Shown one piece after another: positions 1 to 64,000 of a stretch of 64,000 nucleotides of DNA. The DNA is taken from the NCBI GenBank assembly GCA_913056395.1, contig CAJXMG010000009.1, positions 28,973 through 92,972 on the forward strand, given 5' to 3'. Every line of letters starts with the position of its first letter. Position 1 is the stretch's first letter. Under the pieces are notes generated by a model, which was given only the letters and a program-made list of their open reading frames with translations, did no database searches and was not told where the DNA came from. This DNA is from an uncultured bacterium. GTDB taxonomy: Bacteria; Planctomycetota; UBA8108; UBA1146. The position numbers were made by a program, and so were the translations under genes.

Positions 1-576
1 CAGGGGCTCGTGAGCAATCAGGAGATTCGCGCCGAGCACGATGGCGGTGAAGTCTACTTCAGCCAGCAGGATCTCGACGCCTACAAGGAAGGTCGCTCCA
101 CCGAGCCTACCGTGGTCCTCTCCGAGGATGGCGGTGGAATGCTCGAGGACGACGGTCTGGAATTGGAAGATTTCTCCACCGACGAGACGGTACTCAACAT
201 CGAGGGCCTCCTCGAGGATGACGGTGGGTCTCTACTGGAGGGCGAATCCGAGCTCGATTTGGGCGGCGTCGGAGATGAAACCGTCATCGACACCGATGAC
301 CTGTCTCTCGACTCCTTTGATTTCGACGATGATGCCGGTGCTGACGCTGGCGGCGATGAAATGCTCTTTTCAGGCAACACCGAGATGCAAATGGTGCGCA
401 AGAAGCCGGCAACTGCAATGACGGTCCTGATGGTCCTGACCCTGCTGTGTCTGCTGATTCCTGCAGCCCTTCTGTTGAATCTGATGAATCCTGGTGGAAC
501 CTTCCCTGACTGGGGAGATCACGGGGCAGTCAACTTCATGAATGGTCTCGTTGAAAGCATTGTCAACAGCCTTTGA
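1..576 (+). CDS. C-terminal part of a helix-turn-helix/excisionase-like protein with acidic linker and C-terminal TM segment (5' truncated by window)
   Basis: Frame is open from base 1. IRAEHDGGEVYFSQQDLDAYKEG resembles the wing of an excisionase-type HTH, followed by an acidic D/E/G/L repeat and one TM (TAMTVLMVLTLLCLLIPAALLL). Confidence 0.6.
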   Translation, partial: QGLVSNQEIRAEHDGGEVYFSQQDLDAYKEGRSTEPTVVLSEDGGGMLEDDGLELEDFSTDETVLNIEGLLEDDGGSLLEGESELDLGGVGDETVIDTDDLSLDSFDFDDDAGADAGGDEMLFSGNTEMQMVRKKPATAMTVLMVLTLLCLLIPAALLLNLMNPGGTFPDWGDHGAVNFMNGLVESIVNSL

Positions 577-594
577 TAAGCCGACTTTATGACA

Positions 595-637
595 AACCGG
601 GTCCCGGAGGAGCCACCTCCGGGACCCGGTTTTTTTT
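595..637 (+). terminator. Rho-independent terminator
   Basis: Perfect hairpin aaccgggtcccggagg-agcca-cctccgggacccggtt followed by a T run. Confidence 0.9.
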
Positions 638-993
638 GTATCTTGAGAGTTCCTTGGCGAGGCAACCTCATGTGGCTGGAGCAGGGGGGATTCTATGAAA
701 GGGCCCTTTCTCTCGGGGGGAGGGCGTGGCAAACTGACGACTTCAGGGATTGTCGCGCCCTGAATATTGAATGGCTCGCAATGCCAGTCGTGACCGATCA
801 GGGGAAGCAGCGATCTTTGTCGCCCGTGTCACTGCAACTGCGGTGAGATTTTCCTGCAGGAACCTTCTTCATATTTGGTTTTCCTGCTGTGGATATCTGG
901 AGGCATCGATTGTGTGACGGGGGGGGCAACCTGCCTCTCCGCATAGATTCCTTGCCGGTTATTTCCGGGTGCAGCCTGTGAAAGGAAGTTTTT

Positions 994-1761
994 GTGAACC
1001 ACTTCAACCGTCTCGCCAACTCTGGAGCATCTGTTTCCGGGGGACTCCGGTTTTTGAGCCTTTTCATCATCCCGGCTCTGCTCTGTTCCTGTGTCCCTTA
1101 CGTCAAGTACGAGGATGCTGTGAGCAAGTTGCAGCGTGCCAATCGGGTCAACTCGGATATGGAAAAGCGTCTCAAGGATACCCAGATCGCAGGATTTGAT
1201 GGGGCTGCCCAGTTGCAGAGAAGTTCTGCCCGGATTGAAGGTCTTGAGAGAGATCTGAATGCGGTGACCTCCGAGAGAGATGCCCTTTCGAGAGTGAATG
1301 AGGAACTCAAAAAGAGTCTGGCTGAAATTCCCAAAGTAGTGATCTCGACAGAGCAGATTGCTCCTGGTATCAGCACCAATCCTGAGACCGGCGGCATCAT
1401 GCTTCGGGATGACGTTCTTTTTGACAAGGGAAAGAGCACGCTCAAAAAACAAGGCAAGACGATCATCCAGGAATTGGTGAAGAACATTCAGCGCGACTAC
1501 CCCGGCAACATCATCTACATCGATGGGCATACCGACAACACCCCGATCAAGCGTTCAAAGAATGCGGATAACTGGGAGTTGGGCGCAAAGCGTGCTCATG
1601 CGGTCTTCAAGGAGTTTGTTGCTCTGGGATTCAGCAAGAAGAAGTTGAGACTTTCCTCCTCCGGTTGGGCTCAACCAGTTCCAGGAGTCAATCCGGATAC
1701 TGAAGCCGGAAGACGTCAGTGCCGTCGTGTGGAAATCCGTCTCGGGGATCCTGCCGAGTGA
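994..1761 (+). CDS. OmpA/MotB-like peptidoglycan-binding lipoprotein
   Basis: Lipobox LLCSC, coiled coil, then an OmpA_C-type domain (IIYIDGHTDNTPI...NWELGAKRAHAV...RRVEIRL). GTG start. Confidence 0.85.
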   Translation: MNHFNRLANSGASVSGGLRFLSLFIIPALLCSCVPYVKYEDAVSKLQRANRVNSDMEKRLKDTQIAGFDGAAQLQRSSARIEGLERDLNAVTSERDALSRVNEELKKSLAEIPKVVISTEQIAPGISTNPETGGIMLRDDVLFDKGKSTLKKQGKTIIQELVKNIQRDYPGNIIYIDGHTDNTPIKRSKNADNWELGAKRAHAVFKEFVALGFSKKKLRLSSSGWAQPVPGVNPDTEAGRRQCRRVEIRLGDPAE

Positions 1762-1808
1762 CCTCTTCGTCAGGAGATCATTCTCCGGAGTTGCGAGATC
1801 GAGACAAA

Positions 1809-2696
1809 ATGCCTGTGGACGGGAGTTCCTCCGAAGGGGGGCTCCCGTTTTCCATTCGGCGGGCAGAGATTCTCGCGGACCTGAAGATGAGGGGGTTTCG
1901 CTTTGATCCCCGCAAGGGCCAGAATTTCCTCTTTGACGGAAATCTGTTGCGGGCACTGGTTCGCGACTCCGAAATTTCACCTGATTTACCCATCCTTGAA
2001 ATCGGTCCGGGAGCAGGGACTTTGACCCGGGCCCTTCTGGCTGCGGGGTCTCAGGTAACCGCCGTGGAGATCGATCCCCTATTGGCAGGGTACCTGCGTG
2101 AGACTTTTCCCGAGGACTCACTCCGTGTGGTCGAAGCCGACGCTCTGGAGACGAAGAATCGCCTTTCAGAGGAGCTGCTGGCGGCTCTCCCTGAGGGAGA
2201 GTTCCAAATGGTAGCCAACTTGCCTTATTCTATAGCCAGTCCGTTAGTCTGTTTGCTGGTGGAGGCTTGCCCGCGTATGACAGGATTCTCGGTTCTGGTT
2301 CAACAAGAGGTGGCGGATCGCTGGATCGCTGTCCCCGGATCACGGGAATATGGAACCAGCAGTGTTCTCCTCTCCCGATGGGGTCATGGCCGCATCACCC
2401 GCAAGGTACCTCCCCATGCCTTCGTTCCGGCCCCAAGGGTCGATTCCGCCTTCATTCGCTGGCAGCGGGCCCATCCTGCCCCGGATCAGCCCCGGGATTG
2501 GATGAGCCTTGTCCGGACCTGCTTTCAGGGGCGACGGAAGTCGATGTCCCGATTGTTGGGGCAGCAGGGTTATTCTGGTTGGGAGGCCAGCGGAATCGAC
2601 GGCAGGACCCGTCCCGATCAGGTCACTCCTGAGGAATGGGCCCTCCTGGCCCAAGTCCTCCTATCGGAAAACGGTCCCGCCGGAAAAGATGAATGA
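1809..2696 (+). CDS. rsmA: 16S rRNA (adenine1518/1519-N6)-dimethyltransferase RsmA/KsgA
   Basis: GQNFLFD, LEIGPGAGTLTRALL, and NLPYSIASPLV motifs typical of KsgA. Internal ATG start preferred over the ORF-track start at 1719. Confidence 0.9.
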   Translation: MPVDGSSSEGGLPFSIRRAEILADLKMRGFRFDPRKGQNFLFDGNLLRALVRDSEISPDLPILEIGPGAGTLTRALLAAGSQVTAVEIDPLLAGYLRETFPEDSLRVVEADALETKNRLSEELLAALPEGEFQMVANLPYSIASPLVCLLVEACPRMTGFSVLVQQEVADRWIAVPGSREYGTSSVLLSRWGHGRITRKVPPHAFVPAPRVDSAFIRWQRAHPAPDQPRDWMSLVRTCFQGRRKSMSRLLGQQGYSGWEASGIDGRTRPDQVTPEEWALLAQVLLSENGPAGKDE

Positions 2697-2889
2697 CTGG
2701 CAGGGCCTGTTTTGGCGATGTAGATTCTACTCTCAGTCCGGCTCCCCCAGTATCGCCCCGGCACCGTGTGTCTTGAGGGCTCCGGCGGGATTCGCCGCGC
2801 CACTGAATCTGCCGAAGACGGCTTCAATATCTTGATCGAATCTCCCGATTGCTCTGGCTTGCCAAGTCAGTTGTGGTCAGGTCATCGGC

Positions 2890-2949
2890 GGCTCAAACCA
2901 CGATGGCTCAGACCACGATTGCTCAAACCACGATGGCTCAAACCACGAT
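2890..2949. repeat. 15-bp tandem repeat, 4 copies (ggctcaaaccacgat and variants)
   Basis: Copies at 2890, 2905, 2920 and 2935. A degenerate fifth copy (gctcaaatcacgc) lies near 2987. Confidence 0.9.
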
Positions 2950-3015
2950 GGGCAGTCAACTCCTGATTCCTTGTTTTGGGTTCTTGCTCAAATCACGCTT
3001 CTTTGCGAATGTTCG

Positions 3016-5148
3016 ATGCCTTCGCTGGTGAGTTGTGATCCGGGTGAGACCCGTATCGATGAAGCATTTGAAAGGCCGACCTTGTCCATTCTGGAAAACC
3101 AAGACCGAGAACGGATCCGTGAAGCCAACCCCATCGAACAGGTGGTAGGCAAATATGTGGATCTGGTCCAACGGGGTCGGGTTTTCAAGGGGCTGTGTCC
3201 CTTTCACGATGACAGTAATCCCTCCATGGACGTCGACCCCGAGCGCGGGACTTTTCGTTGCTGGTCATGCAATGAGAATGGCGATGTCTTCGCCTTCATT
3301 CAGAAACGCTACAACTATGATTTTCTGGAAGCGATGGAGCATTTGGCCCAGGAGGCAGGGATCGAGTTTCGTCGACGCCCGGTAGACCCGGAGGTCGCGG
3401 CGCAAAGAGACAAGGACCTGGAGATGCTTGAGTGGGTGACCGAATGGTTCATCCGCCAACTGGAATCACCGAGTGGAAAGCCCGCCCGTGACAATCTCAA
3501 GAAACGCGGTTTTCGCCCTGACATGATCCGCAAATTTCGTATCGGTTTTGCTCCTCCAGGATTTGATTCCCTGACCAACACCCTCAAGAAAGCGAGAGAT
3601 CCTGAGGACGCGATGAAGCGTGCCTGTGAATTGGGTCTGCTGAAGGAGGGCAGAGAGGGGACATACTACGATGCTTTCCGGGACCGTATCATTTTCCCGA
3701 TCATCCGTCCGGCCAGAGGTCAGGCGCGTGAAACCGGTGAAGTGATCGCCTTCGGGGGGCGTCATCTCGGCTCGGGAGTGGAGAGAGCGGGTCTGACACC
3801 GGCGAAATACATCAACTCGCCTGAGACCCGACTCTACAGCAAGGGAAAGGTTCTCTACGGTTACCAGCAGGGGCTTGACCAGATCCGGCGAAGCCGCAGT
3901 CTGGTGATCTCAGAGGGTTACACCGATGTCATCATGGCACACCAGTACGGATTCACAAACACCGTGGCCGTACTTGGAACAGCTCTGACGGAAGAGGGGG
4001 CTCAACTGATCTCCCGCAAGGTTGATCGGGTTGATCTGCTCTTCGACGGGGATGTGGCTGGAAAAAAGGCCGCTTCCAAATCTTGTGAACTGTTTTTGGG
4101 AACTGAAGTGGAGGTTCGTGTCGTCATCCTCGAGTCAGGAGTCGATCCGTGTGATCTGCTCTCGTCCGAGGGGGGGAAGGAAGCGTATGAGTCCTTTCTC
4201 GCTGCGGGGGTTTCTTCATTGGAGTTTCTGATCAGGGATATTCTGCAACAACACGAGTTTGAACCCGGAGTCAGTTCGATAAGGACGATTTCAAAGGTCC
4301 GCACGGAGCTCTCCCGGCGAGTTCTGGAACCCCTCTCCGATATGGGGCAGATCCCACTGGAAGAAGCGGTTCGCAGGATCTCGGCGGAGACGAACTGGTC
4401 GGAAGCCTCGATTCACCAGGACTTTCTGGCTGATCGGGATCAACGGTCGCCACGCAGAAGGGGTCCTGAAAGAGGGCTATCCGCGAATTTTCCAGAAGGA
4501 CCAGTCTTGATCATCGAGGAGACCCCCCACGAGACCGAGGTCATCCTGGGTGATTACGACTCAGAACCTCATCTTCTAGGGGATCCGCAGTGGGCGAAAT
4601 CCACAGAAGCATCTCCAGAAACCCCCGTAGTGGGCCAAATTCCCGAAGATGAGCACATTATGATGAAAATGGTTCTCCGTGATGAGTCCTATTATCGACC
4701 CCTTTTCCGAATCCACCCGCCGGAACGCTGGAGTTCACCCCTCCATCGGGAGTTGGCTTTGACGGTCCTTGCTCAAAGAGGGGTGCCTGATTTAGAGGAG
4801 GCGTCGAATTCCGGTCTTCAGTCGTTGATTCGCGATATTCAGTCCATCATTTCTATGGAAGATGAGATGATCCCGGATCCGGATGAACGTAACCTCTTGG
4901 TACCACAGTACATGGCAGAGGTTTTGGTCTCCGAACTGGAGAGAAAACGCCACCAGCTTGTCCGTAAAGGCGAAGCCAGAGAACAGATCCAGAGCATCAA
5001 TAATCAGATACAAACATTAACAAGCAGTAAATTTCTTTTTGATAATCCGTCGCAGGTCGACGAAATCATCAATAGGTTTGAATTAGAGTCCCTTGGGTCA
5101 CCTTTGACCCAAAAAAGCGAAGAGCAGGAGAGTACCTTCCATGAGTGA
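3016..5148 (+). CDS. dnaG: DNA primase
   Basis: CHC2 zinc finger [36 protein letters not shown] ([16 protein letters not shown]...[13 protein letters not shown]). Start uncertain (2971, 3016 or 3028). Confidence 0.93.
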
Positions 5149-7033
5149 TTCGATGCTGATCGATGAGGGTGATCAAGACCACACCAGCCACTCCATGAGC
5201 TCCCAAGAAGACCAGTTCCAGGGCGACGATTCCGAGATCGGCATCGCTGAATTGGACGAGGGCGAAGAAGAGGAGCTGGAGAGTGAAGAGGACGACCTGC
5301 CAACTCTGGGCAGCGATGGTCCCGAGCTGGAGCTCGGACCCATCGATGACGATGAAAATCGGATGCCGCTTGAGGAGATCCCGAAGATCGCTTCCGGTCG
5401 CCCCGCATCACGGGATTTCAGCAAGGAAAAGCGCACCATGGAGGAAGGCCTTGAGCGCCTTCTCGAAATAGGAAAAGCCCAGGGGCACATCACCTTTGAG
5501 CAATTCAACCAGTGCTTTCCTGAAGAATGCAATACACCCGAGCGGATCGATGCGGTTTACGACCTGCTCGAGGCCCACGATCTCGAGATCACCGATGATC
5601 CGGTCAAGATCGACGATATTCCGGATGAACCGGATTTCACCGGCGAAAAGATTGACGATCCGGTGCGGATGTACCTCACCCAAATGGGTGAAATCCCACT
5701 GTTGACCCGGGCAGAAGAGCTGCTTCTGGCGAAAACCATCGAAACTTGCAGGGACCGGTACCGAACGGCGATCTACTCCTCGGGATTCTGTCAGAGCCAA
5801 ATGATCCGTTTGTGTCAGGAAGTTCTTTGCGGTGATCAGGCCATCGACAAAGTCATCAAGTTGACGCCTTCATCCGGCGAGCCAAGTCGGGAAGACATGC
5901 TTCAGCGGATGGGTCAGAATCTGGCGACCATCGAACGTCTTTACCAATTGAATTTGGCAGACAAGAAAAAGTTGGATTCCAGCAAGTTAACGGATCGCTA
6001 CAAGGACAAGATTCGTGAGAAGGTTCATGACCGGGCGCACAAGATCGGTCTGTTGCTCGGTGAGTTGGTCTTCAAGCGGGACATTCTCGACAACCTTCGT
6101 GACACGATGCGAGGCCAGTGGAGAAAGATTCGGAAATCCAGAAATCGTATTCAGGAGATCAAGAAACGTCGTGGTCGTCGCAAGACGGACAAGGAAACGA
6201 TGGAGTTGGAAGAATCCAATATCTCCGAGATTGCGGTCATGGTCATGGAGTTGACCGATCCCTTCGGTGAGCGTGTGGTCACAATGAACCGCCAGTTCAA
6301 TCGATATGAGATCGCCAAGCGCAAATTGTCCGCAGGTAACCTCCGATTGGTTGTCTCCATCGCCAAGCGATACCGCAATCGTGGTCTTTCCTTCCTCGAT
6401 CTGATCCAGGAGGGCAACACCGGATTGATGAAAGCGGTAGAGAAGTACGAATACCGCCGTGGATATAAATTCTCGACCTACGCCACATGGTGGATTCGTC
6501 AGGCGATCACCCGTTCGATTGCGGATCAGGCAAGAACTATCCGTATTCCGGTGCACATGATCGAAACGATGAGCAAGGTTCGGAACGCAACGAAGAAACT
6601 GATGCAGAAGCTGGGTTACGAGCCGAGCATGAAGGAGATCGCCACCGAGCTGGAGCTTCCGGAAGAGGAAGTCCGCAAGGTTTTGAAGATCTCCAAGCAT
6701 CCGATCTCGCTGGATCGCCCGATCGGTGACAGTGACGACGGTTTCTTTGGCGACTTCATCGAGGATCAGAATGTGGAATCACCGATTCACACGGCGACCC
6801 ATGAAATGCTCAAGGACCGTCTCAAGGACGTTCTCAAGACCCTGACCTACCGTGAACGGGAAATCATCAAGCTTCGCTATGGTCTGGAAGACGGTTACAC
6901 CTACACGCTCGAAGAGGTCGGCAAGATCTTCAAGGTGACCCGAGAGCGGGTGCGTCAGATTGAAGCGAAGGCGGTGAAGAAGCTTCAGCACCCGATTCGC
7001 TCCCGTCACCTCGAGGGATTCCTCGACGAGTAA
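5141..7033 (+). CDS. rpoD: RNA polymerase sigma-70 factor (primary, RpoD)
   Basis: Region 1.2 [21 protein letters not shown], region 2 [59 protein letters not shown], region 4 [27 protein letters not shown]. Overlaps dnaG by 8 bp. Confidence 0.97.
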
Positions 7034-7056
7034 TCCATCAAGTGGGAGCATCAAAA

Positions 7057-7092
7057 GGCCCGTAGCCGTCTTTGGCTGCGGGCCTTTTTTCT
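7057..7092 (+). terminator. Rho-independent terminator downstream of rpoD
   Basis: ggcccgtagcc-gtcttt-ggctgcgggcc followed by tttttt. Confidence 0.85.
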
Positions 7093-7199
7093 TGATTTGA
7101 AGATCTGTAACCGTGCGATTATGATGATTTCTAGGCGCTGGTTTCAAAGTCGTCAGTGAGAGCGCTTCATTTACCTGATTCGGGAAGCGAGATGGTTCG

Positions 7200-7895
7200 T
7201 TGGAAAAACTCGATCAACTGCGTCAATACCAGGATCTCTTTGCGAAGATCGAACTCTTCCGTTCCGAGATAGACAAAAGGAATCAGAAGGTCTCTGAATT
7301 CGAGGAAAAGGTTGCTCAAATGTTGGCGGAGAGAGCTCCCCACGAAGAGCGCATGGAGCAGGGACGGGGTCTGGCGCGGAAATTTGAGGCAGATATCGCA
7401 GATTTGGACAGCAAGATTGCAAAGACCCAGGATCAGCTTTCCAGTGCCACTCAGGCCAGTGAATATTCAGGGCTCCGTGGGCAGATTGAAAAGTACGAAG
7501 CCGACAAATCCGCTTTGGAAGAGAATCTACTGACCATCTTTTCAAAGATTGAAGAGATCGAAGGTGGATTGACCGATCTCGATCAGAGACTGGGCAATGC
7601 CAGAGACGAATATCAGGAACTCAAATCCCGTGTGACAGAAGAAAACAGTGATTTCGAGAAGGAGATCGGGCAAATGGAGGCTCCACTGAGGGAGGCCCGT
7701 GAAACCGTGGATGAAGAGTTGCTGGAGATCTTTGATCGTTTACAGCCTTCCCTCGGATCGAAGATTCTGGTCTCCGCAGCAGGGGGGACTTGCGGTGGCT
7801 GTCACGTTTCATTGGCACCGCAATTGATGGAGCGTATCCGTCAGCAGAAGGAAGTGATCTGCTGCAACTTTTGCGGCCGGGTGCTCCAATGCTGA
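7200..7895 (+). CDS. Coiled-coil protein with C-terminal C4 zinc ribbon (CT398/zf-RING_7-like)
   Basis: Long coiled coil then GGTCGGCHVSLAPQLMERIRQQKEVICCNFCGRVL. TTG start. Confidence 0.8.
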   Translation: MEKLDQLRQYQDLFAKIELFRSEIDKRNQKVSEFEEKVAQMLAERAPHEERMEQGRGLARKFEADIADLDSKIAKTQDQLSSATQASEYSGLRGQIEKYEADKSALEENLLTIFSKIEEIEGGLTDLDQRLGNARDEYQELKSRVTEENSDFEKEIGQMEAPLREARETVDEELLEIFDRLQPSLGSKILVSAAGGTCGGCHVSLAPQLMERIRQQKEVICCNFCGRVLQC

Positions 7896-9067
7896 TCATT
7901 CCACGCTGGATGGGAAAAAAAGGTTTCATCGCCCTTTCCATCTCCACTTTGATCATTCTTCTTTTGCTGGTCTTGGTCGCACAAGAGTTCCGCAATCGAA
8001 ATCTGAGAATGATGAAGGAAATCTATCACTCTGTTGGGTTTGAAGATTTCAGTGATTATGCACAGTCCATCATTACAGACCGGGATCCCAGGCTGTTTCC
8101 TCTGAAATCCAGAGAAGAGGTCGATCAGTTCCTGTCGAAGAATTCCGGTCGATTGGATGTCGACCCGGATTCGCCGTGGGACCCTCAATGGGCCCTGGAG
8201 ACGGTCATGGCTTACGATCAGGAATTTCTGGATGTTGTCGAATCCTCGCCGGGTCGGCCGCCGATGAACTCAGAAACTGCACATCTGGATTCATTTAATT
8301 ACATCGGAATACGTTCAAGGTTGGCCTCGCTGTCACGGGCAGTTGGAGACTGCAAACAGGTCACCACCCTGATGGTCGAGGCTATGGAGGCCAACGACAG
8401 TCTGTGTGCCGGGGGCACCATGGTCGAGGAGTTGGTCCGCCAAGCCATATTGGGAGATTTCCTGAAAAATCTCCAGCTGAACCAATTTGTCTGTGGTGAC
8501 TCCGCCGATTCGTTGGGAAATGCGCAGCTCCTTCTGGAAACACTCGAAAGGGTGGAATCGCCGCTGACCTCCATACGGACGGCGTTCCTGACGGAGATTC
8601 TTGGGAGTATCGAACTGGTTCAGGTCAATCGAAGCAGTTTTTTCCCTTCTGGAGTATTGGGGTACATTTACGAACCGGATATTTATTTCTATCTGACTCA
8701 CCTACTGCGGCTCCTCAATGACCTTGAGAGTCTGGATACGCTGACTGAATTTTCGAAGTTGCCTGAGATTCCCTGGTACGCCATCTACACCAAAGTTCTG
8801 ATTCTGGGTGAAGACGCGTGGAACAATGCTCTTGCGAATTCGAGGGGAATGCATGGATTGCTGGAGTTTACCAAAGACTATCTCAGGGCATTGATTCACA
8901 TGAACTCGCCGGGCTCAGGAGGGGGAGACTCCTTGCCCGAGTTCACGAAGTACACCGCATTGGAGGAAGGAGAACCCGGGTCCGGAAAGATGTTTCTGAT
9001 CTATGATGGTCCGGAGATTCCCGACAGGCTGAGTCAAATTGTTCCTCTCCGCGTTCCCCTGCGTTGA
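7889..9067 (+). CDS. Hypothetical protein with N-terminal transmembrane anchor
   Basis: ATG overlapping the end of the preceding gene; TM segment FIALSISTLIILLLLVLVA; no recognised domain. Confidence 0.65.
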   Translation: MLIIPRWMGKKGFIALSISTLIILLLLVLVAQEFRNRNLRMMKEIYHSVGFEDFSDYAQSIITDRDPRLFPLKSREEVDQFLSKNSGRLDVDPDSPWDPQWALETVMAYDQEFLDVVESSPGRPPMNSETAHLDSFNYIGIRSRLASLSRAVGDCKQVTTLMVEAMEANDSLCAGGTMVEELVRQAILGDFLKNLQLNQFVCGDSADSLGNAQLLLETLERVESPLTSIRTAFLTEILGSIELVQVNRSSFFPSGVLGYIYEPDIYFYLTHLLRLLNDLESLDTLTEFSKLPEIPWYAIYTKVLILGEDAWNNALANSRGMHGLLEFTKDYLRALIHMNSPGSGGGDSLPEFTKYTALEEGEPGSGKMFLIYDGPEIPDRLSQIVPLRVPLR

Positions 9068-9068
9068 A

Positions 9069-10466
9069 TCAATCGCCCGGGTAGGGCAGAAGCCAATCTT
9101 TTTTCGCCAATGACCACTCAACCCGTGAGAGATCCACTGTCGGATCATAAAGCGGTGCGGGAGGTTTGCCGTTAATGCTGAGCTCTACATTGGCGTGTAT
9201 CGGATAGTGCTTGCCCTGCTTCTCTTCCAGCTTTTTGCCAAGGTCTCTCGTGAATTGCAGCAACAGATCCGGCTGTTTGGCGACGATACTTTGCTGCCAG
9301 CGAACGAGAGCATTGGTGTAATTGCGAGTCAGGTCGATGCGGTCGCCGCTGTCGGGATTGAAGGTGAAGATCTCAATCTTCCCAACCTGCTTGTTGACCA
9401 GTTTCATACGCCAGGACCATCGGTGCCCTTCATGGGTCCATGAGGTGTACCCATCGTAGAGATGCTGCCTCAGGGGTAAGAGGAGCTGAACGACGAAGTA
9501 GACAGCGAGTAATCCCACCAGCCATTTTCTTCCCAGAGGAATATCGTCATCTTCCGGAGCAACATGGGTCGGGATGGGTAGCTTTGCTCCGGAAGCAAGA
9601 CCCCAACGGGCAAGCAGGCGTCTGGGCCAATCCGCGTCAAAGAAAAGGGTGCCGGCCAGCAGCATGAACCAGGGGAATATACCGACGCTGACGAGAAAGA
9701 CGCCGTTGGTCAGGTGGAACGCCGCAGCTCCAAAGAACGCCAGGATTCGTGTTCTCTTCCAGAACAGGAAGAACGGAATCGTCAGGTCAAAGAGCATCCC
9801 GGACCACACGAAAAACTCAGTCACTGCTGGCTGGTAGAGAAAATTGAGCATTTCTTGAGAGTGGCCTTCATCTGCGAAGATGACTCGAATCGAGTCTCCA
9901 CTCATCCAGCCCCGGTCCAGTTTGGCAATTCCGGCAAAGAAATAAACGATGGCCAACTGCCCGCGAATCAGCCACAGCATCCAGCGCTGACACCAATCCT
10001 GTTTCAATCCCTTTATACGGCTGCAGTCCATCGAAAAAGCCCGGTGTGCGGGCATGAAGATCAGGAAAAAACAGAGCACGCACAGCAGGTACCAGTGATT
10101 CCGGTAGCCGGCAGCATCCAACAGGAACAGGTAGGTGAATCCCAGAAACTGGAGTGTCGCAGAGAGTCGATACCGGTACCCCAGAGTGACTCCAAGGCTG
10201 GCAGCGATCAGAGTGAGAAAGACACCCTGCATCGCCCAGTCGGCAGGTAACTGCTGGACCCAGGAGAACCCAAAAAATTTGAAGTGGAAGGGGGTGTCGA
10301 TGTAGTAACTCTTGAGCCAGCCTTCGGCCAGATAACGAACCATCTCAAAAAATATCAGGCCACCGGTGATGATTCGAAATGCGACCAGCCAGGCGATGTC
10401 GACAGGTTGGAAGAGTTTCTCCTGAAGGCCCTTCAACCCGGTCGATTCAGATGGATTTGCATTCAC
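9069..10466 (-). CDS. HTTM-domain (vitamin K-dependent gamma-carboxylase-like) membrane protein
   Basis: Multi-TM HTTM-like pattern (FQPVDIAWLVAFRIITGGLIFFEMVRY..., GQLAIVYFFAGIAKLDRGWMSGDSIR) plus a soluble C-terminal part. Confidence 0.75.
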   Translation of the reverse strand: MNANPSESTGLKGLQEKLFQPVDIAWLVAFRIITGGLIFFEMVRYLAEGWLKSYYIDTPFHFKFFGFSWVQQLPADWAMQGVFLTLIAASLGVTLGYRYRLSATLQFLGFTYLFLLDAAGYRNHWYLLCVLCFFLIFMPAHRAFSMDCSRIKGLKQDWCQRWMLWLIRGQLAIVYFFAGIAKLDRGWMSGDSIRVIFADEGHSQEMLNFLYQPAVTEFFVWSGMLFDLTIPFFLFWKRTRILAFFGAAAFHLTNGVFLVSVGIFPWFMLLAGTLFFDADWPRRLLARWGLASGAKLPIPTHVAPEDDDIPLGRKWLVGLLAVYFVVQLLLPLRQHLYDGYTSWTHEGHRWSWRMKLVNKQVGKIEIFTFNPDSGDRIDLTRNYTNALVRWQQSIVAKQPDLLLQFTRDLGKKLEEKQGKHYPIHANVELSINGKPPAPLYDPTVDLSRVEWSLAKKDWLLPYPGD

Positions 10467-10619
10467 GTCGGCAGCCTCCCACAGGTAAATCAGGCTCGAA
10501 GGTTTCCGAATGATGACGATTTGTCAGATTCAGTCAAGTTTGGCGCTCTCCCATGGCGAAGGGGGGGCTCATATACGTCTCCAGGCCATTGAGAATAAAA
10601 GCCTTTGAGAATAAAAAGT

Positions 10620-10994
10620 GTGAGCGAGCGGTAAGCCGAGTCCTGTTCACCACAAAAGTGGTGTGCGGTCATTCCTCTGGGCCCATTGTTGCCAAGGGGC
10701 TCTAACGACCTACCCGGACCTATTCCCGCAAGCGGGAGCGGAGTGGGCACTCCTTCGTCTCTGTTTGGTCTTTCTCCGGGTGGGGTTTACCCTGCCAGGG
10801 ACGTCACCGCCCCCGCGGTGAGCTCTTACCTCACCATTTCACCCTTACCTGCATCCAAAGATACAGGCGGTATCTTTTCTGTGGCACTTTCCCTGGGATT
10901 GCTCCCGGTGGGCGTTACCCACCACCCTGCCCTGTGGAGCTCGGACTTTCCTCGCCCCGAACAAGTTCGAGGCGCGACCGCTACACTCGCTCAC
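10620..10994 (-). ncRNA. rnpB: RNase P RNA (bacterial type A-like)
   Basis: Minus strand carries gtgagcgagtgtagcggtcgcgcc...gaggaaagtccgagctccacagggcagggtggtgggtaacgcccaccggg...; 3' end ...cggcttaccgctcgctcac pairs with the 5' end (P1). Confidence 0.95.
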
Positions 10995-11021
10995 GAAATC
11001 CATGGTACCGAACAGGGGTGA

Positions 11022-11207
11022 CTACTGGAAGGCCAGTGAGAGGCCCTGGATCACTCCTCCGAGGAGAATGATAAATCCGGTCAGGTAAATGAAATGATTG
11101 GAGATCTCACGCAGGATGGACTTGGGCTTGCGTTGACGAAGTGTCACGAGGACATGAACGGAAGAAAGGCAGGCACACAGTGCCAGAAAGATGAGGGCCT
11201 CGATCAT
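11022..11207 (-). CDS. Small membrane protein, unknown
   Basis: 61 aa with two TM segments, overlapping by 4 bp with the upstream gene of the same operon. Confidence 0.5.
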   Translation of the reverse strand: MIEALIFLALCACLSSVHVLVTLRQRKPKSILREISNHFIYLTGFIILLGGVIQGLSLAFQ

Positions 11208-11620
11208 TTTTGGTCTCCGCTACTTTGGGGAGCGATAACCCGATCTGCCACATCGAGCATGGCCAACAGATTCAGCAAGCCGGCAAAACAGGCCATATGA
11301 ACACCGGTGTCGTTGAAACGGGAGACATCCTTGTAGGTATTCACACTGGCGAGGCCGTGCATCACGTTGTCTGCGGCAGGTGAAAAGGTCAGCTCAACGA
11401 TGGGGGTCAATCCGCAGCCGGAACTCAACCAGAACAGGTAGGGATTGAAACTTCTGGAAATCGCTTCGAAATCGGAGAGCAGAACGCCCGCAATCCAGAG
11501 GCCATTGATCAAGATCAGGATCGCCCAGCCTCGCAGTTTTTCTCCCATGAGAACGTGCGCGGAACCTGGAATCACCCATGCCGGCAGCAAAAGTCCCAAG
11601 TGGGGGGAAGAGTTCTTCAT
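11204..11620 (-). CDS. Small polytopic membrane protein (DUF6677-like)
   Basis: MKNSSPHLGLLLPAWVIPGSAHVLMGEKLRGWAILILINGLWIAGVLL; internal ATG start chosen. Confidence 0.55.
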   Translation of the reverse strand: MKNSSPHLGLLLPAWVIPGSAHVLMGEKLRGWAILILINGLWIAGVLLSDFEAISRSFNPYLFWLSSGCGLTPIVELTFSPAADNVMHGLASVNTYKDVSRFNDTGVHMACFAGLLNLLAMLDVADRVIAPQSSGDQK

Positions 11621-11630
11621 CTTCTTTCCC

Positions 11631-12353
11631 TCACATCGAAAACTGTTCGCCGAGGTAATACCTGCGGGCGTCAGCGTTTTTGAGAATTTCTTGCTGGTCG
11701 CCCTGCGCGATGATGCGACCGTCGTAAATGATGTAGGAACGGTCACAGACATTCAGGGTTTCACGGACGTTATGGTCTGTGAGAAGAACGCCGATACCGC
11801 GTTCCTCAGAGAGGTACCGAATCACTTCCTGAAGATCTGCCACGGCGATGGGGTCGACCCCACTGAAGGGTTCATCGAGAAGAATCAGTGAAGGCTCAGA
11901 AACGAGTGCCCGGGCGACTTCCAGTCTTCTTTTCTCACCGCCAGACAAGACTTCGCCACGACTGTCGACCACTCGCTGAAGGCCGAATTCGTCAATCAGT
12001 TCCTCCAGGCGATCGGCCTGCTCCGGCTCACTGAGAGGGCGGGTTTCAAGAATCGCCATCAAATTTTGCCTCACCGTCAACCCTCGGAAAACGGAGGACT
12101 CCTGAGGAAGGTAACCCATACCTTTTCGGGCTCTTTGGTACATCGGCAAGGCAGAAATTTCCTCGCCATTGAAAAACACCTGTCCTTGGTCCGATCGGAT
12201 CATTCCCATCGTCATGCGAAATGTGGTGGTTTTTCCGGCACCATTTTTTCCCAACAGCCCGATCACCGCACCGGGGGGGACGTCAAAGGAGACCCGATCT
12301 GCGACTCTTCGATTGCCGTAGGACTTGCACAGATTTCTGACGGTCAAAATCAT
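11631..12353 (-). CDS. lptB: LPS export ABC transporter ATP-binding protein
   Basis: Walker A GKNGAGKTTT, GYLPQESSVFRGLTVRQNL, signature LSGGEKRR, typical LptB layout. Confidence 0.9.
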   Translation of the reverse strand: MILTVRNLCKSYGNRRVADRVSFDVPPGAVIGLLGKNGAGKTTTFRMTMGMIRSDQGQVFFNGEEISALPMYQRARKGMGYLPQESSVFRGLTVRQNLMAILETRPLSEPEQADRLEELIDEFGLQRVVDSRGEVLSGGEKRRLEVARALVSEPSLILLDEPFSGVDPIAVADLQEVIRYLSEERGIGVLLTDHNVRETLNVCDRSYIIYDGRIIAQGDQQEILKNADARRYYLGEQFSM

Positions 12354-13834
12354 CGGATAAATCCACTTTCATTTCGCCAGGGCAGAGCCGGCCAAAAGAT
12401 CACAAATCCTCGTCCGAGCAGATTCGATCGGGAGAATGACCCCCAATATCTCGAGTCCAGACTGGAGGGGCTGTTGTCCCCCAATACAAAGTATCTTCCC
12501 TGATCAATCTGGAAGGGTCCAGTCACCGCATGATTCCCGTTTCCTGTCCAGTGGAGATCCCGGAAGACCTGCACTTGATGAACGTAGCCGCCGCAGCGAT
12601 TCATCTGCAGTCGAATCGTTTGGCCTTTTGCGGACTTCAAGCCCGCGGAGAGTTCGGAATCAGGAAGGGGGATCTGAGCGACCAGTTGTTCGTTGGAGAA
12701 GAGGCGCACGTGACGATCGATGACCTCCATCGACAGAGCGGTTTCCCTGTCGGGGACGAGAGCAAAGGAATCAGAAGTCCATAATTTCTTTTCTTCTGTG
12801 GATTCGTTTCCAGTGATCAACAAGCGGCTTTCACCGCTGGTGAAGGGGATCTCCCAGCGATAGGTGGAGGGAGAATTGTCGATCTCAATGGCGATAGAGG
12901 ATTTGCCACTGGAGGTGGGCATCGCTGAAATGCGTGCAAGCACCTTCAAGTCACGAACAGGTGCAGGTTGCTTGCCTCTGTAGGACCCGTTGTATCCATA
13001 GTAATTCCGGATCGGGCGGACGTATCGAAGTTCACCGGAACCGGTGGACAGGTTGACGCCCCAGCCTCCAGCAGTCTTTTCAGGAGTGTTGGCGGTTTCG
13101 TCTGTGTAGCGGGTCCAGCCCTTGTCCTGGCTCCAGGCCGATTTCTCAAGCCCGCCCTCTACGATCAAGCTGTCATGGATGGGAATCCACAGGTGTTTTT
13201 GAACGTCGAAAGGTTTCAGTTCCACCTCGCCGTCGATATGGATATCACCGTTGACGATCTGTACCTGTTCCCCCGGAAGTCCTACCAACCGTTTGATGTA
13301 ATTCCTCTGGGAGTTGAATCGAAAGACAACGACATCCCAGCGGTTGGGTTCGACTACGTCATAGGAAAACTTCTCAACGAGGATCTTGTTGCCGCCGAGT
13401 ATGTCATCCGGTTCGACCAGAGTCTCGTGTTTGTAAGTGCACTCCCGGCATTCGACACGAAGCGACTTTGCAATCGCAGTGCGAATCGTGACTTCACTGA
13501 CCGAGCGCGTTTCCTTGCAACCGGGACAAATAAACTCGTTTCCAGTACCGGCCTGAATCTTGAACGGAGTTCCGTTCTTATTACAAACACCCTCCAGGAT
13601 CCTGTAGCGGTCACCCATCTGAACGCGATTGGTCAGGCTGTCACTGGAGATGCCGACGGGAGTATCTACTCCACAGTTGGGGCAAGAGACTCTGGAATTG
13701 AGACCATGGAGGTAGGGGGCCATCGATCCAGTTGGGATCTCATACGATTCCAGTACGAAATGGCGAATCAGCAGTGCCAGCAGAAGAGCAACGATGATTG
13801 CTTCTGCATTTTCCCTGAAATCGGTCCACTTCAC
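12350..13834 (-). CDS. lepB: Signal peptidase I with inserted zinc-ribbon and large beta-rich domain
   Basis: Catalytic Ser box PTGSMAPYL, Lys box YIKRLVGLPGE, C-terminal box GDNSPSSLDSRYWG. Inserts carry CPNCG/CPGC/CREC and about 190 aa. Confidence 0.9.
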   Translation of the reverse strand: MKWTDFRENAEAIIVALLLALLIRHFVLESYEIPTGSMAPYLHGLNSRVSCPNCGVDTPVGISSDSLTNRVQMGDRYRILEGVCNKNGTPFKIQAGTGNEFICPGCKETRSVSEVTIRTAIAKSLRVECRECTYKHETLVEPDDILGGNKILVEKFSYDVVEPNRWDVVVFRFNSQRNYIKRLVGLPGEQVQIVNGDIHIDGEVELKPFDVQKHLWIPIHDSLIVEGGLEKSAWSQDKGWTRYTDETANTPEKTAGGWGVNLSTGSGELRYVRPIRNYYGYNGSYRGKQPAPVRDLKVLARISAMPTSSGKSSIAIEIDNSPSTYRWEIPFTSGESRLLITGNESTEEKKLWTSDSFALVPDRETALSMEVIDRHVRLFSNEQLVAQIPLPDSELSAGLKSAKGQTIRLQMNRCGGYVHQVQVFRDLHWTGNGNHAVTGPFQIDQGRYFVLGDNSPSSLDSRYWGSFSRSNLLGRGFVIFWPALPWRNESGFIR

Positions 13835-15648
13835 TTTTTGTCCTCGTCGTCCAGGCGCAGTACTGCCATGAATGCGTCTTGCGGAATTGCCACACTGCCG
13901 ATCTGTTTCAGCCGCTTCTTGCCTTCCTTCTGTTTCTCGAGAAGTTTGCGTTTTCGACTGATATCACCACCATAACATTTGGCGGTCACATTTTTCATCA
14001 GTGCCTTGATCGTTTCGCGGGCAACGATTTTTCCTCCGATGGAGGCCTGAAGCGGAACCTGGAACATGTGGCGCGGGATGACATTTTTCAACTTTTTGAG
14101 AAGCACCCGGCCACGTCTCTCTGCAACTTCCTTGTGGACGATGATGCTCAGCGCGTCGACCGATTCCCCATTGACGAGAATGTTCAGTTTCACCAACTGG
14201 TCCGCACGGTATTCAGCAAACTGATAATCCAGAGTTCCGTATCCACGGGTGTTGGATTTCAGCTTGTCATAGAAATCTGCAATGATTTCTGCCAGCGGAA
14301 CCATGTAGGTCATCTGCACACGCGTTTGTGACAGATAATCGGTCTTGCGCCATTCACCCCGTTTTTCGTCCATCAGTTTCATGACGGCGCCGATGAATTC
14401 CACGGGAATGATGATGTTTGCTTCAACAATCGGTTCCCGCACTTCGTCGATCAACATGACTTCCGGCAATTGACTGGGGCTGTCGATGTGTTTGATTTCT
14501 CCGGAGTTGAGAAGGATTTCATAGGTGACAGTTGGCGCTGTCTGGACAACTTCAATCCCGGATTCCCGCTCGAGTCTTTCCTGAACGATTTCCATGTGCA
14601 AAAGACCGAGGAATCCACAACGGAAACCGAAACCCAATGCGTCAGAAGATTCTGGTTGGAAGGAGAAGGAAGGGTCGTTCAACCACAGCTTTTCCAGTGC
14701 GGTACGCAGGTTTTCGTAATCTCCGCTGTCTGTGGGGTAGGTTCCGCAGAACACCATGGGATTCGGATTCATGAATCCCGGAAGGGATTCGTCAGTACCC
14801 CCGACCCGCGTTGTTACCGTATCGCCGATCTTGACGTCGTGAATCGTTTTGATACTGGCGTAGAAGTAACCCACTTCGCCGGCCTCAAGAGCGTCCACCG
14901 GCTGCATGCCAGGTTTGAAGACTCCCACTTCATCGACGGAGTACCAGCGACCCGTCGACATCAGCAGGATGTCATCGTTCTTGGTCAGTTGACCTTCTTT
15001 CACGCAGACGTAAACGATCACTCCACGATATTCGTCGTAGTGCGAATCGAAGATCAATGCTCTGAGGGGAGTTTCCCTGGGAGCCACAGGTGGGGGAACA
15101 AAGGTGACGATCGCTTCTAAAAGTTCGTCGATTCCTTCTCCGGACTTGGCGGAGCAGCGGATCGTCTCTCCGGGCTTGATTCCGAATGTCTGATCCAGTT
15201 CTTCGTCGATTTCATCCGGTCGGGCAGTCTGCAGATCGATCTTGTTCATCACGGGGATGATTTCAAGACCACCCTCCAACGCCAAGAAGGCATTGGCTAC
15301 CGTTTGTGCTTCTACCCCTTGTGCAGCATCGACAACCAAGAGAGCCCCCTGACATGCGGCAAGACTGCGGGAGACTTCATAGCCAAAGTCGACGTGTCCG
15401 GGGGTGTCGATCAGGTTGAGTTGGTACTTTTCACCATCGTCCGCGGTGTATTCCATGCGGACTGTTTTTGCCTTGATGGTGATGCCACGTTCCTGTTCCA
15501 GCTCCATGTCGTCCAACAGCTGGCTGCGAAATTCCCTTTCGGTGATGGTTCCCGTTTTGAGCAGGAGCCGATCCGCCAGTGTGGATTTTCCGTGGTCGAT
15601 GTGAGCCACGATGGAAAAGTTGCGAATCCTTTCGGGAGGGAAACTCAT
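13831..15648 (-). CDS. lepA: Elongation factor 4
   Basis: FSIVAHIDHGKSTLADRLL, DTPGHVDF, and LepA C-terminal domain ending KRLKQIGSVAIPQDAFMAVLRLD. Confidence 0.97.
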   Translation of the reverse strand: MSFPPERIRNFSIVAHIDHGKSTLADRLLLKTGTITEREFRSQLLDDMELEQERGITIKAKTVRMEYTADDGEKYQLNLIDTPGHVDFGYEVSRSLAACQGALLVVDAAQGVEAQTVANAFLALEGGLEIIPVMNKIDLQTARPDEIDEELDQTFGIKPGETIRCSAKSGEGIDELLEAIVTFVPPPVAPRETPLRALIFDSHYDEYRGVIVYVCVKEGQLTKNDDILLMSTGRWYSVDEVGVFKPGMQPVDALEAGEVGYFYASIKTIHDVKIGDTVTTRVGGTDESLPGFMNPNPMVFCGTYPTDSGDYENLRTALEKLWLNDPSFSFQPESSDALGFGFRCGFLGLLHMEIVQERLERESGIEVVQTAPTVTYEILLNSGEIKHIDSPSQLPEVMLIDEVREPIVEANIIIPVEFIGAVMKLMDEKRGEWRKTDYLSQTRVQMTYMVPLAEIIADFYDKLKSNTRGYGTLDYQFAEYRADQLVKLNILVNGESVDALSIIVHKEVAERRGRVLLKKLKNVIPRHMFQVPLQASIGGKIVARETIKALMKNVTAKCYGGDISRKRKLLEKQKEGKKRLKQIGSVAIPQDAFMAVLRLDDEDKK

Positions 15649-16325
15649 GATTTTTTCCCTTCCGTCATGGCTGCCTCAAAGAGTTGTGAAAACTGGCGTA
15701 CAGCCAAGCCTCTGTGACTGATCTGATTTTTGGCTTCAGGGGACATCTCGCTGAAGGTCTGGGTCTCTCCATCAGGCAGAAACACCGGGTCATAACCGAA
15801 GCCCCCTTCTCCTTTGGGGGATTCAGTGATTTGACCATTGCAGCGACCTTCAACACTCAGAATCACTTCATCTCCATCGCAGAGAACCAGAACACAGGAA
15901 AAGTGAGCCTCTCGGGAAGCACAATCCTGAGCAGTCAGATTCTTCAGGAGTTTGTCGATGTTGTCGGCAAAGGTCGCATTTTCACCGGCATACCGTGCCG
16001 AATACACCCCTGGGTCACCATTCAAGGCGTTGACGAAAAGCCCCGTGTCATCCGCGAGGGCCCACTGGCCACTCCAGTGGGAAAATTCGCGTGCCTTGAT
16101 GATCGCATTCTCAAGGAGAGTTGATCCGGTTTCATCCGGGTCGGGGGCCGGTCCACGGGTTGATTCCAGATCGGCAGGGGTAAGGACCTGTTCGCCTGGA
16201 AGTTTCAGGGCCTGACTGATTTCCCGATGTTTATTGGGATTTCCGGAGGCAATTAAGAGTGGGCGTTCGGCTGATAGGGTCAAAAGATCTCCGAAATTCA
16301 GCGAGGAATGACAGTCCGGAAACAT
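15645..16325 (-). CDS. rdgB: XTP/dITP diphosphatase (RdgB/HAM1)
   Basis: LLIASGNPNKHREI, ADDTGLFVNALNGDPGVYSARYAG, GEGGFGYDPVF, SHRGLAV. Confidence 0.92.
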   Translation of the reverse strand: MFPDCHSSLNFGDLLTLSAERPLLIASGNPNKHREISQALKLPGEQVLTPADLESTRGPAPDPDETGSTLLENAIIKAREFSHWSGQWALADDTGLFVNALNGDPGVYSARYAGENATFADNIDKLLKNLTAQDCASREAHFSCVLVLCDGDEVILSVEGRCNGQITESPKGEGGFGYDPVFLPDGETQTFSEMSPEAKNQISHRGLAVRQFSQLFEAAMTEGKKS

Positions 16326-16470
16326 GCTCCGAATCTGTAATAGATGTTACGGAACCACCCCTGTTGAAGCAAGGCGACCCGATGGGGAAGAGGCACTTCC
16401 AGCCCTGATTTTGAGCCATTCCAGTGCCAAATAAGATGGTTTTCGGAGGCCCCTGAACACGGGTCTATGA

Positions 16471-17181
16471 TCAGTCTGCAACCGCCCTCAGGTGGGGGGT
16501 CAGCTCGTTGGCCAGGTGCCCCAATCCTTCCCGCGCCGCAGCCAGTACCTCATTCAGGGTGTCCATGGGGATGGCCAAGCCTTCGCAGCCCCCGGCGATC
16601 TCAATCAGATTCCCATTGAGCGTTCCAACCAGATTCAGATCGACATCCGCCTTGCTGTCCTCAGAGTACTCAAGGTCGACGAGAATCTTGCCATCGACGA
16701 TACCTGAGCTGACGGCGAGGACCTGATCCCTTCGAGGATCCGCTGCAAGAACTCCACTGGCCAAATGGGATTCGATCACCATGCCGATGGCGACGGTGGC
16801 CGCATTAATGGAGGCGGTCCGGGTGCCACCGTCCGCATGCAAGACGTCACAATCCACCCGCAGTGTGTAGCCCGGCATCAAGCCCAAATCGAGTCCGCCA
16901 CGAATGGCTCGACTGATCAGACGACGAATTTCCAGTGCTCGACCATCGGCATTTCCCTGTCGCTCAAGACGGGGGGTCACAGAGTAGGGTGCCATTTGGT
17001 ATTCGGCAGTGGCCCAACCACTGGGACCGTTCAGCCAGCGCGGAGTGCCTTCCTCCAATTTTGCGACACAGAGGATGGTGGTCTTGCCGGCATGGTATAA
17101 CACGCTGGATTCGATTCCGGGGATCACGCCCGTCTCGATGCGGATGGAGCGCGGGGTGAGGTCGGATCTGTTCTGCCTCAT
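16471..17181 (-). CDS. rph: Ribonuclease PH
   Basis: MAPYSVTPRLERQGNADGRALEIRRLISRAIR, VLHADGGTRTASINAATVA. Confidence 0.93.
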   Translation of the reverse strand: MRQNRSDLTPRSIRIETGVIPGIESSVLYHAGKTTILCVAKLEEGTPRWLNGPSGWATAEYQMAPYSVTPRLERQGNADGRALEIRRLISRAIRGGLDLGLMPGYTLRVDCDVLHADGGTRTASINAATVAIGMVIESHLASGVLAADPRRDQVLAVSSGIVDGKILVDLEYSEDSKADVDLNLVGTLNGNLIEIAGGCEGLAIPMDTLNEVLAAAREGLGHLANELTPHLRAVAD

Positions 17182-17355
17182 GTTCCTGGTGTCCTTTCGG
17201 CAGGTGTCCTTTCGGACCGAGTCAGCATTCGTCCCGAAATGTCTGAAATCGTCTTCGGGGATTGTTCTGATTTTACATCAACTCCCGTGAGGAGGGCGAC
17301 ATCCCGGGTATTTACCTCTAGAATCGAGGTCGTCATGGGATGGGACGGGAGAATC

Positions 17356-18564
17356 ATGAAACTGCTTATCGTTGGCGGCGCAGGATATATCGGCAGTCAC
17401 TGCGTTCTGGAAAGCTTGAGGGCCGGTCACGAGGTGGTGGTTCTCGACGATCTCAGGACCGGGCACCGGGAAGCAATTGGTGATGTGGAATTGGTGGAGG
17501 GCAGTCTTCACCAACCGAATGTTCTCAGGTCCGTCTTTGAGACTCACTCAATTGACGCGGTTTTCAATCTGGCCGCTTCATGCAGTGTTCCCGAGTCGGT
17601 TCACAATCCTGGCCTCTACTATCACAACAATTTGGCTGGAACCCTCAATTTGGCAGCAGCCATGGTTGAGGCGGGGGTGACCCGACTGGTTCATTCTTCG
17701 ACGGCAGCGGTCTACGGGGACCCCGAAGAGGTTCCGATTCCTGAAGACCATCGCATGCAGCCCGTTAACCCCTACGGGGATTCGAAGCGTCTGGTGGAAT
17801 GCACTTTGACCGAAATGTCGAAAGCCCATGATCTGAAGCATGTGTGTCTGCGCTATTTCAATGCCGCTGGAGCCGACGCGTCGGGGTTGATCGGAGAGGA
17901 TCACGCCGATGAAAGTCACCTGATCCCGATCCTTTTGCAGTGTGCTTTGGGGCATCGGTCCCATTTCACTATTTTTGGATCCGATTGGGAGACGAGGGAT
18001 GGAAGTTGCATTCGTGATTTTGTTCATGTGACTGATATCGCCAGAGCTCACTTGATGGCCCTCGAAAAAATCGATGATTTGGCGGGAGAGTCCATCAATC
18101 TGGGATCTTCCCATGGGGCCAGTGTTCGCGAAGTGGTGGAGATCGCCAAAAGAGTGACCGGTTGTGAGTTCGATGTCCGTGAAGAAGGGCGACGTGATGG
18201 CGATCCCGCTGTTCTGCTCGCTTCCAACGAAAAAGCTTCAAAGATGTTGGGCTGGACGCCTGACAACAGTGACCTTGATTTCATTATGGAGACGGCTTGG
18301 CGCTGGCACAGAACCCATCCGAGCGGCTACGGCAGTGACTTCAGGCAGATCCCTGGACAAAAGGGCCGCTTCGGAGAATTGGCTGTGAAATTGGGCTTTG
18401 TCACAGAACAGGATATCGATCGGGTTTTGATCGAACAGGAAAAGATCCGTTCTGAAGGCAGAGGCCACAAAATGATGGGGCTGTGCATGGTTGAGATGGG
18501 TTTGATTTCAACCACGCAGCTGGTAGAGATTCTTCGTCATTATGATGACGGAGAGGAGTCTTGA
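17356..18564 (+). CDS. galE: UDP-glucose 4-epimerase (GalE-type SDR) with C-terminal GspE-N/MshEN-like extension
   Basis: GGAGYIGSHC, YGDSKRLVE, catalytic S/Y region; C-terminal GRFGELAVKLGFVTEQDIDRVLIEQ and MMGLCMVEMGLISTTQLVEILRHY. Confidence 0.88.
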   Translation: MKLLIVGGAGYIGSHCVLESLRAGHEVVVLDDLRTGHREAIGDVELVEGSLHQPNVLRSVFETHSIDAVFNLAASCSVPESVHNPGLYYHNNLAGTLNLAAAMVEAGVTRLVHSSTAAVYGDPEEVPIPEDHRMQPVNPYGDSKRLVECTLTEMSKAHDLKHVCLRYFNAAGADASGLIGEDHADESHLIPILLQCALGHRSHFTIFGSDWETRDGSCIRDFVHVTDIARAHLMALEKIDDLAGESINLGSSHGASVREVVEIAKRVTGCEFDVREEGRRDGDPAVLLASNEKASKMLGWTPDNSDLDFIMETAWRWHRTHPSGYGSDFRQIPGQKGRFGELAVKLGFVTEQDIDRVLIEQEKIRSEGRGHKMMGLCMVEMGLISTTQLVEILRHYDDGEES

Positions 18565-19547
18565 GTTTGATTCATCTCAAGCATGCCGACGGCAAGTTCA
18601 GGGTCTTGAAGATTCTTCTTCTCTGTGGATTTCTGTGCGTGCCAATGGCTTGTTCCTCTGTCAAGGATGACAAGAGGGCACCGATATCGACGGGCTCTGG
18701 TCAGGTCCTCGCCACAGTGGGGCGTGTTCAGATTACTTCCGATGAACTTCAATCGAGAATTCTGGATCGATATTACGGCCCCCGGGCCTTGAATGGACTG
18801 ATCAGGGAGGCCCTGTTTTCCGCAGAAGCTGAGCGATTGGGCATCAGGGTTCGTTCAGAGGAGGTTCTCCTTGAGGTGGATCAACGTCTCAATGCTCTTT
18901 TGGGAGAAGAGAGTACCGATCGCCGTCAGGCGATCCGCGAGTTGAATCGACGGGGCCTCAGTGAATTGGATCTGCGCAAGGAATTGAGCAGTGAAATCGG
19001 TCAGGCATTGTTGATCCAGAAGGTGGTCTCTGCCCGTCGGGAGATTCTCGAAGAGGAAATCCTGGAACTCTGGCGCCAAACCTGGAAAGAACCCCGTCGA
19101 AAAGTGGAGCATATTGCATTTCCCTTTGGGGATCTCCGCGAAGGGGAACTGGATCGACATGGGGAGTGGGTGGCGAGAGTGGGAGAACGGTGGCGCAAGG
19201 GAGCTGCGATGGCTGAGATCCTTGAAAGGCCGCCAGGATTGAGGCCCTCCTTTGAGCCGCGCATCGGCGAATCATGGTTGCGAGAGAGCGATCTTGCGGG
19301 GAGACCTCTCTTCTACCGCCTCTTCGAAATCGGCAGGGGTGGGATCCTCGGTCCTGTGATGGAAGAAAATTTTGGGTGGCATCTCTTTCGTGTGGTGGAA
19401 GAGAAGGCTCCCCGGCCCTACTCTGAGGTTCGAACCCAGTTGGAGTCAGAGTTGAGGAATTCACCTCCGACAGATACTGAAGTTCTGGCCGTGGAGGAGA
19501 GTCTCCGGTTGAGAATCCCGGTAGATGTCCGGGAAGATGCATTCTAG
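18561..19547 (+). CDS. SurA/PpiC-like (parvulin-type) lipoprotein
   Basis: Lipobox MACSS, SurA_N-like helix region, weak rotamase-like region GPVMEENFGWHLFRVVEE. Overlaps galE by 4 bp. Confidence 0.65.
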   Translation: MSLIHLKHADGKFRVLKILLLCGFLCVPMACSSVKDDKRAPISTGSGQVLATVGRVQITSDELQSRILDRYYGPRALNGLIREALFSAEAERLGIRVRSEEVLLEVDQRLNALLGEESTDRRQAIRELNRRGLSELDLRKELSSEIGQALLIQKVVSARREILEEEILELWRQTWKEPRRKVEHIAFPFGDLREGELDRHGEWVARVGERWRKGAAMAEILERPPGLRPSFEPRIGESWLRESDLAGRPLFYRLFEIGRGGILGPVMEENFGWHLFRVVEEKAPRPYSEVRTQLESELRNSPPTDTEVLAVEESLRLRIPVDVREDAF

Positions 19548-19611
19548 ACCGTTGTAATGATTCACACAGGGGTGAAAGACCCCAACAGGGTGTTGGAACA
19601 GAGGAACCTGA

Positions 19612-20481
19612 ATGATTGCTCGTGAGGAAGATGACACTGCTGCAAAAGATACTTCAGCAACACCGGAAGGGGCTGCGCTCGAGGAGTCTGCAGAAGAATT
19701 GACTCCCCTCGAGGGCGAGCAGTTGCGGAGTACCATCGAGGCGATTCTCTTTGCTTCGCCTGAGCCGGTGAGTCGCAGACGCTTGCAAGCGATGTTGAAA
19801 GAGGCTCCCAAAGGAGCCGTGAAGGAAGCTCTCCTGCAAATGGAGGCGGAGTATCTGACTTCTCCAAGAGGATTCCTGCTCCACGAAGATGGTGCGGGGG
19901 TTCGCCTGCTTTCCAAGCCTGACTTCGCCCCTTATGTCGCTCGACTGAGGGGAGAGGGGCGTCGTATCCGATTGAGTGCGGCGGCCTTTGAGACTTTGGC
20001 GGTGATCGCCTATCGCCAGCCGGTCAAAAGATCCGATCTGGAACAGATTCGAGGTGTCTCCTGCGGCCCTATCCTCAAAAATCTGATGGAGTGGAACCTG
20101 ATCCACATCACCGGCCAGGAGGACAGTATCGGCAGGCCCCTGTTGTACGGGACCACATCTGAATTCCTGGAGTTGTTCGGCCTTCAGGCGTTGGGCGAGT
20201 TGCCCGAGCCCAGCAGGCTGAAAGATCAGGGATCCGACAGGGGGCTCGAGATCCTCGATGAGATTATTCGGGGCAAATCGGAAGAAGAACCGGGTGAGCC
20301 TGAATTCGCAGATATCGAGTCGGTGGTGGAGACTCCGGGCGAAACTGCTGAGGTTACCAACGAAACCGAAATCACGCCTAAAGAGCAATCTGGGGCCGAG
20401 AATGACACCCAGAGGTGGGAAGATGACGATTCAGAGGACCTTCTCGGAGATGATTGGGTCGATGAGGACGGGTCTTCTTGA
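19612..20481 (+). CDS. scpB: Segregation and condensation protein B
   Basis: AILFASPEPVSRRRLQAML, LSAAAFETLAVIAYRQPVKRSDLEQIRGV, GRPLLYGTTSEFLELFGL. Confidence 0.93.
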   Translation: MIAREEDDTAAKDTSATPEGAALEESAEELTPLEGEQLRSTIEAILFASPEPVSRRRLQAMLKEAPKGAVKEALLQMEAEYLTSPRGFLLHEDGAGVRLLSKPDFAPYVARLRGEGRRIRLSAAAFETLAVIAYRQPVKRSDLEQIRGVSCGPILKNLMEWNLIHITGQEDSIGRPLLYGTTSEFLELFGLQALGELPEPSRLKDQGSDRGLEILDEIIRGKSEEEPGEPEFADIESVVETPGETAEVTNETEITPKEQSGAENDTQRWEDDDSEDLLGDDWVDEDGSS

Positions 20482-20516
20482 CACCCTGAACCTCAGGGCT
20501 ACTATGCCCTGCTTGT

Positions 20517-20590
20517 GCGCCGGTAGCTCAACTGGATAGAGCACCTGACTACGGATCAGGAGGTTGGGGGTTCGAATCCTCCCCGGCGTA
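20517..20590 (+). tRNA. tRNA-Arg (anticodon ACG)
   Basis: Cloverleaf: acceptor gcgccgg/ccggcgt, anticodon arm cctga-ctACGga-tcagg, T arm ggggg-ttcgaat-cctcc. CCA not encoded. Confidence 0.95.
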
Positions 20591-20670
20591 CTTTTTTTCC
20601 CTCCAAATCTCTCCCGAACTCCCGATCCTGAACCCGGGAAACTGTTGAATCCAGAACAGGAGGTCGTCCC

Positions 20671-21201
20671 ATGGACGACATGACGGGAGTGTCCTGGCTG
20701 CGAGACGAGGATTCGGATCTCCGTTCGATGCTTCAGGCATTGGAGGAGGCCCGCGCCGCTGCAGATCAGGGAGAAGTCCCGGTCGGCGCGATCATCGTGC
20801 ATCCGGAAAAAGGCCTGGTGGCCCGGGCTCGCAATGCCAAGGAGACCCTTCAGGATCCCACGGCTCATGCAGAGATCCTCGCGATTGGTCAAGCTGCGGA
20901 AGCGGTGGGAAGTTGGCGTCTGGAGAACTGTACCCTTTACAGCACTCTGGAGCCGTGCCCCATGTGTGCCGGGGCGATTTTGCAATCGCGGATTGAACGG
21001 GTGGTCTTCGGGGCCAGTGATTCCCGTTGGGGCGCGGTCGACTCGAAAATGAACATCTTTGAACCGGGCCTTTTCAATCATGACGTGGTCTGGCAAGGCG
21101 GGGTTCTCGAGACGGAAGCCGCAGGGTTACTCAAGGATTTCTTTCGGGAGATTCGTGAGGGGCGTCCCCGATATGACGGGAAAGCGGAGGACGGATCTTG
21201 A
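20671..21201 (+). CDS. tadA: tRNA(adenosine34) deaminase
   Basis: HAEILAIGQAAEAVGSWRL, TLEPCPMCAGAIL, VFGASDSRWGAVDS. Confidence 0.92.
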   Translation: MDDMTGVSWLRDEDSDLRSMLQALEEARAAADQGEVPVGAIIVHPEKGLVARARNAKETLQDPTAHAEILAIGQAAEAVGSWRLENCTLYSTLEPCPMCAGAILQSRIERVVFGASDSRWGAVDSKMNIFEPGLFNHDVVWQGGVLETEAAGLLKDFFREIREGRPRYDGKAEDGS

Positions 21202-21239
21202 TCCGACCTTCCTGAAAGGTGTAGAACGGACAACAGAGC

Positions 21240-21330
<91 letters not shown>

Positions 21331-21516
21331 TTTCGTTCTTTCATCGGTGTGAGCTGCATTCAATTTTGAGGGATCCTGCTGGGTTGTGGCCCTGTTCGGC
21401 TCTGCAATTGAGACCGAATCGAGTCACGATCTGTTGGCAATTTCTGTGGAAACTGGGATACTGAGTTTCCTGCCGGGTCGTCGATCCAGCTGGACTGCTG
21501 ACACAAGTCGCATTTC

Positions 21517-21606
<90 letters not shown>

Positions 21607-21622
21607 CATTTAACTCTGATTT

Positions 21623-21713
21623 CCGGGGTCCGGGTGACCGCCGGCCCGTGAACCTGGTCAGGCCCTGACGGGAGCAGCCATGACGGTGTCCGCTGGTGTG
21701 CTTCGGGCTCCGG
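21623..21713 (+). ncRNA. ffs: Signal recognition particle RNA (small bacterial 4.5S type)
   Basis: Core tggtcaggccctgacgggagcagcca; terminal stem ccggggtc/ggctccgg; located directly upstream of dnaX. Confidence 0.93.
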
Positions 21714-21734
21714 TCTCATCTACTTTCTACTCTT

Positions 21735-21773
21735 TCCTCCTGGTCTTCCCTCCTGGTCTTTCCTCCTGGTCTT
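21735..21773. repeat. 13-bp pyrimidine-rich tandem repeat, 3 copies (tcctcctggtctt)
   Basis: Direct reading of three adjacent near-identical 13-mers between SRP RNA and dnaX. Confidence 0.85.
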
Positions 21774-21920
21774 CCGTCTCCACCTCATCTTCACCGATTA
21801 TTGGCTGCCGATTTCCGCACCGGAATTCCAGAGCCTGAATCACTCTTCCTTGTCGAATTGGGCTGATTTGAACTGCTTTAGTGCCTTGCCTGAATGGGGG
21901 CCTCGGGTTCTGATGGGGCC

Positions 21921-23717
21921 ATGACGAATTCAACCCCAGAAACCCTGCCAGAGGACTCCGGAGACCAGAACGGCTCTGTGGAGTATCAGGTGATCGCCCG
22001 TCGATTCCGCCCCCGGAATTTCGACGAAGTGGTCGGCCAAGAGGCGGTCGCCGATGCCTTGCGACAGTCGATTCTGCAAAACCGGTTGGCCCACGCCTAT
22101 CTGTTTTGTGGCCCCCGAGGGGTGGGCAAGACTTCGATGGCACGAATTTTTGCTGCGGCATTGCAGTGTCCACACGCAAAAGAAGCGACACCGTGTGGTG
22201 AATGTGAAACCTGCCAACGGATCTTCAGGGGTGAGGATTCAGACGTCACTGAAATGGACGGAGCGTCCAATCGCGGAATCGATGATATTCGCGGTTTGAT
22301 TGAACATGTTCAGTATGCCCCGACTCAGGGTCGTTACCGGGTCTTCATCCTCGACGAGGTTCACATGCTCACCCGGGATGCCTTCAATGCTTTGTTGAAG
22401 ACACTGGAAGAGCCGCCGTCCCATGTAAAGTTTGTTTTTGCGACCACGGAGCCGGAGCGGATTCTGCCGACAGTGCTCAGTCGCTGCCAGCGTTGCGATT
22501 TCTCGTCCATCTCCAATTCGGATATCAGCCGTCGCCTGGAGCAGATCTGCCAGCTGGAGAACGCGCAGCCCGGTGAAGGACTTCTCGAGGAAGTGGCGCT
22601 GCTCGCCCAGGGGGGCATGCGCGATGCACAATCGATGCTGGATCAGATCCTTGCCTTTGCGGGCAAGGAACCGCAACTGGAAGATCTGTTGCGAGTGACG
22701 GGAAGAGTATCCACCGAGAATCTGCTCCAGTTGATTTCAGTGCTCGAGTCCGGTGATCTCGGAGCAGCCATTCAGGAGTTGGGGCCTCTCCTCGATTCTG
22801 GAACAGAGCCTTCCGTATTGACGGACCAGCTGACTGCGGTCTATCGGGACCAGTTACACGAAGGAGTCGCTTCAGGCTGGAGTCCTGAAAAAATCGAATC
22901 CAACCTTTTGGCTCAGGAGATTCTTCAGGAGACGCGCCTGAAGTTACGCCAGCAGGATCGGGGAGATCTGGTTCTTGAGTTGGCCTTGATGAGAATCGGT
23001 ACCCTGTCATCTCTGGTGCGCACCGGATTGTCCTCCACATCTACTCCGATGGGGGCTCCGACGGGGGCGATACCTGCGAAATCTGCTGTTGCTCCTGTGA
23101 ATCAGGATTCGGCTGTCACACCGGCCCCTTCCACTCCAGAGATGAAGGCTCCGGAAAGCCCGCGTACTTCTGTTGAACCGCAGGCTTCCGTGGAAACGCG
23201 GAGTTCTGTGAAAACACAGGGAGAGTCCAGAGCCCACGAGGGTGGAATGAGTCGCGCTCAGGCGGCGCTGGAAGCGCTTCAAAACAAATCGGGAAGTGCT
23301 CCAGTGGCTGCCGGGGGAGCGTCCGTTGCCACTGCGACACTGGAAACCGAAGTTGCGACCACTGTCGGCGATAAATCGGATTCCGCCTGGGAAGAACTCA
23401 AGGAGGAGATCTCCAAAGTTTCCTCTCTGGCTGCCCGGCACCTGACCAATGATGGCACCTTGCAAAAACAGGGCGAAAAACAGGTTTTGATCGTCAGTGA
23501 GTCTCTGGAGAAGGTGCTTGAATCTCCTGAAATCCAATCGGCTTTCAAAAAGTGGGGCAAAACCCATGGGGCCTTGTCTGTTGAACGGGGTGAGCGACCT
23601 GTGACAACGGGGGGCGATTCCGTCATCGCTGGAGAGTCTTCAAATGTTGAAGCACCGCAGGTGATTCGCGATGCTGAAGAGATCTTCAGGGCCAAGGCGC
23701 ATCGAAAACAGAGTTGA
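21921..23717 (+). CDS. dnaX: DNA polymerase III subunit gamma/tau
   Basis: YQVIARRFRPRNFDEVVGQE, FCGPRGVGKTSMARIFA, zinc module CPHAKEATPCGECETC, FILDEVHMLTRDAFNALLKTLEEPP. Confidence 0.96.
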   Translation: MTNSTPETLPEDSGDQNGSVEYQVIARRFRPRNFDEVVGQEAVADALRQSILQNRLAHAYLFCGPRGVGKTSMARIFAAALQCPHAKEATPCGECETCQRIFRGEDSDVTEMDGASNRGIDDIRGLIEHVQYAPTQGRYRVFILDEVHMLTRDAFNALLKTLEEPPSHVKFVFATTEPERILPTVLSRCQRCDFSSISNSDISRRLEQICQLENAQPGEGLLEEVALLAQGGMRDAQSMLDQILAFAGKEPQLEDLLRVTGRVSTENLLQLISVLESGDLGAAIQELGPLLDSGTEPSVLTDQLTAVYRDQLHEGVASGWSPEKIESNLLAQEILQETRLKLRQQDRGDLVLELALMRIGTLSSLVRTGLSSTSTPMGAPTGAIPAKSAVAPVNQDSAVTPAPSTPEMKAPESPRTSVEPQASVETRSSVKTQGESRAHEGGMSRAQAALEALQNKSGSAPVAAGGASVATATLETEVATTVGDKSDSAWEELKEEISKVSSLAARHLTNDGTLQKQGEKQVLIVSESLEKVLESPEIQSAFKKWGKTHGALSVERGERPVTTGGDSVIAGESSNVEAPQVIRDAEEIFRAKAHRKQS

Positions 23718-23766
23718 TCGAATAATTTGAACCATCCCGCAACAAGTCATTTACGAAGGAGTCTCG

Positions 23767-24084
23767 ATGGTCGGTGGTGATCTGGGCGGTCTTTTTCAAC
23801 AAGCCCAAAAAATGCAAAAAGAACTGAAAGCAGTTCAGGAAGACCTCAAGCAGAGAACGGTGTCCGGCGAATCTGGGAGTGGTCTTGTCAAAGTCTATGC
23901 CAGTGGAGCACAAGAGGTCATGAAGATTGAAATCGACCCATCCGCGGTCGATCCGGAAGATACGGAGATGCTTGAGGACCTTGTTCTGGTCGCTGTCCAA
24001 CAGGCGTTGGAAAAAGCCAAGGAGTTGGCCGACTCCGAAACCTCCCGCGTCACCGGCGGCATGAACCTTCCGGGGATGATGTAA
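23767..24084 (+). CDS. ybaB: YbaB/EbfC family nucleoid-associated protein
   Basis: LFQQAQKMQKELKAVQEDL...VKVYASGAQEVMKIEIDPSAV, C-terminal GGMNLPGMM. Confidence 0.93.
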   Translation: MVGGDLGGLFQQAQKMQKELKAVQEDLKQRTVSGESGSGLVKVYASGAQEVMKIEIDPSAVDPEDTEMLEDLVLVAVQQALEKAKELADSETSRVTGGMNLPGMM

Positions 24085-24088
24085 AACC

Positions 24089-24706
24089 ATGGCAGAAGAC
24101 GTGATACTGGGTGAGCTGATCAGCGCTTTTTCCAGGCTCCCGGGGATTGGGGCAAAGAGCGCAGAGCGTCTTGCTTACCATATTCTCAAGGTCTCACGGT
24201 CCGAGGCGATGGATCTGGCTGAAGCGATTCGAAAGGTCAAGGACGACCTGCGTCGTTGCTCCGAATGCCTGAATATCTGCGAGCGCGAACTCTGCGAAAT
24301 CTGTGAAGATGATTCCCGTGATCCGAACACGATACTGGTTGTCGAGCAGCCGAAGGATTTGCGGGCGATTGAAGCCAGTGGAGCCTATCGCGGAAAATAC
24401 CATGTCCTGGGAGCAACCTTTTCCCCGATGGATGAGAGAGGACCTGAGCACCTCTCTCTGGACCGCCTGCTCGAGCGGTGTAGTCAGGATTCTGTGAGTG
24501 AAGTGATTTTGGCTCTCAACCCGGATTTTGAGGGAGACGGGACCAATTTGTTGATTACGGAAAGTCTGGCGGATCATTCGGTCAAAGTGACGCGTTTGGC
24601 CAGGGGGCTACCCAGTGGCGGGCAGATCGAATACATGAATCAGAGCATTTTGCGGGATGCTGTCGAAGGGCGCGGGCAGTTCGGGCAAATCGAACCTACT
24701 GCATGA
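24089..24706 (+). CDS. recR: Recombination protein RecR
   Basis: LPGIGAKSAERLAYHIL, C4 zinc finger CSECLNICERELCEIC, TOPRIM VVEQPKDLRAIE, ARGLPSGGQIEYMN. Confidence 0.95.
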   Translation: MAEDVILGELISAFSRLPGIGAKSAERLAYHILKVSRSEAMDLAEAIRKVKDDLRRCSECLNICERELCEICEDDSRDPNTILVVEQPKDLRAIEASGAYRGKYHVLGATFSPMDERGPEHLSLDRLLERCSQDSVSEVILALNPDFEGDGTNLLITESLADHSVKVTRLARGLPSGGQIEYMNQSILRDAVEGRGQFGQIEPTA

Positions 24707-24740
24707 TTCTTGGCGGGATGACAGGCTGTTTTCCTGCTTG

Positions 24741-26429
24741 ATGAGGGTTTCATACGGAGGATTTTTGCGAAGATACATAATTTTTTGCCTACTGATTTCT
24801 GGAATAACCATTCCCGGGAAATCAGATGGGCAGGTCAATAACACGTCTTTCGACCTTCGAGTTCCGGAATCTCGAAATACCATCGAGATTCGTGCTGAAG
24901 GAATCAACTGTTCGAGTAATGACTGGAATATTCTCCGAGACAGTCTCACCTGTTACCCGCTGATTGTATCCCTCAGCAATCCACTGAATCGGGAAGCAAC
25001 GATCGATCTATCCTTTTCAGAAGTAACTTACAGAAATAGAAGATGGTCGGGAAACGTGAGTTTTCAGACCGCGATCAATGTTCCCGCGAAATCGACTACA
25101 TCTCGACTGATCGGCATCCCCCTGTCGATGATTCCCGTTTTCAAAGCCCGGGGACGAAATGAAGGGCGACTGAATTCTGAACGACTTGCGATCAACGCTG
25201 TCACTTCCATCGGTGGTAGAGAGATCCAAGGTGGAACCTCTCTGGATTTCAATATTCCAAACTATTGGGGAGGCAGTAGCTACAACTGGGACAAGGTTGT
25301 CAATAATGCTGAAGGGGTTCGAACCCTGGTCGTCAGTCCCGTTAATTTCGCAGCCAAAAAGGAAATGCGGGAACTGAAGGATAAATTCAAAGTCATCAAA
25401 TCCTGGTCTGTGGAGATTTTACCCCAAACCTCAAGACCTCTGGCCGCCCTTCAGAGACTGGTTTTGTTTGGTGTCGACCCAAAAGACCTCAGCAAGGGTC
25501 AAAGGGATGCCATCGATCACGCTGTCAGTGGTGGGCTTGACGTCTATCTGATCTCCGCCTCGAGTGGAGAGGGGGCCGATTGGACCCGGGAGTGGTCCGA
25601 AGCTTCTCAGGGGGTGGTCCCGAGGGTCGAAAAACAGGGTTTTGGTACCTGGGTTGCATATAGCGCTGGTGATGAAGTTTCCACGATTTACCCCCCTGAT
25701 CAAATGACGACCCGGTATGCAAGTCGCAGGAATCTCGCAAAACTGGGAGTGAGTTATCTGGACAAGGTCTTGCGGCCCGGAGATCCCAGCGATCTGACAT
25801 TGTTTCTCATGGCTGGGTATGTCCTCTTGCTGATTCCTGGTGTCTTTTTCACTCTCAAAAAGCGCAAAAAATCCAATGCATTGCTTTGGCTAATCCCCGC
25901 ATTTTTTGTGGGATCAGTCGTGCTCGTCACCATGATTGGTTTTTTCCATTATGGAGTGATGGAAAAAACCAGCGTGATTGCAGGGGTCGTTCAGGCCAGT
26001 GGTGGTGATCAGACCCGCGGGTTGCAATTGATTGAAGGCCGATTTGACCCTCATGGTTCAAAATGGGAAAGAACATTGGCGGCCAATGAAGATCTGATTC
26101 TGGATTTGAATGTCATCCAGAGTTTCGCTTCGATCAGGCTGATCGAAAATCCTGACGGTACCATGAACGAAATATGTGCTACCTACCCACGAAGTTTGAA
26201 TTTCCGTGTGCGCAGTCTGCCCATCGATCAAGAAATACAGTTGGCAAAACCCGAGTTGGTATGGCCAGCGAACAGTTTGCGGTTGCCGATCCGCTCGCTA
26301 AGCGTTGCCCCTTTTGAACCGTCCGATTATGCAGTGAATAATAGAATCGCTGACATCACAGACATCGAAGTTCTGGATCGATTTGGAATCGAGCCTGGTC
26401 TTCAATTTATCGGATTGCAGGAGGAATAA
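24741..26429 (+). CDS. Membrane protein with large N-terminal extracytoplasmic region (GldG/DUF4350-like partner of ABC exporter?)
   Basis: N-terminal TM/signal, beta-rich domain, two central TMs (LTLFLMAGYVLLLIPGVFFTL, LLWLIPAFFVGSVVLVTMIGFF); 2 bp before the ABC ATPase gene. Confidence 0.6.
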   Translation: MRVSYGGFLRRYIIFCLLISGITIPGKSDGQVNNTSFDLRVPESRNTIEIRAEGINCSSNDWNILRDSLTCYPLIVSLSNPLNREATIDLSFSEVTYRNRRWSGNVSFQTAINVPAKSTTSRLIGIPLSMIPVFKARGRNEGRLNSERLAINAVTSIGGREIQGGTSLDFNIPNYWGGSSYNWDKVVNNAEGVRTLVVSPVNFAAKKEMRELKDKFKVIKSWSVEILPQTSRPLAALQRLVLFGVDPKDLSKGQRDAIDHAVSGGLDVYLISASSGEGADWTREWSEASQGVVPRVEKQGFGTWVAYSAGDEVSTIYPPDQMTTRYASRRNLAKLGVSYLDKVLRPGDPSDLTLFLMAGYVLLLIPGVFFTLKKRKKSNALLWLIPAFFVGSVVLVTMIGFFHYGVMEKTSVIAGVVQASGGDQTRGLQLIEGRFDPHGSKWERTLAANEDLILDLNVIQSFASIRLIENPDGTMNEICATYPRSLNFRVRSLPIDQEIQLAKPELVWPANSLRLPIRSLSVAPFEPSDYAVNNRIADITDIEVLDRFGIEPGLQFIGLQEE

Positions 26430-26431
26430 GA

Positions 26432-27382
26432 ATGTCTCTCTCCAGTGCAATCCTTCAGGTTCGCAATCTTTCGGTCAGCTTCGGAAAGATCAAAGCCGTC
26501 AATAACGTCAATTTTGATGTTGAGCGCGGTGTGATCCACGGCTTCATAGGCCCGAATGGTGCTGGCAAAACCACGACGATTCGTGTGATTTCTACTTTGC
26601 AAGTTCCCGATGAAGGCGGAGTTTGGGTGAATGGTCAAAATGTTCTGACCCAACCCGATTCAATACGGATGAATCTGGGCTATATGCCCGATCACGTGGG
26701 AGTGTATGCAGGATTGAGTGTGATGGAGTACCTCGATTTCTTCGCCATGACCCGTCGAATCTATGGGCCCAAGAAATCTTCGGTGATTTCCGACGTTGTT
26801 GAACTGACAGATCTCGGTGATCTGCTGGATCGGGAAGTCGAATCTCTTTCAAAGGGTATGCGGCAGCGAATGTGCCTTGCACAGACTTTGCTTCATGAGC
26901 CTGATCTTTTGATTCTGGATGAACCTGCAAGTGGTTTGGATCCGCGGGCGCGCATCGAATTCCGGGATTTGATTCTGGAGCTTCGCCGTTTGGGGAAAAC
27001 GGTCTTCCTGTCGAGTCACATTTTGTCTGAGTTATCTCCGATCTGTGACTCCGTGAGCATTATCGAAAAGGGTCGAGTTGTGGCCCATGGTTCGATTGAC
27101 GAAATTCAGACTCTCATGAGTCAGGGGAAAACGTCCTTTGACGTCACTCTCCTCAAAGAGCCAGGTAAAGAACTGGAGCCCCTGCTTAGCCAGCTTCCAG
27201 GTTTCATGCTGATCATGCTGCAGGGGAAAAAGTTTCGGTTTGAGTGGACCGGCGAGATTGAAGATGTTTCCAAAGTTTGGGAGCTACTCTCAACCAATGG
27301 ATTTGTCATTTCCGGAATCAGTAAAAAAGAAGACAATTTGGAGAATATCTTCATGTCACTGACGACTGGAGAAGTCCAATGA
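26432..27382 (+). CDS. ABC transporter ATP-binding protein (ABC-2/GldA-like)
   Basis: GPNGAGKTTTIRVIS, LSKGMRQRMCLAQTLLHEPDLLILDEPASGLDPRARIEF. Confidence 0.9.
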   Translation: MSLSSAILQVRNLSVSFGKIKAVNNVNFDVERGVIHGFIGPNGAGKTTTIRVISTLQVPDEGGVWVNGQNVLTQPDSIRMNLGYMPDHVGVYAGLSVMEYLDFFAMTRRIYGPKKSSVISDVVELTDLGDLLDREVESLSKGMRQRMCLAQTLLHEPDLLILDEPASGLDPRARIEFRDLILELRRLGKTVFLSSHILSELSPICDSVSIIEKGRVVAHGSIDEIQTLMSQGKTSFDVTLLKEPGKELEPLLSQLPGFMLIMLQGKKFRFEWTGEIEDVSKVWELLSTNGFVISGISKKEDNLENIFMSLTTGEVQ

Positions 27383-29070
27383 ACCGTTCACTGCTCTTCA
27401 AATTTTTAGGTTTGCCCATGATCCAGAAGGATCTTTTTCTGGCGATGAAAAAGACTTCTTGGATGGTGATTCAGATCATTTATCTGGTTGTCGTTGGATT
27501 TGTACTGTCCTTGAATATCCTCAACTGGAAAGGGACCAATTCCAGCCCCGACTCATTGTGGAGCACTGTCAGTACAACGGAGCTGGTTTTTGTCTACCTG
27601 TTCATGCAAATGATGGCTCTTTGTGTGATTTTTCCATTTTTGGCTGGAAGTACCATCTCCAGGGAAAGATCTGAAAAAACCTGGGCTCTCTTGAGAACAA
27701 CCTCGATGACACCCGGAGAATTGATCCGGGGCAAATTTTTCGCCTTGTTGAGTCAGGGGGTCTTCATCCTTCTGATCAGTGCTCCGCTGCTCGTGATGAT
27801 GACACTGTTGGGTGGAGTTGCGCTTGAAAATCTCCTAATGGAGTACCTGATTCATGTTGTTTTGATCGCCTGGATCAGTTCGGTGGGAGTCCTGAGTTCT
27901 GCGATTACTCGCAAAGGGGCTGCTTCCTACATTTCGACCCCTCTCTTCTTTTTCTTCCCCATGCTTGCAGCTCTGAATGGTGCTGGATTTACATATCTGC
28001 GCGAGAAGCAAACGATCACGAGCAAACTGGTTGCTTTTCATGCATTTGATCCCGAGGCGTTTTTTCTGACGATCTCTGTCGTCTTCATCACTGGTCTCGG
28101 TTCACTGTTGGGGGCAATTCACCTGACGTCACCGAAGAATTCGGTACGCAGTCTGCCGACCCGAATCGGTATTTTTGTGTTGTATGGTTACGCCGCGATT
28201 TGGTTCTTTGTTTACGCCCCTACTTTGTTGAAAGTGCCAGCCCGGGAATTCCTTATGCTGACGTTTTTGTCAGGAATATTGTTGGTACCTCTTTTAAGAA
28301 TTGCCGGAGCGGGTCCCGAAGTTCCTCTGGGTATTCGACAGTTGGGCAGAGATAAACCGATTGCCTCCAGATTATTGGTGCTGTTTACGCCAGGAGGGAT
28401 TCGTAACCTGTTGTTTTGCGTGTTGATCATTCTGCTCTTCATACCAGCGGGACTGGTTGGGGGTGAGGGTGTTCTCAGTGACCCAAATGTAGACGTCGTT
28501 ACTGCAACGGCGGGCCTTGATTTTCTTCGAGACCTCTACTTCTCGGTGCTTTTTTGGATTGCTTCCTTGATGGCTTTGGCCTGGTTTTTGGGGCAGTGTG
28601 GTTGCGGCAGTATCCTGAGTGCTTCTCTGGCATTTACGGCTCACTTGATAGCAGTCCTTGTATTGACCGTTCTCACTGTACGATCGGGAATCCCCGGTTG
28701 GCCTGCCTATGAGCCAGGCTTGGGGATGATTTCGACACCCTACAATCTGATTCAAATAGCCGGCACTAATAGTGCATACAACTTTCAACGGGGATTCCCG
28801 TCCTATTTCGATCCCGGGGCTGTGCGCATGGACACGATTTTTAACATCGTCACATTCTTGCTTTTTTCGGTCCTCGGCATTGTTGTTTCGGTTGTCAAAA
28901 AGAGGCCCCTTTTCTCAGTGTACTCAGGGAATGATGGAAAGCTGCTGCTGGATCTTCCCGATTCTGCTTCAGTTTCAAATGATCAGCAAAATGTAACTGA
29001 TTCAATCAGTGTTGTAGATCCTGACTTCAATTCTGATAGTCAAAACGTAAAGACCAAGGACGAGTCATGA
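27379..29070 (+). CDS. ABC-2 type transporter permease
   Basis: Multi-TM protein with GSTISRERSEKTWALLRTTSMTPGELIRGKFFALL, typical of ABC-2 permeases. Overlaps the ATPase gene by 4 bp. Confidence 0.85.
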   Translation: MNRSLLFKFLGLPMIQKDLFLAMKKTSWMVIQIIYLVVVGFVLSLNILNWKGTNSSPDSLWSTVSTTELVFVYLFMQMMALCVIFPFLAGSTISRERSEKTWALLRTTSMTPGELIRGKFFALLSQGVFILLISAPLLVMMTLLGGVALENLLMEYLIHVVLIAWISSVGVLSSAITRKGAASYISTPLFFFFPMLAALNGAGFTYLREKQTITSKLVAFHAFDPEAFFLTISVVFITGLGSLLGAIHLTSPKNSVRSLPTRIGIFVLYGYAAIWFFVYAPTLLKVPAREFLMLTFLSGILLVPLLRIAGAGPEVPLGIRQLGRDKPIASRLLVLFTPGGIRNLLFCVLIILLFIPAGLVGGEGVLSDPNVDVVTATAGLDFLRDLYFSVLFWIASLMALAWFLGQCGCGSILSASLAFTAHLIAVLVLTVLTVRSGIPGWPAYEPGLGMISTPYNLIQIAGTNSAYNFQRGFPSYFDPGAVRMDTIFNIVTFLLFSVLGIVVSVVKKRPLFSVYSGNDGKLLLDLPDSASVSNDQQNVTDSISVVDPDFNSDSQNVKTKDES

Positions 29071-29984
29071 GGAAAAAAATCTGCTTGGGCTTCTTGTGCA
29101 GCTTCTTTTTGATCAGTTTTTTGGTCTCAGGGGCTGTCTTTGCTGCGGATGTCATCATTCTCAAGAGTGGCCGTACGATTACGGGAAAGATTCTCAGCCG
29201 ATCTGACAAAACTTTGGAAGTGGAAATGACAGTGGGGAAATCCACTGCAACGATCACCATTCAGGTTTCAGATATCGACAGAATCGAAAAGGGTGAGAAC
29301 AAGGATGTTGAGTTTCGAAAGCGTTGGAGTGCGCTCAAGTCCAATGATCTCCCCGGTCATGAAGCGCTTCTGAAGTGGTGTGAGGACAACAGCCTTTCCA
29401 TACAGGCTGCCCAAGTCCGTAAGAAGATCGATTCTGTTAAATTGGTTCTACTGAAGGAAAAGTACCCAGATCTGTGGTGCAGGCCATGTGAAGCCAGCGG
29501 CAAACTTTCGTGTCAGGGCTGTGAGGGGAAGGGGGTCAAGGTTGACCCCTGTCAACGCTGCGCGGGTAGTGGCGAAATCGGTTGTCGAGCCTGTTCGCGG
29601 AAGAAGCAGGGGAGTCTGGATTGTCGACGCTGCGGTGGGGCCGGGGTTTATGAGCGATTCGACCCCGCCAAGGGGCGGAAGGTGAAAACCCGGTGCAGCA
29701 CCTGTAGCGGTAAGGGGAAAATCGAATGTCCGACCTGTTCAGGAAAACAGAAGTCCAAGTGCGAAGACTGTAAAGGTGAGGGCGGAAATAAGGTGTCGTG
29801 TGTGACTTGTGACGGGGCGCGACACAGTTACTGCAAACTCTGCGAAGGTTCCGGGGTAAAAGGCAATCCGGAGAAGAAACCGGTACCGAAACCGGGTGAG
29901 ACCAGAGGTAAATCCGGCGAGGAAGACAAGGCTGGCGAGAAGCCGAAAAAGAAACCCGTCATCAAGAAGAACCCATTCGGATAA
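29067..29984 (+). CDS. Exported protein with small N-terminal beta domain and DnaJ-type Cys-rich (CxxC) repeats
   Basis: Signal peptide; VIILKSGRTITGKILSRSDKTLEVEM...DIDRIE; ten CxxC motifs, many CxxCxGxG; K/P-rich tail. Confidence 0.75.
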   Translation: MRKKICLGFLCSFFLISFLVSGAVFAADVIILKSGRTITGKILSRSDKTLEVEMTVGKSTATITIQVSDIDRIEKGENKDVEFRKRWSALKSNDLPGHEALLKWCEDNSLSIQAAQVRKKIDSVKLVLLKEKYPDLWCRPCEASGKLSCQGCEGKGVKVDPCQRCAGSGEIGCRACSRKKQGSLDCRRCGGAGVYERFDPAKGRKVKTRCSTCSGKGKIECPTCSGKQKSKCEDCKGEGGNKVSCVTCDGARHSYCKLCEGSGVKGNPEKKPVPKPGETRGKSGEEDKAGEKPKKKPVIKKNPFG

Positions 29985-30016
29985 TCAAGGCTTCCTGCCG
30001 GCAATACAGTGTGGAT

Positions 30017-30547
30017 TCAGTCTTCCTTTTGGATCTGAACAAGGAGTGAACCGGCAGCAACGGTTTCTCCTGCTGCGACCTTCACCAGCGAAATGACCCC
30101 AGAATCCGGGGCTGCAATCTCATTTTCCATTTTCATGGCTTCAAGAAGCAGGAGTGGCTGTCCTGTTTCCACGGTATCACCCTCAGCGACGAGCACTTTT
30201 CGGACGATTCCAGGCATGACGCTCTCAACAGAGATCAAACCGCTTCCTGCACCTGAGCCAGAAACCTCCCGTGTAATCAGATCCACAGGGTCGAGTACAC
30301 CCAACTCCATCGGTTCGTGATCGAGCAGGAACCTCAATGGAGATCCGATCTGGTTTCCTGGCAGCAGGGTGATGGTTCGGGTTTCTCCATGGGAAATCAT
30401 TCGGAGAACGGTTCCTTCTTCGATGACGTCCACTCTTGCCTTGAGCTCTGAACCGTCGGGTAGAGCAAAGGTCCATTCCCTGCCGGTAGGATCGCAATGC
30501 GCCTCCAGGTTTGCCTGCTGATCAGCCCATTCGATTTGGTACTTCAT
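30017..30547 (-). CDS. Biotin carboxyl carrier protein of acyl-CoA carboxylase
   Basis: VESVMPGIVRKVLVAEGDTVETGQPLLLLEAMKMENEIAAPDSGV (biotinylation EAMKM). Confidence 0.92.
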   Translation of the reverse strand: MKYQIEWADQQANLEAHCDPTGREWTFALPDGSELKARVDVIEEGTVLRMISHGETRTITLLPGNQIGSPLRFLLDHEPMELGVLDPVDLITREVSGSGAGSGLISVESVMPGIVRKVLVAEGDTVETGQPLLLLEAMKMENEIAAPDSGVISLVKVAAGETVAAGSLLVQIQKED

Positions 30548-32070
30548 CGGTTTGTGTTTCCTGTTCCTTCTCTTCTGGCTGCTGCTCCCCAGGCTCCACC
30601 GGAATGGTCGACAGGGGTGGACTGACTGAAAGAAGAGGCCAGTGCGTGTCGGGCAATGATGGCGGCGACCATTTGAATCGCATCCGGGTCAGCGGCCTCG
30701 TCACGCTTCTTCTGAAGCCAGGTCTCAAGAGTCGTGGTGTCGAATTCTCCGTTGAGGAACCAATCCTGATCGCAGAGTTCGATACCTAGGGGGACATTGG
30801 TGTGTATTCCCCCGATTCGAAGTCTTGAAAGTAGTGAAGACAGCCTTTGCGAGGCCATGTCTCTGGACTCTGCCCAGACGATGGCCTTGGCCAACATCGG
30901 ATCGTAGAAGGGGGTGACATCGAGTCCTTCACGCAATGCCCCATCGATTCTGCAGAATGGAGCATGAGGGATTCTCAAGCCGAGAATCTGCCCTGTGGAT
31001 GGAATGAAATCCCGGTAGGGATCTTCTGCGCAGACCCTGAATTCCAGCGACCAGCCACGCATCGGAATATCGGGGTCATGATCCAGTTTTCTTCCTGCAG
31101 CAACGTCCAGCTGCATGCCGACGAGGTCGATTCCGGTGACCATTTCTGTCACCGGATGTTCCACTTGCAGGCGGGTATTCATTTCAAGGAAGTAAAACTC
31201 TCCCCGGGCTTCTTCATAGAGGAACTCCATGGTTCCGGCACCACGGTAATTCAGGGCCGCAGCACCCGAAACGGCTGCTGCACGAAACTTCTTGCGCATC
31301 TCTTCGTCGATGGCGGGGGAAGGGCTTTCCTCTAGAATCTTCTGGTGATTCCGCTGAAGGGAGCATTCCCTCTCCCCAAGGAACCAGACCGATCCATGGC
31401 CATCGCCCACGACCTGTGCCTCGATATGTTTGGCATTTTGTACCAAGCGTTCGATGTAAACACGGTCGTCGCCAAAAGAAGCTTTCGCCTCAGAGCGGGT
31501 TCGCTCCCAGAAAGGAATCAGATCTGCATCTGAATCGACCCGGCGAATCCCCTTGCCACCGCCGCCTCCTGCCGCCTTCAAAAGAAGGGGGTAGCCGATT
31601 TCAGCGGCAGCAGCTTTGAGGTCCTTTTCGTTGTCGATGGGGTTTTCGGTTCCGGGGATCACGGGAACCGCTGCGGCTTTCATCAGTTCTCGCGCCCGGA
31701 CTTTGTCGCCCATCGATTCAATTTGTTCAGGGGTTGGCCCAATGAAGGTTAATCCAGCGGCTTCAACTGCTCTGGCAAAATCTGCGTTTTCAGCCAGGAA
31801 ACCATAGCCTGGGTGAATCGCATCGGCTCCGGTATGACGTGCGGCTTCCAGCAACCGATCTACACGGAGGTAGGACTCGGTGGGGGCTGCGGGGCCGAGG
31901 AGGAAGGATTCGTCCGCTGCAAAGCGATGGGGAGCGGTTCTGTCCGCCTCTGAGTGGACAGCCACCGTTTCGATCCCGCGCTCTCTACAGCCTTGAAAAA
32001 CCCGGATGGCGATTTCGCCGCGATTGGCGACGAGGACCTTTTTGATAGGGCGTGGAGATTCTGTGTTCAC
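30544..32070 (-). CDS. Biotin carboxylase subunit of acyl-CoA (propionyl-CoA) carboxylase
   Basis: [49 protein letters not shown]...[26 protein letters not shown]. Confidence 0.93.
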
Positions 32071-33614
32071 AGCGGCTCATTCCCGTGTTTTTTGGGAGGA
32101 TTGCTGTCCCGTTTTCCTGCCAGAAGTCGCAAGCCTTCAATCAGTCGGTGACGGGTTTCCGGCTCCTCGATCACTGCGTCAACATATCCACGTTCAGCAG
32201 CCGTAAATGGATTGGCGAAGAGATCTTCGTATTCCTGGGTCCGATCCTCTGCAACCTGAGTGGGGTTGTCGGATGCTGAAATCTCTTTACGGAATAAAAT
32301 CTCTACAGCGCCCTTGGCACCCATCACCGCGATTTCAGCGGAAGGCCAGGCAAAGTTCAGGTCTCCACGAATATGTTTGGAAGACATGACGTCGTATGCG
32401 CCACCATAGGCTTTACGGGTGATGACCGTCAGTTTCGGGACAGTTGCTTCACAGTATGCGTAAAGCAGCTTGGCACCATGAGTGATGATGCCATTCCACT
32501 CCTGATCGGTTCCCGGCATGAATCCGGGAACATCGACAAAGGTGAGGATCGGAATATTGAAACAATCGAGGAAGCGAACAAATCTGGCGGCCTTGACACT
32601 TGCCTGAATATCGAGGCAACCAGCAAGGACTGAAGGCTGGTTGGCGACAATGCCGACAGTCTGCCCATCCATTCTTGCGAACGCGGTAATAATGTTTCGT
32701 GCATACTCGGGCTGAACTTCAAAGAGGGAGTCCCTGTCGACCACCTTTCGAAGGATTTCGTGCATGTCATAGGGCTTTTCCCGATTGTCAGGAATGATGT
32801 CGCTGAGAGCAGGATCTGCACGATCGATGGGGTCGCTATTTTCGACGACCGGAGCGGATTCCAGATTGTTTGCAGGCAGATAGGAAAGCAGTTTGCGGAT
32901 TTCCTCAAGGGTATGACGGTCATCGCGGCAGCGGAAATGGGCGACACCACTTTTCGCCGCATGGGTCTGGGCTCCACCCAGTTCTTCCTGTGAAACTTCT
33001 TCATGGGTCACGGTTTTGACCACATTGGGGCCGGTCACAAACATGTACGAGGTTCCATCGGCCATGAAGATGAAATCGGTAAGAGCGGGTGAATAGACCG
33101 CGCCACCTGCACAGGGGCCGAGAATCGCACTGATTTGGGGAACCACACCTGAAGCCATCGTGTTTCTCAGGAAGATATCGGCGTATCCACCCAGGCTGGC
33201 AACGCCTTCCTGAATCCGGGCTCCTCCCGAATCGTTGAGACCGATCAGGGGGGCTCCGGCCTTGATCGCCATCTCCATGATCTTGCAGATCTTGGCAGCA
33301 TTGGTGGCAGAGAGACTGCCGCCTTCGACGGTGAAGTCCTGGCTGTAGAGGAAGACCCTGCGACCATTGACCTCTCCCCAGCCCGTGACGACTCCGTCGC
33401 CCGGAGTTTTGCGATCCTGCATTCCAAAGTCGGTGCAACGGTGGGTCACCATGGCATCCAGTTCCTGGAAAGTACCGGAGTCGAGGAAGACCTCGATTCT
33501 TTCACGCGCGGTCAACTTTCCGGAATTATGCTGTTTTTCGATTCGGGCCTCGCCGCCTCCATTTCGGGAAGCTTCCAGTCTGTTGCGAGTTTCGATCCGG
33601 TTCTTCTCCTTCAT
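32067..33614 (-). CDS. Acyl-CoA (propionyl-CoA) carboxylase carboxyltransferase subunit
   Basis: [89 protein letters not shown]. Confidence 0.93.
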
Positions 33615-34045
33615 CAGGAGAGCTCCTCTCGTGTGGGATACTCCACGAGTTCAATGAGCACACCGCCGGCACTGCCGGGGTGAACGAAGTTGATTTGGGT
33701 ACCATGGCTTCCCGGTTGGGGGGTGTCATAAATCAGTCTTGCCCCATTTTTTTTCAACCGTGCCATCGTGTCCTCAAGGTGGGGGGTGCGATAGGCAATG
33801 TGGTGAATTCCCTCCCCCTTTTTCTCGATGAATTTGGCGATGGGAGAGTCTGCTTCAGTGGGTTCGAGCAGTTCTGTTTTGCCCTCTCCGGTCTCCAGAA
33901 AGGCCACAGTGACCTTTTGTGATTTGACCAACTCTCTGTGGCCAGTTTTTGCACCCAGTCCGTTATTCCAGAGCAGGAGTGCCTTCTCGATCGATTTGAC
34001 TGCAATTCCCACATGATCAATGACGAGGCCTTCAAGCATTGTCAT
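33614..34045 (-). CDS. mce: Methylmalonyl-CoA epimerase
   Basis: [35 protein letters not shown] (VOC fold). Internal start preferred over the ORF-track start at 34276. Confidence 0.9.
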
Positions 34046-34457
34046 TCTCCCTTTCACCCGGCCTGAGCTGTTGGCGGAGATCGGCGACGATCTGCTCGAG
34101 GGGGGTCCCTGGTGGATAAAGATGGTCAAACCCTGCTTTTTGAAGTGATTCAATATCCTGCTGCGGAATGATGCCTCCACCAAAGAGCAAAATATCTTCT
34201 GCATCCTCTTCCTTGAGGATCCTGGAGACTTCGACGAAGTGTGTCTCATGCGCACCAGAGAGACTGGACAATCCAATTGCCTCGACGTCTTCCTCGATGG
34301 CAGCTTTGACGATCTGTTCCGCAGTCGTTCGCAAGCCGGTATAGATCACTTCCATTCCCGCATCACGGAGCGCGCGAAGAACCAGGCGGATTCCACGGTC
34401 GTGTCCATCGAGACCCGGTTTGGCCAACAGGATGCGAATCGGTCCACTTCTAGCCAT
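34032..34457 (-). CDS. Methylmalonyl-CoA mutase, B12-binding (small) subunit
   Basis: ILLAKPGLDGHDRG (DxHxxG B12 motif), GLSSLSGAH, LLFGGGIIPQQDI. Confidence 0.93.
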   Translation of the reverse strand: MARSGPIRILLAKPGLDGHDRGIRLVLRALRDAGMEVIYTGLRTTAEQIVKAAIEEDVEAIGLSSLSGAHETHFVEVSRILKEEDAEDILLFGGGIIPQQDIESLQKAGFDHLYPPGTPLEQIVADLRQQLRPGERENDNA

Positions 34458-36072
34458 GGTCCTGAAACTCCCCAAAAACCCTGCTGAGGGTGGTGCAAAT
34501 TTCTCCCAGAGTGCAACCGGCTTCCAGAGCGTCCACCATGACAGGGATCAAGTTGGAGTCACCGGAAGCGGCGGCCTCGATGTGATTCAAATGACTCTCG
34601 ATTTCAGCCTGGTCCCTCTTTGCCCGATGGGTTGAGAGAGCTTCCTTGCGCTGTGCTTCCACTGCAGGATCGACACTGAAGGGCGCTTCAGGAATCTCTC
34701 CATCACGGGTCACGCCAATGGGCGTGGTTTTTCCCGAATCCTGATCGAGTTGAGATTTGTAAGCGCTGTCTTCGATGGCTCTTCTGACATAGCCATCCCG
34801 TATCGCCTTGAGCATTCCGCCGCGTTCATCAATTTCGTGGATCAGGCTCAGGGCTTCTTGCTCGATGGAGTCGGTCATATTCTCGATGAATGGGGCGCCT
34901 CCGAGTGGGTCGACACAATCTGCGACACCGGATTCGCTGGCGATGATTTGTTGGGTTCGAAGTGCCAACCTCGCTGCTTCCTCACTGGGAAGTGACAACG
35001 CCTCGTCCCAGCCATTGGTGTGGAGGGATTGTGTACCTCCCAAAACCGCAGCAAGCGCCTGAATGGTGACTCGGACAACGTTGTTGGAGGGTTCCATCGC
35101 TTGCAAAGTCGATCCACCGGTTTGGCTGTGAAATCTCAACTGGCAGGCCCGATCGTCATCCAGACCGAATCGGTCTCGACAAATTCTGGCCCACATTCTC
35201 CGAGCGGCCCTGAACTTTGCGACCTCTTCAAAGAGTTGGTTGTGCGAGTTGAAGAAGAAGGAAAGCCTGCGACCCACGGAAACCAGATCGAGACCCCGAT
35301 CGCGGCACGCTTCCATGTAGGCTATTCCGTCAGCCAGAGTGAAGGCGATCTCCTGTGCTGCTGTGGAGCCCGCCTCCCGGATGTGATAGCCGCTGATGCT
35401 GATGGGATAAAAGGCCGGGACTTCCTTCTGACAGTATTCGATGACGTCGACGACCAGTCTCATGGATGGTTCGACCGGGAATCTTTGAGTTCCCCTGGCG
35501 ATGAATTCCTTGAGAATGTCGTTCTGAAAGGTCCCTCGCAGTTTTGAAGCGGGAACGCCACGGCGTCTGGCGAGAGCCACGAGGAGTGAAAGCAGAATGG
35601 AGGACGTGGAGTTGATCGTCATCGAGATACTGACGCTGTCGATGGGGATCTCAGCCAGAAGGGCATCGAGATCGTCGACGGTGTTGATCGGGACGCCGAC
35701 TCGACCGACTTCGCCCATCGCTTCTGCCGCATCGCTGTCGTAACCGATCTGGGTCGGCAGATCGAAAGCAACGGAAAGGCCGGTCTGACCCTTTTCCAGT
35801 AGGTAACGGAAGCGGGCATTGGTTTCCGCAGGGGACGAATAACCGGCGTATTGGCGCATCGTCCACAAGCGACCGCGGTACATGCTGGGGTGGATTCCCC
35901 GGGTGAAGGGGTATTCCCCGGCACCTTCCGAGGCTGGATCGGCGGAATACATCGGCTCGACCGGAATTCCTCCGGAAGTCAGAAATTCCTGGGCCCGTTC
36001 CGGGTGCCCCTCGACGAAAGGACGCCAGGTACGATCCTTCCATTCCGATGGGGGCGGGCTCTCGGCACTCAT
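34450..36072 (-). CDS. Methylmalonyl-CoA mutase, large (catalytic) subunit
   Basis: RGIHPSMYRGRLWTMRQYAGYSSPAETN, GQTGLSVAFDLPTQIGYDSD, GTFQNDILKEFIARGT, SISGYHIREAGSTAAQE. Confidence 0.94.
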   Translation of the reverse strand: MSAESPPPSEWKDRTWRPFVEGHPERAQEFLTSGGIPVEPMYSADPASEGAGEYPFTRGIHPSMYRGRLWTMRQYAGYSSPAETNARFRYLLEKGQTGLSVAFDLPTQIGYDSDAAEAMGEVGRVGVPINTVDDLDALLAEIPIDSVSISMTINSTSSILLSLLVALARRRGVPASKLRGTFQNDILKEFIARGTQRFPVEPSMRLVVDVIEYCQKEVPAFYPISISGYHIREAGSTAAQEIAFTLADGIAYMEACRDRGLDLVSVGRRLSFFFNSHNQLFEEVAKFRAARRMWARICRDRFGLDDDRACQLRFHSQTGGSTLQAMEPSNNVVRVTIQALAAVLGGTQSLHTNGWDEALSLPSEEAARLALRTQQIIASESGVADCVDPLGGAPFIENMTDSIEQEALSLIHEIDERGGMLKAIRDGYVRRAIEDSAYKSQLDQDSGKTTPIGVTRDGEIPEAPFSVDPAVEAQRKEALSTHRAKRDQAEIESHLNHIEAAASGDSNLIPVMVDALEAGCTLGEICTTLSRVFGEFQDHG

Positions 36073-36098
36073 TTCTTCACTCCTCTGCAAAATCATCC

Positions 36099-36866
36099 TC
36101 ACTTCGGGGTATCCCGGATGTGATGAATTTCAGCAGACCTCAGTTCAATCCGGTTGTTTTCGGCTGCTGAGCCGGTTTCGACGACCAATGCACCATCCTC
36201 GGTCAGGGAGACTGCTTCTCCCTGTCGCGAATGTCCCTCGAGGTCAAACCAGGAGATTCTGCGACCGATGGTATCGAGAATTGACGCAACCCTGAGTTGA
36301 CTGTGGGATCTCCCTCCGGGAGTACAATCCTCCTCAATCGCTTGATCGAACTCGATCAGGATACTTTCCAGGGCTTCTTCTGGGGAGGGACTCTGGTCAA
36401 ATTCTGCCAGGATCGACGTGGCATTTTGTGGAATTTGGGCGTGTTTCTGCAGTTCTTCCGGGGAAATCTGCAGATTGAGGCCAACACCCATCAGGACCTC
36501 TGGCCCCGCGGAGGTCAAAATGACTTCGGACAGGATCCCACCCCACTTTTTGTCGTGGATCATCAAGTCATTGGGCCACTTCAATGAGATCGCCGGAGCC
36601 GGGGGAAGGTGTCGACTGATTCCCTTTTGGACAGCAAGCCCCATGAGGAGATTCAGGAACGGATCGGGTGTCGAAGTGATGGGGTAGGTCAAGGTACACC
36701 ACAACCCACCGACTGGACTTTCCCAGCAGTTTCCCCTGCGTCCCCGTCCGGCAATCTGTCGTTCTGCGATGAAGACCCTTCTGTGTCCGGGATCCATTTC
36801 GACAGTTCTGCGGGCTTCCTCCTGGGTACTGGATGTTTTGGTCAGGCGAACCCATTGCCAATTCAT
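36099..36866 (-). CDS. birA: Biotin-[acetyl-CoA-carboxylase] ligase (lacks HTH domain)
   Basis: TSSTQEEA, ERQIAGRGRRGNCWESPVGGLWCTL, LKWPNDLMIHDKKWGGILSE. Confidence 0.93.
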   Translation of the reverse strand: MNWQWVRLTKTSSTQEEARRTVEMDPGHRRVFIAERQIAGRGRRGNCWESPVGGLWCTLTYPITSTPDPFLNLLMGLAVQKGISRHLPPAPAISLKWPNDLMIHDKKWGGILSEVILTSAGPEVLMGVGLNLQISPEELQKHAQIPQNATSILAEFDQSPSPEEALESILIEFDQAIEEDCTPGGRSHSQLRVASILDTIGRRISWFDLEGHSRQGEAVSLTEDGALVVETGSAAENNRIELRSAEIHHIRDTPK

Positions 36867-36935
36867 GTGATAATTCCTCCTGAAGCCATTCTAGCCCACG
36901 TTTCATGGGATGGGAGTCCGTGATAATCTGAAGTC

Positions 36936-37229
36936 ATGAGTAATGAGCCCAAAAAACTCAAGCCCAAGGACCTGATGGAGCTGACGGGGATCTCCCGGCA
37001 ACTCCTTCAGACTCTGGTGACGATGCGTTTGCTCGAGCCGGCTGAAGTGACAGATTCAGGTCGATATCTCTATGACGATTCGAGTGTCACCGTGGTCAAG
37101 GCTTACCTGCGCTGGCGCGATCTCGGATATCCCAAGGCAGAGATCCGACGTATGTTTCAGCATCGTTTTCGTCGAAGAAGCGGACAGCAGTCCTCTGTGA
37201 CTGATCCGACTTCGGGGAGTGAAGAATGA
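36936..37229 (+). CDS. MerR-like HTH regulator
   Basis: LKPKDLMELTGISRQLLQTLVTMRLLEPAEVTDSGRYLYDDSSVTVVKAYLRWRDLGYPKAEIRRMF. Confidence 0.75.
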   Translation: MSNEPKKLKPKDLMELTGISRQLLQTLVTMRLLEPAEVTDSGRYLYDDSSVTVVKAYLRWRDLGYPKAEIRRMFQHRFRRRSGQQSSVTDPTSGSEE

Positions 37230-37669
37230 GTGCTGGAGAATCTCACGAAGCTGTGGGAGTCACCCGGTTGCGCCCCCGATATGAGGAAACCGATCAGGGT
37301 GGAATCATTCATCATTCGAGATATGTGGTCTGGTTTGAAACAGCCCGAACTGAATGGTTGCGGGATCAGGGGCTTCCGTATCGGTCTCTGGAAAAGCGAG
37401 GAATTCGGCTTCTGGTTTCGGAAGTCCAGACCCGATACCTCCGTCCCGCCTATTACGATGACCTGATCACGATTGAGACCCGTGTAAAGTCATGCGAGGG
37501 AGCCCGGATTCGTCTTCAATACCGGGTTCTCGGCCCTGATTCTGATTTGCTGTGCACGGGGGAGACGGTTCTCGCCTGTGTCGATATTGAGCGAGGTCGG
37601 CCGACCCGACTCCCTGAAGAGTTGGTTCGTCTGTCGTCGACCAACCCGGCTGCACCGGAGCAGTCATGA
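37226..37669 (+). CDS. Acyl-CoA thioesterase, YbgC/4HBT family
   Basis: RYEETDQGGIIHHSRYVVWFETARTEWLRDQGL hot-dog thioesterase motif. Confidence 0.85.
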   Translation: MSAGESHEAVGVTRLRPRYEETDQGGIIHHSRYVVWFETARTEWLRDQGLPYRSLEKRGIRLLVSEVQTRYLRPAYYDDLITIETRVKSCEGARIRLQYRVLGPDSDLLCTGETVLACVDIERGRPTRLPEELVRLSSTNPAAPEQS

Positions 37670-38280
37670 AGCTGGGAATTTCGACACCGACAGATCTGCT
37701 TTGGATCGACCTCGACCAGGGAACGTTGATCCTTGGCAGATCCGGGTCCTGTTCTGTGACTCTTTCAGACCCTGTCCTCAGTCGGCAGCATTGTGCCATT
37801 ACCCGAGATGCCAACCGGGTCACCTGTTCCGATCTTGGAAGTTCCAATGGGACTTACCATGGGGGGGAGCTGATTGAGAGGGTCGATCTGCAGCACGGAT
37901 CGATCGTTGAATTCGGCGAATCAGCACTGCTTTTGATCACTGAAAATGGGGAACCCGGGGAAGAAGAAACATCGTTTCGATTTCCGGAGCGGGTGACCGC
38001 ACTCCGAGCTTCGATCCCCGCAATAGAAGACGATTCTGGCAGGACGACTGCCCATCTCTTCGACCTCGGGTCGCCAGGGGCACACCTGTTGGATGAAGTT
38101 CTGGTAGATCACGTCATCGGCGAGCTGTTGAAGATGTTGACCCATACCGATGAGCATTTTCGATCCCGATTGACCAGCACGATCGATCGCGCCCTCAGTG
38201 AAAACCTGTTGAATACATCGACTGACCTGAACCAACTGAGATCCAGAATCCTCGAGATTCTTGAAGAGGATCGACCATGA
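37666..38280 (+). CDS. FHA-domain protein
   Basis: LILGRSGSCSVTLSDPVLSRQHCAITRDANRVTCSDLGSSNGTYHGGELIE (canonical FHA residues). Confidence 0.9.
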   Translation: MKLGISTPTDLLWIDLDQGTLILGRSGSCSVTLSDPVLSRQHCAITRDANRVTCSDLGSSNGTYHGGELIERVDLQHGSIVEFGESALLLITENGEPGEEETSFRFPERVTALRASIPAIEDDSGRTTAHLFDLGSPGAHLLDEVLVDHVIGELLKMLTHTDEHFRSRLTSTIDRALSENLLNTSTDLNQLRSRILEILEEDRP

Positions 38281-39494
38281 CCCTGATATGCGTATGGTTG
38301 TTGCAATTCCACATGACTACCCTGATCTCTCTGGATGACAGCGCCAAGGCTGCCAGTGATTTTTTGGGTGCCCTCAAGAAAAACGACGAATCACTGATCT
38401 GCGATGCCATGGAGCGCCTGGGGGAGCACGATAACGGTACTGTTGCAGGGTTATTGATTGAGAAGGGCATGACTCATCCGTCCTTGATGGTTCATGAGGA
38501 AGCCTTGAGATTGGTCAGAGGGCTGAAAAGCGAAGACGCCAAAGACCGGATTGTTCAAATCGTGCGTCGTTCCCGAAGGTTTGAATCTCGAATGGATGCG
38601 ATGCGGGTTCTCAAATCATGGCCCCACAACGATTCCAGGCCGGAGTTCATCGGTCGTTTACAGGACAAGACGGATTGGGTCGTTTCGCTGGCGATTCAAT
38701 TTCTGCGCGACCACCCTCATCCGGAGACGATTTCTGCACTGATTGACAAGCTGTCCAAAACCAACGGCAGGCAGTCAGAAGAAATCGTCGAATTGCTCAA
38801 ATCGATGACCGGTGAAAATTATCCTGCCGATACGGGCGGTTGGAGAATCTGGTGGGAACAAAACAGTGAGGGTTGGTCCCCCGTGGAGAATTCATCGAAA
38901 GAGGGAAACAGCGAAAAGAAAGATGTTTCTACCGCCGTTCGCGATGGTCTTTATGGAGAGATCGCCAGTGAGCGTGTGGTTTTCCTTCTGGATGTGTCAG
39001 GGAGCATGCTCGCGAGTACTGCAGTGGATGATTCCCGGATTGAGATTGCAAAAAATCAGCTGAAGCGTGTTCTTCAAGGTGGATTGACCACCAAGAGCAA
39101 GTTCACCATCGTGGCCTTTTCCGACGAGTTGACGGTTCTTTCTCCCAAATTGGTCAAGGCCAAGGGGGGCAGCCTGAGGAAAGCCATCGACTTTGTCGAT
39201 CGCCTGGAGGCGGGGGGGGAAACCAACAGTTATGGAGCTCTCCAGAAAGCATTTGCGGACCGGGAAGTGGATACCATCTATCTGCTCTCCGATGGATCTC
39301 CGACCGCGGGTGAGGAAACGTCTCTCAAAATGATTGCGGATGCGGTTTCCCAGTGGAACAGGTACCGGGGGGTCAGGATTCATTGCATCGGTTTCTTTGC
39401 CGGGACGGCCCCAAATCAGGATGAGGCCAGCGCGAGTGAGTTTTTGAAGACCCTTTCCAGGCTGAATTTCGGCAAATATGTGGAGATTCGCTGA
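38277..39494 (+). CDS. HEAT-like repeat plus von Willebrand factor A domain protein
   Basis: N-terminal helical repeats; MIDAS motif VVFLLDVSGSMLAST, GGETNSYGALQKAF, TIYLLSDGSPTAGE. Confidence 0.85.
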   Translation: MTLICVWLLQFHMTTLISLDDSAKAASDFLGALKKNDESLICDAMERLGEHDNGTVAGLLIEKGMTHPSLMVHEEALRLVRGLKSEDAKDRIVQIVRRSRRFESRMDAMRVLKSWPHNDSRPEFIGRLQDKTDWVVSLAIQFLRDHPHPETISALIDKLSKTNGRQSEEIVELLKSMTGENYPADTGGWRIWWEQNSEGWSPVENSSKEGNSEKKDVSTAVRDGLYGEIASERVVFLLDVSGSMLASTAVDDSRIEIAKNQLKRVLQGGLTTKSKFTIVAFSDELTVLSPKLVKAKGGSLRKAIDFVDRLEAGGETNSYGALQKAFADREVDTIYLLSDGSPTAGEETSLKMIADAVSQWNRYRGVRIHCIGFFAGTAPNQDEASASEFLKTLSRLNFGKYVEIR

Positions 39495-39520
39495 AGCCGT
39501 GAGTGCTTGACCCCTGCGAC

Positions 39521-41050
39521 ATGTCAGGGTTTCATCCAAGTGATCCAGATATAAGGAGAGTTTTGGCAACTGATCCCCAAGATCCGAACATCGGCGACCT
39601 TATCGGCCATGCGGGAGGCTCCGACAGAGTGGGCCCGACGGGTGAGGAGTCAGCGGATCTCTCGAGCGAACAGTTGATTCAGAATATTCTCAACAAGCTA
39701 CCCGATGAACAACGGCGAGAAGCGCAACAGGAACTGACCCGTTCGATCCCGGATCGCGGCCCCGGAATCCTGGTGATTGCCGGAGCCGAGGACTCCTATA
39801 AATTGACGGGCCAGTTTGGCCATTTGGCCACCCTGGTTCCCAAGGATCACCTGGACGATCCCTATTGTGATTCGATGGAAGAATATGCAGGGGTCATTCT
39901 CGTGGATAACGGAATGCTCCCGGGTGCGGCTGATTTGCTGAACAGGGCTTTGGGGAAACCGGTGGCACTGCTCAGTCCTGAGGGTAAGGGTCTGAGTCAT
40001 GCCGGACTATGGTGCATGAATCTTCCACTGGATTCCGAGCATAATCGCGAAGTGGTCCAGAAATTGGCCGCTGGAGAACATCCTCCCGCCGAGGATTTCG
40101 TGGATTCAGAAAACTCGAAGAGCAAACTACGTTCAGAAGAATGGCCATCCCCTCGTGAACGGCTGGATCCGGAAGAATTGGACGTCTTGACACAACCCTA
40201 TGAACCCTCGGTCGATGCAGAGATGACCTCAGCACCGGAGATGACTGAAACTGGCATGAAAGTCGATCCGCTCAATTTGATTCGCCTTCTTCTCGAGGCA
40301 CGCAGTACGGGGGAATCCTCTGCCGAAACCATTAAGAAATGGGTTGAGAGTGAATCGGTTTTGCAGGGTTGGGTGGAAGTGACTCCCGGTACCGGAGAGA
40401 CACCCTTGATCAGGGCCGGAGGACGATCTCCCGGAGATGTCTATCGGGAATTGGGTAGCGTCATCGATCAACGGACGCCGATTCCCGCTGCTGCCGGTGA
40501 GTGGGGGCCCTTTATCGGATTCCGTGTTGAGAATCACTGGATGGGGATTTTACCTGGCAAGTCCGCGGAGTCGCGCCGTGCTTTCTGGGACATTCTGGAT
40601 ATGATTCCCGGAATCGAAAATCTGGTACCGATTCATGAGGCGGATGGAACTCCACGAGTGGAGGATCCTGAGAGCCGATTCGAAAGATTGCTTCACTCCA
40701 GAATTCGCTCTTCGGAAAGAAGGGGATTGCTGCCTGGTGTGTTGCTGCTGGAGTTCCCTGGAAATGCCAAAAGAGAGCTCTCAAAGCTTCAAAGGGTGAT
40801 CCGGGCAACCGATTGGTGTGAAGTTTCCGATAACCGTATTTGGGTCCTGGTTGATCAACCGGACTACGGAGCCGCACAGCGACTCTCTTCAAGAATACTG
40901 GAAGAGCTTCCCGGAGTCAGGGGAGGGGGTACGATCGGGGCATGCACCGGGTACGTTGCCCGACAGTGCATGGATCGCGTTGTCGAGTTGTTGAGAAACA
41001 GCAACCAGGAAACGCTGAACATTGAGGAAGAGATCTCCCGGGATCGGTGA
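39521..41050 (+). CDS. Hypothetical protein with degenerate GGDEF-like C-terminal domain
   Basis: C-terminal GVLLLEFPGN...LQRVIRATDWCEVSDNRIWVLVDQPDYGAAQRLSSRILEEL...GGGTIGACTGYVA has a GGDEF-fold pattern without the GGDEF signature. Confidence 0.5.
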   Translation: MSGFHPSDPDIRRVLATDPQDPNIGDLIGHAGGSDRVGPTGEESADLSSEQLIQNILNKLPDEQRREAQQELTRSIPDRGPGILVIAGAEDSYKLTGQFGHLATLVPKDHLDDPYCDSMEEYAGVILVDNGMLPGAADLLNRALGKPVALLSPEGKGLSHAGLWCMNLPLDSEHNREVVQKLAAGEHPPAEDFVDSENSKSKLRSEEWPSPRERLDPEELDVLTQPYEPSVDAEMTSAPEMTETGMKVDPLNLIRLLLEARSTGESSAETIKKWVESESVLQGWVEVTPGTGETPLIRAGGRSPGDVYRELGSVIDQRTPIPAAAGEWGPFIGFRVENHWMGILPGKSAESRRAFWDILDMIPGIENLVPIHEADGTPRVEDPESRFERLLHSRIRSSERRGLLPGVLLLEFPGNAKRELSKLQRVIRATDWCEVSDNRIWVLVDQPDYGAAQRLSSRILEELPGVRGGGTIGACTGYVARQCMDRVVELLRNSNQETLNIEEEISRDR

Positions 41051-41102
41051 TCTCTTTCCGGGCCTCCCGCCCGATCGAGTCCGAAAGACCTGCGGTACGA
41101 AG

Positions 41103-43334
41103 ATGAACGAATCCAGAGGATCCAAAGGTCAACGGTCAGGTCGCAAGAGAACCCCCAAACGAAATCCCTTGCGAGAGGGTAGCAAGCAGTCCGTCCTCAA
41201 CGCAGCCATGCGCAGGCTGGAGTTGGATCAAGTACTCCAACTGTTGTCTCTTCACGCTACCACCAGTGCAGGCCGTCAAAGGCTCCAGTCTCTTTCTCCT
41301 CAGAACTCTGCAGAACAGATGCGTCGCGGCCTCACGGTCGTAGAAGAGATCGGTACCCTCATCGGTAATGGTTTTGATCCCGGTTTGCGTGGAATCGGAA
41401 ATCTCGGATCCACCCTACAGCGATCGGGAGAAGGGTCGTCGCTTCTCGATGCCCCCCAGTTGGCCAATGTTTTTAAAGTATTAGACCGGTCCAGAGCCCT
41501 GCGTGGAACGTTGGCGGAGTGCGACCTGCCACATTTGCTGGAAATTTCACAACGTTTGACGGACCTTCCTGCCCTGCGAGAAAAGTTGGAGAGGGCTGTG
41601 GATTTCTCGGGAGAGATTCTGGACGAAGCCTCCGAGGCCCTTCTCGACCTGAGAATGCAAGCCGGGGAATTGGAGCGGGAGATCCGCGAATGGATGGAGT
41701 CTCACAGGGAGCTGAGCCCCTGGAAAAAATTTCTGCAGGGATCTGTGATCACTCCCCGGAATGGTCGCCTTTGTTGGGCTGTCAGAGTGGAGTGTCGACA
41801 TCAGGTCAGAGGGGTGGTCCATGGGGAATCTGCCTCAGGGCAGACCCTGTTTGTGGAACCGGAGCCTGTCGTTCGCAAGGGGCATCAGTTGCAGAGGGTT
41901 CAGGATCGAATCCTGCAGGAGAAGCGAAGGATTATTGCCGATTTATCCCGGGAAGTTTGGCTTAAATCGACTCAGGTTATTCAACTCTGGGAACAACTGA
42001 TCGAGTTGGACATGATTCAGGCGAAGGCACGGTTCTCCAAAAATCTGAACTGCAGAATTCCTGAGATCAGCGAAGATCGGGTTCTGAGGCTTGTTCAGGC
42101 CCGGCATCCGCTGCTGATTTGGCGTCAACTTCAGCAACAGGGAAATCCTGTCTCGCTTCCCGAGGCTGTTCCATCAGAAAATCTGAAAACTGCAATCGAT
42201 GAAATCGTACCTCTCGATCTCCAGTTGAATGGGGGGCAGTTTCAACTGGTGGTGACAGGACCCAATACGGGAGGCAAGACAGTGGTCTTGAAAACCGCAG
42301 GTTTGTTATCGCTCATGGCCTCCTGCTCCATCCCTGTTCCTGTGGAGGAGGGGACCACAATCCCCTGTTTTGATGCGGTCCATGTCGATATCGGAGATGA
42401 GCAAAGTTTACAGCAGGATCTTTCGACCTTCTCTTCCCACATTGCCATCATCTCTGAAATCCTCGAGTTTTCGACGAGTAAAAGCCTCGTACTGATCGAT
42501 GAGTTGGGTTCCGGTACGGATCCCCTTGAAGGGGCAGCCCTTGCAGAATCGGTGCTGGACCGCCTCTATGAGAGAGGCACTTTTACGGTTGTCACCACTC
42601 ATATCGGTCGGTTGAAGGAGTACGCCTACCGGCGGAAGAAATGCGGAAATGCAGCGATGGAGTTTGATCCGGAAAAGCTGGCTCCCACCTATCGACTGAA
42701 AATCGGCCTACCCGGCAAATCGAATGCTTTGGTCATCGCTGAAAAACTGGGAATGCCTGAAGAGGTCATCAGCAGGGCGCGAGAACTGAGTGAAAAGGAA
42801 GCAGGTATCGACCCCGAAGTTCTAGAGGGGCTGCGTCGCTCACAGAGTGATTTGGAAAGAAAGGTACAGGAAGCGGAAGCACAGGGTGAAAAAGCCCGGC
42901 TCATGGCTGAGGAAGTTGCGGCAACCGGTCAAGAACAGCAAAGGATGAAAGCGGCTCTGGAGTATGAGCTGGAACGCATCGAGGAGATCCGTGTCCGTGA
43001 AGTGATTGATCTGGTTCAGGCGCAACTGACTCAGTTGGGTGACATTCAGGGAGAGAGAGGCGAAGTGGTCAGGGCGCTGAAGCAGCAACTGGAGCGCTCA
43101 AAGGCTGATACCCGTTTGCAACAAAGGCGGTTGGAAACGGCACGCAGTCTTCGAAAGGGGGATGCGGTCTTTGTCCCCAGATTGCAAAAAGTGTGTGAGA
43201 TCAAAAAGATCAACAAGGAAAAGCAGAAACTGATTGTCGTTTTGAATGGTATCGATACCGAAGTGCAGTTTCAGGAGATTTCCTGGGTTCTTCCGCCACC
43301 AGGTTTCGATCTGTGGTGGTACTGCGACGAATAA
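41103..43334 (+). CDS. mutS2: MutS2-like protein, apparently without Smr domain
   Basis: GPNTGGKTVVLKTAGLLSLMA, VHVDIGDEQSLQQDLSTFSSHI, LVLIDELGSGTDPLEGAALA; ends shortly after the long coiled coil. Confidence 0.92.
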   Translation: MNESRGSKGQRSGRKRTPKRNPLREGSKQSVLNAAMRRLELDQVLQLLSLHATTSAGRQRLQSLSPQNSAEQMRRGLTVVEEIGTLIGNGFDPGLRGIGNLGSTLQRSGEGSSLLDAPQLANVFKVLDRSRALRGTLAECDLPHLLEISQRLTDLPALREKLERAVDFSGEILDEASEALLDLRMQAGELEREIREWMESHRELSPWKKFLQGSVITPRNGRLCWAVRVECRHQVRGVVHGESASGQTLFVEPEPVVRKGHQLQRVQDRILQEKRRIIADLSREVWLKSTQVIQLWEQLIELDMIQAKARFSKNLNCRIPEISEDRVLRLVQARHPLLIWRQLQQQGNPVSLPEAVPSENLKTAIDEIVPLDLQLNGGQFQLVVTGPNTGGKTVVLKTAGLLSLMASCSIPVPVEEGTTIPCFDAVHVDIGDEQSLQQDLSTFSSHIAIISEILEFSTSKSLVLIDELGSGTDPLEGAALAESVLDRLYERGTFTVVTTHIGRLKEYAYRRKKCGNAAMEFDPEKLAPTYRLKIGLPGKSNALVIAEKLGMPEEVISRARELSEKEAGIDPEVLEGLRRSQSDLERKVQEAEAQGEKARLMAEEVAATGQEQQRMKAALEYELERIEEIRVREVIDLVQAQLTQLGDIQGERGEVVRALKQQLERSKADTRLQQRRLETARSLRKGDAVFVPRLQKVCEIKKINKEKQKLIVVLNGIDTEVQFQEISWVLPPPGFDLWWYCDE

Positions 43335-43348
43335 ATCGACGATTCCGT

Positions 43349-45877
43349 CTATCTCAGTATGTACCCGAGATCAAACGAGAACTCTCGCGTTCTGTCTCCC
43401 GGTTCTTTCAGCAATGCTTCTGTCCAGGTCACAGCGACCGGCATTCTTTGTCCGAAGAGCGGGATGTAGAGAATGATTCCACCACCCACACCTACCCGGT
43501 AGTCATCGAGGCTGAAGTTGTCGATGTCGTCCGCAAGATTACCGAAGTCAGCAAACAAGGTTCCCCGAATATTACTGTCCACCAAGGGCCAACTGTACTC
43601 AAGAGTACCGAAGTGTCGAACAGCTCCACCGGTTTCAAATCCGTTTTCGGTAGGGCCGGCCCCTCGGTAATCAAATCCCCGCAGACTGCGTGGGCCACCC
43701 AGGTAGTAACGTTCGAAGATAGGAATGAAAGAACTGTCCCCATAAGAATCGACGACACCAAAGTTGTTTTTGAAAGCTAGGACGTGGCGGAGATTGTCAG
43801 TTTCCTCGAAAATGGTCTCGAAGAGACCAAAGCTGAATTCAACTTTGTTGAGATCCAAGTCTCCACCCAAGGCTCCTCCCATGCGGGTATAGGTGGCCTC
43901 GGTATTCCAGCCATCAACTGCACCCACATCCGGACGGAAGACTCTCTGGTCCCAGTCGAAGCGAAAGTCCAGAGCGTTGAGAGGCGTTTTTCCTTCGCTG
44001 TCAAAGATCACAGCGGGTGCACCAGCGGAAATGTTTTCGATCGTCACGGCATCACTTCGGAATCCCACTTCACCACGGATCTTCAACTCTCGGTCAAAAA
44101 GGCGTCCGAGGGTTAATCCCGCACTGTTTCGATCCTCTGTGTAGTTTTGTCGCAGAAGAACGGAACGGAAAGCTGAGACCCGCAGAGAGTTGGAAGTTCC
44201 CCTCAGATATGGTTCAAAGAACTGCAGACGGTAGCGTGAATACTCAGAGCCCGGTTGGGCTTCCAGAATCAGTTTTTGCCCTGCACCGGTGAATGAGCCT
44301 GGGAAATCCGTCAGAGAGGACGGCCAATCGGTAATGTCAAAATTGCGCTTCTCGATGGCGATATTGCCGAGGATTCCAGTACTGGTCGAGTAGCCAAATC
44401 CGAAGAGAGCCCGACCGGTGGACCCTTCTGCTATTTCGAACACCACAGGGCGATCTCCTGCGGCTTCGCTTGAATCAAAGTAGGGACGGATGCTGTTGAA
44501 GTATTGAAGTCTGTAAAGGTTGCTCAGGCTGTCCTGAATTTGGGAGGGGCTAAACTCCTCTCCTGGATAAACTTCCAGTTGACGGCGAATCACTTCGTCT
44601 TTGGTGGAGCGATTTCCCCGAATCTGGATTTCCCCAACCTGGGCTTTGGTTCCCTGTGTAATCAGATATTTAAGTGTGACGTCTTCACCTTCGAGCGGAT
44701 AGATCACTGTCGGGTCGATGGAAGCATCGATGAAGGCCTGATCGTTGAACAGCTTCCTCATCGCTTCTGCATCCTGCTTGATCAGGGTGCCGTTCCATTC
44801 ACTGCCCTCCTGAATGGTACATACGTCCCTGAGATCTGAACCTGTCAGGGTATGTTCACCGGTAAACTCAAATTCGACCTTGCCAACCTTGTAGCGCGGG
44901 CCTTCGTCGATGTCGATGACGAGTCGAAGATGCTGAAGTCCTTCGGTGTACTCCTGGCGGTTCAGCGAAACCTGGGCATCAAAATAGCCATTCAGGAAGT
45001 AATACTCGCGAATCTGATTGAGGTCTCCTTCGAGGAGTCGAGGGTCAAACTTTCCAGATTTCCCAATTCCCAAAAAGGTTCGGGGATTCAACTGCATGAT
45101 CTTGAGAATCTCCTCCGAAGAGATATTCCCTGCTCCGACAAATCCAACGGATTGAATCAAGACTTGAGGGCCTTCATCGATCTCGAAGACCACGGTCAAA
45201 TTGTTAAGGTCTCCCTCAAGGCGGTTGCCGACATTTGCGAAGGGGTAACCATCCTTGAGCAAGAGGCCACGGATCACATCGGAGTCCTCGCGTATGATCA
45301 GGGGATCATAGAGTTCATCTTCTTTAGTCTGGATCTCTCTCAGCATGACTTTATCGGAGAGGGCATCGTTTCCCTCAAAGACGACGGAGCGAACCGGTTT
45401 TCGCTCTTCCAGGCTGATCGTGATGATCACGCCCTCGGGGACACTCTGGATGACCGGTGGGGCGATGGAGACAAAATCCCCACTTCCCCAAAGACGCCGA
45501 TACTCTTCGTCGAGGGCAGCAGCGGTATAGGTCGAGCCGACCCGAAGTTTCATTCGGGTGAGCACCTCGGCTGCACCCAGACGATCCAGACCCAAAATGC
45601 GAAGTTCGGCGATACGGGAATCTTCGAGACTCTCACCAGAATCAGCCGGTTGGGCTATCACGAGCCCTTGCGAGGGGGAGAGAAGTGGTGTCAGGCAGCA
45701 CAGCGTGAGGAGGAGGAGCCTTGAAAGGAATTGGCAGGAGCGCAGAGCCGCGGGGGCCTGTCGGTTGATCTCGAGGCTGCGCGAACGCACTCCACTTTCG
45801 ATGAACACAGGATTCTCCAATTCGGGTGGGGAATCGGTCATCAAAGCGGGTTGAATACCGGAATACTCGCTGAACAT
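43349..45877 (-). CDS. bamA: Outer membrane protein assembly factor BamA (POTRA repeats plus beta barrel)
   Basis: Signal sequence, POTRA repeats, GRALFGFGYSTSTG, RYYLGGPRSLRGFDYRG motif. Confidence 0.9.
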   Translation of the reverse strand: MFSEYSGIQPALMTDSPPELENPVFIESGVRSRSLEINRQAPAALRSCQFLSRLLLLTLCCLTPLLSPSQGLVIAQPADSGESLEDSRIAELRILGLDRLGAAEVLTRMKLRVGSTYTAAALDEEYRRLWGSGDFVSIAPPVIQSVPEGVIITISLEERKPVRSVVFEGNDALSDKVMLREIQTKEDELYDPLIIREDSDVIRGLLLKDGYPFANVGNRLEGDLNNLTVVFEIDEGPQVLIQSVGFVGAGNISSEEILKIMQLNPRTFLGIGKSGKFDPRLLEGDLNQIREYYFLNGYFDAQVSLNRQEYTEGLQHLRLVIDIDEGPRYKVGKVEFEFTGEHTLTGSDLRDVCTIQEGSEWNGTLIKQDAEAMRKLFNDQAFIDASIDPTVIYPLEGEDVTLKYLITQGTKAQVGEIQIRGNRSTKDEVIRRQLEVYPGEEFSPSQIQDSLSNLYRLQYFNSIRPYFDSSEAAGDRPVVFEIAEGSTGRALFGFGYSTSTGILGNIAIEKRNFDITDWPSSLTDFPGSFTGAGQKLILEAQPGSEYSRYRLQFFEPYLRGTSNSLRVSAFRSVLLRQNYTEDRNSAGLTLGRLFDRELKIRGEVGFRSDAVTIENISAGAPAVIFDSEGKTPLNALDFRFDWDQRVFRPDVGAVDGWNTEATYTRMGGALGGDLDLNKVEFSFGLFETIFEETDNLRHVLAFKNNFGVVDSYGDSSFIPIFERYYLGGPRSLRGFDYRGAGPTENGFETGGAVRHFGTLEYSWPLVDSNIRGTLFADFGNLADDIDNFSLDDYRVGVGGGIILYIPLFGQRMPVAVTWTEALLKEPGDRTREFSFDLGYILR

Positions 45878-46076
45878 TTCCCCTGTGATTGGTTATCGAG
45901 GGCACAGGAGGGCCTGTCAACCTGTGAGAGCGTCCAATCCGTGGACAGATCGTGTTCCACAAGGTCCCAAATCGGAACACATGTCGTCAAGACCCCCGAA
46001 ATGGGGCGATTGTGGACGGGCACAGCCTTTGCCAATGTTCTCCCGAATCGAACCCGTTTTAGTTGGGAGATCCGAC

Positions 46077-46550
46077 ATGAGACCCGTCAGTAACACCCAA
46101 AATCAGAGCCGTTTGGTGACCATCGATGAGGCCAACAAGATGTTGCCCCTGATTCAGAATGTGGTGGAAGACATCGTCCGAATTTGGGATTGCATCATTC
46201 AAAAACGGACCGAATTGGAATGTCTCGAGAAGAACGCGACCCGCGAGGAGGTGTCCGTACTTCAGTTGACCGCCCAGGATCTCAAGCAGGAACTGAACGG
46301 ATTCATCGATCGAATCAATGGGTACATTCGTGAGATCGAGGAGTTGGGCTGTTTCGTACAGGAGTTCAAGAGGGGGGTGATCAACTTCCCGACACTGTAC
46401 GTGGGAAGAAAAGTCTTTCTTTGCTGGCGCCCCGGTGACGAAGAGGTGAGGTACTGGCACGAGCTGGACGAGTCTTTCACCGAGCGTACGCCGATCCGTG
46501 ACTTCAGGGATTTCTTCTTCCAGAGAGTCGACGACTCTCTGGGTGATTAG
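46077..46550 (+). CDS. DUF2203 family protein
   Basis: LVTIDEANKMLPLIQNVVEDI...INFPTLYVGRKVFLCWRPGDEEVRYWHELDESFTERTPI. Confidence 0.85.
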   Translation: MRPVSNTQNQSRLVTIDEANKMLPLIQNVVEDIVRIWDCIIQKRTELECLEKNATREEVSVLQLTAQDLKQELNGFIDRINGYIREIEELGCFVQEFKRGVINFPTLYVGRKVFLCWRPGDEEVRYWHELDESFTERTPIRDFRDFFFQRVDDSLGD

Positions 46551-46552
46551 AA

Positions 46553-47305
46553 CTAACCGGAGAGCTTTTCGAGCATCTCCGGTGAGATGTCCAAATTGGT
46601 GTGTACATTTTGAACGTCATCGTTGTCCTCAACTTCCGCAATGAAGTTGAGGACTTTGGTGGCGGTTTTTTCATCCTCGATGGTGACCGTGCTGGTAGGG
46701 ATTCGGGTCACTTCTGCGTAACTCGGTTCCAGATTTGCACCGGCGATGGCCTGTCGTACCGCAGTGAACTGGGCAGGAGTGGTCAACACCTGAAGATGAC
46801 CCTCCTCGACTTTCACATCGTCTGCTCCCGCATCCAGAGCCAATTCCAGCAGATCATCCTCGGAGATGGAATCGGTGGGTAGTTCGATCACGCCCCGGGT
46901 TTCAAACATCCAGGAGACGGAGCCGGGGCTTCCCAGCTGCCCGCCTTTTTTATCAAAGATTTTACGAAGCTCACTTGCCGTACGGTTTTTGTTGTCGGTG
47001 AGAATGTCGATCATCAGTGCCACCTGGCCTGGTGAGTATCCTTCGTAGACCAATTCCGAGATGGCGTCCGATGCCAATTCGCCGGTTCCCTTTTTGATAG
47101 CACGGTCGATATTGTCATTGGGCATATTGGCGGCTTTGGCTTTGTCGACCACCAACTTCAGGTGAGGGTTCCCATTCACATCCCCGCCGCCGTCCCGGGC
47201 CGCAACCGTGATCAACTTGGCAAGTTTGCTGAAAATCTTGCCGCGCTTGGCGTCATTGGCGGCTTTCTTGTGCTTGATCCCAGCCCATTTGGAATGTCCT
47301 GCCAC
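46553..47305 (-). CDS. yebC: YebC/PmpR family transcription/translation factor
   Basis: MAGHSKWAGIKHKKAANDAKRGKIFSKLAKLI and conserved YebC C-terminus. Confidence 0.95.
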   Translation of the reverse strand: MAGHSKWAGIKHKKAANDAKRGKIFSKLAKLITVAARDGGGDVNGNPHLKLVVDKAKAANMPNDNIDRAIKKGTGELASDAISELVYEGYSPGQVALMIDILTDNKNRTASELRKIFDKKGGQLGSPGSVSWMFETRGVIELPTDSISEDDLLELALDAGADDVKVEEGHLQVLTTPAQFTAVRQAIAGANLEPSYAEVTRIPTSTVTIEDEKTATKVLNFIAEVEDNDDVQNVHTNLDISPEMLEKLSG

Positions 47306-47363
47306 GATCGAATCCCTTCTTCACCAGGGGAGGATTGCGTCTGTTTCCTGAGCGCAATTCTGA

Positions 47364-48518
47364 CTAGCGAGTTTTCTTCTTGCTGGTCTTTTTCTTCGCT
47401 ACTTTTTTGGCGGCCTTCTTGGCTACTTTTTTCGTTGCCTTTTTCTTGGTGGTCTTTTTAACCGCTTTTTTAGCAACCTTTTTCTTGGTGGTCTTTTTGA
47501 CCGCTTTTTTAGCAACCTTTTTCTTGGTCACTTTCTTTTTGGCGGTTGTCTTTTTCTTTGCAGCAGCGGCCTTCTTCTTGGCGGCTGCCTTTTTCTTATC
47601 AGCAGCGGCTTTCTTCTTTGCGGCGGCGGCCTTCTTCTTGTCGTCTGCGGCCTTTTTCTTCGCTGCAGCAGCTTTCTTTTTGGCTACCTCAGCGGCTTTC
47701 TTTGCAGCAGCAGCCTTCTTTTCTGCAGCAGCTTTCTTCTTCGCTTCGGCAGCGGCTTTTTTCTCCGCAGCTGCGATCTTTGCTGCTTCCTTACGAGCTG
47801 CTTCAGCCGCCTTTTTAGCGGCCAGTTTTTCCGCTTCCAGTTTCTTCTTTTTTGCCAACTCGATGGCCGGGTCAGGATGGCGGAAAGCCTCGTCATGCAG
47901 TGCCATCACCGCGTGGACCAGAGGGACCTCTCCCAACTCTTCGTAAAGATCTTTCTGTCTTTGCGTCGAAGTTTTCGATTCAGAAAGCAATCCAGCCCGA
48001 ATCAATCCACCCTGAGCCCAGTTCTCCATGGGAATGACCGGTTGCTCCTTGATTGCTGCCAGAACAAGAAGTTTGCAAAGGTCTGGCAGTTCAGGTGAGC
48101 GTTTGAAAAACTCACGAGTTTCGGGAAGCGTGTTTTCGCGAATAAACTCGAGGCTGACCTGATGGCGACGTTCATAGAGGGTGGAAAGCATTTCCTTGAT
48201 CTGTACCGCAAGCTCCAGTGGGTCTTCCGCTTTGGGAAAGTTTTCAGCGACCTCTGAGGCGGAGGAGATCCGGATCTCGTTCCAGTCGACAAACTGGGTT
48301 CTGAGAAGGTCCCAGGATTTGAGGACTTCCTTGAGGGGCATTTTTGAGGTCAGGGCACCCAGCATCAGGGTGTCGAGGGCATCCAGATCCTGAATCTCCT
48401 TCAGAGTTGGATTCTTGGAATAGGCCTCTTTGACGATGGAGGCGAGGGAGATCTTCCCTTTACCGGAACCTTTGGAAGAGGCGTTCTTTTTGTTGGTGGC
48501 TGCGGTTTTGGCCGCCAT
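47364..48518 (-). CDS. Endonuclease III-like (HhH-GPD) domain fused to Lys/Ala-rich histone H1-like tail
   Basis: Residues about 20-220 are globular (LGALTSKMPLKEVLKSWDLLRTQFVDWNEIRISSASEVAENF...); the C-terminal ~170 aa are KKAAAAKKK/KKTTKKKVAKKAV repeats. Confidence 0.75.
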   Translation of the reverse strand: MAAKTAATNKKNASSKGSGKGKISLASIVKEAYSKNPTLKEIQDLDALDTLMLGALTSKMPLKEVLKSWDLLRTQFVDWNEIRISSASEVAENFPKAEDPLELAVQIKEMLSTLYERRHQVSLEFIRENTLPETREFFKRSPELPDLCKLLVLAAIKEQPVIPMENWAQGGLIRAGLLSESKTSTQRQKDLYEELGEVPLVHAVMALHDEAFRHPDPAIELAKKKKLEAEKLAAKKAAEAARKEAAKIAAAEKKAAAEAKKKAAAEKKAAAAKKAAEVAKKKAAAAKKKAADDKKKAAAAKKKAAADKKKAAAKKKAAAAKKKTTAKKKVTKKKVAKKAVKKTTKKKVAKKAVKKTTKKKATKKVAKKAAKKVAKKKTSKKKTR

Positions 48519-48664
48519 CGGCTTTCCTTCCTCTTGGGAGGGTTTTACAGCGCTTGTCAGCGATTCTGAAGGGCCCTAAGCGTGTCTGCCTGAGCCAAAA
48601 TCGCCCAGGAAGCCCTTCCGTCAGGATTCTAAGGGGGCCAATGCTTCCGGGCAATGGACGCTGA

Positions 48665-49576
48665 TCATTCGACCTGCTGGGAGTCCAAGTTTTTTTGCTT
48701 TTCGGCCCTCTTGGCAGACTCTCCCAGGAAACCCCTGTGATGGGCGATCAACTCTGCAGAGATGGATATGGCGATCTCTTCAGGAGATCTCGATCCGATG
48801 GGGAGCCCCACAGGAGAGCGTACTCTGGAGAGATCTTCTTCGGGGATGCCCTGCTCTCTCAGGTGCTTGAGGATCGCTCCCGCCTTGCCACGACTACCGA
48901 TGAGGCCGACGTAACCGGCGGGGGTGGCGAGTGCACGGGAGAGCGCAAGTTCGTCGTGCTGGTGACCCCGTGTGACGACGACAACCGCACAATTGGCACT
49001 GATCTCGAAATCATCGAGACATTTCTCGAAGGGGGAGCAGTGTACTTCGGTCGTGGGTGCGAAGTATTGGGGAGCCGCAAAGTCTTCACGGTCGTCGATG
49101 ACAGTGATGCGCCACTGAAGAGTCTGAAGCACGTTTTCAAGTGCTCTGGAAACGTGTCCTGCTCCGAGAATGAGGACCCAGGGAGTCCCGACAGGTTCGA
49201 TGTACACTTCGAATTCTCCTCCACAAAGCAGACCGGTTTCAGCGACGGTCGCTGCGGTCAGGCGATGTTTTTCACGGCGGGGTGTCCCGGTAGCCATCAC
49301 TTCCATGGCACTTCGCCAAACATCGGACTCGCTACAGCCTCCACCGACGGTACCCACGGTGCTGCCATCGTCACGAATCAGCATTCTTGCCCCATCTTTG
49401 CCAGGGGTTGAGCCCACGGTCGAAATAATGGTGGCCAACGCTCCACGGCGCCCCGTCTCCAGCAGTCTGATCGTCTCCTGAAATACGTCCAGCACCGTTA
49501 AATCACCTTTCTCGACCTTTAGATCACCCTCCGAAAATAGCAGTGGAGTGGCCGCAGTGCCACCTGAGCGGCCCAA
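48665..49576 (-). CDS. XdhC/CoxI family protein
   Basis: ALATIISTVGSTPGKDGARMLIRDDGSTVGTVGGGCSE, VLILGAGHVSRAL, VVVVTRGHQHDELAL, YVGLIGSRGK. Start uncertain; the ORF track extends to 49801. Confidence 0.85.
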   Translation of the reverse strand: MGRSGGTAATPLLFSEGDLKVEKGDLTVLDVFQETIRLLETGRRGALATIISTVGSTPGKDGARMLIRDDGSTVGTVGGGCSESDVWRSAMEVMATGTPRREKHRLTAATVAETGLLCGGEFEVYIEPVGTPWVLILGAGHVSRALENVLQTLQWRITVIDDREDFAAPQYFAPTTEVHCSPFEKCLDDFEISANCAVVVVTRGHQHDELALSRALATPAGYVGLIGSRGKAGAILKHLREQGIPEEDLSRVRSPVGLPIGSRSPEEIAISISAELIAHHRGFLGESAKRAEKQKNLDSQQVE

Positions 49577-49649
49577 ATTGGGATTCCGTGATATCTTTAT
49601 CTGCGGGTGATGTGGCCCGTTGGACCTGTATTTGGAAAGACGGAGGCCG

Positions 49650-51056
49650 ATGTCCCGTTCAGCGACTCCCAGTCGATTCAGCGAGTGGCCATTACCACCT
49701 GATCCTGGCGAATCACGATTGTTGCTGGATCTTTTTCCTGATCCTCTGATTGTTGCGAGAGGCCCTGCACGAAAACTGTTGTCCGTCAATCGAGCCTTCA
49801 TGGAATTGGTCGGTGTCGATGATCACGGCGATTTGCGGGACGTTCCGCTGACTCACTGGATTCACGAAGACGATCGCCATCGACTGTTGTCGTTGGGCGG
49901 GGATGGAGAATCAGATCCGGTCCCCATCATGGTTCAATTGCGTGACGGCGATTCATGGCAGTCGGTGGCACTGATGGGCGGTAGAAGGCTGAGCCCCCGT
50001 GGTGAAGAGCGGTGGGTGTACCGTCTCAAGATTCTTGAGGAGAGTGGAATAGGCCTTGAGAAGCAAATGCGAGAACAACGCAAAAGGGCTTCAGAGGCTG
50101 TGCGAACTTCTTTGCGCATCTTTCATCTGACAGAAAAAATTCGAATGGCTCCACGTCTCTCGGCGATGCTAATCGGCGTCAAGGACGAAGCCGAGTTCTA
50201 TGAAAGAGCGGGGCGATTGCTCAGCTCTGAAGGGCTCGGTTATCGGGGGGTCAGCTTTTGGCAAATGGCTGGTGATCAGAAGGAACTGATCTGGTCTGAA
50301 AATGATTCGTGTGAGATCGACTTGGAAGCGGGTGAATCGACGAGATCCCTTCCCCTGGTTACGGGGAGCGGTCGTGTGGATCGTGTTTTGGAGCTGCAAA
50401 TTGATAATCGGGAGCTCCAATTGTTGCGCGAGGCTCCGCTATTGATGGAGTGGCATGAGGAAGTTCTTGGCACGATTGCTGAGGTGCTTGCCCTGACACT
50501 TGAAAACCTCAAGTTGCATGCTCAACTGGAAGCCCAGGCTCTGCTGGATCCCCTGACTGGGGTTTCCAACCGACTTTATCTGACAGGACAATTGGAAAAG
50601 GAAGTGGTGCGCTCGCGCCGTGATCAACAGCCTTTGGGTCTGCTCTTTACCGATCTGGATGGCTTCAAGCAGGTCAATGATGTCCTCGGTCACATGAAAG
50701 GGGACGAGTTGCTGATTGAGGTCAGCCAGTTCCTCCAGAACCATTTCCGCGAAAGTGATCATTTGTGTCGCTACGGTGGTGACGAGTTCGTCGTGATCAT
50801 GCCAGGTTCCGCCCTCGAAGACATCCGGGCAAAGGCAGAAGACCTGTTGTCAGCATTTCGAGATCACTCATTCTTGAATGGAGAGACGAGTCAGGCGGGG
50901 AAAGTGTCCCTCTCCCTGGGTATCACCCAACTGCGAGATGGAATGAATGGAGCAGAGCTGTTGGATGAAGCAGACAAGGCTCTCTACGAGGCGAAACGCA
51001 AGGGCAAGGACCAGCTGGTGGTCGTCAAACCTCAAGGGTCAAACTCAGAGGATTAG
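49650..51056 (+). CDS. PAS-like sensor diguanylate cyclase (GGDEF)
   Basis: PAS-like N-terminus, DPLTGVSNRLYLTGQLE, LLFTDLDGFKQVND, LCRYGGDEFVVIMP. Confidence 0.92.
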   Translation: MSRSATPSRFSEWPLPPDPGESRLLLDLFPDPLIVARGPARKLLSVNRAFMELVGVDDHGDLRDVPLTHWIHEDDRHRLLSLGGDGESDPVPIMVQLRDGDSWQSVALMGGRRLSPRGEERWVYRLKILEESGIGLEKQMREQRKRASEAVRTSLRIFHLTEKIRMAPRLSAMLIGVKDEAEFYERAGRLLSSEGLGYRGVSFWQMAGDQKELIWSENDSCEIDLEAGESTRSLPLVTGSGRVDRVLELQIDNRELQLLREAPLLMEWHEEVLGTIAEVLALTLENLKLHAQLEAQALLDPLTGVSNRLYLTGQLEKEVVRSRRDQQPLGLLFTDLDGFKQVNDVLGHMKGDELLIEVSQFLQNHFRESDHLCRYGGDEFVVIMPGSALEDIRAKAEDLLSAFRDHSFLNGETSQAGKVSLSLGITQLRDGMNGAELLDEADKALYEAKRKGKDQLVVVKPQGSNSED

Positions 51057-51074
51057 GCACCACGGGATTTGAGG

Positions 51075-51488
51075 TCAGGCCTGATCTTCCGAATCTGCAG
51101 ATTCTGCCTGGTCCCGTGATTCCCTTTCACGGGCCGCCTCTTCGTCCGCTTCACGGGCGAGGCGAATCTTTTCTTCGATATCCTGGGTTTTCTGAAAACT
51201 GTCATCGAGGATGAATCTCAGAATGGGAGTTTCACGCAGGCGTACCCTGTTGCGCAGGAGAGATTGAATCTTCCCGCGTGCGGCTTCCAGACCTCTCAGG
51301 GAAGTGCGCTGTTCACCTTCGCTTCCAAGGATGGAAACAAAGACTTTGCACTCCTTCAGATCCTCCGTCGGTTCCGCGCCCAGGACAGAAACGAAACCGA
51401 TCCGGGGGTCCTTGAGCTCTCCCTGAAGAATCAGGGAGATCTCTTCCTTGATGAGGCTGGCCAGTCTTGCCTTGCGGATCGGTCTCAT
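51075..51488 (-). CDS. rbfA: Ribosome-binding factor A
   Basis: MRPIRKARLASLIKEEISLILQGELKDPRIGFVSVLG; adjacent to infB. Confidence 0.92.
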   Translation of the reverse strand: MRPIRKARLASLIKEEISLILQGELKDPRIGFVSVLGAEPTEDLKECKVFVSILGSEGEQRTSLRGLEAARGKIQSLLRNRVRLRETPILRFILDDSFQKTQDIEEKIRLAREADEEAARERESRDQAESADSEDQA

Positions 51489-51491
51489 CGC

Positions 51492-54356
51492 TTATCCTGA
51501 ACTCTTATTGGTCTCTCCCAGTTTTCGTGAAGTCTCGATGACCTTGTAACTCTCGATGAAGTCACCGACTTTGATGTCGTTGTAGCCTTTGACAACCAGA
51601 CCACACTCGAAACCTTCACGCACTTCTTTGGCATCGTCCTTGACCCTCTTCAGGGAGGCCAACTTGCCTTCGTGAACCATGACCCCATCTCGAATCAGGC
51701 GGATTTTGTCATCCCGTGTGATGATTCCATTGCGAACCATACAACCTGCGATGTTTCCAAGTTTGGAAGACTTGAACAGATGAAGAATCTCTGCGGATCC
51801 TTGCAGCTCTTCAGAAATATCGGGGCTGAGCATGCCTTCGAGGGCCTGCTTCATATCCTCGAGGATTTCGTAGATTACCGTGTAGGTGCGGATTTCAACG
51901 CCGTGACTATCGGCTTCCGATCGCGCCTTGTCCGAGGCTGAAACATGGAAACCGATGACGATGGCATTGGAAGCGTCTGCGAGAAGGATATCGGATTCGG
52001 AGATCTCACCGACTCCGCCCCGCAACACGCGGACGGCAACCTCATCCGTTTGCATTCCCGACAGTTCGCTTTTGAGAACGTCGAGGGTTCCTTTGACATC
52101 GGTTTTGACGATGACGTTGATTTCCTTTGTTTTGGCCTTGTCGATGGTGTCGAAGAGGCCTTCGAGTGTCACCTTTTGACGCTCGGCACGATCCGCCTTC
52201 GCTTTTGCTTCTTGACGCTCTTCCGCAATCTGTCTTGCCTTGGAAGCTGAATCGAGTGCGTAGAGTTTGTCGCCAGCCTCCGGCAAATCGTTGAGACCCG
52301 TGATCTCTACAGGAGTTGCCGGCGGAGCAGTTTCAAGAAGATGTCCGCTGGTAGACTTGAGGGTTCGGATCTTGCCGTGAGCAGGTCCACAGACAACGTT
52401 GTCACCCTGGTGAAGAGTGCCGTCCTGAACGAGGACAGTGATGACATTTCCTTCACCAGTGGAGGCTCTTGAATCGAGAACGGTGCCGATGGCTTTCTTT
52501 TCAGGGTTGGCTTTCAACTCGAGGATTTCCGACTCGAGGGAAAGGTGCTCGAGCAAGCCATCGACCCCTTCGCCAGTCATGGCGGAGACGGGAATCATCT
52601 CGGTTTCGCCACCCCAGTCACTGGGGGTCAGTCCCAGCTCAGCCAACTTGGCCTTGACCATGTCAATGTTGGCTCCCGGGCGATCCATCTTGTTGATGGC
52701 GACCACGATGGGAACCTCGGCGGCCTTGGCATGTTCGATGGCCTCTTCTGTCTGCGGCATGGGGCCGTCGTCGGCAGCCACGACCAGAACCACGACGTCG
52801 GTGACATTGGCACCGCGGGCACGCATGCTGGTGAAGGCTCGGTGACCGGGAGTATCGACAAAGACGACGTGGGCGTTGCCCTTGTCGACACGGTAAGCAC
52901 TCAAGTGCTGAGTGATTCCGCCCGATTCGGACTTGGTGATGGAACTCTCCCTAATCTTGTCGAGGAGAGTGGTCTTACCATGGTCGACGTGGCCCATCAT
53001 GGTGACCACGGGGGCACGCAAGATCAGATCGGATTCGGCGTCTTCGAAGCTCTCGATCTCATCGAGAGTCGTTTCGAAGGCCTTCGGCTCTTCGAGAATG
53101 ATCTCGCAATTGATCTCAACGGAAAGCGTGTCGACGATCTCCTGAGAAAGGGGAGAGTTGACGTTCGCAAGCATTCCGTGATTCATCAACTTTTTCAACA
53201 GTGCCGTCTGTTTGACTCCGAGGGCCAGGCTCAGATCCTTGATGCTGGCCGGTTCCTCGAGGGTGATCTGATCTGGAAGGTCTTCCGGAATCAGGTCCTG
53301 CTGAAGTCTGCGACGGGTGAAGTCTGATTCCTGATTGCGTGTGCGACCCTGCTGGCGTCCGCGACCTTTGCCTCCAGGTCCGCCACGACCCGGTCCGCCT
53401 CCACGCTTGGCTCCCGGTGGGCCTGCTGGATCGGCACCCGGGAACACCATGACTTTCTTTGCACCATGTGCCGAAGAAGGAGCGGCTGGACGGCTGGTAC
53501 CACCGGTGCGCGGGCCTCCTCGTCCCGGTCCGCCACCGGGTCGGTCTCTTCTCGGACCAGAGTCGGTTCTGCCCGCGGGGCGGGCAGGGGCCTTTGAACG
53601 AATGATCAGCGGCCGCCCCTTGCTCTTGCGGGGAGTGGGGGCCTTCGGATCAAGCGGTCTGGCAACGGGCATGACCGGAGTTTTTTGATCTCCGCTATTA
53701 CCACCGAAGCCAGGAGCCATGACGATTTTTCGTGGTTTCTTTTTGGGAGGCTCTGGCGCAACTTCAACTGCCGGTTCGATCGGAGATTCGGCGACAGTCT
53801 CTGCCTGAGATTCCGGTGTTTCGACCGACTCAGCTTCATCAGGAGTAGCAGGGTCTGAAACGGACTCTGCGACAGCCTCTGGCGCGGGTTCATCCGCAAC
53901 AGCAGGTTCTTCCCCAGGAGCGGATTCGACAGCAGGTTCCTCGACGGGTTCCTCTTCTGCCACCGGAGGCTCTTCGGCGATTCCGGCAACTTCTTCGACC
54001 GGTGCCTCTTCCTCCTGAGTTGCTTCGACGACGGGTTCAGCTTCGACAACTTCAGCCTGGGGCTCAAGAGTCTCTTCCGACTTCTCAATTGCTGGAGCTT
54101 CTTCCGGAGCTGCGACCGTCTCTTCTTCAACGGCAGTGGATTCCTCCACCGTCTCTTCCTGCGGTTCTGGTTCCGGTTCGGGTTCCGGTTCTGGCTCAGG
54201 TTCTGGAGCGAGGAAGATTCTGACGAGTTCGGCTTCGTCCTCCTTGATGGAAGACATGTGGCCTTTGACACGAACTCCCCGTCCTTCGAGGAATTCCATC
54301 ACCATCTTGCTCTCAAGACCAAGTTCCTTGGCCAGTGCGTGGATTCTCACGCCCAA
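51492..54356 (-). CDS. infB: Translation initiation factor IF-2
   Basis: [41 protein letters not shown]; long E/P/A- and G/R/P-rich N-terminal extension. Confidence 0.97.
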
Positions 54357-54414
54357 CTTGGCGCCTCCCGGTTCTGTAGGTCAGACGAGTCTGACCCGAG
54401 CTGCCTAAGGGTAT

Positions 54415-55740
54415 CTACTCCTCCTCGGAGTCGACACTTTCCATGATTTCCTGGATCTTTTCGATGATCAAACGTGCTGACAGTTCATCGAGTCCCTCGA
54501 TGGCTGACAAACCTTCCACCCCTGCCTCCAAGAGTGCTTCGGTGGAATCAATCTCTGCTTCAATCAATCGATCTGCGATCTCCTCGGTCACACCGGGAAG
54601 ATCCTCAAGACCCATCACCACCGTGCCCTCTTCGTATTCTTCAACCTCGGCGACTTCTGCCACAGGTTGTTCGAAGAGTTGGTCGAGGGGATTCTCAGAA
54701 GCCGCGCTTCCGGACTCTCCTTCAGACACTTTGGCAAGGCGGTCACCAAACATTTCGTCTGCGCGCTGATCGGCACCCTGTTCACGAAGAGTCTGCAGTT
54801 CCTCGTTGGTGATCGGGCATATGTTGAGCTCCCAGCCGGTCAACTTCGAGGCCAGGCGAACATTTTGTCCCCGTCGGCCAATGGCCAAGGATTGCTGGTC
54901 TTCTGTGACGTAGACATTGGCGGTCATCTCATCGTAGTCGAGTTCGAGTGAGGCGATCTCTGCAGGTTTCAACGCCTCCTGTATCAGCACGTCGATGGAT
55001 TCGTTCCAACGAACCACGTCGATTTTTTCGCCATTGAGTTCGTCGGTCACGTTTCGGATCCGCGAACCTTTGATGCCGATGCAGGCACCGACACAATCGA
55101 CATTGGCATCTAGTGTTGCCACCGCGATTTTGGTGCGGTTTCCGGCCTCTCTGGCCACCGCCTTGATTTCGACCACGAAATCGGAGACTTCCGGGATTTC
55201 CTGTTCGAAGAGGCGTCGGACGAGTGCTTCGTCCCCACGGCTCACAAGGAGCTGTACGCGAGTGGCCTGAAGATTGACCTCTTTGAGGACAACTTTGATG
55301 CGATCACCTTCATTCCAGTTTTCGAGGCTGGATTGCTCACTGCGGGGCATGAACCCTTCTGCACGGGTTCCGAGGGTGATGATCATTCCGCCGCCTTTGC
55401 GACTGGCGACGGTTCCATTGAAGATTTCTCCAACACGGTCGATGTACTCGCGGTAGATCACTTCGCGTTCCGCTTCGCGGATTTTCTGGAACAGGACCTG
55501 CTTTCCGGTACCCGCTGCAATACGGCCCAGAGCTTCGCGGGGATCGAAATCGACACCATCCTTGTGAGCCCGGATTCCACCGGACTCGCGGTCGATGATG
55601 ACCTCGATGCCCTCTTCCTGATCGAATCTTTTCTGGGCAGCCGAGACGAGTGCCATCTCGATTCCCGTGAAGATCACTTCCTTGTCGACTTGTCGATCAC
55701 GATGAATCGTGTCAACAAAGCGCAGGATCTCTTCGCTCAC
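54415..55740 (-). CDS. nusA: Transcription termination/antitermination factor NusA
   Basis: S1/KH regions: GTVASRKGGGMIITLGTRAEGFMPRSEQ, DCVGACIGIKGSRIRNVTDELNGEKIDVVRW, GRRGQNVRLASKLTGWELNI. GTG start at 55740 preferred. Confidence 0.94.
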   Translation of the reverse strand: MSEEILRFVDTIHRDRQVDKEVIFTGIEMALVSAAQKRFDQEEGIEVIIDRESGGIRAHKDGVDFDPREALGRIAAGTGKQVLFQKIREAEREVIYREYIDRVGEIFNGTVASRKGGGMIITLGTRAEGFMPRSEQSSLENWNEGDRIKVVLKEVNLQATRVQLLVSRGDEALVRRLFEQEIPEVSDFVVEIKAVAREAGNRTKIAVATLDANVDCVGACIGIKGSRIRNVTDELNGEKIDVVRWNESIDVLIQEALKPAEIASLELDYDEMTANVYVTEDQQSLAIGRRGQNVRLASKLTGWELNICPITNEELQTLREQGADQRADEMFGDRLAKVSEGESGSAASENPLDQLFEQPVAEVAEVEEYEEGTVVMGLEDLPGVTEEIADRLIEAEIDSTEALLEAGVEGLSAIEGLDELSARLIIEKIQEIMESVDSEEE

Positions 55741-55798
55741 GTTCGTCTCCCATTCTTGCGGGGTGACTGTGTCAAACCCGCATTGCCGGATTGACCGG

Positions 55799-55830
55799 CT
55801 TGCGTTCAAACAAACTTGCGTTCAAACAAA
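55799..55830. repeat. 16-bp tandem duplication (cttgcgttcaaacaaa x2) upstream of nusA
   Basis: Two exact adjacent copies, 55799-55814 and 55815-55830. Confidence 0.9.
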
Positions 55831-55834
55831 AGTG

Positions 55835-56086
55835 AGCGGTGAAGCCAGTCCAGACCCTTTCTCACCGCTGTAACACAGCTCCGAAGCACCAACCTGTCGG
55901 GGAGGGGGATCGGTGGGCAGATCATCAGGTCTGGAACCTGATTTCCTGCAGGGGGGCCAGAAGCCCTCCGCGATCCCCGTCCGGCCAGGATAGGCCGTAT
56001 GAACCGGAATCAATTCCGATCCTGAACCGTTGGACCCACGGTTCCGGAGACGTCATCCTTGCCCTGGTCTCCGTATCCAGATGACG
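55835..56086. other. Candidate structured-RNA region (orientation unresolved)
   Basis: Many perfect short inverted repeats, listed in findings; no convincing ORF. Confidence 0.4.
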
Positions 56087-56278
56087 GCGATGGCCCAAGG
56101 ACATCCAGCCAGTGGCATCCAGCCAGGGCCTCCCGTCAAAGAAAACGGTGTGCGATCAGGAAAGCACGACTCCCTGCCCCGTTTCCGGAGCAGAAGTCTG
56201 AATCGTAGGACAGTCGATGGGTGCTGTCAATGAAACCGGACCCCGCTAAAAGCACAGAAACGAGGCCATAAGTTCAAT

Positions 56279-57133
56279 ATGGGAAAGTCTTTGGACCCTG
56301 CGATCGCACTCTTCGCCAAATTGCCGATCCCGGGAGGGGTCAAAACCCGTCTTCAACCTTTCGTGGGCAAGGCGGGAGCGGCCCGTCTTGCGGCTTCGAT
56401 GATCGTCGATCGTCTGAAAATGATCGACGAACTGAAGGATGACGCCGGGCATCAGAAACTTCTCTGTGGAGATCAGCCGGAGGTTAATCCCTTCCTTCCC
56501 TATCTCGCCCAGGCATTGGGAAAGTCAAATTGGAGAGGGCGTATCAAATCCAGACAGGGCGATCTGGGGGCGCGTGGTTGGAATTATCGGAATCAGGGAG
56601 CTGGGGGGTTGGGGCAGCGGATTTTTCGTGTTCTTCAGGCTTATCGTCATGGAGGCTGCATCGTCCTCGGCACCGATTCGGTGGCCCAGAATCTCGAAGC
56701 CCTGAAAATTGCCCTGAAAATTGTGGGGGAGGGTCGGTCGGTGATTCAACCCGCAAAGGATGGGGGCTTCACGCTATTGGGACTGCCCGCTGGCGATCCT
56801 GCGAAGGGTTGGAATCCTCTCGAAGCGGTTCTGAGTGCTGACGGGACCGGAGGTTTGTCTTCGTCGGCGATCTTCTGGGATGCTGTCTCAGAGGCCCTGA
56901 CAAAATCGGGCTGGCCACCGCAGGTTCTCGAAGAGGAGGTCGACGTCGATGAGTGGTCTGATGTCGAATCTCTCATCGAAAGTTTCGCTGAATCGCCGGG
57001 CAGAGTGGCCTTCATGAGCCAATTCTTGCAAGAACTGTCATTTATCCCCAAAGATGTCTGGAGAGTTTCAGGCGATTTGCCGATATTGACAGCAGGGGAG
57101 GCTGCGCCCACAGTCCCCGCCGAAAAGGAGTGA
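56279..57133 (+). CDS. DUF2064/TIGR04282-type glycosyltransferase-like protein
   Basis: IALFAKLPIPGGVKTRLQPFVGKAGAARLAASMI, GQRIFRVLQ, CIVLGTDSV, VIQPAKDGGFTLLGL. Confidence 0.8.
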   Translation: MGKSLDPAIALFAKLPIPGGVKTRLQPFVGKAGAARLAASMIVDRLKMIDELKDDAGHQKLLCGDQPEVNPFLPYLAQALGKSNWRGRIKSRQGDLGARGWNYRNQGAGGLGQRIFRVLQAYRHGGCIVLGTDSVAQNLEALKIALKIVGEGRSVIQPAKDGGFTLLGLPAGDPAKGWNPLEAVLSADGTGGLSSSAIFWDAVSEALTKSGWPPQVLEEEVDVDEWSDVESLIESFAESPGRVAFMSQFLQELSFIPKDVWRVSGDLPILTAGEAAPTVPAEKE

Positions 57134-57142
57134 GACAGCACC

Positions 57143-57649
57143 ATGTTGTGCGAGAAGTGCCAGCAAAATGAGGTCACTGTCCACCTCACCGATATCGTCA
57201 ATAACACCAAACGTGAATATCACCTCTGCAGGGATTGTGCTCGTTCCCATGGAGTTTCCATCAAGGCGACCCTGGAGAACTTCAAAAATTTGACGATTCC
57301 CGAGTTCTATTCCCCTCCGGAAGCAGCAGAAGAACAGTCGACCGTTTCCGCTACCTCGCAGGATTGCCCCGATTGTGGAATGACCTACGCCCGCTTTCGC
57401 AAGGAGGGCAAGTTCGGTTGCTCCAGAGATTACGATCTTTTTTCCGACTCCCTGGATGACCTGTTTGGAAAGATCCAGCCCTCTTGCCAACACAAGGGAA
57501 GGGTTCCTGCCCGTTTTCATGGTGCCATGGCCCAGACTCTCGAGATCGAGCGGCTTCGCCAGGAGATGGAACAGGCTGCCATCGATGAAGATTACGAAAA
57601 GGCTGCGGCCCTCAAAAGCCAGCTCAAGTCTCTGGAGCAGGGCTCATGA
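57143..57649 (+). CDS. mcsA: McsA-like protein with CxxC motifs and UVR domain
   Basis: MLCEKCQQNEVTVHLTDIVNNTKREYHLCRDCA, CPDCGMTYARFRKEGKFGCSRDY, UVR RLRQEMEQAAIDEDYEKAAALKSQLKSLE. Confidence 0.88.
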   Translation: MLCEKCQQNEVTVHLTDIVNNTKREYHLCRDCARSHGVSIKATLENFKNLTIPEFYSPPEAAEEQSTVSATSQDCPDCGMTYARFRKEGKFGCSRDYDLFSDSLDDLFGKIQPSCQHKGRVPARFHGAMAQTLEIERLRQEMEQAAIDEDYEKAAALKSQLKSLEQGS

Positions 57650-58704
57650 TCTTTGAAGGTTTCAAAAGTGAAGTGGGAGAGTGGCTTCAGGGGACAGGCC
57701 CCGACTCGGACCTGGTGATCTCGAGCAGGGTTCGCCTGGCCCGAAATCTCGCCAACTCACCCTTCACCTCCGTTGCAGATGAAGACCAGTCGCGCAAGGT
57801 TGCCGATCGTATTGCCGTTGCTCTGGATCGACTGGGAAGTGGTTTGCCGTTGCAGGTACACCCGTTGGAAAACCGGCCGGTCGTCGAGCGGCAGGTTCTG
57901 GTTGAACGTCATCTGGTCAGTCATGAGTTGGCCACTGGCGAAGGGCCAAGGCTTGTCGGCTTTGACGAAACCGAATCATTTTCTGTCATGGGTAATGAAG
58001 AGGACCACCTGCGCTTGCAGGTGATGAAATCGGGCAACCAGCTGGACCAGGCATGGGAGCAGATGTGCCCGCTCGAGCGAGCCCTGGAGGAGGAGCTCCA
58101 GTTTGCCTTCCACAGTAAGTATGGCTATCTGACCGCTTGCCCGACCAATGTGGGAACCGGGTTGCGAGCGTCTGTCATGTTGCACCTTCCTGCCTTGGTG
58201 ATCACCGGCCAGATCGAACAGGTCACCAGTGCGGCGACCAAGATACATCTGGCAGTCAGAGGTCTCTTTGGAGAAGGTACTGAAGCCCAGGGAGATTTCT
58301 TTCAGATTTCAAACCAGAGGACTCTCGGCCTGACTGAAGAACAGATCCTCGACAACATCGCTTCTGTCTTGCCCAGAATTATTGAGTACGAGCGCAAGCT
58401 TCGGGAAGAGTTGCTCGAGCGCAGGCGCGAACGGATCGAGGATCGCATCGGCAGGGCTTATGGAATCCTGTCACACGCCCATGTGATGACGAGCAAGGAG
58501 GCTCTCGAGCATCTTTCCCTTGTTCGCCTCGGGGTGACCATGGGGCTTCTCGACGAAGTCAGTATGACTCAGGTCAATCGCATGTTCCTGCACAGTCAAC
58601 CTGGGCACCTTCAGTGCCTGCAGGGTGAACCTCTGTCTTCGGACGACAGGGATCGCAAACGGGCGGATCTCCTGCGTGGTATTCTGGGCGATTCCGCCGG
58701 ATAA
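57646..58704 (+). CDS. mcsB: Protein-arginine kinase McsB
   Basis: VISSRVRLARNLANSPF, YLTACPTNVGTGLRASVMLHLPAL (phosphagen-kinase Cys loop), RDRKRA near the C-terminus. Confidence 0.93.
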   Translation: MIFEGFKSEVGEWLQGTGPDSDLVISSRVRLARNLANSPFTSVADEDQSRKVADRIAVALDRLGSGLPLQVHPLENRPVVERQVLVERHLVSHELATGEGPRLVGFDETESFSVMGNEEDHLRLQVMKSGNQLDQAWEQMCPLERALEEELQFAFHSKYGYLTACPTNVGTGLRASVMLHLPALVITGQIEQVTSAATKIHLAVRGLFGEGTEAQGDFFQISNQRTLGLTEEQILDNIASVLPRIIEYERKLREELLERRRERIEDRIGRAYGILSHAHVMTSKEALEHLSLVRLGVTMGLLDEVSMTQVNRMFLHSQPGHLQCLQGEPLSSDDRDRKRADLLRGILGDSAG

Positions 58705-58995
58705 GGATTCTCGTCTTCTTCAACATTTTGCCGATTCTTCGGTTATCATGACTCGGGGATGGTATTCCATGGGGGAAGGGTGACGAATCGATCGGTTATG
58801 GGAACCGATTGGCCCTCATGATCGTCATCCCTCAGGACAATTCACAACAGGAAACTTCACCCAAGAGCAACCTGACGTGGATTCATGACTTTGTCAGTTT
58901 TTCGCGGCTGAAGCGTAAAGACGGATGAGGCTTGCTACCTGATTGGCCGGATTCCCTCCGGGGAAACCGAACTCCGAAACGGTGAGGAAAGAAAC

Positions 58996-61494
58996 ATGTT
59001 TGACCGATTTACTGATCGTGCCCGGAAAGTGATGGCTCTGGCCCGCAAAGAGGCCCAAAGGTTCAGCCACGACTTCATCGGCACTGAACACATCCTTCTG
59101 GGGCTAGTGCAGGAAGGCAGCGGAGTCGCCGCAAATGTCTTCAAAAACCTGGACGTGGACTCCGGCAAAATCCGTGCAGAGATTGAGCGTCAGGTTCAGA
59201 CCGGCCATGCCATGGTGCAAATGGGACAATTGCCTTTCACTCCCAGAGCCAAGCGGGTTCTTGAGCTTTGTCAGGAGGCCGCGAAGGAATTGCGTCACAA
59301 CTACATCGGAACCGAACACCTGCTTCTTGGATTGATCCGCGAAGAACAGGGCGTTGCTGCGACAGTGCTCAAGGATCTGGGTCTGGTTCTGGAAGACGTC
59401 AGGGCGGAAGTTCTCGAGATTCTGGGGGCGGACGTCAACGACGGCGACATGGAAGATATCGAGCCCGAATCCAAACCGATCGGACAGAAGTCGAGAAACT
59501 CCAAGACTCCTGCCCTCGACTCCTTTGGTCGGGACTTGACCGAAATGGCACGATCTTCTTCCCTCGACCCGGTGATTGGCCGCGCCGATGAGATTGAGCG
59601 GGTGATGCAGGTTCTCGCTCGCAGAACCAAAAACAATCCGGTGCTTCTGGGTGAACCCGGCGTCGGAAAAAGTGCCATCGTCGAGGGGCTGGCCCAGGAA
59701 ATCATCTCCGGGGACGTGCCAGAGATTTTACGCAGTCGCAGAATCGTGGTTCTTGATCTGGCCCTCATGGTGGCCGGCACCAAGTACCGCGGTCAGTTTG
59801 AGGAACGCATCAAGGCAGTGATGACGGAAGTCAGTCGCGTCAAGAATGTGATCCTTTTCATCGACGAGTTGCACACGCTGGTCGGTGCCGGTGGTGCGGA
59901 GGGGGCGATCGATGCCTCCAATGTACTCAAGCCTGCGCTCTCCCGTGGGGAGATCCAGTGCATCGGCGCGACGACCCTCGACGAATACCGCAAGCACATC
60001 GAAAAGGATGGTGCTCTGGAGCGAAGATTCCAGAGTGTCATCGTCAATCCTCCAACCCGGGATGAGTCTGTTGAGATTCTCAAGGGGTTGAGAGACAAGT
60101 ACGAAGCCCATCACCGGGTGGAGTACACCGATGAAGCTTTGGAATCTGCAGTCGACATGGCGGTTCGCTATATCAATGGTCGCTTCCTTCCCGACAAGGC
60201 CATCGATGTCATCGACGAAGCCGGATCCAGGGTTCGACTCAAGCAGTCGACGCGTCCACCCGATCTGAAGGAACTGGAAGAAGAGATCAGGGAGTTGGAT
60301 CGAGAGAAAGAAGCCGCTGTCGCTCAACAGGATTTCGAGCGTGCCGCCAATCTCCGGGACAAGGCCAGTCGACTGAAAAAACAAAAGGAAGAAGAACTCG
60401 CCAGCTGGAAGCAGAAGGCGGATGAAACTTGTGGAATCGTTGACGATGACGTCATCGCCGATACCGTCGCCAAAATGACCGGGATTCCCCTGACCCGCAT
60501 CGACAGTGGTGAGGCCACACGATTGCTGCAAATGGAAGACGAGCTTCACGACTCGGTGATCTCCCAGCATGCTGCCATCGAACGCATCAGTCGTGCTGTG
60601 CGTCGTAGCCGCAGTGGTTTGAAGGATCCCCGCAGGCCAGTGGGTTCATTCCTCTTCCTGGGGCCGACCGGGGTCGGAAAAACGCTGTTGGCCAAGAGTC
60701 TGGCCAAGTTCCTTTTCGGTGAAGAGGACGCCCTGATTCAGGTCGACATGTCCGAGTTCATGGAGAAGCACAATGTCTCCCGGTTGGTGGGAGCACCTCC
60801 TGGTTACGTCGGCTACGAAGAGGGTGGACAGTTGACGGAGAAGATTCGCCGCCGCCCTTACTCGGTGGTTCTCCTCGACGAGGTCGAGAAAGCCCACTCG
60901 GATGTCTTCAACATGCTGTTGCAGGTGATGGAAGAAGGCCATGTCACGGACTCATTCGGTCGTGTGATCGATTTCCGAAATGTGGTACTGATCATGACCT
61001 CAAACATCGGTGCGGATCTGATCAAGAACCAGAGTTCCCTCGGTTTCCGCAACACTGAGGGTGGTCGCAACGCTGAGCAGATGAGCAAGGAAGTGATGGG
61101 GGAAGTTGAAAAGTTCTTCCGCCCGGAGTTCCTGAACCGCCTCGACGATACCGTCTTCTTCGAGCCGCTGACGCGGGATGATCTCGACGAGATCATCGAT
61201 ATCGAAATGAAGCAGGTGAAAGAGCGACTTCGTGAACAGGGAATCGAATTGCACCTTCCTGAGGCAGCAAAAGATTTCCTGATCGATGAAGGCTACAACC
61301 CCGATTTCGGGGCTCGACCGTTGCGTCGTTCGATTCAGAAGTACGTCGAGGATCCTCTCTCTGAAGAGTTGTTGAGAGGCGAAGTCAAGCAGGGCACGGT
61401 GCTCGAAGCGGAGGTGTTTGAAAGCATGCTTCGATTCAAGGCTGTACCCTCTGACACTCCCCGGGAAGCGGACGCTCCGACCGCCGCTCCCTGA
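58996..61494 (+). CDS. clpC: ATP-dependent Clp protease ATP-binding subunit ClpC
   Basis: [37 protein letters not shown], two AAA modules ([30 protein letters not shown]), central UVR-like motif. Confidence 0.97.
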
Positions 61495-61500
61495 AGAGCA

Positions 61501-62823
61501 TCAGGCTTGTGAGGCCGGCAACCACGCTTGTCGAACCATGCCTGCAAGATACATCGATCCAGTGGCCGCAATCGGTTCGCCGATTGCGGCCATTTTTCTG
61601 AGCCAATCGAATCCTTCTTCCGGGGAACCGGCGACCACTGGTGTGATCCCCGACGCGGCGGTGACGGGAACCAGAGCTTCCGCGATGGCTTCTCCATCCA
61701 TTCCTCGGGGAACCGGAATCCCCAAAGTGCAAATATGTGGCAGGGGGTTCAGTCGTTTCAGCTCGCTGAGAGTCTCTTCCGGTTTTTTATCCCGGAGCAT
61801 CCCCAGTAACAGTGCCCCGGATTTAAGGTTGGAACCGGTATATCCCTGCTGACGGTTAAAGCGATCTCGATACCGGGAAAACTCATCGACAAATGCTCTG
61901 ATCGAAGCGGGAGTGTGGGCTCCATCGAGGAGCAGCTCCGGTGGTCCCGGAACTACTTCAAGGCGCCCCTGGAGTTCCAGTTGATTCCAGGCGAGTTCTG
62001 TTTCTTCGGAAGTGAGAGGAGACTCGGGACAGAGGTGATCGAGAGCACGAAGCGCAAGGGATGCATTGGTCGACTGGATCGCGGAGACCTCTTCCGGAAT
62101 TCGAGGGTCCCTTTCACAGATCACGGGAATGGCTCCTCTGGAAGTGGCAACTTCAGAGGAGACGGCGGAGGTTTCGCCCGAAGCGATGATCAGGGGTTTG
62201 CCATCGCGGGCGATCTTTGATTTCTCGGCAGCGATCTCTTCGCAGGTATCGCCGAGGAGAGCGGTATGTTCGAGATCGATGGTGGTCAAAATTCCCACGT
62301 CATGGGGGATGGCAGTGGTCGAATCGAGGGGACCTCCGAGGCCGACTTCCAGAAGGAGATACGGAATCTTCTCTGAGAGAGCGATTTCGATGAAGAGAGC
62401 GGTCCAGAGATCGAAAAAGGTCGGCAGGGGATCTCCGGCAGCCTGGCCAGCCAGCAATGCGGGATAGAGCCGATGGAGACCGGGCAGCAGTTTCTCAAAG
62501 GGGACCGGGTTTCTGCAAATTCGGATACGCTCCTCGAGAGAGATCAGGTGCGGGGAGGTCAGTGCCGCTGTTTCGCATCCCCTTATAGACAGCAGGGCTT
62601 CGAGCCAGAGAACGGTTGAGCCCTTGCCCTTCGATCCCGCGACCTGAATGACCTTGCAGGAGTCAGTCGAGAGCCCAGCCCAGTCCAGCAATTTCCTGCA
62701 ACGAAGAGGACCCCATTCTCTTCGTCCCCGATCGAGAGGAAGCTGTTTTTCCCAATTGGTGAAGGAGGCCAGCCAGTCGGGGAGACCTGCAGGAAAATCG
62801 GGGGGAGGAGAAATATTGACCAT
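61501..62823 (-). CDS. folC: Folylpolyglutamate synthase/dihydrofolate synthase
   Basis: VIQVAGSKGKGSTVLWLEALL, LTSPHLISLEERIRI, LLLEVGLGGPLDSTTAI, LLLDGAHTPASIRAF. Confidence 0.9.
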   Translation of the reverse strand: MVNISPPPDFPAGLPDWLASFTNWEKQLPLDRGRREWGPLRCRKLLDWAGLSTDSCKVIQVAGSKGKGSTVLWLEALLSIRGCETAALTSPHLISLEERIRICRNPVPFEKLLPGLHRLYPALLAGQAAGDPLPTFFDLWTALFIEIALSEKIPYLLLEVGLGGPLDSTTAIPHDVGILTTIDLEHTALLGDTCEEIAAEKSKIARDGKPLIIASGETSAVSSEVATSRGAIPVICERDPRIPEEVSAIQSTNASLALRALDHLCPESPLTSEETELAWNQLELQGRLEVVPGPPELLLDGAHTPASIRAFVDEFSRYRDRFNRQQGYTGSNLKSGALLLGMLRDKKPEETLSELKRLNPLPHICTLGIPVPRGMDGEAIAEALVPVTAASGITPVVAGSPEEGFDWLRKMAAIGEPIAATGSMYLAGMVRQAWLPASQA

Positions 62824-62871
62824 GGCGGTGATCCTTTCTTCCCACAGGAGATCCCCGAAGCTCATTGACCT

Positions 62872-63699
62872 TTGTCTGACGATGACACAGCATCACCTGA
62901 GAGCGAACCGAACCCAAGGAGCTGTCCAGTGTCAGAGGCCAATTATTCAGTACCATCTTCTGAATCCGTGGTCACGGACCAGGGAAAGCCGATGATCGGT
63001 CTCAATGTGGATGTGGCAGTGGAAGAATCAGGCCGCATCGTCACCCGAATGAACATTCGCTATTCAGACCTGATGATTCAGCATGGCGCCTTGCCAGTGA
63101 TCTTCCCCCCGGGAGTCATGCCCGAAGAGGTGGGAGCAGACCTCGATGGGTTTCTGCTGATCGGGGGAGATGATTACCGTTGTGGCATGAAAAAGCCGGA
63201 CTCACCTCCACCCCGATTTGTAGGAGTGCTCCCACGCAGGGAAGAAGCGGATCTGGCATGGGCTCATTGGCTTCTCCAGTCGGATTTACCTGTGCTTGGA
63301 ATCTGTGGGGGGCTTCAGGCGCTGGTGCTCGCCGCCGGGGGAGATCTGGTTGAGGATATTGAAAGTGAACTGGACTCGGATGTGGACCACCGGGTGATCG
63401 AGACGGGAACGATCCCCCGTCATGATGTTCAATGGAGTGGGCAACTTTCAGATTGTCCTGACCAGGGGGTTTTCACCATCAATTCCAGTCATCATCAGGC
63501 GGTTGGCAGGATTCCCGAAAACTGGCAAGTGCTGGCACAATCAGCGGATGGTGTCATCGAAGCCTGTTCAGATGAGAGCGGTCGTTGCGTCGGGGTGCAG
63601 TGGCATCCGGAGCTGATGCCCGAAGATCAGCTGGGTCATTCGATAGTGGAGCGCCTCGTGGAAGCGGCCCGGGTTCGAAGGGGGATCCGCCTTGCCTAG
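62872..63699 (+). CDS. Class I glutamine amidotransferase-like gamma-glutamyl hydrolase (peptidase C26/PuuD-like)
   Basis: LLIGGDDY, PVLGICGGLQALVLAAGGDLVEDI, VNSSHHQ-like INSSHHQAVG, VGVQWHPELM. Start uncertain (62872 TTG or downstream). Confidence 0.88.
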   Translation: MSDDDTASPESEPNPRSCPVSEANYSVPSSESVVTDQGKPMIGLNVDVAVEESGRIVTRMNIRYSDLMIQHGALPVIFPPGVMPEEVGADLDGFLLIGGDDYRCGMKKPDSPPPRFVGVLPRREEADLAWAHWLLQSDLPVLGICGGLQALVLAAGGDLVEDIESELDSDVDHRVIETGTIPRHDVQWSGQLSDCPDQGVFTINSSHHQAVGRIPENWQVLAQSADGVIEACSDESGRCVGVQWHPELMPEDQLGHSIVERLVEAARVRRGIRLA

Positions 63700-64000
63700 A
63701 TTGATGGTCTGTGCAGGAGAACCCTCCGGAGACTTGCATGGTGCGAGGTTGGTGAAGGAATGCCTTCAGCTTTGCCCAGATCTGGAAGTTGACGCCATCG
63801 GCGGTTCCCACCTGGCCCAATCAGGTGCCCGACTGAGGGCTGATCGTACCGACAAGGCTGTGATGGGTTGGCTGCCAGTGTTGGCACAGTTGGGTTCCAT
63901 TATCGATCACTCGGCGTCTTTCGTCGAAGAGATGATGGAATCTCCTCCCGATCATCTCGTCGTCATCGATTATCCCGGTTTGCACAGCAATCTGGCTTCG
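63692..64000 (+). CDS. lpxB: Lipid-A-disaccharide synthase, N-terminal part (runs off window)
   Basis: LMVCAGEPSGDLHGARLVKECLQLCPDLEVDAIGG...VMGWLPVLAQLGSI...PDHLVVIDYPGLHSNLA, open to the window end. Confidence 0.88.
   Translation, partial: MPRLMVCAGEPSGDLHGARLVKECLQLCPDLEVDAIGGSHLAQSGARLRADRTDKAVMGWLPVLAQLGSIIDHSASFVEEMMESPPDHLVVIDYPGLHSNLAS

Follow-up and report, generated by a model that had tools for sequence, protein, structure and literature searches.

The window analysed here is a stretch of 64,000 nucleotides. An open reading frame at 17356-18564 on its forward strand encodes, by translation, a protein of 402 residues. This frame can be extended upstream to position 17239, but the full-length homologues align only from the ATG at 17356, so we rejected the longer version. 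The gene, its parts and the two genes that follow it are:

17356..18327, + strand: GalE (UDP-glucose 4-epimerase) domain, residues 1-324 (TIGR01179, Foldseek, catalytic residues), with GGAGYIG at residues 7-13 and the catalytic Y140-G-D-S-K144 (sequence)
18328..18366, + strand: linker, residues 325-337 (pLDDT below 50 at 327-336 in the AlphaFold2 model)
18367..18438, + strand: MshEN-like motif I, RFGELAVKLGFVTEQDIDRVLIEQ, residues 338-361 (NF053729 match, columns, model)
18439..18471, + strand: spacer EKIRSEGRGHK, 11 residues (column alignment; 5 residues in MshE, PMC5013675)
18472..18543, + strand: MshEN-like motif II, MMGLCMVEMGLISTTQLVEILRHY, residues 373-396 (columns, model)
18544..18564, + strand: C-terminal residues 397-402 and the stop codon (ORF translation)
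18561..19547, + strand: SurA_N/PPIC-like gene, with a 4-base overlap (TTGA) at the stop of galE (Pfam SurA_N_3, 31 bits)
19612..20481, + strand: scpB, third in the conserved gene order (Pfam SMC_ScpB, 165 bits; synteny)

By sequence criteria the protein is a GalE, an active-looking UDP-glucose/galactose 4-epimerase, and the complete GalE-type SDR named in the original prediction is therefore present. The NCBIfam model TIGR01179 covered residues 2-324 with 400.3 bits (cut-off 262.3), and the catalytic set, formed by the NAD motif GGAGYIG, SST and NPYGDSK (Tyr-x-x-x-Lys), is intact in the family of the window (f1). In Foldseek the domain matched 8wxk (TMt 0.93, 48% identity), the all4713 GalE of Nostoc (PDB 8WXK, TIGR01179), with which it has the whole epimerase domain and the catalytic residues in common. 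Ordinary bacterial GalE proteins are tail-less and stop at about residue 330, whereas the one in the window carries a tail of 65 residues after a disordered linker of about 10 residues. An AlphaFold2 model of the whole protein, made with a 24-row alignment (pLDDT 85.5), consists of the GalE fold, the disordered stretch 327-336 and four helices, and it suggests that the linker is probably flexible.

The tail resembles the MshEN domain

The two 24-residue motifs at residues 338-361 and 373-396 have the layout and the sequence given in the original prediction. In the AlphaFold2 model, motif I contains helices at 339-345 and 351-366, and motif II at 374-380 and 386-397; in motif II of the window protein, Met stands in place of Arg and Tyr in place of the last Gln. 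The tail alone matched the NCBIfam profile NF053729 (c-di-GMP_motif, MshE-related) with an E-value of 1e-9 and 38.1 bits, against a cut-off of 38, and within the whole protein the match scored 30.9 bits, below this cut-off. The tail of one homologue (L032) reached 43.4 bits, above the cut-off, in a match that spans both motifs. When a profile of 24 tails was compared with the PDB, it retrieved PilF (3.6e-10), MshE (6e-5, with both motifs aligned and the sole gap in the spacer) and also PilB. Pfam-A gave nothing at the gathering score for the tail of the window protein or for those of four relatives.

A model of the tail by itself (AlphaFold2, pLDDT 85.6) found as its six best Foldseek matches the c-di-GMP complexes of MshE and of the GSPII-B domain of PilF. 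The comparison with MshEN structures that had been proposed with the original prediction gave a four-helix match to 5htl_B, MshE of Vibrio cholerae, in which 61 columns superposed with an rmsd of 1.0 A (probability 1.00, TMq 0.71); its E-value of just 0.075 is as expected for a domain of 60 residues. Complexes of the PilB N-terminal domain with PilZ were likewise among the matches. According to the model, Foldseek and the profile, the tail is a bundle of four helices, built from two helix-loop-helix motifs of 24 residues each that follow one another in tandem. NF053729, the family profile, Foldseek and the column conservation described below rule out a chance resemblance, and the profile, the fold and the conserved columns together support the assignment originally predicted, that the tail is MshEN/GspE-N-like. 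Three strict features of MshEN are absent from the tail family, namely Arg in both motifs, Gln in both motifs and a 5-residue spacer. For this reason we do not file the tail as a canonical MshEN domain, although it may still work like one.

Pocket positions are the most conserved part of the tail

The MshE study (PMC5013675) assigns a role to several positions of each motif: Arg-1 stacks, Leu-2, Leu-17 and Leu-21 build hydrophobic clusters, Gly-3 makes backbone contacts to guanine, and Gln-24 contacts ribose and phosphate. It also describes that MshEN_N binds c-di-GMP by itself, that a larger residue in place of Gly abolishes binding, and that XpsE, a non-binder, is devoid of G11, L29, G40, L54, L58 and Q61. 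We compared these positions with 59 columns from 46 dereplicated tails. Five columns were invariant (I-3 Gly, I-21 Leu, I-24 Gln, II-3 Gly and II-21 Leu), Gly-3 being present in 46/46 tails in motif I and 45/45 in motif II, and Gln-24 of motif I in 46/46. I-2 Phe (45/46) and II-17 Leu (42/45) were nearly invariant. All seven columns of lowest entropy were among the ten ligand-contact positions of MshE (hypergeometric P 3.5e-7, a value that ignores the relatedness of the tails, and some of these positions also pack the bundle). Positions 2, 17 and 21 are hydrophobic in both motifs, the single exception at 17 and 21 being one Arg at I-17.

Position 1 of both motifs and Gln-24 of motif II have diverged. 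At position 1, the family has Leu, Arg, Pro or Lys in motif I and Leu or Met in motif II, so the first Arg of motif I, originally listed as a kept feature, is not characteristic of it; Gln-24 of motif II is replaced by Tyr, Met, Leu or Ile. The tail thus resembles MshEN_N of MshE in its two motifs, its fold, both Gly-3, the hydrophobic clusters and the terminal Gln of motif I. It differs in sitting at the C-terminus of an epimerase and lacking the MshEN_C subdomain, as well as in the spacer (11 residues vs 5), in the loss of Arg and Gln from motif II and in having Phe, not Leu, at I-2; its ligand is putative.

A second useful comparison is GSPII-B of Thermus thermophilus PilF (8PDK), the second-best Foldseek group, in which motif II also opens with a hydrophobic residue, Leu, instead of Arg. 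This domain, which belongs to a pilus ATPase, binds c-di-GMP with a measured KD of 6 nM, and its Arg residues, replaced by Lys or Leu, are dispensable; unlike the tail, it keeps both Gln (Q190 and Q218), and changing one of them raised the KD to 460-950 nM, while changing both abolished binding (PMC11731258). The original prediction had pointed out that the second half of the tail lost R and Q. This loss was confirmed (Met and Tyr), but it weighs less as a weakness, given that single changes are tolerated in PilF GSPII-B. On balance, we consider it slightly more likely than not that the tail binds c-di-GMP. We know of no experimentally tested c-di-GMP binder that combines the deviations found here, that is, a motif II without Arg and Gln, Phe at I-2 and a spacer of 11 residues.

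The tail is a recurrent partner of envelope sugar enzymes

A search of 294 genomes of the phylum with the tail profile revealed a clear orthologous group, from about 60 bits upwards, that stands above other MshEN-like proteins. In a GTDB-based collection, which was scanned with a narrower alignment (A3) that reaches close relatives only, all titled hits belonged to Planctomycetota, save two titled just "bacterium". The tail was present in every complete copy of the window gene found in family f1, and GalE-tail fusions were also detected in an order-mate (f2), a class-mate (f3) and families f14, f23, f42, f44 and f56. Hence the statement in the original prediction that no nucleotide-sugar epimerase was known to carry such a module does not hold within this phylum.

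Other arrangements were observed as well. At one locus (L090) a separate tail gene lies 94 bp behind GalE, and in family f23, which also has fusions, the GalE and tail genes overlap in different frames (L109, L110). The fused, adjacent and overlapping forms make up a classical gene-fusion pattern. Stand-alone tail genes were found behind other sugar SDRs (L100, L107, L118) and behind KdsA (L116, L119), and in the complete chromosome of Candidatus Uabimicrobium amorphum (NZ_AP019860) KdsA continues in frame into a tail (L150:3149-4204, the same locus as L121), with KdsA at residues 21-276 (TIGR01362, 356 bits) and the tail at 279-345. In two families, a stand-alone tail gene precedes, at a distance of 1-2 genes, a PAS-GGDEF gene whose GGDEF motif is intact (L092, L096, L104, L126). 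A paralogue of the tail in f1 adjoins LpxK (L129), and some stand-alone copies have no adjacent sugar gene.

The fused state requires five changes on the GalE tree, from which we conclude that there were probably several fusions or reversals of fusion; the resolution of the tree is poor, with 20 of its 42 forks open, and its short branches could hide fissions. A single origin of the fusion is accordingly not supported. Four loci (L109, L110, L144, L145) that had been taken for fusions from ORF length were discarded as such, as GalE and the tail are in different frames, and the apparently large proteins at L091/L142 (892 aa) and L117 (1223 aa) are mostly read-through of the upstream ORF in high-G+C DNA. 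As a separate observation made by eye, in family f36 and in one f50 genome (L094) stand-alone tails occur near prfA-like and/or secA-like genes and away from sugar genes (L094, L097, L099, L105).

The neighbourhood is conserved and the tail outlasts the epimerase active site

The order galE-tail, SurA/PPIC-like gene, scpB is common to f1, f2 and f3, which makes this linkage class-wide, and across several families a SurA/PPIC-like gene also follows the tail directly, at four further loci (L093, L100, L102 and L103; L093 and L102 by eye only). This recurrent neighbour suggests a functional tie of the tail to envelope biogenesis. In the f2 orthologue (L019; the pseudo-epimerase loci of this family are L019/L131), the catalytic segment reads DPLGKAK, with loss of the Tyr, and in the f3 orthologues (L050 and L051) it reads CLRGDLD, with loss of both Tyr and Lys; in all of them the tail and the neighbourhood are kept. 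Judged by these residues, the syntenic orthologues are apparent pseudo-epimerases in two sister lineages. No second GalE above the cut-off was found in the three incomplete f2 and f3 genomes concerned (L019, L050, L051). The retention of the tail where the catalytic residues have been lost suggests that its role is independent of epimerisation.

GGDEF genes do not discriminate between relatives with and without the tail

The original prediction had linked the tail to a complete GGDEF cyclase encoded elsewhere in the window:

49620..51056, + strand: diguanylate cyclase candidate with an intact GGDEF motif (144.6 bits)

The GGDEF protein is indeed intact, but its value as a link to the tail did not stand. 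Relatives with the tail (46/46) and without it (20/20) all have GGDEF genes; their presence does not discriminate between the two groups and, beyond making the c-di-GMP idea possible, speaks neither for nor against it, and we rejected the window gene as evidence for the function of the tail. The window genome encodes two GGDEF genes, one of them inside the window, and one PilZ protein. No EAL domain was found in this genome, and c-di-GMP may be broken down by an HD-GYP protein or another enzyme.

A proposed receptor module for envelope sugar supply

Slightly ahead of an even chance, in our judgement, is that the tail is a divergent receptor or adaptor module of the MshEN_N type that switches or localises envelope-sugar enzymes according to ligand occupancy. 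This reading draws on observed or computed properties (the fusion, homology and fold, the recurrent company of sugar-enzyme genes, a conservation that singles out the pocket, and tails that persist without an epimerase active site), to which it adds, conditionally, a ligand, a direction of regulation and an effect on the enzyme. The stand-alone tail genes shortly before PAS-GGDEF genes, and the binding of c-di-GMP by NfrB and by MshEN_N alone, also speak for it. Against it stand the deviations in motif II, at I-2 and in the spacer, the score of the whole protein below the NF053729 cut-off, the modest Foldseek E-value, the GGDEF genes that do not discriminate, and stand-alone copies next to genes that have nothing to do with sugars. 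The four-helix module would be a mobile plug-in of Planctomycetota, made as a small separate protein or fused to GalE or KdsA. It would most likely still hold a pocket of the c-di-GMP type, built from two glycine-anchored motifs, the leucine triads and one conserved Gln. Occupancy of this pocket would switch or localise the attached enzyme, and by modulating or placing enzymes, whether attached or in trans, the module would tune the supply of UDP-galactose (and KDO) for envelope glycans.

A docking role is unlikely, though worth serious consideration. The tail would then be a protein-protein module of MshEN/GspE-N fold that has lost nucleotide binding and anchors envelope-sugar enzymes on one shared partner, such as the SurA-like protein encoded beside it, some membrane complex or a further protein with MshEN. 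The persistence of the tail after the loss of epimerase catalysis would fit such a role, as would the recurrent SurA/PPIC-like neighbour, the PilB/PilZ complexes among the Foldseek matches, and a motif II without Gln and Arg in a module whose surface residues H371-K372 and E380 are well conserved; moreover, domains of the XpsE/GspE type retain the fold without binding c-di-GMP (PMC5013675). However, the most conserved columns are those of the pocket and not of the surface, and they are exactly the positions that XpsE lost. We regard it as improbable that the pocket instead holds another ligand, for which a different cyclic dinucleotide would be one candidate and a nucleotide sugar (or its product), acting as a feedback signal, would be another. 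Its altered features (Phe at I-2, a hydrophobic II-24, the longer spacer) in an otherwise conserved pocket, and the repeated attachment of the module to nucleotide-sugar and KDO enzymes, are consistent with this; yet in the elements that bind guanine, namely the two Gly-3 and the leucine triads, the tail does not depart at all from c-di-GMP binders, and MshE was reported to be specific for c-di-GMP over c-di-AMP (PMC5013675).

GalE is normally dimeric and C-terminal extensions are common among proteins, two facts that would suit an inert extension serving oligomerisation or solubility, with no regulatory role. To this we give very little credence, in view of the versions encoded by separate genes, the KdsA fusion and the retention of invariant pocket residues in pseudo-epimerases. 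Returning to the receptor reading, we put forward, tentatively and with somewhat less than even confidence, a broader proposal in two joined parts: that Planctomycetota equip envelope-sugar enzymes (GalE, KdsA and probably a UDP-sugar SDR) with a small c-di-GMP receptor derived from MshEN_N, which serves either as a subunit that can be exchanged or as a fused tail, and that the GalE of some fusions has, in certain lineages, turned into a catalytically dead sensor that binds UDP-sugars and has kept the receptor.

A functional parallel is NfrB of E. coli, a GT2 glycosyltransferase that also carries a C-terminal module of the MshEN type on a surface-polysaccharide enzyme and for which c-di-GMP binding was shown (PMC8669469, PMC8669472). 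Unlike the nucleotide-sugar epimerase and the KDO synthase that carry the tail, it is a glycosyltransferase of the membrane, and its MshEN is described as fully conserved. According to PMC5013675, MshEN domains occur on ATPases, glycosyltransferases and signalling proteins. Our literature search, whose coverage stopped short of the supplementary architecture table of that paper, returned neither an epimerase nor a KdsA fused to a module of the MshEN type, and no link of MshEN to signalling in Planctomycetota; the tail would on this basis be a new subfamily with new partners. The recurrence of the module beside, or fused to, envelope sugar enzymes suggests a plug-in receptor through which a second messenger could control how much sugar the envelope receives. 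Known targets of c-di-GMP are glycosyltransferases that polymerise and the motors of secretion. If confirmed, a receptor on soluble precursor enzymes would move this control upstream, to the supply of nucleotide sugars and KDO, and would open second-messenger signalling in Planctomycetota to experimental test, also in Ca. Uabimicrobium amorphum with its phagocytosis-like behaviour.

Other MshEN-like genes in the window genome

Three small stand-alone MshEN-like proteins are encoded in the window genome, all on contig C1: one downstream of a HemW-like gene (L002:1249-1794, by eye), one behind an FtsQ/DivIB-like gene (L003:1438-1743, by eye) and one between an ADP-ribosylglycohydrolase-like gene and lpxK (L004:1396-1716). 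Downstream of the second of these genes, at L003:1720-2616, we observed long low-complexity tandem-repeat ORFs in several frames, with units of about 15 bases of the QQSKP/CCGLL type.
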